In this document: positions 1 through 36,245 of the stretch, piece after piece
How positions within the stretch are numbered: position 1 is the first letter of the stretch
Layout of the letters: each line of letters starts with the position of its first letter
Source: Caldilineaceae bacterium
Lineage (GTDB): Bacteria; Chloroflexota; Anaerolineae; Caldilineales; Caldilineaceae
DNA length: 36,245 bases
Assembly (NCBI GenBank): GCA_023384495.1
Contig: JAHDWG010000008.1
Span: forward strand, 1-36,245
Direction of reading: 5' to 3'
Program-made: the position numbers and the translations under genes
The notes under the pieces: model-generated
Seen by the model: only the letters and a program-made list of their open reading frames with translations
Told to the model about the DNA's origin: nothing
The model's database searches: none

Positions 1-2718
1 CAGCGGACGCCGGCCGAGCTACGACAGTTGGTAGAAGATGTCATCCAGGCGCCGCTTCAACGGGTGCCCGATGTGGCCGCGGTGGATGTGGATGGCGGGC
101 AGGAGCGCGAGATCCAGGTCAAGCTCAACCTCCAGGCCATGCAGGCGCGGCGCATTACTCCACAACAGATCATCAGCGCGCTCCAGGCCGAAAATCTCAA
201 CATCCCTGGTGGCTCGCTGGTGGAAGACGGCCAGGAGATCACGCTGCGCACGCCGGGCAACTTTGCCACATTGGATGATATCCGCAACGTCATTATCGCC
301 AACCGTGGCGCGCCAGTCTATCTACGCGATGTCGCCACAGTGGAAGACGATTTCAAGGAACGCGATCGCATCACCCGGCTCAACGGCGAAGAGTCGGTGG
401 TGGTCGGCATCCGCAAACAGAGTGGCAGCAACACCGTGGCTGTCGCGGAGGGTGTCAAGCATGAACTGGAGCCAATCATCGCGGCCAACCCTGATCTGGA
501 AGTGATCATCGCCAGCGACCAGTCGGTGGAGGTGGAGCGATCCATCGAGGGCGCGATCGAAGATCTATTGTGGGGCGCCCTGCTAGCCGGGCTTGTGGTC
601 TTTTTCTTCTTTTGGGAGTTTCGCAGCACGATCGTGACCGTCCTGGGGCTGCCGGTCATCCTGATCTCGACGCTCTTCTTTATGAACTTGTTCGATATCG
701 GGCTGAACAATATTTCGCTGTTAGCGTTGGCCTTGGTGGTGGGCCTGGTGATCGACGACGCCATTGTGGTGCGCGAGAATATCTTGCGCTGGATTCAAAA
801 GGGACACAAGCCGCGTGAAGCTGCCAGCAAGGGCACCGAGGAAGTCTTTCTCCCTGTGTTGGCGACGACGGCCACGGTGCTGGCGGTCTTCTTACCCGTG
901 GCCTACGCCGAGGGGATCATCGGTCGCTTCTTTGTCGCCTTTGGCCTGACGGTTTCCATTGCCATGGCCATCTCGTTCTTTGAATCGCTGACGATGGCGC
1001 CCATGCTCAGCGCCTATTTCTTTAGCGCCAAACAGGGAGCCGCCAGTGAAAGCGATGCAGATGCCGACGCGGTGGATGACCACGAACATGCGGTGCAGAA
1101 CAGTTGGCTCAACCGTTTTTACGGCGGTTTTCTGCACTGGGCGCTGCGGTTTAAGTGGCTGACCATTCTGATCACGCTCGCCATCTTTGTGGGGAGTATC
1201 TACAGCACCCGTTTTCTCACCTTTGCATTTATTCCGACCATCGACCAGCACGAGTTCGATATGAGCGTCGAACTGCCGGCGGGAACACCGTTGAATGTCG
1301 CGCTGGCTGAAGCGATCCAGATCGAGGAGATCCTGCGCCAGCACCCGGCCGTCATCGACATCTTCACCACAGTAGGCAACACGGGGGCGCCGGAAGAGGT
1401 ATCCTTTTTTGTCAAGCTCGAGGAGACGGCCACCACACGTACGGTCATCGACCAGGTGCGCCAGGCGCTGGCCAATGCGCCGGGTCTGACCTTTACCCAA
1501 GGCGGTGGCCCCGGTGGAGCCACGAATGACATTGTGGTCGAGCTTCGTGGTCTCAGCAATGTGGAGTACGATGTGCTGGGTGAAGAGGCAAATCGGGTCC
1601 TAGCTGCGTTACAGACCGTTCCTGGGTTGGTGGATTTCAATCTGTCGTACAAACCGGGCCGGCCTGAGATGGGGATTGTAGTCGACCGGCAGAAGGCGGC
1701 GCAACTGGGGCTGACCACGGCTCAGATCGGCAGCACGATCCGCACGCTGGTCAACGGCGAAGTGGCAACCACCTTCCGCGGCGAGGGGACGGAGGCCGAC
1801 ATCCGCGTCCGGCTCGACAACGTCAGTAGCAGCAGCGTCGAGGAGATCCTCAACCTCAACCTGCTGACGCCCACGGGAGCATCCATCCCGCTGCGTCAGG
1901 TGGCGCGCGTGGAGGAATCTGCTGGCCCCAATCAGATCGCGCGCATCGACCGCCAGCCCACCATCAACATGACGATGAACGTGGCGGGCCGCCCTGTGCC
2001 CGAGGCGACCGCCGATGTGACGCGGCTGCTGGCGTCGCTCGATCTCCCCACGGGTATGGTGGCCCAGTTGGGTGGCAACGCCGAGGCCCAATCCGACGGT
2101 TTCCAAAGCCTGGGGTTGGCGATGCTGTTGTCGATAGTCTTTATCTACATGGTGCTTGCCAGCCAATTTAACAGCTTTGTGCAGCCAGTGTTGATCATGT
2201 TGGCGCTGCCGTTGGCGATTGTCGGCGCGCTGTTGGCGCTGCTCATCACCCAGCGCCCGCTCGACCTGACGGCCTTTATCGGTTTCATTATGCTGATGGG
2301 CCTGGTGACCAAGAACTCGATTCTGCTGGTGGATTTTGCCAACCGCGCCCGCGACCAGGGCGCCGATGCCAATCAGGCCATGCTCCAGGCGGGGCCGGTG
2401 CGTCTACGCCCCATCCTCATGACCTCGCTGTCGCTGATCCTGGCCATGGTGCCGTTGGTGCTCGGGTTGAGCGCCGGCGGCGAATTCCGACAGGCCATGT
2501 CGATCGCGATCATGGGCGGTATGATCACCAGCACCTTGTTGACGCTCTTGGTGGTGCCGGTGGCCTACAGCGGCGTCGTCGGCTTCCTCGACCGGATGGC
2601 GGCCCGGCGCGCCGCTCGCCGCGCCGAACGTGAGGCGCGCGCCGAGGAGCAACGGCTGGCTGTGCAGCAACAGGCGGAACCACCGCAAGAGGGCGCAACC
2701 GTCGGCGCCAGCGACTGA
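1..2718 (+). CDS. RND-family efflux transporter permease, HAE1/AcrB type (5' end outside window)
   Basis: Inner-membrane, proton-driven permease of a tripartite drug or hydrophobe exporter. The frame is open from base 1, so the start lies upstream; 905 residues are present and roughly 130-150 are missing compared with the usual 1030-1050. The porter domain is seen first, then a TM block with the proton-relay Asp-Asp pair in LVIDDAIVV (codons 252-253, bases 754-759). A second porter half and a second TM block follow, with the conserved relay Lys in LVTKNSILL (codon 771, bases 2311-2313). The long predicted periplasmic loops between the TM blocks match the HAE1 subfamily better than the metal exporter CusA. 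A charged Ala/Arg/Glu tail follows the last helix. The membrane-fusion partner would be expected upstream, outside the window. The substrate cannot be told from sequence. Confidence 0.96.
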   Translation, partial: QRTPAELRQLVEDVIQAPLQRVPDVAAVDVDGGQEREIQVKLNLQAMQARRITPQQIISALQAENLNIPGGSLVEDGQEITLRTPGNFATLDDIRNVIIANRGAPVYLRDVATVEDDFKERDRITRLNGEESVVVGIRKQSGSNTVAVAEGVKHELEPIIAANPDLEVIIASDQSVEVERSIEGAIEDLLWGALLAGLVVFFFFWEFRSTIVTVLGLPVILISTLFFMNLFDIGLNNISLLALALVVGLVIDDAIVVRENILRWIQKGHKPREAASKGTEEVFLPVLATTATVLAVFLPVAYAEGIIGRFFVAFGLTVSIAMAISFFESLTMAPMLSAYFFSAKQGAASESDADADAVDDHEHAVQNSWLNRFYGGFLHWALRFKWLTILITLAIFVGSIYSTRFLTFAFIPTIDQHEFDMSVELPAGTPLNVALAEAIQIEEILRQHPAVIDIFTTVGNTGAPEEVSFFVKLEETATTRTVIDQVRQALANAPGLTFTQGGGPGGATNDIVVELRGLSNVEYDVLGEEANRVLAALQTVPGLVDFNLSYKPGRPEMGIVVDRQKAAQLGLTTAQIGSTIRTLVNGEVATTFRGEGTEADIRVRLDNVSSSSVEEILNLNLLTPTGASIPLRQVARVEESAGPNQIARIDRQPTINMTMNVAGRPVPEATADVTRLLASLDLPTGMVAQLGGNAEAQSDGFQSLGLAMLLSIVFIYMVLASQFNSFVQPVLIMLALPLAIVGALLALLITQRPLDLTAFIGFIMLMGLVTKNSILLVDFANRARDQGADANQAMLQAGPVRLRPILMTSLSLILAMVPLVLGLSAGGEFRQAMSIAIMGGMITSTLLTLLVVPVAYSGVVGFLDRMAARRAARRAEREARAEEQRLAVQQQAEPPQEGATVGASD

Positions 2719-2762
2719 CCGCTCGATCATCAAGGCCATCAACGACAGAAGCGACGTGCGGC

Positions 2763-5663
2763 ATGAGAACGTCACGGACAGACACCACCGTAGAGCAGCG
2801 TTCTATCCCCGATTGGTCGGGCCGCGACTGGATGTTGTTAGCCGGCCTCACCATCCTCGGGGGGGCGCTGCGCTTCTACAAGCTCGGCGAGACGCCACCG
2901 GGATTCCAGTTTGATGAAGCATTCAACGCCATCGACGCCGCGCAGGTGTTGCATGGCAACTTTCCTCTCTTTTTGCCCGCCAACGGTGGGCGGGAGGTGC
3001 TCTACACCTATTTCCAGGCGGCGCTGGGCGCGCTGATGGGTGTCAATGTCTTTACGCTCCGGCTCGCATCGACCCTGCTTGGCATTGCCACCGTGCCCGC
3101 CACCTATCTTCTGATCCGGCTCATTGTTCGTCGCCATAGCCGGATGGTCGCTACCTTTACCACCCTGGCGCTGGTCATCAGCGTGTGGCATCTGCATTTC
3201 AGCCATTATGGCATCCGGGTGATCACCATGCCGCTGCTCTTGAGCGTGCTCTTTGGCTGCTATTGGATTGGGCTATTGGGGCCTACTCGGCAGCGTCGAT
3301 TGCTGGCTATTGTGGCAAGCGGCGTCTTGATCGGCCTCGGCGTGTGGACCAACCCCACCGGACGGCTGGTTCCCTTTGTTCTGATCCTCTTCACGGCCTG
3401 GCTGGTGTGGCGTCACACGTCGGGGCCTTTGTGTGAACGCCGCTATGCACTGGACGGCCCGTTGGGCGCGTTGGCCCTGGCGGGGGCGGTCGCGCTGGTG
3501 GTCTTCTTGCCTTTGGGGCTTGAATTCTATCGCCACCCGGAGTGGTTCACCGGCCATGCCGCCGAAGTTTCCATCTTTGCAGATCGCGTGAGTCAGGGCC
3601 GCCCCGGGCAAACGCTGCTTGCCAACATAGGCCGCGTGCTGGGCATGTTCAGCATCGCCGGTGACCAGGAGTGGATACACGGGCCTGCCGGGCGCCCTGT
3701 GTTTGACCCATTGATGTCGATGCCATTTGTGTTGGGCGCCGGCATCTGGGGGTGGCGGCTGTGGCGACGTCGGCAGGATGACCCCGATGTGGATGCGCTG
3801 GCGCTGTTGGCCTTTTGGTCGCTGGTGATGCTGGCGCCTTCGGCCTTGAGCGACGCCGCCCCCAATTTCTCGCGCACGTTGCCTTCGCTCCCTGCCCTTT
3901 TTGTTGCGGCAGGCCTCGGGCTAGATTGGATCGCATCGTGGCGGGGCGCAACACCTGTCACCGCCCCCGGCGCGGCGCGCGGTTGGCGAATTGCGCGGCC
4001 AGGGTTGCTGGCCGCCGCGGCGATTGTCACCGCCAGCGGGGGCATCGCATTCTACGATTACTTTGTACGTTTCCCACAACAGCCCGAGGTCTATATCGCC
4101 TATGAAGCCAACAAGCTGGAGACGTTGCGCCTTCTCAATGCGCAAGCCGATCGATATGAGATCTACTTGCAGCCGCTGTGGGCAGACCACCCCCCAGTCC
4201 GCTTTTTTCGGAGCAGTGAGCTGGTCAAGGCGCTGGACACCGCCGATGCCTTCGTCTTGCCCCCGGTGGGCAAGGGGGTGATCTACGCCTACCCACCAGA
4301 GATGGCGGACGAGGCGGCGCGTGTCGCCGCGCTCTGGCCCGGCGCCCGTATCGAGACCCCGCTCGATCCCTATGGCGCGCCGCTCTATGTGCAGGTCAAA
4401 GTGGAGGCCGGCGAAATTGCAACCTGGCCGCCGGGATATGCCCCCGCCGAGCCAATCGAGGCCCGCTTTTCCGATGCGCCCACCCTGTTGGGGATGCAGC
4501 AAGGTCCGGGCCCCGGTGAGCTGACGCTCTTTTGGCGCGGCGAGGAACGCGAAACTGTCCGCGACCTCACCACCTTTGTGCATTTGCTCGACGAAAATGG
4601 TCGAAAGGTGGGCCAGATCGACAAACAGCCTGGCAACGGCAGCTACCTCACCACAGGCTGGGCCGCCGGTGAGCGAGTGATCGAGGAGTACACACCCGCC
4701 GTCACCGACCCGTGTGCAGGCGGCGATACGGTGCAGGTCTGGGTAGGCTGGTATGAGCTGGTCGCCGACGGCGCCCGCCGGCCCCGTTCCGATACCTTTG
4801 GCGATATGGCTATGGCCGGGCAGATGCTGTTGCCTATTGTGGGTCACTGGCCCGACGATTTGACCATCCCCAATGTTGTTGAGCAACCTCTAAACGATGT
4901 GTTGACGCTGGTGGGCTACGATATCCACACCGTTACGCTGGAGCCGGGCGCGCCCTTGGTGCTCGACCTCTATTTGCGCGGCGAGGATGCCGTCGCGAAC
5001 ACATGGCTTGGCCTGTTACTGTATGGCGAAGCAGGCGGGGTCGCCTCAAAAGAGCCGCTTTGGCGCGCTCCGGCTGCGCCGGGTGTGGTCTGGCCCCAGG
5101 GTGAGATCATTTGTCGCCGCGCCCGGGCGCGGCTGGCGCCTGATCTGCCGCCGGGGGTCTATCAGCTTGTGTTGGCTGGCCCTGCCGGCCATGCGCCCGT
5201 GACGGCGCTTACGGTTGCCCCATCGACGCGGCAGTTTGCGCCGCCGCCTGGCCTTACGTCGGTTGATGCATCGTTCGATCATGCGATAGAATTGGTAAGC
5301 TATGCCGTTGCGCCCGCTGCCGCGCCCGACGAAGGGCTGGAGGTGACGCTGGCGTGGCGGGCACTGCGCGAGCCGGCGGCAAGTTACACCGTGTTTGTCC
5401 ACCTACTCGAGGCAACCGGCGCGATCGTGGCCCAGTCGGATGCGCTGCCCGCCGGCGGCTACCCAACCGATCACTGGCTGGCCGGTGAGGTGGTGGTTGA
5501 TTCGCACTGGCTGCCGCGCCCGGTGGACGCTCCACCCGGCCCCTACCGGCTGGTGGCCGGCCTGTATGACGCTGCGCTCGGTGTCCGCCTGCCCGCGTTC
5601 GATGCCCAGGGCGCGCCGTTTGCCGATGACGCCGTTCTCTTGGGGGAAGTCACGCCCCCCTGA
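2763..5663 (+). CDS. GT39/PMT-type membrane glycosyltransferase with repeated C-terminal beta domains
   Basis: Polytopic protein of 966 residues. The N-terminal ~450 residues carry many hydrophobic helices. After the first one comes the acidic pair of the first external loop (FDEAF, Asp51-Glu52), as in the ArnT/protein O-mannosyltransferase (PMT_2) superfamily, whose members transfer sugars from polyprenyl-phosphate donors on the outer face of the membrane. The C-terminal ~500 residues are soluble and hold two related segments around residues 590-700 and 865-960. Each contains the pattern FVHLL, then a Gln-x-Asp, a Gly-Tyr/Ser-x-Thr, and a Trp-x-x-GE motif, suggesting duplicated beta-sandwich modules. 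The start ATG is 44 bp after the RND gene and has only a weak ribosome site, so co-transcription is plausible. Donor and acceptor are unknown. Confidence 0.85.
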   Translation: MRTSRTDTTVEQRSIPDWSGRDWMLLAGLTILGGALRFYKLGETPPGFQFDEAFNAIDAAQVLHGNFPLFLPANGGREVLYTYFQAALGALMGVNVFTLRLASTLLGIATVPATYLLIRLIVRRHSRMVATFTTLALVISVWHLHFSHYGIRVITMPLLLSVLFGCYWIGLLGPTRQRRLLAIVASGVLIGLGVWTNPTGRLVPFVLILFTAWLVWRHTSGPLCERRYALDGPLGALALAGAVALVVFLPLGLEFYRHPEWFTGHAAEVSIFADRVSQGRPGQTLLANIGRVLGMFSIAGDQEWIHGPAGRPVFDPLMSMPFVLGAGIWGWRLWRRRQDDPDVDALALLAFWSLVMLAPSALSDAAPNFSRTLPSLPALFVAAGLGLDWIASWRGATPVTAPGAARGWRIARPGLLAAAAIVTASGGIAFYDYFVRFPQQPEVYIAYEANKLETLRLLNAQADRYEIYLQPLWADHPPVRFFRSSELVKALDTADAFVLPPVGKGVIYAYPPEMADEAARVAALWPGARIETPLDPYGAPLYVQVKVEAGEIATWPPGYAPAEPIEARFSDAPTLLGMQQGPGPGELTLFWRGEERETVRDLTTFVHLLDENGRKVGQIDKQPGNGSYLTTGWAAGERVIEEYTPAVTDPCAGGDTVQVWVGWYELVADGARRPRSDTFGDMAMAGQMLLPIVGHWPDDLTIPNVVEQPLNDVLTLVGYDIHTVTLEPGAPLVLDLYLRGEDAVANTWLGLLLYGEAGGVASKEPLWRAPAAPGVVWPQGEIICRRARARLAPDLPPGVYQLVLAGPAGHAPVTALTVAPSTRQFAPPPGLTSVDASFDHAIELVSYAVAPAAAPDEGLEVTLAWRALREPAASYTVFVHLLEATGAIVAQSDALPAGGYPTDHWLAGEVVVDSHWLPRPVDAPPGPYRLVAGLYDAALGVRLPAFDAQGAPFADDAVLLGEVTPP

Positions 5664-5684
5664 AACCAAAGGAGACCCAACTTG

Positions 5685-6749
5685 ATGCCCACGCATACCC
5701 AGTCCCTTGTGGCAGACCACCCGGCGCTTACCCTCTTTGGCGAACTACTCAGTGTCCCGGCGCCATCCGGCTACGAGGGCGCAATTGCCGCGCTGCTCCG
5801 CAACCGGCTTGACGCATGGGGCTATGCCCATGAGACCGACAGCGCCGGCAATGTGATTGTGCGCCTCGCCGGCGTCCAACCCGATGCGCCGCTGCTCTGT
5901 CTGGCGGCCCACACAGATGAGATTGGGTTTGTTGTCAGCCATGTCGAGGCCGACGGTGCGCTACGGGTGATGCGTTCCGGTGGGTTGTATCCGTGGAAAC
6001 ATGGCGAAGGCCCGGTGGAGGTGCTCGGTGATCATGGCTCGATCACGGGCGTGCTTTCGATGGGCTCCACACACACGGCCACCGGCGGCAAACCCATCGA
6101 CTGGCCGGACGTCCGCGTGCTGACTGGGCTGACGCCTGCACAACTGGCGGCGGCGGGCATTCGCCCCGGCTCAGTGGGCGCGCCGGCGCGCGCGGTCTGT
6201 GGGCCTATCGTCTTTGGCGACCCTGCCGACCCGCTGGTGGGGGCGTGGACATTCGACGACCGCATGGGGGTGGTGGCGTTGCTGCGGCTGCTGGAGACGT
6301 TGCAGCGTGAACGGCTTCGGCCTCAGCGCCCCACATTGGTCGCCTTTACTACGGGCGAGGAGGTGGGCGGGCTGGGGGCCAAGGTGTTGGCGCATCGCGA
6401 GCGTATCGATACCTTTATCGCCATTGACGGCTGCCCCATGCCGCCGGGGTCGCCGTTGGTGCTGGATAGCCGGCCCGGCGTCTGGGTCAAGGATCGGGCG
6501 GCGCTGTATGACCCGGCGCTCGTGCGTGACCTCTGCGCTGCCGCCGAGGGGGCCGGCACGGCGCTACAGCCGGTGGCCTATGAGCAGGCCGCCAGCGACG
6601 CCAGCCTGGTCTATGCGGTGGGCAGTGCGGCCCGAATTGCCTGTTTCGGCCATGTGCGCGAAAATAGTCACGGCTACGAAGTGGCGCGTCTCGCCGTGTT
6701 TGACAATGTGCTCAAGACGTTGGTGCAATTTGTGACGACGTGGGGCTAG
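5685..6749 (+). CDS. M42 family metallopeptidase (glutamyl/tetrahedral aminopeptidase-like)
   Basis: Cytoplasmic dinuclear-metal aminopeptidase of the M42 family (PepA/TET/FrvX-like), about 354 residues, the usual length. The metal and catalytic motifs are all present: AAHTDE (His, Asp), TFDDRMG (bridging Asp), TTGEEVGG (catalytic and metal Glu), FIAIDG (Asp) and the C-terminal ENSHGYE (His). The apical-domain insertion lies between the first Asp and the FDDR motif. I chose ATG 5685, with AAAGGAG at 5668-5674; a TTG three bases earlier also fits. The gap to the upstream glycosyltransferase is 21 bp. Members trim N-terminal residues from short peptides; the specificity cannot be read here. The stop lies just before the next regulator gene. 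Confidence 0.93.
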   Translation: MPTHTQSLVADHPALTLFGELLSVPAPSGYEGAIAALLRNRLDAWGYAHETDSAGNVIVRLAGVQPDAPLLCLAAHTDEIGFVVSHVEADGALRVMRSGGLYPWKHGEGPVEVLGDHGSITGVLSMGSTHTATGGKPIDWPDVRVLTGLTPAQLAAAGIRPGSVGAPARAVCGPIVFGDPADPLVGAWTFDDRMGVVALLRLLETLQRERLRPQRPTLVAFTTGEEVGGLGAKVLAHRERIDTFIAIDGCPMPPGSPLVLDSRPGVWVKDRAALYDPALVRDLCAAAEGAGTALQPVAYEQAASDASLVYAVGSAARIACFGHVRENSHGYEVARLAVFDNVLKTLVQFVTTWG

Positions 6750-6808
6750 CGTCTGCGATCGCCATTGCAGAACCCAACGCATGCTCCATTATGGAAGTGA
6801 CCATCACC

Positions 6809-7369
6809 ATGTCCGACAATCCTGACGTCGAGAATATCGAACAATTGGAGCGTCTCTGCAAGGTGCTCCTCGACGAGGACCGGCTCATGATCCTCGGGCT
6901 GTTGGCGTTGGCGCCGCGCCGCGCCGATGAACTGGCCGCCCAAGTGCCGCCGCGCAGTTCGGCGGCAACCAAACTGGCGCGCCATCTGCAACAACTACAA
7001 CTGGCCGGGTTGGCGCGTCTGGGAGACGATGATCGCTATTGCTTCGAGTCTGCCCAGTTGCACACGCTCAAGCGCCAACTCTTTACCCGTGAGGCGGTCA
7101 CAGCCGGGCTTTCGGATGATGACAAGGCTCTGACCGCCTTTGTCAAACAGGGGCGGCTGACCCATCTCCCCGCGCAGCCGGCCAAGCTGCTCATGGTGTT
7201 GCGCTGGCTGGCAGAGCGCATCATGCCCGACCGGCCCTATAGCGAGCGAGAGGTCAACGATCTGTTGCGTGGCCACGAGGTGGACTATGCCACCCTGCGC
7301 CGGCTGTTGGTCGACCACGGGTTGCTGGCGCGGGCGGCGGGCGTCTATACGCGAAAGGGGGAGGCATGA
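6809..7369 (+). CDS. ArsR-type winged-helix regulator with C-terminal DUF2087
   Basis: The N-terminal half (to about residue 75) reads as an ArsR-like winged helix, with a dimerisation-type start, then DELAAQV and a recognition-helix region ending in LARHLQQLQLAGLARL. The C-terminal half matches DUF2087: FVKQGRLTHLPAQPAK, RPYSEREVNDLL, and a terminal YATLRRLLVDHGLL. This fusion is a known regulator type without a defined ligand. I prefer ATG 6809, which has GGAAG about 11 bases upstream; the frame stays open back to a GTG at 6740 inside the peptidase gene, and ATG 6791 is another choice. The last four bases overlap the next gene as ATGA, so it is very likely translated together with the ADP-ribosylglycohydrolase. 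No metal-binding Cys cluster is visible. Confidence 0.85.
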   Translation: MSDNPDVENIEQLERLCKVLLDEDRLMILGLLALAPRRADELAAQVPPRSSAATKLARHLQQLQLAGLARLGDDDRYCFESAQLHTLKRQLFTREAVTAGLSDDDKALTAFVKQGRLTHLPAQPAKLLMVLRWLAERIMPDRPYSEREVNDLLRGHEVDYATLRRLLVDHGLLARAAGVYTRKGEA

Positions 7370-8280
7370 ATCTTCGCGCTCGCTTTCGCGGGGCGCTCTT
7401 GGGGTTGGCCTGTGGCGACGCGTTGGGCGCACCCTTTGAGGGCGCGCCGCGTAATAGCTTTGAGCCGGTAACGGGGATGGTGGGCGGCGGGCCCTATGAT
7501 GTGCAGCCCGGCCAGTGGACGGATGATACGTCGCTGGCGCTCTGTCTCGCCGCCAGCCTGGTGGAGCGTGATGGCTTCGAGCCGACCGACCAGATGGACC
7601 GCTACATCGGCTGGTTGACGTTGGGGTATATGAGTAGCCGTGGCGAAAGCTTTGGCATCGGCAACACCACCGCGGGCGCGCTGCGCCGCTATCAAGTCTA
7701 TGGCAATCCGTACAGCGGTTCGCCTGACCCACGCACCGCCGGCAACGGTTCGCTTATGCGGCTGGCCCCGATTCCCATGTTTTTCTTTGGCGACGCGGCC
7801 TCCGCCATATTCTATGCCGGTGAAAGCTCCCGCACGACCCATGGCGCGGTGGAATGCATCGACGCCTGTCGCCTCTTTGCCACCATGTTGCTCAAGGCGC
7901 TTGCCGGTCGTGACAAAGAGACCATCCTCTTTGGGGCCCACTTCCCCCCCGGCGCCGACAAGACGTTGACGCCAAAAATCCAAGACGCGGCCGATGGACG
8001 CTATCGAGACAAATCAGACGCCGCGATCCGAGGCAGCGGCTATGTGGTTGAATGTCTGGAGGCGGCGCTCTGGTGTTTTTATAAGACTGACAGCTACCAC
8101 GACGCGGTGTTGCAGGCGGTCAACCTGGGCGATGACACAGACACAACAGCGGCGGTCTGCGGTCAACTCGCCGGCGCATACTATGGCGAAGGCGAAATTC
8201 CCCACCCGTGGCTCGAAACGTTGGCCCTTCGCCGCGACATCACCCGCCTAGCCGACCGGCTGCTGCGGATCGAAGGGTAG
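7366..8280 (+). CDS. ADP-ribosylglycohydrolase family protein (DraG/ARH-like)
   Basis: Protein of 304 residues, the normal length for a DraG/ARH-fold hydrolase, which removes ADP-ribose from modified proteins, nucleic acids or small molecules using a pair of Mg ions. Both acidic metal clusters are present: GQWTDDTSL near residue 50 and LGDDTDTTAAV near residue 255. The start GLACGDALGAPFEG and the middle GNGSLMRLAP are also family hallmarks. The ATG overlaps the stop of the DUF2087 regulator (ATGA) and recX follows directly, which suggests one operon. No ADP-ribosyltransferase gene is visible in the window, so the substrate is unknown. Some family members act on metabolites rather than on proteins. 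Confidence 0.92.
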   Translation: MNLRARFRGALLGLACGDALGAPFEGAPRNSFEPVTGMVGGGPYDVQPGQWTDDTSLALCLAASLVERDGFEPTDQMDRYIGWLTLGYMSSRGESFGIGNTTAGALRRYQVYGNPYSGSPDPRTAGNGSLMRLAPIPMFFFGDAASAIFYAGESSRTTHGAVECIDACRLFATMLLKALAGRDKETILFGAHFPPGADKTLTPKIQDAADGRYRDKSDAAIRGSGYVVECLEAALWCFYKTDSYHDAVLQAVNLGDDTDTTAAVCGQLAGAYYGEGEIPHPWLETLALRRDITRLADRLLRIEG

Positions 8281-8285
8281 CCATC

Positions 8286-8915
8286 GTGGACCGTATCATT
8301 ACCGCCCTGCAACTGCAAAAACGGAACAAGCAGCGCGTCAACGTCTTTTTGGATGGCGAGTATGCCTTTGCCGTCGATCTCATGGCCGCCGCGGCGTTGC
8401 GCAAGGGCCAGGCGCTCAGCGAAGCAGAGATCGCCCAGCTGCGTGACGACGACACGCTGCAGGTTGCCTATCAGCGGGCTCTTTCCTTTTTGGGTTACCG
8501 GCCCCGCAGCCGCGCCGAGGTTGTGCAAAATCTGCGCGCCAAGGGGTACGATGAAGCTGTCATCGAACAGGTGGTTGCGCAATTGGTGCAGCAGAGCTAT
8601 GTGGACGACGCCGCCTTTTCGCAGTTCTGGGTGGAAAATCGCGAGCAGTTTCGTCCCCGCAGCGCCCGCGCCATCCGCCACGAATTACAGCAGAAGGGCG
8701 TCGAACGTTCGCTGATCGACGATGCGCTTGCCCATTTGGATGAAGATGAGGCCGCTTGGGCCGCCGTTGAGCCCAAACTGGCCCGCTGGCAGGGGCTGGG
8801 TGAGGCCGAATTCGGACAAAAAATCGCCGGCTTCCTCGCTCGTCGCGGCTTTTCTTACGATGTCGTCCGGCGCATCGCCCGCCGCGCCCAAACGCCCGAT
8901 GAACGTGACGCTTGA
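8286..8915 (+). CDS. recX: RecX, regulator of RecA
   Basis: RecX binds the RecA filament groove and limits recombination and SOS activity. The protein of 209 residues shows the RecX core: a beta-strand start (VNVFLDGEYAFAVD), LGYRPRSRAEVVQNLRAKGY, then YVDDAAFSQFWVENR and the second repeat RSARAIRHELQQKGV. The frame is open upstream, but GTG 8286 is chosen because AAGGG lies 8 bases before it and RecX homology begins right there (VDRIITALQLQ). This puts it 5 bp after the ADP-ribosylglycohydrolase stop. No recA is present nearby. The stop overlaps a possible TTG start of the next gene as TTGA. Confidence 0.92.
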   Translation: MDRIITALQLQKRNKQRVNVFLDGEYAFAVDLMAAAALRKGQALSEAEIAQLRDDDTLQVAYQRALSFLGYRPRSRAEVVQNLRAKGYDEAVIEQVVAQLVQQSYVDDAAFSQFWVENREQFRPRSARAIRHELQQKGVERSLIDDALAHLDEDEAAWAAVEPKLARWQGLGEAEFGQKIAGFLARRGFSYDVVRRIARRAQTPDERDA

Positions 8916-8971
8916 ACAGCGACTTCACGAATCCCAGCCCAGAATATCTCCAACCAAAGGCATCCCAACCC

Positions 8972-10598
<1,627 letters not shown>

Positions 10599-10621
<23 letters not shown>

Positions 10622-10757
10622 GGGCTAACGTCCCCTCTTGATGGAGTTGCTCCGCCAATGCCCGAACCTCGGCCAGATCTGGCACAGCGAGGGGCACTGC
10701 TGCAATATCGATATGCGCTTGCCGGAGAACATCCACTTTGACCTGGATAATATTCAT
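10599..10757 (-). CDS. Small unrecognised ORF (52 aa) coupled to a DUF4160 remnant
   Basis: The frame starts with ATG overlapping the stop of the DUF4160 remnant (ATGA on the minus strand) and encodes MNIIQVKVDVLRQAHIDIA, then an Ala/Leu/Val/Glu-rich stretch. It ends inside the last codons of the GNAT-nitrilase gene on the other strand, a 23-bp overlap. DUF4160 genes are often paired with a small partner gene in toxin-antitoxin-like modules, and the position fits such a partner. I do not recognise the protein, and the original 3' end may be lost. It may be a remnant rather than a working gene. Confidence 0.4.
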
Positions 10758-10983
10758 CGTTTTTTTAATTCCTTATGCCAGGCTTGGGCAATAATGTCTT
10801 GGTTTGCCTCAATTAGGCGTTCAATTTCATTCAACTCATGGGGGCGATATCCTGATTCCACGCCATTGATAGCGGATCAACTCAATACTTGGCTTCCTGA
10901 CGCCCATGCACGTGCATCGGTTCGCCTAGATCAAACAGAACGAAGAAGAACGCATACCCCTTTTGTCGAAAAATGACCGGCAC
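10754..10983 (-). pseudogene. Broken DUF4160 gene (in-frame stop plus 1-bp deletion)
   Basis: Read from GTG 10983 on the minus strand, with ACGGAG about 7 bases upstream. The first part (PVIFRQKGYAFFF, then EPMHVHGRQEAKY) is the DUF4160 N-terminus, including the EPxHVH motif. The codon where the family has the Trp of the AKFW motif is TGA (10884-10882). After VDPLSMAW the frame shifts near 10860, consistent with loss of one G, and resumes as ESGYRPHELNEIERLI through IIAQAWHKELKKR, the expected DUF4160 C-terminus. Restoring both lesions gives about 76 residues, the family length. The stretch is more AT-rich than its neighbours, which suggests an acquired module. Function of the family: a small protein often found in toxin-antitoxin-like pairs. 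Confidence 0.82.
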
Positions 10984-11136
10984 AAGACCGCTCCGTTGTC
11001 TTTGTGAATGCGCTTGACGTGAATGCCCTGGATCACACATTGCATGGTCAATTGCGTATGCTCCTATGGCCAAGTTGGACGCTATGACACCACAGTAGGC
11101 GGGGATGGGATAGTAGTTCCCCACCCGCGGGTGTAT

Positions 11137-11169
11137 AGGTGACAGTCACTTCAAAAGTAACTGTCACCT
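11137..11169. repeat. 33-bp inverted repeat, 15-bp arms
   Basis: The arm AGGTGACAGTCACTT is followed by a 3-base spacer and the arm AAGTAACTGTCACCT; 14 of 15 positions pair. It lies between the DUF4160 remnant and the promoter of the oxidoreductase gene. It could be a small palindromic repeat element, an operator or part of a terminator. Confidence 0.75.
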
Positions 11170-11171
11170 CA

Positions 11172-11200
11172 CAGGGGCGCCCGAAGACGCCCCCTGCTTT
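11172..11200 (+). terminator. Possible hairpin terminator (weak)
   Basis: CAGGGGCG pairs with CGCCCCCTG (one bulged C) around an 8-base loop, followed by a short CTTT. It is GC-rich but the T tract is poor, and it directly precedes the -35 box of the next promoter. It may only be a continuation of the adjacent palindromic element. Confidence 0.35.
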
Positions 11201-11226
11201 ACAGCGGGTCATTTCTCGGCTACAAT
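11198..11226 (+). promoter_or_regulatory. Sigma70-type promoter for the Gfo/Idh/MocA gene
   Basis: TTTACA (11198-11203), a 17-base spacer and TACAAT (11221-11226). Transcription would start near 11233, about 39 bases before the ATG at 11272. Confidence 0.6.
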
Positions 11227-11271
11227 CGAAGTGGCGAACCTTCCACATTGATCAAGAAGCGAGTGTAATCT

Positions 11272-12441
11272 ATGCGCAAACAACTAAACGCCGGCGTGAT
11301 CGGATTGGGCATCCTCGGGCGGCAACATGCGGAATTTCTGCACAGGCGCCCCGCCGTGCGCCTGGCCGCGGTGGCGGACGTGCGCAAACCCGTGGCGGTG
11401 GAGGTGGCGGCGCTCACCGGCGCCGAAGCGTTTGACGACTATGCGGCCATGCTTCGGGCGCACACGCTCGATCTGGTGGTCGTCGCCACGCCCGACCATC
11501 TGCACGCAGCCCCCACCCTGGCTGCTCTGGCCGCCGGCGTCCCCAATTTGCTATTGGAGAAGCCGCTGGCCACGACGATGGCCGATGCCGACGCCATCTA
11601 TGATGCGGTTGAGCGCACAGGCGCTCGCCTCTTTGTGGACTTTGCCAACCGGGCCTCACCGTTGGACATCGCCACCCGCTATGTGATCCAACAGGGGTTG
11701 CTGGGGCGCGTCGTCTATGGCGAAGCCCGGCTCGACGACAATATCACTGTGCCCACGCAGATGTGGGGCGAACGCACGCGTGACTTTGCCGGCAACTCGT
11801 CCACCGCACACTTTCTGCTCAGCCACGTGGTCGACCTGCTGCGCTGGTATTTCGCCCCCGCCGAGGTGACTGAGGTCTATGCAATTAGCCAACAGGCGGT
11901 GTTGGGATATACGCCCGATCTATACGACGCCTTTCTGACCTTTGACAATGGCATGAAGATGCGCGCCAAGGCCGAGTGGATCAAGCACATCGACGAACTC
12001 GTCGAGTTCTATCTCTGCTTCTCGGGCAGCGAGGGGACGCTCATTTATAACAAGCGCAATGGCTTTGCCTGCGACGAAGGCTGGCGGGCGAATGTGCGCG
12101 CACAGCTCCCCCTCGATGAGCTGCGCCGCCATCAGGATGCCCTGTTGGCGCGCGGGGTCAATGTCGCCTCTCTCGTCCATCGCCCCACACCCACCACTGG
12201 GCAGCTTTCGGCAGGGGGTGGACAGACAGCGCTGGCGCTTGAGAAGCGCGGCCCCAGGCACGGCGGCACGATGGCCCTTGTTGGTCCCTGTATCGACGCC
12301 ATCATCGAGGGGACGGACGAGCCGTCCAGCTACCAGGGCAACGGCCCGCTGCCCAACCATGTGGATGGCCTACGCCAGACCCAGATCGTCACCGCCATCA
12401 TCGATTCGGCGCGCACCGGGGAGCCAGTGGCGCTGGGCTAG
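11272..12441 (+). CDS. Gfo/Idh/MocA family NAD(P)-dependent oxidoreductase
   Basis: Protein of 389 residues. The N-terminal Rossmann domain has GVIGLGILGRQH as its dinucleotide loop, then ATPDHLHA and the family signature EKPLA near residue 100, where Lys is catalytic. The C-terminal alpha/beta half (FLLSHVVDLLRWYF and beyond) is typical of sugar or inositol dehydrogenases. The substrate is not predictable from sequence. A clear promoter lies directly upstream and gene remnants lie on either side, so it seems to be a single-gene unit. An SD is hardly visible (AAGCGAG). The Cys/His content and the GG-rich stretch near residue 315 (TTGQLSAGGGQ) are unremarkable. Confidence 0.93.
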   Translation: MRKQLNAGVIGLGILGRQHAEFLHRRPAVRLAAVADVRKPVAVEVAALTGAEAFDDYAAMLRAHTLDLVVVATPDHLHAAPTLAALAAGVPNLLLEKPLATTMADADAIYDAVERTGARLFVDFANRASPLDIATRYVIQQGLLGRVVYGEARLDDNITVPTQMWGERTRDFAGNSSTAHFLLSHVVDLLRWYFAPAEVTEVYAISQQAVLGYTPDLYDAFLTFDNGMKMRAKAEWIKHIDELVEFYLCFSGSEGTLIYNKRNGFACDEGWRANVRAQLPLDELRRHQDALLARGVNVASLVHRPTPTTGQLSAGGGQTALALEKRGPRHGGTMALVGPCIDAIIEGTDEPSSYQGNGPLPNHVDGLRQTQIVTAIIDSARTGEPVALG

Positions 12442-12448
12442 CGCATCT

Positions 12449-12664
12449 CTAACAAAGTGACTTTGCCATCCGACAGGCTATATAGGCGTCACTCGCCAAA
12501 GGGTAGTGGTAGGAGATAATCTCATACCGCTCCGGAGCAGAGTGAATTGAAGTATTGAGCTCACTGCGTAAGCTTTTTTCCCACCACTCTGGGTGTCCAA
12601 GTTCGGCTTCAAAATCGCCTCGTATTTTCTGGCCAGACTCCCAGTCTAGGGGTGTGAGATAATC
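12449..12664 (-). pseudogene. Orphan C-terminal gene fragment (71 codons, no start)
   Basis: The minus strand carries an open frame bounded upstream by TGA (12667-12665) and ending at TAG 12451-12449. It reads like a real protein tail rather than noise: DYLTPLDWESGQKIRG, then GHPEWWEKSLRS, then ERYEIISYHYPLASDAYI. There is no ATG, GTG or TTG with a ribosome site at its beginning, so I take it as the remains of a lost gene. I do not recognise the family. It fills the otherwise gene-free gap between the oxidoreductase and the PPK-like gene. Confidence 0.45.
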
Positions 12665-12678
12665 TCACGTTACTACCC
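12501..12678. repeat. Pair of GAGATAATCTC palindromes with inverted flanks
   Basis: GAGATAATCTC occurs at 12513-12523 and again within GTGAGATAATCTCAC at 12654-12668. The flanks GGGTAGT (12501-12507) and ACTACCC (12672-12678) are inverted relative to each other, so the outer 25 bp match in 18 positions as an imperfect inverted repeat. This may mark a small decayed element or a pair of operator sites upstream of the PPK-like gene; part of it is also read by the gene fragment at 12449-12664. Confidence 0.4.
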
Positions 12679-12719
12679 GCCAAAGAACTGGGTTGTCAAA
12701 AAAGTACTAGGCAGGGCAT

Positions 12720-13607
12720 ATGTTTGAAGCACTGGCAACTGCCCAGGCCTGCCTGCGTGCGGCCAAGCGAAGCGACCTCAGCCTGGCCGACCGGCTGCGG
12801 GCGATCAGCCTGATGGCCGATACGGTCGACCGCTACTTTATCGCCCACGCTCCTCACCCGACTGCGAACGCCGAGCGCGCTGTGCTAACCCCGGCTACGC
12901 CACCGCACGACGCCACGGTGCTGTTTGCGCCCCTGCTACACGACGCCACTCAGGTGTTGCGGCTGCAATTGGCGCCCCTGCTCTTCCAACATCACATCCG
13001 CTTGCCGTCGGTGGGCCAGTTGGGTGAGCAGCAGCAGGCCTGGTTGTTTGACTACTTTCAAGAGCATATCTACCCGCTGTTGACACCCCTGGCGGTGGAT
13101 CCGGGCCATCCCTTCCCCTATATCAGCTCCGACAGTATCAATCTGCTCATTCTGTTGCAACAGCCAGGAAAGTTCAGTACGCGCACGCTCTATGCGCGGC
13201 TCAAGGTGCCGCGCCAGGTTGTGCCTCGCATTATCGAGACGCCCCCGCTGGCCGCGGTCGATTCACCGGTGTTGCATCACGATGAAAACGAACGCTATTG
13301 GGTCTGGAGTGAAGAAGTCGTCCAGTATTTTGTCCATGAACTGTTCGCCGGCATGTCGGTAACCGGGATCTATCAGTTCCGCGTGTTGCGCGCCGGTGGT
13401 GCGGACAGGGCGGAAGGTGTGCGCGATAAGACTGCGCCCGTCGTCCGCGTCGACATTCAACATGACATGCCGCCGCCGGTGGCGCAGTGGCTTGTCTCGC
13501 GGCTGGAGGCGCCCTGGCAGTCGGTGATTCGCGGGCATACGCCTTTGAGTGTGGCCAACTGGGCCGACCTGGCCCGGCGGCTCGATGCGCTGCCTGTCAA
13601 GATTTGA
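12720..13607 (+). CDS. Polyphosphate kinase 1-like protein with N and middle domains only
   Basis: The 295 residues match the N-terminal helical and middle domains of PPK1. Around residues 110-145 it has YFQEHIYPLLTPLAVDP, then HPFPYISSDSINL. Around 205-225 comes FVHELFAGMSVTGIYQFRVL. The end (WQSVIRGHTPLSVANW) corresponds to the last part of the PPK middle domain. The two C-terminal phospholipase-D-like catalytic domains, which hold the autophosphorylated His and the ATP site, are absent: the normal enzyme has about 690-720 residues. The stop TGA at 13605-13607 falls cleanly at the domain border and no PPK coding sequence follows; a promoter for serS begins there instead. So it cannot be a normal kinase. 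It may be a polyphosphate-binding or regulatory protein, or a degenerating gene that is still open. Confidence 0.8.
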   Translation: MFEALATAQACLRAAKRSDLSLADRLRAISLMADTVDRYFIAHAPHPTANAERAVLTPATPPHDATVLFAPLLHDATQVLRLQLAPLLFQHHIRLPSVGQLGEQQQAWLFDYFQEHIYPLLTPLAVDPGHPFPYISSDSINLLILLQQPGKFSTRTLYARLKVPRQVVPRIIETPPLAAVDSPVLHHDENERYWVWSEEVVQYFVHELFAGMSVTGIYQFRVLRAGGADRAEGVRDKTAPVVRVDIQHDMPPPVAQWLVSRLEAPWQSVIRGHTPLSVANWADLARRLDALPVKI

Positions 13608-13632
13608 CGATTTGGACGCGCCGTGTTACGAT
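13604..13632 (+). promoter_or_regulatory. Strong sigma70-type promoter of the serS T-box leader
   Basis: TTGACG (13604-13609), 17-base spacer, TACGAT (13627-13632). The -35 box overlaps the stop of the PPK-like gene. Transcription would begin near 13639, just before the first leader hairpin (GATCTC-GAACA at 13641-13651 pairing with TGTTC and GAGATC up to 13669). Confidence 0.7.
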
Positions 13633-13640
13633 TTTTTACA

Positions 13641-13915
13641 GATCTCGAACAGAGAATGTTCTGGAGATCAGCCAAAGATTGACCACGTTGACAGAGGCCA
13701 CGACGCAGCGTTGGCTCCACACAGAGAGTTGCCGGCCGGTGCAAGGCAACAGGGAGCGCCCGTCAGAGCACCTCTCGAGTTCCTGGCAGGAAATGGCCGG
13801 GCGGTAGACGCCGTTACCGTTCAATGAGTCGGTAGCGCGCCTGCAAGGCCGCGACCGAAAAGTCAGGTGGCACCACGAATCCCTTCGTCCTGTAGTTTGG
13901 GCGAGGGGATTTTTA
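13641..13915 (+). promoter_or_regulatory. Serine T-box leader (tRNA-sensing riboswitch) of serS
   Basis: The T-box core AGGTGGCACCACG is at 13865-13877. Stem I has the conserved distal part: AGAGAG, stem TTGCC/GGCAA, and the loop GGCCGGTGCAA (13725-13749). Lower down, GGCTCC/GGAGC, GACG/CGTC and GAGG/CCTC pair. The 3' strand of the specifier loop is AGAGCA, and AGC at 13767-13769, followed by A and the lower stem, is a serine codon in the standard place. In the antiterminator, UGGC would pair with a tRNA end GCCA, which agrees with the G discriminator base of tRNA-Ser. Uncharged tRNA-Ser should therefore favour antitermination and raise serS expression. Typical T-box features K-turn and loop E were not clearly found. 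Confidence 0.92.
13878..13914 (+). terminator. T-box regulated intrinsic terminator
   Basis: AATCCCTTCGTCC (13878-13890) pairs, with G-U pairs, with GGGCGAGGGGATT (13899-13911), followed by TTTTT at 13910-13914. Its 5' arm is directly next to the T-box core, as needed for switching with the antiterminator. Confidence 0.88.
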
Positions 13916-14000
13916 ATTGACAATTGTCAATTGACAATTGTCAACGGTCAATTGCGAATCTTTCGTTGTCCCATTGTCTATCGTCAATCGTCTATCGTCC
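13916..14000. repeat. Heptanucleotide repeat tract, including a doubled perfect palindrome
   Basis: TTGACAATTGTCAA, itself a perfect palindrome, occurs twice in tandem (13917-13930 and 13931-13944). Degenerate 7-mers follow, and four clean ones ATTGTCT, ATCGTCA, ATCGTCT, ATCGTCC lie at 13973-14000. The period is 7 throughout and the same 7-mer recurs at 15526-15571 and 17874-17965. It lies between the T-box terminator and the serS ribosome site, so it is part of the serS 5' UTR. Confidence 0.8.
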
Positions 14001-14022
14001 AATCAGAAAGGAATGTGACACC

Positions 14023-15303
14023 ATGTTGGACATACGTTGGATGCGTGAAAATCGGGAAGCATTAGCTGAGGCCATGCGCAAGCTGAATGCCGAGGATGCA
14101 CCGTGGGAACGGGCGCTGGCGCTCGATGAAGAGCGTCGCGAATTGCTAACCCAGGTAGAGGCGCTGCGGGCGGAACGCAACACCGGTTCGAAGCAGGTGG
14201 GTGAGTACTTTCGCGAAAAGCGGGTGGATGAGGCCAACGCGCTCAAGGCGCGCATGAGCGTCATCGGCGACGAGATCGCCGCATTAGAGCAACGCCTGCG
14301 TCAGGTGGAGGCCGATTTCGACGACGCCATGCTCCGCATCCCCAACCCGCCCGAACCCGATGTGCCGGTGGCCCCCGATGAGGCGGGCAACCAGGTGGTC
14401 AGCACGTGGGGCGCGCTGCCCGAATTCGGCTTTTCGCCGCTGCCGCACTGGGATCTGGGCGAACGGCTGGGCATCATCGATATCGAGCGTGGGGTAAAAC
14501 TGGCCGGCACGCGCTTCTATTTGCTCATGGGGGCGGGCGCCCGGCTCCAGCGCGCGCTGAGCAACTGGTTTCTTGATGTACATATTGAAGAACATGGCTA
14601 CGAGGAGGTCTACCCGCCCAACATGGTGCGCACCAACGTCATGGTGGGCACGGGCAATCTGCCCAAGTTTGGCGATGTCCTCTATCGCGACGCCGAAGAG
14701 GACTTCTGGTTGATCCCCACGGCGGAGGTGCCCGTGACCAACATCTATCGCGATGAGATCATCCCGGCGGGCAAGCTGCCCATCAACCTGGTGGCGTCGA
14801 CGCCCTGCTTCCGCCGCGAAAAGGTGGCCGCCGGCAAGGATGTGCGCGGCATCAAACGGGTGCTCCAGTTTCAGAAGGTAGAGATGGTCAAGTTTGTCGA
14901 GCCGCACACCGGCCGCGACGAGTTGGAGACGCTGACGCGCAACGCCGAGGTGCTGCTTGAGCGGCTGGAGCTGCCCTACCGGCGTGTTGCCATTGCCACC
15001 GGTGATCTCTCGTTTGTTGCAGCGATCAAGTATGACCTGGAGGTCTGGGCGGCGGGCTGCGGAGAGTGGCTCGAGGTCAGCTCGTGCTCGTTCTTCCGCG
15101 ACTTTCAGGCGCGGCGGGCCAACATCCGCTATCGCCCGTCGGAGGGCGCGCGGCCCGAATATGTAAATACGCTTAACGGGTCGGGGCTGGCGCTGCCGCG
15201 GATCATCATTGCGCTGCTCGAGAATAACCAGCAAGCCGACGGTTCGGTGACAGTGCCCGAGGTGCTGCGCCCCTACATGGGGGGCATGACCACGATCCGG
15301 TAA
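14023..15303 (+). CDS. serS: Serine--tRNA ligase
   Basis: Class II synthetase that charges tRNA-Ser (and tRNA-Sec where present). It has 426 residues, the usual length. The N-terminal antiparallel coiled-coil arm that binds the long variable arm of tRNA-Ser covers about residues 25-105. The catalytic core holds motif 2 (TPCFRREKVAAGKDVRG) and motif 3 (NGSGLALPRIIIALLENNQ). The frame is open upstream to 13924, but ATG 14023 has AGAAAGGA about 10 bases before it and begins at the family's N-terminus (MLDIRWMRENRE). The gene is controlled by the serine T-box just upstream. It is a single-gene unit with a hairpin downstream at 15328-15371. Confidence 0.98.
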   Translation: MLDIRWMRENREALAEAMRKLNAEDAPWERALALDEERRELLTQVEALRAERNTGSKQVGEYFREKRVDEANALKARMSVIGDEIAALEQRLRQVEADFDDAMLRIPNPPEPDVPVAPDEAGNQVVSTWGALPEFGFSPLPHWDLGERLGIIDIERGVKLAGTRFYLLMGAGARLQRALSNWFLDVHIEEHGYEEVYPPNMVRTNVMVGTGNLPKFGDVLYRDAEEDFWLIPTAEVPVTNIYRDEIIPAGKLPINLVASTPCFRREKVAAGKDVRGIKRVLQFQKVEMVKFVEPHTGRDELETLTRNAEVLLERLELPYRRVAIATGDLSFVAAIKYDLEVWAAGCGEWLEVSSCSFFRDFQARRANIRYRPSEGARPEYVNTLNGSGLALPRIIIALLENNQQADGSVTVPEVLRPYMGGMTTIR

Positions 15304-15327
15304 TGGCGACAACGCGCGTCGGAGACA

Positions 15328-15371
15328 AGGTGCGGCGCGTCCATTGCCCGCAGGCGGATCGCGCCGCACCT
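15328..15371 (+). terminator. 12-bp perfect hairpin downstream of serS
   Basis: AGGTGCGGCGCG (15328-15339) pairs perfectly with CGCGCCGCACCT (15360-15371), with a 20-base loop. There is no T tract after it, so it may terminate poorly alone or protect the 3' end. The rest of the 314-bp gap to the next gene holds only the promoter and the heptad repeat tract. Confidence 0.5.
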
Positions 15372-15471
15372 CTATCGCCCATTGAGCCGGCGCTTTTCGA
15401 AATCAACAGCACAAAGAGGCAAGTGGGCAGCGCACGTGGCCGCCCAAATCGAATGATTGCGCGTCGCTAAA

Positions 15472-15500
15472 TGGACACCGAGCGGAAAGACAGCTACACT
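15472..15500 (+). promoter_or_regulatory. Promoter candidate for the MFS gene
   Basis: TGGACA (15472-15477), 17-base spacer, TACACT (15495-15500). The 5' UTR of about 110 bases would include the heptad hairpin at 15526-15571. Confidence 0.45.
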
Positions 15501-15525
15501 ATGGCCAGATGGGGGACAATAGACC

Positions 15526-15571
15526 ATAAGACGATAAGACGATAGTCCATCGATTCGTCCTATCGTCCTAT
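15526..15571. repeat. Heptad repeats forming an imperfect hairpin
   Basis: The left arm ATAAGACGATAAGACGAT (15526-15543) is an inverted copy of the right arm at 15554-15571 (CGTCCTATCGTCCTAT) with 15 of 18 positions matching. Both arms repeat with a period of 7. Confidence 0.7.
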
Positions 15572-15617
15572 CATGCCGACAATCTGCACATGTTGACCAA
15601 GGCCCCACTGAGCCTCC

Positions 15618-16862
15618 ATGTTTGAGTATTGGCAGCGGATTCGCGCCTTTCGCCGCGACATACGCCTGTTTCTGATCACACCGGCCCTGATTGGGTTGAC
15701 GGTCTTTGGCGGCATCTACACCGTGCTCTTCAACCTCTATCTTGTGCGGTTGGGCTATGGGCCGGAATTTGTGGGGTTGGTCAATGCCAGCAGCCAGTTT
15801 GCGCTTGCGCTCTTTGCGTTGCCGGCCAGTGTGGTTGGGGCGCGGGTTGGCGCACGGAAAGCAATGGTCGCTGGGCTGAGCCTGGCCGTGCTCGGCAACG
15901 GCCTGCCGATCCTCGCCGAGTTTGCCCCTGGCGCCTGGCGCGCCGGCTGGATTTTGGTCACCTATGTGACCGGTGGGCTCGGTCTGGCGCTCTACTTCGT
16001 CAACTCATCGCCCTGGGTGATGTCGGTGACCACGCCACAAGAGCGAGGCCATGTCTTTTCGGTGCAGGCGGCGCTTTGGCCGCTGGCTGGTTTTGTGGGC
16101 AGCCTGGTGGGCGGCGTCATGCCCACTCTCTTTGCCCAAGCGCTGGGGGTATCGCTGGATTCACCAGCTGCCTATCGATATCCACTGTTAATTGCCGCTG
16201 GGCTGCTGACTATCGGTGTTGGCGCGCTCTGGATGACACAGGAAGCGGCCATCGTCGTCTCACGTGATGAGCCGGCCCGACCTCCCCTGGCCGCCCCAGT
16301 GGGGGTCTTGCTCGTAATGGGGCTGGTCGGCATTTTGCGCGGTTCGGGCGAAGGCGCGGCGCGCACCTTCTTCAATGTCTACATGGATGCCGAATTTGGC
16401 GTCTCGGCGGCTCGGATCGGCGGATTTCTTGCCATCGGGCAACTGTTGTCCGTGCCTGCGGCCCTGGTGACACCACTCTTTGCCACACGTTGGGGGAATG
16501 ACCGCATCATCTTGGCGGGCACCGTTGGGTTGGCGCTCGTGCTGGGGGCCTTTGCGCTGGCTGCGCAGTGGTTGGCGGCGGGCGCGGCATTTATGGCCAT
16601 GTTGGTTGTGATCAGCATCGCGCGGCCAGCGTACATGGTCTACAGCCAAGAGATCGTGGCCCCCCAGTGGCATGGCGCCATGTCGGCGGCCACGACGATG
16701 GCGATTGGCATCAGTTGGTCGATAATGGCGCTGGGGGGTGGCTATCTCATTGTCCGCTTGGGCTATCGACCGCTTTTTCTCACCGGCGCGCTGCTGACGG
16801 CGCTGGGCGCGCTGATCTTCTGGCGTTACTTTGGCGCGACACGCGGTGAGCTCGCCGGTTGA
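15618..16862 (+). CDS. Major facilitator superfamily (MFS) transporter
   Basis: Integral membrane protein of 414 residues with about 12 hydrophobic helices in two halves. Between helices 2 and 3 the loop GARVGARKAMVAGL is a version of the MFS motif (Gly-x-x-x-Asp-Arg-x-Gly-Arg-Arg) in which the Asp is missing. The central loop (residues ~205-225) is short, and the second half begins with LLVMGLVGILRGSGEGAARTFF. The overall pattern resembles a sugar or drug exporter of the MFS_1 type, but no substrate can be assigned. ATG 15618 starts right before the first helix (FLITPALIGLTVFGG). It appears to be transcribed alone from the promoter at 15472-15500. Confidence 0.88.
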   Translation: MFEYWQRIRAFRRDIRLFLITPALIGLTVFGGIYTVLFNLYLVRLGYGPEFVGLVNASSQFALALFALPASVVGARVGARKAMVAGLSLAVLGNGLPILAEFAPGAWRAGWILVTYVTGGLGLALYFVNSSPWVMSVTTPQERGHVFSVQAALWPLAGFVGSLVGGVMPTLFAQALGVSLDSPAAYRYPLLIAAGLLTIGVGALWMTQEAAIVVSRDEPARPPLAAPVGVLLVMGLVGILRGSGEGAARTFFNVYMDAEFGVSAARIGGFLAIGQLLSVPAALVTPLFATRWGNDRIILAGTVGLALVLGAFALAAQWLAAGAAFMAMLVVISIARPAYMVYSQEIVAPQWHGAMSAATTMAIGISWSIMALGGGYLIVRLGYRPLFLTGALLTALGALIFWRYFGATRGELAG

Positions 16863-17038
16863 GTCATCTTCTCGACAGCGTCTGCGCGCCTCGCGCCAAT
16901 CCATTTGTTTTCGGACGTAGGCACGCCTTGGCTGAAGGTTTGTGCGTTGACAAATTTGTCTCCCGTTATAACCATATAACCATCAGCCGCTGCGTACGTC
17001 GCCTGTTTTTTTGAATTCAAGATCGATCAGGAGTAAAC

Positions 17039-17869
17039 ATGCACAGCGAAACCAATCTGTTGGAACGTCTTCGCCGCTGCCGGGCGGCGCTCTTTGACAT
17101 GGATGGCGTCATCTATGTGGGCAACCAGCCGCTGCCCGGCGTCCAGGCCCTCTTTGACTATCTGGACGCTACCGGACGCAAGTGGCTCTGCATTACCAAC
17201 AACGCCAGCAATACGTCAACCATGTTCGCCGAAAAGCTGGAGAAGATGGGCATCCATGCCGACCCCGCCCATATTTTGGGGAGCGCTGAGGCAACGGCAA
17301 GCTGGCTGGCTGAGGAAGCGCCCCGCGGCAGCAAGGTGCTCATGCTGGGCATGGACGGCCTGCGCACAGCGCTGCTGCATGAAGGGTTTGATCTGGTGAG
17401 CGACCCTGCTGAGGCAGCCTATGCGGTGGTGGGCATCAACTTCCACCTGCAATACGAACAATTGGCGGATGTGGCCCTGGCCATCCGCAACGGCGCCCGG
17501 TTTATCGGCACCAACACCGACCCGACCTACCCCTCGGAGCGCGGCCAGATTCCGGGAACGGGCAGCATCATTGCCCTGTTGGTGGCCGCTACGGGCGTGC
17601 AGCCCGAAGTGGTGGGCAAGCCCTACCCTGGCATGTATCAACTCGCCATGCGCCGGTTGGGCGCGACGCCGTCCGAAACGCTCATGGTGGGCGACCGCCA
17701 CGAAACCGACATTGTGGGCGCAGTCAAACTTGGGTTGACCACAGCCGGTGTGCTCACCGGCATCAGCAGCCGAGAAGAATTTGAACAAGGGAATCCTCGC
17801 CCCGATTTTGTGTTGCCCGGGCTGCCTGAGTTGTTGGAACGGTTCAAAGAGGCGGACCAACTGGGTTAG
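17039..17869 (+). CDS. HAD-IIA family phosphatase (NagD-like)
   Basis: Cytoplasmic Mg-dependent phosphatase of 276 residues with all HAD motifs: DMDGVIYVG (nucleophile Asp20, acid/base Asp22), TNNASN (motif II), VGKPYPGMY (motif III Lys) and [10 protein letters not shown] (motif IV). The cap inserted between motifs II and III (C2 type) and the order fit the NagD / 4-nitrophenylphosphatase / 2-phosphoglycolate phosphatase branch. The exact substrate (a nucleotide, a sugar phosphate or phosphoglycolate) is unknown. AGGAG sits 6-8 bases before ATG 17039. The gene ends next to a repeat tract and faces the XdhC-like gene. Confidence 0.92.
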
Positions 17870-17873
17870 CCCA

Positions 17874-17965
17874 GACGATAGACGACGGACGATCATCCAT
17901 CGTCCATCGTCTATCGTCCATCGTCCATCGTCCATCGTCCATCGTCCATCGTCTATCGTCTATCC
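17874..17965. repeat. Heptad repeat array ATCGTCY with a 20-bp inverted arm
   Basis: Nine tandem copies of ATCGTCC/ATCGTCT run from 17899 to 17961. The stretch 17874-17893 is an inverted copy of 17899-17918 (19 of 20 positions), giving a hairpin with a 5-base loop. It lies between two convergent genes and might act as a bidirectional terminator. Confidence 0.9.
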
Positions 17966-17969
17966 AACC

Positions 17970-18701
17970 CTACGCCGCGGCCCCGTTCACCACGGCCACT
18001 ATCTGCGCGATGATCGAAACCGCGATCTCTTCCGGGCGGCGGGCGCCGATGTCCAGGCCAATTGGGGCGTGGATACGCGCAATTTCGGCGTCGGTGACGC
18101 CCAGTTCATGGAGCGCAGCCACGCGACGGGCGTGTGTTTTTTTGGAACCTAGCGCACCGATGTAACGCGCTGGGCTGCGCACGGCAAAGGCCAGCGCCGG
18201 GTTGTCGATCTTTTCGTCGTGGGTCAGCACCACCACACAGGTCGATTCGTCGATCCCCAGCGTGGGCAAGGCGTCCGCAGGCCATTGGATGAGCAATCGG
18301 TCGGCGTGGGCAAAGCGTTCGGGCGTGGCAAAGGCGGATCGGGCATCGAGCACCACCGTATAAAAACCGAGCGCCTTGCCAAACGTTACCAACGGGATGG
18401 CCATGTGTACTGCCCCCACAATGACCAGTTTCGGGGGGGGCGCGTGGACATCGACAAAGATCTCGAGCGTCTCCCCGGCCCACGGCAGTGTGAAGCGTTC
18501 GGCCTGTTGGGTGGCCAACTGCTCCATCATTCGCTTGCGCACGGTTTCATCCAGTTGTGGTGAACCCAAGCTCCCCATAGTCGCCCCGTTGGGCCAGAGC
18601 AGCAGCTTTCCTCCAAGCCCAGCCCCACGGATCACCGTGGCCGCCGCCACCAGCCGCGCCTCGGCAACCGAGTCGCGCAGCGCCTCATACAGCGTTGTCA
18701 T
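17970..18701 (-). CDS. XdhC/CoxI family protein (molybdenum cofactor insertion), orphan
   Basis: The 243 residues contain the N-terminal XdhC_CoxI domain (LVAAATVIRGAGLGGKLLLW) and the C-terminal Rossmann-type XdhC_C domain (KLVIVGAVHMAIPLV, then ARYIGALGSKKTHARRVAAL and GLDIGARRPEEIAVSIIAQI). XdhC-like proteins bind the molybdenum cofactor, help its sulfuration and deliver it to xanthine dehydrogenase or CO dehydrogenase-type enzymes. No molybdoenzyme genes are in the window, so the client is elsewhere. In many members the start of the Rossmann strand is GAGHVA; here it is GAVHMA, so the first glycine loop is altered. AAAGGG about 7 bases before ATG 18701 supports the start. Confidence 0.88.
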   Translation of the reverse strand: MTTLYEALRDSVAEARLVAAATVIRGAGLGGKLLLWPNGATMGSLGSPQLDETVRKRMMEQLATQQAERFTLPWAGETLEIFVDVHAPPPKLVIVGAVHMAIPLVTFGKALGFYTVVLDARSAFATPERFAHADRLLIQWPADALPTLGIDESTCVVVLTHDEKIDNPALAFAVRSPARYIGALGSKKTHARRVAALHELGVTDAEIARIHAPIGLDIGARRPEEIAVSIIAQIVAVVNGAAA

Positions 18702-18812
18702 CGTTCCGCCCTTTCTGTGTTGCGTGTATTACGGGATTCATTTGTGGAAATCGTGGTGGCCACCTTCGCCGCTCTGGCGCTGGGGTGGCGTTTCCGCAGT
18801 TCCCGCTGCTAC

Positions 18813-18841
18813 TTTTCACAATGATATTCTGCAAGTATAAT
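18813..18841 (+). promoter_or_regulatory. Promoter candidate for the nanE operon
   Basis: TTTTCA (18813-18818), 17-base spacer, and a perfect TATAAT (18836-18841). It would leave a 5' UTR of about 119 bases before ATG 18967. I see nothing else of note in this 265-bp gap. Confidence 0.5.
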
Positions 18842-18966
18842 GCCGAAACAGCGATTCAAATAGAATTGCGCCGGCAACGATGTGAATCCTGACCAAGCAG
18901 GCGCCAACCCTGTATCTCGACAATCTGATCTGGCAGACAGTAGGCTTTGCGAAAGACCCGGCAACC

Positions 18967-19680
18967 ATGATACCACGTTCGCAGCAACTTGACGCCTTCC
19001 TCTGTACGGTTCGTGGCGGTCTCATTGTCTCTTGCCAGGCGCTGCCCCACGAGCCTCTCTTTGGGGCGGCCATCATGGCGCGCATGGCGGTGGCGGCGAT
19101 CGAGGGCGGCGCGCGGGCGATCCGCGCCAACACGCCACCCGACATTGCCGCCATTCGCAATGCAGTCGACGCGCCGGTCATCGGTCTGTATAAGGCCGAT
19201 ATCCCCGGCTACCCGGTCTACATTACGCCGACGCTGGACCACGCGCGGCAGGTGGCCGATGCTGGCGCCCATGTGATTGCGATTGACGCCACCGCGCGCC
19301 CTCGCCCACACCCCGGCTCGCTGGCCGAGTTCATCCACGCCATTCACGACGCCACCGGGTTACCTGTGCTGGCCGATATTGCGACCCTCGAAGAAGGGCA
19401 GGCCGCGGTGGCCGCCGGGGCTGATCTGATCTCCACCACCATGTCGGGCTATACGCCAAACAGCCCGCAGCAGCCCGGCCCCGACCTGGCATTGGTGCGC
19501 CAGCTTGCCCAGGCCGCGGCTACACCCGTGCTGGCCGAAGGACGCTATCGCCGCCCCGAAGAGGTGGCCGAAGCGTTGGCGCTGGGCGCCACTGCGGTGG
19601 TGGTGGGTGGCGCCATCACCCGGCCCCAAGAGATCACCCGTTGGTTTGTGGCTGCGCTGGAGGAGCATTCGTCGCCATGA
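18967..19680 (+). CDS. nanE: N-acetylmannosamine-6-phosphate 2-epimerase
   Basis: TIM-barrel epimerase of 237 residues that turns ManNAc-6-P into GlcNAc-6-P in sialic acid / amino sugar breakdown. The family pattern is clear: [15 protein letters not shown] at the start, [11 protein letters not shown], the catalytic-Lys strand [23 protein letters not shown], and the acidic [12 protein letters not shown], followed by the phosphate-binding [11 protein letters not shown]. The stop overlaps the ROK kinase start as ATGA, so kinase and epimerase are co-translated, as in nanEK pairs. No sialic acid lyase (nanA) or transporter gene is in the window. The ribosome site is weak. Confidence 0.92.
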
Positions 19681-20600
19681 GCGAACCCATCCTTGTCCTC
19701 GATGTGGGGGGAACCAAGCTGGCCGCCGGCATCCTGTTGGACGACAACACGGTGGTCAGCCGCGCCGAGACGCCCACGCTGGCCGAAGAAGGGGGGGAGG
19801 CCGTGCTGGCGCGCCTGGTCGCCTTGGGGCGGCGTGTGCTCATGCAGGCGGCGCATGAGTGGCCGGCGCTGCCTACGCCGGCTGCGGTCGGGCTGGCCAG
19901 CGCCGGTTATATCGATCAGGCGCATGGCGTCGTGCGCTTTGCCACCGACAACCTGCCGGGCTGGACGGGGCTACCCCTGGCCGCCCGGCTTGAGGCCGCG
20001 TTTGCACTGCCGGCGGCGGTTGCCAACGATGCCGCCTGTTTTGCGTTGGCCGAGGCGGCTGTGGGCGCAGGCCGGGGCTATCGCCATGTGCTGGTGGTGG
20101 CGGTGGGCACGGGCGTCGGCGGCGGCATCGTCATCGACGGGGCGCTCTACAGCGGCTGGGAGGGGCGCGCCGGCGCAATTGGCCACCTGTGTGTGGAGCC
20201 GGTCAACGGGCGACCGTGTACGTGTGGGTTGGGCGGCTGCCTGGAGACCTACACGGCGACGCGCGTCATGGTGGCCGAGAGTGGCTACCCCTCGATCCAG
20301 GCGCTGGCTGAATCGTATACCGCCGGCAATGAGGAACCGGCGGTGGATGAGGCGGCCATTTGGTTGGGGCGCGGTTTGGCCGCGCTGGCCCACGTCTTGG
20401 GGCCCGAGGCGATTGTGATTGGAGGGAGCGTCGGTCTGTTGGGTGAACGGTATCTCCAGATCACACACCAGAGTTTCCAAGAACACACCATGCCCCTCCA
20501 TCAGATGACGCCCCTCTTGCCAGCCGCCCTCGGCGCCGACAGTGGGTTGCTGGGCGCAGGGATTCTTGCCCGTAGCCTACTGCAAAAGGAGGATTCATGA
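19677..20600 (+). CDS. ROK family sugar kinase (NanK- or glucokinase-like)
   Basis: Kinase of 307 residues. It shows the ATP-binding [13 protein letters not shown], the catalytic [26 protein letters not shown], and the zinc motif GHLCVEP followed by [12 protein letters not shown]. Overlap with nanE (ATGA) supports an N-acetylmannosamine kinase role that makes the epimerase substrate. Glucokinase or another hexosamine kinase function cannot be excluded. ATG 19677 is chosen although the frame is open from 19641. The stop TGA overlaps the start of the 54-residue ORF, and AAAAGGAGG in its last codons is the ribosome site for that ORF. Confidence 0.92.
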
Positions 20601-20761
20601 TCACCGACCACGATAAGCCGGAACGGTCCCAAGACCCCGCTAACTACAATTTGAAGGTAGGCGGCAAGAGACCTGTCAATGCCTTTTACACCGCGTTGGT
20701 GTTGCAGCCCGATGGACCTGTGTTGCAGCTCGCTTGCGGGAGTGGCCTGACGACAGCATGA
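20597..20761 (+). CDS. 54-residue ORF, unrecognised, translationally coupled on both sides
   Basis: ATG 20597 overlaps the kinase stop (ATGA), and its stop TGA overlaps the ATG of the DhaM-HPr-EI gene in the same ATGA way. AAAAGGAGG ends 4-5 bases before the start, the strongest Shine-Dalgarno site in this operon. The peptide begins [18 protein letters not shown] and ends VLQLACGSGLTTA. It is hydrophilic at the N-terminus with a Leu/Val-rich C-terminal half, and has no signal peptide or TM helix. The final LACGSG resembles a glycine-rich loop of methyltransferases, but the ORF is too short for such a domain. It may be a small protein or a coupling leader that passes ribosomes to the next gene; I cannot assign a function. 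Confidence 0.65.
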   Translation: MITDHDKPERSQDPANYNLKVGGKRPVNAFYTALVLQPDGPVLQLACGSGLTTA

Positions 20762-23283
20762 TCGGCTTTGTGATTGTCTCTCACAGCGCTGCTGTGGCCG
20801 CCGGTGTGCGCGACCTGGCGCGACAACTGGCGCGCGACCGTGTGCCCATTGCCATTGCCGGTGGTGTGGATGACCCCAGCGACCCCATCGGCACCGATCC
20901 CTTGCGCATCTTGGCGGCTATTGAGGCGGTCTATAGCGAAGATGGTGTGGTCGTCTTTATGGATTTGGGCAGCGCAGTGCTCAGCGCCGAGACTGCACTC
21001 GATTTTCTCACCCCTGACCAGCGAGCGCATGTTCATCTCTGCGCCGCGCCGCTCGTGGAGGGCGTTTTGGCCGCCGCAGTGCAGGCCATGGCCGGGGGTT
21101 CGCTGGCCGAGGTGCTGGCCGAGGCCGATGGCGCGCTCAACGCCAAAGCCATGCAACTCCACCCAATTCCCCCACAAGATTCCCCGTCGCAACAGCCACC
21201 CGAACTTTCGAGCGCCACCGCCCCATATGAGGGAACAGACGGCTTCACCACCCTCGTGACAAGCCCATTGGGCCTCCACGCACGGCCAGCGGCGCGGATT
21301 GTCAATACCGTCAGCCATTTTGACGCCCAGGTTACCATCACCAACCGCGGGCAGAGCGCCAACGCCGGCAGCATCAACCAGATCATGACGTTGGTGGCGC
21401 AACAGGGAGATACCCTGCACATCCGCGCGACGGGGCCACAAGCCAGAGAAGCGCTCGCCGCCATGCGCGAATTGGCGGCGGTGAATTTTCACGAAGCCAA
21501 CGACCGCCCCCCTCTGGCGCAGAAAGGGGCGTTGCCGCTTGCCCGCGCGCTTGGCGTCGACACGCCCGCCGATCTGCATGGAACGCCGGTGGTCGAAGGT
21601 GTCAGTTATGGCCCGGCGTTTGTATATCACCCCGTGCGCGCCCGGGTGCGCGAAGAGACCGTCGCCGACCCGCCCGGCGAGTGGGCGCGCTTGCAACAGG
21701 CGCTGGCGTCCGTCCACGCGGCGCTGACTCAGCTTCAGGCCGAGAGCGAGCACCGGATCGGCGCGGCGGAGGCTATGATCTTCAGCGCCGAGGCCGCGCT
21801 GCTGGCCGACCCTGATTTGCAGCAGCTTGCCCAAGACCTGATTCTGGATCAGCATCTCAACGCCGAGGCGGCCTGGCGTCGCGTCACCGACGCCGTGGCG
21901 CAACGTCTGGAACAGGCCCAACAGAGCTATTGGCAGCAACGAACTGCCGATATCTATGATGTCCAGGCGCAGGTTTTGCGCCAATTGATGGACGCGCCCT
22001 CGGATTTGCCCCAGTTGACGGGGCCGGCTGTCTTGGTGGCCGATGACTTGCCGCCGTCGCTCACCGTGTTGCTGCGCCCTGAGCACGTGCGGGGCATCGT
22101 GCTAGAGCGCGGCGGCGCAACCAGCCACACCGCCATTTTGGCGCGGGCCATGGGCATCCCCACGGTGATGGGCGCATCGGGCCTTTTGGACAAGGTGACG
22201 GATGGACAACTGATCGCCCTCGACGGCTTTGCTGGGCGCGTCTGGCTGCGCCCCACCGACGTCCTCTGCGCCCGGGTCGACGCCCTGCGCCAACGCCTCA
22301 AGGACATTCGGGTGGCCGGCGCGCGCGCAGCCCTGCTGCCCGCCCAACTACGCGACGGCAAGCGCATTCAGGTCATGGCCAATATCGGCGGCGCGGACGA
22401 AGCCGCGGTTGCCGTGCGCAGCGGCGCCGAAGGCGTTGGGCTCTTTCGCACCGAGTATCTTTTCATGAACCGCCCCAGCCCCCCCGACGAAGCCGAGCAG
22501 TATGCCGCCTATGTGGCCGCCGCCGCCGCACTCGATGGGGAACCGCTGGTCGTCCGCACATTGGATGTGGGCGGTGACAAGGCTATTGCCTATCTGGGGA
22601 TGCCAGCCGAAGGAAACCCGGCGCTCGGTTGGCGTGGGATTCGCTACTGGCTGGCGCGCCCAGAGCTGGCCACCGTCCAGTTGCGCGCTATTCTGCGCGC
22701 CGGCGCGGCGCGGCCGCTGCGGCTTCTTGTGCCCATGGTCAGCAAGCTTGAGGAACTAATCGCAGCCAGATCGCTGATCGAGGATGTCTGTGCCGCATTG
22801 CGCAAAGCCAATCTACCTTACGCCACCGATATGCCAGTGGGCGTCATGGTCGAAACGCCGGCAGCCGTCTTTATGGCGCACAAGCTGGCGCCCCATGTTG
22901 ACTTCTTTAGCATCGGCACCAATGATCTGACCCAATATGTGATGGCCGCCGACCGTAACAACGTGCAGGTGGCGACGTTGGCCAATCATCTTCAGCCTGC
23001 GGTCTTCCAGGCCATCCATCAAGTGGTGCAGGCCGCGCACCAAGCTGGGATTCGCGTGGCTGTCTGTGGTGAACTGGCGGGCGACCCCAACACGGCATTG
23101 CTGCTGGCGGGCATTGGCGTTGATGAGTTGAGCATGAATGCAGCGGCTATCCCGGCGGTCAAGTCCGCGTTGCGCCGGCTTACGCTGGGGCAGACGATTG
23201 CGCTTGCGGAGGCTGTTCTCGGCCTCACCACGGCCGAGGAGATCGAGCAACTGTTAGGCCGCCAGAACCTGATCCCACTGTGA
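20758..23283 (+). CDS. DhaM-HPr-Enzyme I fusion (PTS phosphoryl donor)
   Basis: Three phospho-carrier modules in one chain of 841 residues. Residues 1-~130 are DhaM (EIIA-Man-like), with the phospho-His in VIVSHS and the typical VVVFMDLGSAVLSAETAL. Residues ~162-250 are HPr with phospho-His174 (PLGLHARPAA). Residues ~275-841 are a full Enzyme I, with phospho-His457 in GGATSHTAI, the PEP-binding LDVGGDKAI and FSIGTNDLTQYV, and catalytic Cys770 in VCGELAGD. In dihydroxyacetone kinase systems it carries phosphate from PEP to DhaL-bound ADP. No dhaK or dhaL is present here; the neighbours are nanE and a ROK kinase. E. coli DhaM has a shortened EI part, whereas here it is complete. Confidence 0.93.
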   Translation: MIGFVIVSHSAAVAAGVRDLARQLARDRVPIAIAGGVDDPSDPIGTDPLRILAAIEAVYSEDGVVVFMDLGSAVLSAETALDFLTPDQRAHVHLCAAPLVEGVLAAAVQAMAGGSLAEVLAEADGALNAKAMQLHPIPPQDSPSQQPPELSSATAPYEGTDGFTTLVTSPLGLHARPAARIVNTVSHFDAQVTITNRGQSANAGSINQIMTLVAQQGDTLHIRATGPQAREALAAMRELAAVNFHEANDRPPLAQKGALPLARALGVDTPADLHGTPVVEGVSYGPAFVYHPVRARVREETVADPPGEWARLQQALASVHAALTQLQAESEHRIGAAEAMIFSAEAALLADPDLQQLAQDLILDQHLNAEAAWRRVTDAVAQRLEQAQQSYWQQRTADIYDVQAQVLRQLMDAPSDLPQLTGPAVLVADDLPPSLTVLLRPEHVRGIVLERGGATSHTAILARAMGIPTVMGASGLLDKVTDGQLIALDGFAGRVWLRPTDVLCARVDALRQRLKDIRVAGARAALLPAQLRDGKRIQVMANIGGADEAAVAVRSGAEGVGLFRTEYLFMNRPSPPDEAEQYAAYVAAAAALDGEPLVVRTLDVGGDKAIAYLGMPAEGNPALGWRGIRYWLARPELATVQLRAILRAGAARPLRLLVPMVSKLEELIAARSLIEDVCAALRKANLPYATDMPVGVMVETPAAVFMAHKLAPHVDFFSIGTNDLTQYVMAADRNNVQVATLANHLQPAVFQAIHQVVQAAHQAGIRVAVCGELAGDPNTALLLAGIGVDELSMNAAAIPAVKSALRRLTLGQTIALAEAVLGLTTAEEIEQLLGRQNLIPL

Positions 23284-23326
23284 TCGGTGTTTTGGTTCGA
23301 TCCGCAATCACGATTCGGGTTGGTGC

Positions 23327-24028
23327 TTAGCGCGCAAACCGCGCCAGTCGTTCTTGCAAAACTTGAAACGGTTGCGCACCCACCACTCGATCCACAACCT
23401 GGCCGCGTTGAAAGATCAGCAGCGCCGGGATACCCTGGATGCCCAACCGCTGCGCCGTAAGCGGCTGCTCATCGACGTTGAGCTTGGCCACCACCGCTTT
23501 GCCGGCAAAATCGCGCGCCAGTTGCTCAACGGCCGGGGCCACCATGCGACACGGCCCACACCAGGGCGCCCAGAAATCAACCAACACCGGCAGGGGTCCG
23601 TTCACAACTTGAGAAAATGTGGCGTCGGTCAGCGTCAAAGGCATCGAGCCACTGTGCGGGTCGGTGGGCTGAACGCGCGGTTGCGCCGGCGGTTTGCCCC
23701 CCGCGGCCAGATAGTTGATCCACGCCTGGATTTCGCCCAGGGCAAGCGAACCCTCCAATAGACCTTCACGACGACCCGCCTTGAAAAATGCGAGCGCCGG
23801 TGTTTGGCGAACCCCAAAGCGCGCCATCAGCGGCTGTTCAGCTTGCGCATTGATTTTGGCGATCAGCAGCTTGCCGGCCTCCGTTTCGGCAAAGCGCTCG
23901 AGGGCCGATTCGACAGGCGCCGGCGTAGGCGTGGCCGGTGACCAAAAGAGCAACACGACCGGGAGCCCGGCGCCCAGGACGCGATCAATGCTGTGCTGAT
24001 TGGTGTGGATAACACTCTGAATCCTCAT
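23327..24028 (-). CDS. Double thioredoxin-fold protein; only the C-terminal domain has CGPC
   Basis: About 233 residues from ATG 24028 (MRIQSVIHTNQHS). The C-terminal domain (from about residue 130) is a canonical thioredoxin, with DFWAPWCGPCRMVAP, cis-Pro in GIQGIPALLIF, and the end FQVLQERLARF. The N-terminal domain (about residues 5-95) has the same fold pattern (VVLLFWSPA near the redox site, then GVRQTPALAFFKAGR around the cis-Pro), but TPTP replaces the CxxC, so it cannot do dithiol chemistry. A Pro-rich linker joins them. The frame stays open to a start at 24175, but the homology begins near 24028. It is probably a cytoplasmic disulfide reductase or chaperone-like protein. Confidence 0.85.
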   Translation of the reverse strand: MRIQSVIHTNQHSIDRVLGAGLPVVLLFWSPATPTPAPVESALERFAETEAGKLLIAKINAQAEQPLMARFGVRQTPALAFFKAGRREGLLEGSLALGEIQAWINYLAAGGKPPAQPRVQPTDPHSGSMPLTLTDATFSQVVNGPLPVLVDFWAPWCGPCRMVAPAVEQLARDFAGKAVVAKLNVDEQPLTAQRLGIQGIPALLIFQRGQVVDRVVGAQPFQVLQERLARFAR

Positions 24029-24071
24029 GATAGTTGTCCGGTGATTATGAACTTTGTCCAGGTTCCGAATA

Positions 24072-24099
24072 TTCTCAGACTGGTAACATGAAGTATAAT
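24072..24099 (+). promoter_or_regulatory. Promoter candidate for the threonine-synthase-like gene
   Basis: TTCTCA (24072-24077), 16-base spacer and TATAAT (24094-24099), followed by a perfect hairpin GCGCAAGATTTGCGC at the likely start of the transcript. The -10 context AAGTATAATG matches that at the nanE promoter. Confidence 0.45.
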
Positions 24100-24255
24100 G
24101 GCGCAAGATTTGCGCGGGCGTTAGCATAGCATCAACATTGCATATGAATCCCATCGGCGCAGCTTGTGCAATCAACGAACACGGCCCATTGCGCAGCGTT
24201 ACCCTTTACCCCGGCGCAGTGGACGAGCACGATTGAATGAGAAAGGAAATTGGGG

Positions 24256-25377
24256 TTGATTGCCTACTGTCCAAACAGCCTATTTCGAATCAGCGCCGAG
24301 CTGGCGCCTCTACGTTGTCCATTGACGGCCCTCCCGCTAGAATACACCGCCCTGCCGCCCTTTGATCCTCAACAGATTGATACCTCGGTGGCCGGCCTTT
24401 GGCGGTATGGGGCTATGTTGCCGATCCTGCCCAAGCCGCGGCCACGGGTTACCTTAGGCGAAGGGTGGACGCCGCTTGTGGCCGACCGCTGGGCCGGCCA
24501 TGCCATCCACTGGAAACTGGATGCGCTCATGCCCACCGGCAGCTATAAAGATCGCGGCGTCTCGGTGATGGTGAACTGGTTTCTGGGGCAGGGCGCAAAA
24601 ACAGTAGTCGACGACTCTAGCGGCAACGCCGGCGCCAGTCTTGCCTGTTATGCGGCGCGCGCCGGGTTGACTGCGCGCATCTTTGTGCCCGAGAGCGCGC
24701 CGGAGCCTAAGCGCGCCCAGATCGCGGTGTACGGCGCTGAGCTGGTCGAAGTGCAAGGGCCGCGCAGCATGGCGCGTAGCGCCGCGGAAACGGATACACA
24801 GAATTCGCGCGCAGTGGTGTATGCCTCTCATGCCTGGCATCCCACATTTCTGTTGGGGCAAATGACCTGTGCGTGGGAAATTTGGGAGCAATTGGGACGC
24901 CGCACGCCCGATTGGCTGGTGGCGCCGGTGGGCAATGGCGGGTTGCTGTTGGGCACCTGGCGCGGTTTCCAACATTTGCAACAGTCGGGCCTGGTCGACC
25001 GTCTGCCCCGATTGATGGCCGTGCAGGCCGAGCCATATACGCCCATCTTTGACGCGTTTCAGGCCGGGGTGATGGAGATCGCGCCCGACCCGCGTGTCGA
25101 GAAGATAAGCGCCGACGGCATCGCCATCAGCTATCCGGTTCATGCACGGGCTGTGCTGGAGGCGGTCGGCCAATCGGGCGGCATAGTCGTGGCGGTCGAA
25201 GACCATGACGTGCGCGCCGCACAAGAGCGTCTGGCCGTGCGCGGCCTCTTCGTAGAGCCGACGAGCGCCACGGTTGCAGCGGCGATTGAGCAACACCGCA
25301 CACAATTTGGTGAAAAAGAAAGCGTTGTGGCAATATTAACAGGACATGGATTGAAAAATCCGCCCAAATTGATCTGA
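24256..25377 (+). CDS. Threonine-synthase-like PLP-dependent enzyme
   Basis: Fold-type II PLP enzyme of about 373 residues. The PLP-binding Lys is in PTGSYKDRG (about residue 98). The phosphate-loop region has [17 protein letters not shown], and GNGGLLLG is the second glycine loop. LGEGWTPL near residue 70 is the pattern seen in threonine synthases, so conversion of O-phosphohomoserine to threonine is the first guess; other members of this branch (such as diaminopropionate or threonine ammonia-lyases) are possible. The N-terminus resembles a threonine-synthase zinc ribbon whose Cys residues are mostly lost. No ATG is near: TTG 24256 lies 8 bases after AAAGGA; TTG 24250 is also possible. Confidence 0.83.
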
Positions 25378-25398
25378 TTCCTATACTACGGTTGCTTT

Positions 25399-25449
25399 GA
25401 AAACCGGACTTTGTGAAGATGTTTGCCCCTTCGAGGAGCTCCGGTTTTC
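25399..25449 (+). repeat. 10-bp perfect inverted repeat in the rnc leader
   Basis: GAAAACCGGA (25399-25408) and TCCGGTTTTC (25440-25449) are fully complementary around a 31-base loop. The outer bases ACGG (25388-25391) and CCGT (25460-25463) could extend the pairing. It lies between the threonine-synthase-like gene and the rnc start (25486). Confidence 0.65.
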
Positions 25450-25485
25450 GACCAGAGCTCCGTATAAGAGTGATAGCAGCGCGCT

Positions 25486-26346
25486 ATGGTCAACGCCGCA
25501 TCCGAATTTGAACGCGCCAACGGCCTGTCGTTCCGCGACAAGGCGCTCTTACAACGCGCCTTTGTCCACCGCAGCTATGTCAATGAGAATGGTAGTGCAG
25601 AGGGCTACGAAGACAACGAGCGGCTCGAGTTTCTGGGGGATACGGTGCTCAGCTTCGTGGTGAGCGAAGAATTGTATCTGCGCTACCCCGATTACCAAGA
25701 GGGACAACTAACCAGCATCCGGTCGGCATTGGTGCGCCGCGATGCATTGGCGCGCCTGGCCACCGCGCTGGGGATGGGCGACTACCTCCTGCTGGGGCAT
25801 GGCGAAGAAGAAAGCGGCGGCCGCAAGCGGACGGCCATTTTATGCGACGTGTTTGAGGCTGTCGTCGGCGCAATCTATCTCGACCAGGGGCGCGAAGCGG
25901 TACGCGGTTTTGTGTTGCCACTCATGCTCCGCGAACTGGAGCGCATCCACCATAAGGCGCTCGAGAAGGATCCCAAGAGTCGCCTGCAAGAGTATGTGCA
26001 GAGTAATATGGGGGTCACCCCGCGCTACCGTATGGTGGAGTCCACTGGCCCCGACCACAACAAGACCTTTGTCATGCGCGTCATGGTGGGCGACCAAATC
26101 TATGGCGTCGGGGCCGGTCAGAGCAAGCAGGACGCCACCCAACAGGCTGCGGCAATGGCGTTGCATCGCTCGGGCCAATATGCACCTGAGTATGAACAGG
26201 ATGTGGCGCTAGAGGATCGCTTTGGTCTTGCGTCTGCGATTTCGTCCGTCGACGACTTATCAGAGGCCACGGGCCTCAATGAGGGTATGAGCGATAAGAC
26301 GCCCGGCGCTGGCAAGGCGGATGGGGGCGAAGACGACGCATCGTAG
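25486..26346 (+). CDS. rnc: Ribonuclease III
   Basis: Endonuclease that cuts double-stranded RNA in rRNA and mRNA processing. The catalytic domain has the signature NERLEFLGD (residues 44-52) and the second acidic cluster DVFEAVVGAIYLD. A dsRNA-binding domain follows at about residues 161-230 (PKSRLQEYVQSNMG through SKQDATQQAAAMAL). At 286 residues it is 50-60 longer than usual, because of an acidic, low-complexity tail (residues ~232-286) rich in Asp, Glu and Gly. The ribosome site is weak. It is convergent with smc, with only 12 bp between the stops, so no terminator fits there. Confidence 0.97.
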   Translation: MVNAASEFERANGLSFRDKALLQRAFVHRSYVNENGSAEGYEDNERLEFLGDTVLSFVVSEELYLRYPDYQEGQLTSIRSALVRRDALARLATALGMGDYLLLGHGEEESGGRKRTAILCDVFEAVVGAIYLDQGREAVRGFVLPLMLRELERIHHKALEKDPKSRLQEYVQSNMGVTPRYRMVESTGPDHNKTFVMRVMVGDQIYGVGAGQSKQDATQQAAAMALHRSGQYAPEYEQDVALEDRFGLASAISSVDDLSEATGLNEGMSDKTPGAGKADGGEDDAS

Positions 26347-26358
26347 AACCACGCCGCG

Positions 26359-29300
26359 TTACAACTGCACGATCTCTTCTATCGCCTCGAGCGCGCTCGC
26401 TCCGGCGCCATTTTGCCCCCCAGGGCCGTCACCTTCATGGACGATCCGGTCGCCATCCAGCCGAAGGCTGATGACGGCGCTTACCCCGTCGTTGCCCATC
26501 GTCACCCCGTAGATTGTATTCGCCCCTTCGAGCGTGCGGCGGTTGTGTGTGACGATGATGAACTGCGTCTCTTTGCTCATTTCCTCAATCGCCATGCGGA
26601 AGCGGTCGACGTTGGCCTCGTCGAGCGCGGCGTCAACTTCGTCCAATACACAGAACGGGGTTGGGCTTACGCGCAGAATGGCGAATATCAGTGCGCACGC
26701 GGCCAGCGCCCGTTCACCGCCAGAGAGAAGCGCAAGGCTTTGGGGACGCTTGCCCGGTGGGCGCGCCATGATCTCCACACCGGTCGTCGCAAGCTCCCCT
26801 GGTGAGGTGAGCACCAGTTCCGCAGTCCCCCCATTAAAGAGTTGTTGAAACAATGCGACAAATTGCTCGGAAACCGCTTTGAAGGTGCGTTCAAAGGCCA
26901 CCTCCATGAGCAGGTCTAACTCTCGGATTACCTTGCGCAGGTCGCTGGCCGCGGCTTCCAGATCTTCTGACTGGGTGAGCAGATGTTCGTAGCGCCCGGC
27001 GGCTTCTTCATATTCGCGTGGCGCATCGGGGTTGACGTTGCTGGCCCGCGCCAGCCGGGTGCGGGTGTCGCGCACCTCTTCTTCGAGCGACTCCGGGATC
27101 GTCTCGATGACAGGCAACTGCTCGACATATTTGTCCCACGGTAACGGCGGTTGATAGGCGACATCATCACTGCTCTCTAGCGCCACCAAACCCAGGTCTT
27201 GCTCAATCTCGTGGCGCAGTTGCTGCAACTGGTCTTGTGCCCGCTGTAGCTGCAACTGGGCGCTGTTCCAACTGCTCTCATCGCGGCGCAGCGCCTGCTG
27301 CATTTCGCGCTCACGACTCTCTTCGCTGGCCTGTTGTTCGGCGAGCTGGGCTGTCTGCGCCTCCAACGGTTCGCTGCGCAGTCGTAACTGTTCCAGGGCC
27401 GTCCGTAGCTGTTGGTCGCGCGCGGAAAGCCTTTGCAGCGACGCCTCAAGTTGCTCAATCTCTTGCCCCAACGTGGCAACGCGATCTGTTTTGGCTCTGA
27501 GTTGGTCGGTGACGCTTTGCAGCGTGCGTTGCTGGTTTTCCAATACCGTCTGCTGGCTGCGCCAGTGGCCCTGCGCCTCGGCGGCCGCAGCGCGCAAATC
27601 TGCGAGTTGCTGCAACAGGGCGTCGGCCCCGGCGGCCTGCACCGCGCCCTCTGTCTGGGCCAATTGGCCCGCAGCCTCTGCTTCCCGACTTTGGAGCGCG
27701 GCCTGTTGGTCGGTGTACGATTGTTGTTGCTCAATGATCTGGGCCAACTCGGTCGCCATTTTGGCCAGCCGCTCAGATTGCCAGCGCACCGTTTGCTGCG
27801 CGCGGTCAGCCTGTCTCCGCGCTTCTTCGATCTGTTGGCGGTGGCTCCGTTCGCGGCGGGCCAGGTCAGCCTGGTTGCTTTTTTCCGCCTCGATGCGCAA
27901 CTGGGTCGCTTCGCCCTCTTTTGCCAGCGCCCCGCACTGCTCGACGGCCACCTGCACTGCCGCCCGAGCCTGTGCGATCTGTGCCGGTAATTCGCGCACC
28001 TCGCGCTCGCGCGCCATCACCGAGTCGTCACGCCGGTTGTTGTCGCTACCACCAGAGACGGCGCCGCCCGGCCGGATGATTTCGCCGCTGCGTGTGACCA
28101 CCGTAGGGCGAGCGTTGCCAGTATGCTGGTCAAGCGCGGCGCGGGCCGACGGCAAATCCTCGGCGACCCACACCCGGTTGAGCAATTGCTGCATGGCGGG
28201 CGCAACGTGGGTGTCATAGTCGACGAGTTCGGCGCCATTGCCCAGAATGCCGGGCAGACGTGGGGCGCGGATCAGAGGCCCAACGTGGAGTCTATCTAGG
28301 GGTAGAAAGGTGGCGCGCCCGGCCCCATTTCGCTTGAGGTGTTCGATGGCCTGGCGTGCGTCCTCCCACGTGTGGGTGACAATGTCTTGGAAGGCGCCGC
28401 CCAGCGCGGTTTCGATGGCCTTGTCTAGGTGTGGTGGCGCCCGGAGCAGCGACGCGACTGTGCCCAAGATTCCCTGGAGCGGCGCGCCGTTTTGCGGTTG
28501 CCGGGACGCCTGGAGCACAGCGCGCACACCACTGGCGTAGCCGGCGCCCTCTTCGCGCAGCCGTTGGAGGAGGTCGTAGCGTGTTTGCAGGCGATCCAAT
28601 GCGCGATCCGCCTGTTGGCGCGCCGCTTCGGCGTCACGCAGCCGCGCCCGCGTTTGCGCAATCGACTGGTCGAGCGCGGCCAGGCGCTGCGCCACCGCGC
28701 GTTGCGCCTCCTCGACCTGCCGTAACTCGGCTTCGGCGTCGGCGAGCTGTTGAACCAGCGTAGCCCCATTGGCCTCCGCGCTGAGCTGTGACTGTTGTTG
28801 CTCGGCCTGTTCGCGCTCTAGCACAAGGCGGCGTTCGGCCAGTTGAGTCAGCCGGCTGCCAGATTCGACCCGCTGGCGTTGTAGGTCGGCCAGCGCACGC
28901 CGCGCCTCATCGACAGCGCGCTGCAACGTTGATTGTTCTTGCCGCCGCGCATCAACAGCCCGTTGCATGGCCGAGACGGCTTCGTTGCGGCGCGCGTGCT
29001 CGGCCCGCGCCTGGGTCACCGTATCGGTTAGCGCCGCCATACGCTGTTGGATCGTCTCCTGCTCCAGCCGTTGGGCGGCAATCTCCCGTTGTGTTTCTTC
29101 GACGCGCGCCTGCAACTGGCGGAGCCGTTCGCCACTGACGGCCAGCTCGCGGTCGGTGGCTTCGGCCTGCTGATGGATCCGACTGCTTTCGCTGTGCAAG
29201 TCACCGAGCGCAACGCGCAGCGCGGCCTGCTGGCTGCGCACCGCTTCAATGCGTTGGTTGAGGTCGGTGAGCGCGGCCTGGCGGCGTGTTACCTGGCGGC

Positions 29301-30054
29301 GGAGTTCCTGTTCGAGCGCGTGATTTTGTTCGAGCGTGCGCAGTGTGTCATGCCAGCGATAACCATACCAGTCGCGCAAGAGGTTGCGCAACTCCGCCGC
29401 AATCTCCTCGTATTCACGCGCGCGCTCGGCCTGCCGGCGCAGATACTTGAGGCGTGGGCTTAACTCGGCGATGATGTCTTGAGCGCGGGTGAGATTCTGT
29501 TGCGTGGCTTCAAGGCGACGGAGCGTGGCGGCTCGCTTCATTTGGTAGCCGGTGATGCCCGCCGCCTCTTCAAAGAGAACGCGGCGCTCCTCGGCGGAGT
29601 AACTAAGCACCTGGTCGATCAGGCCCTGGCCGATGACGGCGTATGTGCGTTTGCCCAGCCCCGTCTTTGACAGCAGCTCGGTCACGTCTTGCAGGCGCAC
29701 TTGCTGCCCATTGAGCAGATACTCGTTGTTGCCATCGCGATAGGCGCGCCGGGTGACGACGACCTCGGCAAAGTCGATGTCAATTTCACCCAGGCTGTTG
29801 TCAAGCGTGAGGCTGACCTCGGCCATCCCCAAGCGGGCGCGGCGGTCGCTGCCCGAAAAGATCACATCGCTGGTTTTTTTTGAGCGTAAGAGGCTAAAGC
29901 TTTGCTCGCCTAAGCACCAGCGTACGGCGTCCACCACATTGCTTTTTCCGCTGCCGTTGGGGCCGACAATCGCGGTTATGCCCGGGTCAAAGAGAAATTC
30001 GGTGCGTTTGGCGAAGGTCTTAAAGCCTTGGATGGCAACGCGCTTGATCAGCAT
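26359..30054 (-). CDS. smc: Chromosome segregation protein SMC
   Basis: Structural maintenance of chromosomes ATPase of 1231 residues, the main subunit of the bacterial condensin (with ScpA/ScpB). The N-terminal Walker A motif is GPNGSGKS (residues 31-38). Long coiled-coil arms cover about 170-500 and 680-1020, very rich in Gln, Glu, Arg and Ala. The hinge is near residues 510-660 ([27 protein letters not shown] is interrupted here into [12 protein letters not shown] and [12 protein letters not shown]). The C-terminal head has the signature [14 protein letters not shown] near residue 1110 and Walker B/D-loop [16 protein letters not shown]. The start ATG 30054 agrees with the family N-terminus ([15 protein letters not shown]). 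A membrane-protein gene lies 18 bp upstream, probably in the same transcript. Confidence 0.97.
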
Positions 30055-30072
30055 GAGTGTGGCGACCGAGGT

Positions 30073-30798
30073 TCAGGCGAAGAGATTCCGCCACAGGTTG
30101 GGGAGGAGCAATTCAAGCGCAAGCCCCGCACCCAAGAGCAGCGAGGATGTCACCAACAAGGCGCGCCGGTGAGTCACATAGTACCGCAAAGACCAGTTTC
30201 CCGAGATGAGTGGTTCGGCCAAGAGCACCACAAGGCCGGCGCTGCCCGCCAGGCGCAGAAGGGTCCAGATGGGTAGGCCGGCAAAAAGATTGAAGAGGAG
30301 GCCGCTATCTTGCCAGAGAACGCCGGCGCTGTAGGCGGCAAGGTTGGCGGCGCGCACCACAAACCAGACACCGACCAGACCGCCAGTCAGCAGGCTGCCG
30401 AGCACGATCCCCCCCAGTTCGGCCATGCGGGCTACAGGCTGGCTGAGCAACCCCATAGGCAATCGCGTTTCGGCAGGGCCATAGAACCAGCCAATAAAGT
30501 CACCCCGATAAAAGAAGCCATTACTGATGGCCTGCTCGACCTGGCCAGGGACCATGCGCGTGACAATGGCCAACGTGACGACCTGCACGCCGAGCCAGAT
30601 TGCCATCACCAGTAACGGCGGGCGAATTTCCCGTTGGCGCAAGGCCACAAAAAGAAACGCAAAGAGGGCTGCCGTCTGGCTAATCGGCAGGAAGCGCGGT
30701 TGCCCCAATGTGGCTGCCAGCCCTGTCGTCAATGCGGCGAAAAAGGCGGCCATGATATAAAACAGTGGATCGATGAGCAATGTATAGCGTGTTTGCAT
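30073..30798 (-). CDS. Integral membrane protein of unknown function
   Basis: The 241 residues contain about six hydrophobic segments (for example [69 protein letters not shown] and [19 protein letters not shown]). Between helices 3 and 4 there is a predicted loop of about 35 residues with [11 protein letters not shown] see no catalytic or transport motif and do not recognise the family. The gene lies directly upstream of smc on the same strand (18-bp gap) and downstream of the cytochrome c operon terminator, so it may be the first gene of a membrane-protein-smc unit. Confidence 0.75.
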
Positions 30799-30806
30799 AA
30801 GGCAAC

Positions 30807-30843
30807 CGGAACAAAACAGGCGCTCTCAAGCAGAGAGCGCCTG
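30807..30843 (-). terminator. Intrinsic terminator of the Rieske-cytochrome operon
   Basis: On the minus strand CAGGCGCTCTC (30843-30833), a 5-base loop and GAGAGCGCCTG (30827-30817) form a perfect 11-bp stem, followed by TTTTGTT. It lies 23 bp after the cytochrome c stop. Confidence 0.88.
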
Positions 30844-30865
30844 TGCCATTGCTTGTCTGGTCCTG

Positions 30866-31825
30866 CTATTCGTAGGCGCGGTCAGGGTCCAACAGCCAGG
30901 CCACCATGGCGCGGATCTGTTCTTCGCTCATGCGGTCGGTAAAGTTAGCGGGCATGATGCCGGCGGTATACCCTTCGGTCACATAGTCATTCGGGTGCAC
31001 AATACTATTGTAGACGTACGTCTCTGCATCTTCACCAGGCACGCGGCTGGCTGCCACATCGGGCAGCGGGTTCAGGTCGGGGCCGGTGATACCCACCTGG
31101 TGCGGGCCGAGTTGATGACACCCCATGCACCCCATTGCCAGAAACATCTCGGCCGGAGTCTGGTCGGCGGTGGGCGCCCCCACCGTCTGCGTTGGGGTCA
31201 CAATTGCGCCGGCTAGCTGCTCGGGCGTCACCGCAGCAACGCCCAGCGTCCCCACTGTATGGGTGATGGAGCCAGTCGTCGCCTGTGAGGGGCCATCCTG
31301 GAATGGCTGCCACGGGTCTCGGTTATCGTTCTGCGGATCCCAGCTTTGCGCCAGCGCTTCGGCTTCCCAGTTGAGCACAAACTTTGTAATATGCTCCACT
31401 TGGTCATCGCGCAGGGGGCCGCCAAATCGTGCGCCCCACACCGGCATCATCTGCGCCCACTGGCGCACCGCCTTGCTGGGGCGACCTGCGCCGATCGTGC
31501 CGGCCACATAGTCATGCAACGAGCCGGTATAGCCGACATCGGCCAGGCGCTGGGTAAAGAAGTAACGGCTATTCAACGCCGGCGCGACGCCGGGTAGCCC
31601 TTTGCCATCGAACCCATGACAATTGTAGCAATTGTTGAAGTAGATCTGCGCCCCTTGCTCAATGCTGCGACCATCCCAACTTGCCGTCTGCGCCGCCATG
31701 CGCGGCTCTTCAATAATTTGCTGAAAGAGCAGCGCGCCAATGGAGATGATCACCGCGGCGATGCCATAGATGATTTTGGCAATCGGCGACCGTACAAACA
31801 GAAAGGAGTACCACGGTTTGCGCAT
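30866..31825 (-). CDS. Membrane-anchored diheme cytochrome c of a bc-type complex
   Basis: Protein of 319 residues with one N-terminal TM anchor ([18 protein letters not shown]) and no cleavable signal visible. It has two class I heme domains on the outer face. The first has CYNCH near residue 65 and the likely axial Met in [11 protein letters not shown]. The second has CMGCH near residue 235 and the Met in [13 protein letters not shown]. Between them lies a Thr/Pro/Gln-rich linker. It is the last gene of the Rieske-cytochrome b-cytochrome c cluster and should carry electrons away from the Rieske protein. The start ATG 31825 is not backed by a clear ribosome site. Confidence 0.92.
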
Positions 31826-31852
31826 TTGAAACCTCTACCCTGATTGGCTGTG

Positions 31853-31887
31853 TCTGGAAGCGTTGCGACACGAACTGCGCTTCCAGA
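31853..31887 (-). repeat. Hairpin between the cytochrome b and cytochrome c genes
   Basis: TCTGGAAGCG (31853-31862) and CGCTTCCAGA (31878-31887) form a perfect 10-bp stem with a 15-base loop. It sits just before the cytochrome c start in the middle of the operon. No T tract follows, so RNA processing or stability is more likely than termination. Confidence 0.6.
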
Positions 31888-31979
31888 TCAACCGCAGTTT
31901 TGCACCGATTTGAAGCACGGTGGAGAGCCTGCCCTGGCCTGATGGGCCGGGGATACGCCCACCGCGCTTCGACCAGGCC

Positions 31980-33593
31980 TTAATGTCCCGCCGATTCCTG
32001 AAGGAAGGTGAAGTCCTTCAAGCCATATTGTTCCCAGTAGAGCGAGTGCTCGTGAATCCAGAAGTCACGCTCGAAGACCTCTTCAACCCCTTCCGCGCTC
32101 ACCCAGAAGACCTGCCACCCAATGCGTTTGAGATGGGGTTGTTCCTGGCTGATCGTAAGGATGGCGTATGCGTTGTTGAAGTCGCTGAACTCCTCGTCGC
32201 GGCTGCTCACGCCATGTTGGAGCGCGTGGAACAGCTCTGCAAAGTGGGAATCTTCAATCTCATAATGCTCGCGTGTATCGTACGCGCCAAGCGGCAGGTG
32301 GGCATAGCCCATTTCGCGCACCAGGCCGGCGCCTTCTTCGGGCATCAGTTCCTGCACAACCTCAACCGCCGGTGACGCCTGCACCGCATAGTAGGGGGTG
32401 CCCATCCAGCTCCAGATGATCATGACCACCCCCGCCACAATGCCGCTGATGATCGCCACCCGGCGGTCTTTGGCGCGGCGGCTGGGGTTGGGGTCGAGGT
32501 AAGGGATCGCGGCCAGCAACACCAACAGCACCCCGGGCAAGATCACACCGGCGATCATCTTGTCGGCAATCTTGAGCAGACCTTGCAGCCAGTAGAAATA
32601 CCAGGGCGCAACGGTGTGCAGGGGCGTGGATTGCGGATTGGCGATTGACTCCAGCGGGGCCTGGAAGAAAAAGACCGTTGCCACAACCAGAACCGCCGTC
32701 GTGCCAATCAGAAAGCTCGTCTCGTCGATCAACACATCGGGCAGGAAGTAGACACGGCGGTCAGCCGGCACTTTGTTGGCGGTGTCCTGGCCGACTTCCT
32801 CTTCGTGGGCCGGCAGGCTAATGCCAAAGTGGACCACCTTGTAGTAGTGGACAAAGAAGAAGAGGATCAGCACCAGCGGCAAGAAGAAGACATGGAGCAG
32901 ATAGAAGCGCAGCAAGCCATTGGCGCCGATGTCCGGCGCGCCGCGGGCCAGCAGGTTGACCGTTTCACCCACAATCTGCGGCGGTACGGCTTCCGCCATC
33001 GAGGTGCCAATCGTTACAGCCCAGAAGGCCAACTGATCCCAAGGCAACAGGTAGCCCGAGAAGCTAAGAAAGAGCGTGACGACCAGCAATACCACACCGG
33101 TAAACCAGGTAAATTGGCGCGGTGGTTTATAACTCCCAGTGAGGTAGGTTCTGACCATATGCAAGGTGACAATCGCCACCATGGCTTCGGCGCCCAGGCG
33201 GTGCAAGTCGCGCATAAATTGGCCGAAAGGCACATTGCTGAGCAACCGGATCATGTCATCATACGCGCGTTCGGGTGAAGGCGCATACCAGATCATGAGG
33301 TAGATGCCTGTAATCGTTTCGACAATAAAGAGGTAGGTGGACAACAAGCCAAGCCGGAAAGTGTGAGTAAAGCGCGTAACGCTTTCGTGATAATAGGTCG
33401 GCTTGATGTGGAGCAAGAATGCTTCAGCATGTGGCTTCAGGCGCGGATTGGGGCGCCCGGGCGGTTCGCCGCGCAACATTTTGCGAAACTCGCCCGCGCT
33501 GATGCCGGCGGTGATTCGTGTAAAGGTGTCATCGGCCAGGTCGAGCGCCGTGTTGAGAAAACTCTTTTTCTGTACGTCGGGTTGTACGGCCAT
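31980..33593 (-). CDS. Cytochrome b (b6-type, fused to subunit IV) with long C-terminal tail
   Basis: Membrane core of a quinol:cytochrome c oxidoreductase, 537 residues from ATG 33593 (GGAG 9 bases upstream; TTG 33608 is less likely). Helix B has the heme His pair in [15 protein letters not shown] (13 residues between). Helix D has [16 protein letters not shown] (14 between), the spacing of cytochrome b6 rather than mitochondrial b. The quinol-site segment [19 protein letters not shown] is kept. The usual PEWY appears as APWYFYW. About seven TM helices are predicted, so the C-terminus should lie on the p side. The last ~130 residues form an unrecognised soluble tail. The b6 Cys that binds heme c-n aligns with an Arg. 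Confidence 0.93.
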
Positions 33594-33802
33594 GGGATTC
33601 TGCTCCAAATGCTCCCGGAAAATTCAAGGCAATGCAACAACAATCCTGTCTGCTGGTTTCAGACGCCTGTCAGATAAGGCGGGTCTCTCCAAAGCGCCCC
33701 ACGATACCCTGTGCGGCCTGGCAATGAACCGGCGCCCGCAACCACGGACGGAAGGGGTCTTCGGCCGCGTGAGGACACGGCGCCAGGCCACAAGGTGCTG
33801 GG

Positions 33803-34651
33803 CTAGACGGCGTCAGGCGCGCGTGTGCCCACAATGTGCCGCGCAGGTGACTCTCCGGCCGGCTCACCGTTGATCTTGCGCCCGGTGTTGACAGCAATCA
33901 TGCCATCTTCCTCAGTCACCTCAAAATGATCAAGCGAGCGCGGCGCTGGGCCTTCGATAAAGTGACCCTCACGGTCAAACTTCGAGCCGTGACAGGGACA
34001 TTCAAAGCGGTTATTGGCTTCGACCCATTTGTAAAGACACCCAAGATGGGTACAGACCATGTAGATGGCCTTTGGTTCGCCGGCTGCGGTGGTTACCATC
34101 CAGAACTTGCCAGCGGTCTCACCCACCGGCGAAGAGGTTGGCGTGCCAAAATCTGTGGGCGCCACAAAGAATTTACCGCCAAACTCGCCGGCGCGGAAAC
34201 GCGGGTACATAAAGAGGAATGAGGCGACGCCAGCCTGCAACGTCAGCAGACCGAGTGCAGCGCCCCAGGAATACATCAGAAATTCGCGGCGATTCATTTC
34301 GGCGCGGGCGGCTGCCTCGGGGTCGTCGGCTTCATCGGCGGGTGTGGGCGGCGCAGCCGGTGCAACCTGCGCAGGGGAGACAACCGATGCGGCATGGCCG
34401 TTGGTCGCCGCAACCGGTGTTTCTGTTGGGGCAGCACCATTGCCCGATCGCGCATCGCCCTCCGCCTGCGATGTATCGTCCGCTTCGGCAGGTGGCGCTT
34501 CCACGGTGGCCGTCACAGTGGCGTCGCCGGAGGACGGGCTTGCGTCACCGCGGGCTGCCCTTGCCTTTTGGGCCGCCTCCTGCATCTTGCGTTTTAGTTC
34601 CGCAGCGCGCTGTTCGCGTTCATCACCGCTCAAATCGGCAATTGTCGCCAT
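33803..34651 (-). CDS. Rieske iron-sulfur protein with long low-complexity N-terminus
   Basis: Protein of 282 residues, first gene of the bc-type operon. The C-terminal domain binds a 2Fe-2S cluster through CTHLGC and CPCHGSKF. One TM helix follows [16 protein letters not shown], a twin-arginine-like signal that is not cleaved in Rieske proteins. Before it lies an N-terminal stretch of about 115 residues, rich in Ala, Pro, Glu and Thr, after a short Lys/Arg/Glu-rich helix ([16 protein letters not shown]). This makes it longer than typical Rieske proteins (about 180-200). AAGGAG lies 11 bases upstream of ATG 34651. Confidence 0.94.
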
Positions 34652-34757
34652 CGTAACTTCGTCTCCTTACCAAAACGGTGCATCACCCAAAAAGTGCTTG
34701 AGGGTTCATAATTGGCCAGACGCGGCATAGGGCGGACGACGTCACGGCCCACTTTGC

Positions 34758-34783
34758 GTGGTCTGAAACTGTGGTCTGAAACG
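34758..34783. repeat. Tandem 13-bp direct repeat upstream of the Rieske gene
   Basis: GTGGTCTGAAACT (34758-34770) and GTGGTCTGAAACG (34771-34783) are in direct tandem, 107-132 bp upstream of the Rieske start and inside the likely leader. A possible regulator binding site; no matching family is recognised. Confidence 0.6.
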
Positions 34784-34959
34784 AGTGGTTTGGCAGCCGC
34801 CAACGCGCCACATCGTAAAGCGATTCCACGTGAGTTTCGTTCGTCGGTACGAGTTTACTCTAGAGTCTGCCGTGACGCAAACTGGATCGATGATTTTCGT
34901 CGGCCAAGCCCCAGCCATGGATGAGCGTCACGAATGAATATGGTTTGATTTTGGGCCAG

Positions 34960-34988
34960 ACTATAGCACACCCGTTTTTGTTTGTCAA
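34960..34988 (-). promoter_or_regulatory. Strong promoter candidate for the Rieske-cytochrome operon, with overlapping palindrome
   Basis: On the minus strand: perfect TTGACA (34988-34983), 17-base spacer, TATAGT (34965-34960). The start would be near 34953, giving a leader of about 300 bases. TTGTGATAATTTTGACAA, an imperfect palindrome (7 of 9 symmetric pairs), covers the -35 box and could be an operator. The rest of the 511-bp gap holds only the 13-bp tandem repeat and the hairpin at 35130-35157. Confidence 0.65.
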
Positions 34989-35129
34989 AATTATCACAAA
35001 CGCCGGGAAGGAGTGCTGTAGGGGAATTTCCACATGACTTACACCGCGTCTGACCATTGTGACGAGAACATTCACGGTTCAAGATCGCATGTCCAGTCAA
35101 GGCTTGCGTCAGTCCTATTCCAGTGAAAC

Positions 35130-35157
35130 GCGGAACGCAGGATGCCCTGCGTTCCGC
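35130..35157 (-). terminator. Strong hairpin after the SPFH gene
   Basis: GCGGAACGCAGG and CCTGCGTTCCGC form a perfect 12-bp stem with a 4-base loop just after the SPFH gene stop (35163) on the minus strand. Downstream bases GTTTC are only slightly T-rich, so it is a good but not ideal intrinsic terminator. Confidence 0.7.
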
Positions 35158-35162
35158 CCGCT

Positions 35163-36245
35163 CTAATTTCCGGCTTGCTCGACCAGGGGTTGCTGCGTGG
35201 GCACCTGCACGGTGGGTACGATGCCCGGCCCGGGCATCACCAGTGTGGGCACCGTGCCGTCGGGTGTGAAGATGATCTTGTCGGTGTTGCGCAGGGCGCT
35301 GGCATTGGCCTGGGCAATCAGCAGTTGGACATACTCGGGGTTGGCGCCATAGACTTCGGCCAGAGCCAACTGCACGGCAACTTCCACCTTGGCGCGCTCG
35401 ACTGCGGCCTGCGCCAACACGGTCTGGATTTCCAACTCACGCTGGGCCGCCAAAAGATCGTTTTCCTTTTCGGCCTGGATGATCGCGTTTTGCGCCTCCA
35501 CACGGGCCAACTCGTTGGCGCGCTCCGCCTCGATCACCGCCTTCTGTGAAATGATCTTCTGCTGCTCCAGTTCGGCCAGCGTGCGCTGCTGGCGCGACTC
35601 TTCTTGGATGCGGCTCTGCGCCACGCGGATTTCACCTTCCTGGCGCGCTTGTTCGGCCGCCGCTTCGGCCTTGGCTTTGAGCTCCTCCTGCGCGGCCTGT
35701 TCTGTTTGTAGCCGTCGTTGCACGATCGCATCTAGCCCAACCTGCACCTCGGCAGAGATGATCACTTCGGGCACGGCCACGTTCTCAACGTCCAAGCCAA
35801 AATTGCGCGCCAGCTCGCTCAACTCCAGATCAATGCATGAGCGCAGGTCGTCGCGCGCGCTGCCGATGACCGCCGCATCAAACGTCCGGTCGCCGACGCA
35901 GACCTTCATCGCCTGCTTGGCGCGATCCGAAACCCGGCTGCGCACAGCGTCATCGTCCAGATAGAGATTGTTGTACTGCGCCCAATACTGATGCAACAGC
36001 TCTTTCTGGTTGACCCCAGGCCGGAAGATGTCTCCCGTCACCACCAACCCAATCCGTTGCTTATCGCGGGTGATCAACTCTTCGTCGGCCACGGTAAAGG
36101 CGACGGCGCGGCTTGAGACGCGCTTCATCTCGACAAAGAGGCCCGCATCGCTGTAAACGCCTGGCCCCACGACATCGGCGATGCGCCCGCTTTGGAACTT
36201 GACGCCTACCTCATCTTCGTTGACACGTTCAAAAAAGTAAAAGAA
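35163..36245 (-). CDS. SPFH/band-7 domain protein (flotillin/prohibitin-like), N-terminus outside window
   Basis: The frame is open to the window edge, so the start and the expected N-terminal membrane anchor lie beyond 36245. The visible 360 residues begin with the SPFH start (ERVNEDEVGVKFQSGRI and VVGPGVYSDAGLFVEMKRV), the core of the domain to about residue 165. A long Glu/Ala/Gln/Arg-rich coiled coil (about residues 165-295) follows, then a short Pro/Val-rich tail (VPTLVMPGPGIVPTVQVPTQ). SPFH proteins form oligomers on membranes as scaffolds or protease partners. The partner cannot be told from the window. Confidence 0.9.
   Translation of the reverse strand, partial: FFYFFERVNEDEVGVKFQSGRIADVVGPGVYSDAGLFVEMKRVSSRAVAFTVADEELITRDKQRIGLVVTGDIFRPGVNQKELLHQYWAQYNNLYLDDDAVRSRVSDRAKQAMKVCVGDRTFDAAVIGSARDDLRSCIDLELSELARNFGLDVENVAVPEVIISAEVQVGLDAIVQRRLQTEQAAQEELKAKAEAAAEQARQEGEIRVAQSRIQEESRQQRTLAELEQQKIISQKAVIEAERANELARVEAQNAIIQAEKENDLLAAQRELEIQTVLAQAAVERAKVEVAVQLALAEVYGANPEYVQLLIAQANASALRNTDKIIFTPDGTVPTLVMPGPGIVPTVQVPTQQPLVEQAGN

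Follow-up and report, generated by a model that had tools for sequence, protein, structure and literature searches.

In bacteria, polyphosphate is made chiefly by polyphosphate kinase 1 (PPK1), whose control at the protein level is largely open. To our knowledge, no protein subunit of the regulatory pseudo-kinase kind is known for this enzyme. In Escherichia coli PPK1, the N domain comprises residues 2-106 and the H (or middle) domain residues 107-321 (PMC3163519). PPK1 monomers pair by packing the H domain of one against C1 of its partner; the M. tuberculosis enzyme was active only as a dimer (PMC3215733). CHAD domains also bind polyphosphate, and genes for stand-alone CHAD proteins often occur in polyphosphate operons (PMC6537752).

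Our results reveal a stand-alone gene for the N and H domains of PPK1 in a member of the Caldilineaceae. We refer to the short PPK1 homologues of this family as sPPK, and to the whole 36,245-nucleotide stretch of DNA that was analysed as the window. The evidence shows that sPPK is an ancient, family-specific paralogue of PPK1 that has kept the N and H domains, has lost C1 and C2, and has been maintained by selection beside an intact PPK1. The features of the locus are collected in Table 1.

Table 1. Positions of sPPK, its domain parts and the downstream features, in window coordinates.
Feature	Position	Strand	Remarks
sPPK gene (stand-alone PPK1 N + H domains, no C1/C2)	12720..13607	+	ATG start, 295 aa
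N-domain part of sPPK	12720..12990	+	residues 1-90, three long helices; Thr35 where PPK1 has an invariant Asn
H (middle) domain part of sPPK	13026..13607	+	residues 103-295, with motif YPLLTPLAVDPGHPFPYISS
Sigma-70-like promoter match, TTGACG-17-TACGAT with TG	13604-13632	+	consensus match only; overlaps the sPPK stop codon
Putative T-box leader of serS	13679-13895	+	RF00230, below the gathering score
serS, seryl-tRNA synthetase	14023..15303	+	ATG 14023; downstream neighbour conserved in relatives

The original prediction held that the gene encodes only the N and middle domains of PPK1, and Pfam, NCBIfam and an AlphaFold2 model all bear this out. Specifically, the sole Pfam domain found in the window protein was PF02503, the PPK middle domain (E 2.4e-35), and the NCBIfam model of PPK1 matched residues 9-285, ending at about position 316 of its 707. 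Both catalytic domains are missing, as had been predicted: there was no Pfam match to PF17941 or PF13090 (C1 and C2) in the protein, and when the genome's own full-length PPK1 was used as the query, no remnant of C1 or C2 was found anywhere in the window, the region past the stop codon included. The missing part is thus not merely frameshifted. Furthermore, the alignment to this PPK1 has its last aligned residue at the end of PF02503, about 32 residues before C1 begins, so the protein is cut cleanly at the boundary between the H and C1 domains. The codon-position GC of the gene is like that of its neighbours. With the catalytic domains absent, kinase activity would not be expected.

Recognition of the two retained domains was uneven. 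PF02503 was found in all 26 of the sPPK family members searched, and PF13089, the N domain, in 13 of the 26, the window protein not being among them. The prediction that both domains are recognisable therefore stands in full for the middle domain, while by sequence the N domain of the window protein is only weakly recognisable, yet its fold is present in the predicted structure. The AlphaFold2 model, built from aligned PPK1 and window-type sequences, reached a pLDDT of 87.3 and a pTM of 0.86, and its significant structural matches were PPK1 chains only, including those of Porphyromonas gingivalis (2O8R, residues 12-314, Z 27.7) and E. coli (1XDO, residues 11-310, Z 22.4). The N and H fold is common to the model and PPK1 over 240-266 aligned residues. 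We also considered a likeness of the H domain to the triphosphate-tunnel (CYTH/TTM) fold and rejected it, as the Foldseek matches were weak and absent from the output of a second aligner.

A family-wide search recovered sPPK in 34 of 46 Caldilineaceae genomes. In relatives, complete copies are about 310-378 aa long and lie at the same locus, next to serS; the orthologues are thus short there as well. No complete short homologue was found outside the family in samples of its class (396 genomes) and phylum (400 genomes), and named records of short homologues come from Caldilineaceae and Litorilinea. Two other matches at the cut-off of the phylum scan proved to be full-length frames of 741 and 761 aa, and short frames from the class scan (e.g., G057 and G084) were set aside as lying at contig ends or scoring like full-length PPK1. 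Separately, an Acidimicrobiia contig has an open frame resembling PPK1 that spans just 488 residues (L166:773-2236).

In a tree with 55 full-length PPK1s, sPPK formed one branch with an SH-aLRT support of 100, and its sub-groups mirror those of the full-length PPK1 tree. The tree was a quick one with some long branches, and the point at which sPPK joins PPK1 is not settled by it. Matching sub-groups within one branch indicate that the duplication or truncation happened once, close to the root of the Caldilineaceae, with vertical inheritance thereafter. As a separate observation, three genomes (G003, G004 and G013) have two full-length PPK1 genes each (L058, L060, L063, L072, L073, L074), and their second kind of PPK1 groups apart, near a PPK1 from Rhodothermales.

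Relative to PPK1, residues were lost, kept and gained. The N-domain asparagine equivalent to E. coli Asn45, which contacts ATP, is present in 40 of 40 full-length PPK1s and absent from all 24 complete sPPKs. The H domain of PPK1 has an acidic segment (NAD..E.DEADDLL..I) that in sPPK is missing or is a short variable loop; in the window protein, the loop follows residue 224 and replaces the acidic helix. Meanwhile, the core of the H domain, YPLLTPLAVDPGHPFPFIS, is kept in all complete copies, so that the middle-domain motifs are indeed still recognisable. In addition, sPPK has about ten conserved positions of its own that differ in PPK1 (e.g., S137, L143, P175, S197, F204, W257 and P265). Taken together, such a pattern speaks for a new role under selection rather than for decay.

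The relationship of sPPK to the full-length enzyme bears on what this role may be. The window's genome has a separate full-length PPK1, a 783-codon frame with 33% identity to sPPK, and full-length PPK1 was found in 32 of the 34 genomes that carry sPPK. The two exceptions (G309 and G376) most likely represent assembly gaps rather than loss of PPK1 with retention of sPPK, which would have spoken against a PPK1-dependent role, since in each genome the contig stops within the 5' flanking region of PPK1. In G024, inverted copies of a dispersed repeat of about 290 bases lie on both sides of the full-length PPK1 locus (L214:4723-5009 and L214:10283-10566); this repeat has dozens of copies in that genome and may explain contig breaks beside PPK1 in relatives. 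One genome rated 99% complete (G001) has neither sPPK nor PPK1. The pattern fits a dependence of sPPK on PPK1, yet weakly, because almost every genome of the family has PPK1 anyway. The reverse dependence does not hold: PPK1 is present and sPPK undetected in at least eight family genomes, so PPK1 does not need sPPK. A split enzyme, with C1 and C2 supplied by a separate protein, was rejected; no stand-alone C1 domain occurs in the 46 family genomes, where every C1 sits in a full-length PPK1.

We consider sPPK most likely to be a neofunctionalised pseudo-PPK1, acting as a regulatory partner of PPK1 or as a polyphosphate-associated protein. Its part in polyphosphate metabolism is probably one of regulation or assistance, not of synthesis, and the non-kinase role in polyphosphate or partner binding that had been proposed fits our observations. 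A free N and H protein would keep the H-domain surface of the PPK1 dimer contact, with which it could bind C1 in a PPK1 subunit; mixed oligomers might then change the activity of PPK1 or its placement on polyphosphate granules. That sPPK acts as a regulatory partner of full-length PPK1 is a tentative reading, to which we give slightly less than even credence. The fuller proposal, in which sPPK is a regulatory subunit dedicated to PPK1 and sets the synthesis of polyphosphate in a filamentous bacterial family through mixed oligomers held by the H-C1 contact, is possible but somewhat unlikely.

Alternatively, sPPK could work without touching PPK1, binding polyphosphate or another polyanion through basic residues of the H-domain sheet and serving as a granule or sensor protein. 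Six such residues (R160, K162, R170, R221, R224 and R243) are conserved at 96-100% in sPPK; however, the full-length PPK1s of this clade conserve them too, possibly for structural reasons. sPPK often carries a net negative charge, whereas known binders such as CHAD proteins are strongly basic, and the catalytic site of PPK1 belongs to the missing C1/C2 half. Gene order lends some weight to this reading and to that of a regulatory partner, as sPPK is linked to a gene for a polyphosphate-binding CHAD protein in one genus. In this genus, g8, which has the most genomes, the run CHAD - HD - LtaS-like - YceI-like - sPPK was seen in 12 of the 12 copies examined, with the HD gene not found by search in one genome (G318); gaps or overlaps between its genes are small, and sPPK comes last. 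The linkage is confined to g8. In the window, the gene upstream of sPPK encodes a Gfo/Idh/MocA oxidoreductase, and the genome's only CHAD gene sits on another contig. On balance, we regard a binder of this kind as unlikely.

A role away from polyphosphate, tied for example to serS or to envelope genes such as the LtaS-like and YceI-like ones, would accord with the loss of the ATP contact and with the sPPK-specific residues described above. Envelope-type neighbours occur in two genera, and serS follows sPPK in the same orientation in 20 of the 22 relatives with enough contig beyond it, mostly 340-720 bases from the sPPK stop codon. Yet serS is kept in genomes without sPPK, and the upstream neighbours of sPPK vary between genera. 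Moreover, serS looks independently controlled, because a promoter-like site and a putative T-box separate it from sPPK. The original prediction placed the start of the serS promoter at the sPPK stop codon, which is plausible given where the consensus match falls, although such a match is not proof. The candidate T-box of the window scored 80.5 bits over the full length of the model (E 5.5e-18), against an Rfam gathering score of 93; T-boxes at the same place in relatives scored 93-105 bits with RF00230, several of them above the gathering score, and about ten of 17 relatives examined have one between sPPK and serS. We consider a role unconnected with polyphosphate quite unlikely.

Three other observations concern the surroundings of the gene. 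Short tandem repeats, with units of 7 and 14 bases such as AATTGACAATTGTC and GTCAATC, occupy positions 13915-14004, past the T-box and ahead of the start codon of serS. At L040 and L046, from two genomes of a single genus, sPPK and serS are separated by inserted genes for an AAA-type ATPase and a small partner. Finally, a 966-residue open reading frame without any Pfam match (window positions 2763-5660) directly follows an AcrB-type transporter gene.

It could also be argued that sPPK is a functionless, degenerating relic of a PPK1 duplication. It evolves faster than PPK1, a point that also weighs against a regulatory partner; the dN/dS of PPK1 was lower in most pairs from the same genomes. 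Furthermore, sPPK was undetected in 12 of the 46 family genomes, some of which are incomplete assemblies. One of these (G004) documents a loss at the locus: the SNF2 helicase gene and small gene that precede sPPK in its relatives are kept, as is the serS that follows (L191:3339-10400), and sPPK is gone. Nevertheless, a value near 1 is not what we observed between copies. In nearly every unsaturated pair across three genera, dN/dS (Nei-Gojobori) was 0.06-0.28. The closest pairs of the best-sampled genus gave 0.096 (dS 0.19), 0.104 (dS 0.42) and 0.115 (dS 0.26), and the two other genera gave 0.17-0.28. The window copy has no close relative, and selection on it was judged by retained columns rather than by its own dN/dS: 32 columns do not vary among the remaining 23 complete copies, and the window copy matches 31 of them. 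No stop codon or frameshift was found inside complete copies, and the single origin at family depth also argues against a relic. Substitution patterns thus firmly support purifying selection on sPPK across the family, in agreement with the selection that had been predicted, and the gene is not a pseudogene; the relic reading is refuted for the family and highly improbable. The idea that a full-length gene was cut short by an assembly error or a frameshift has a negligible chance of being correct and is likewise refuted, for although the window's genome is fragmented (764 contigs), the same short gene recurs at the same place in independent assemblies, including the single-contig genomes G031, G318 and G393, and it is followed by the T-box and serS rather than by any remnant of C1 or C2.

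While the domains of PPK1 are known, a PPK1 paralogue that lacks the catalytic half and is under selection throughout a family is undescribed in the part of the literature that was searchable here, which held nothing relevant on truncated, pseudo or regulatory forms of PPK1. A catalytically empty paralogue kept through the whole history of a family offers a tool for uncovering roles of the N and H domains beyond catalysis, and it allows one to ask whether PPK1 has protein regulators. Compared with PPK1 itself, sPPK is alike in its N and H fold (E. coli 1XDO, P. gingivalis 2O8R) and in the H-domain motif of the PPK1 clade. It differs in having about 300 residues instead of about 700, with neither C1 nor C2 and hence neither the phospho-histidine nor the second catalytic histidine, and in lacking the asparagine of the ATP contact and the acidic helix of the H domain while carrying specific residues of its own. 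With CHAD proteins (PF05235), it shares a non-catalytic nature, a probable tie to polyphosphate and, in one genus, an operon-like run; the folds are unrelated, and the polyphosphate binding that is shown for CHAD is proposed for sPPK. Another parallel in kind is with the pseudoenzyme paralogues that regulate an active relative. Regulation by sPPK is our proposal, and its whole catalytic half is missing rather than point-mutated, but like them it is a dead paralogue held under selection beside an active enzyme.
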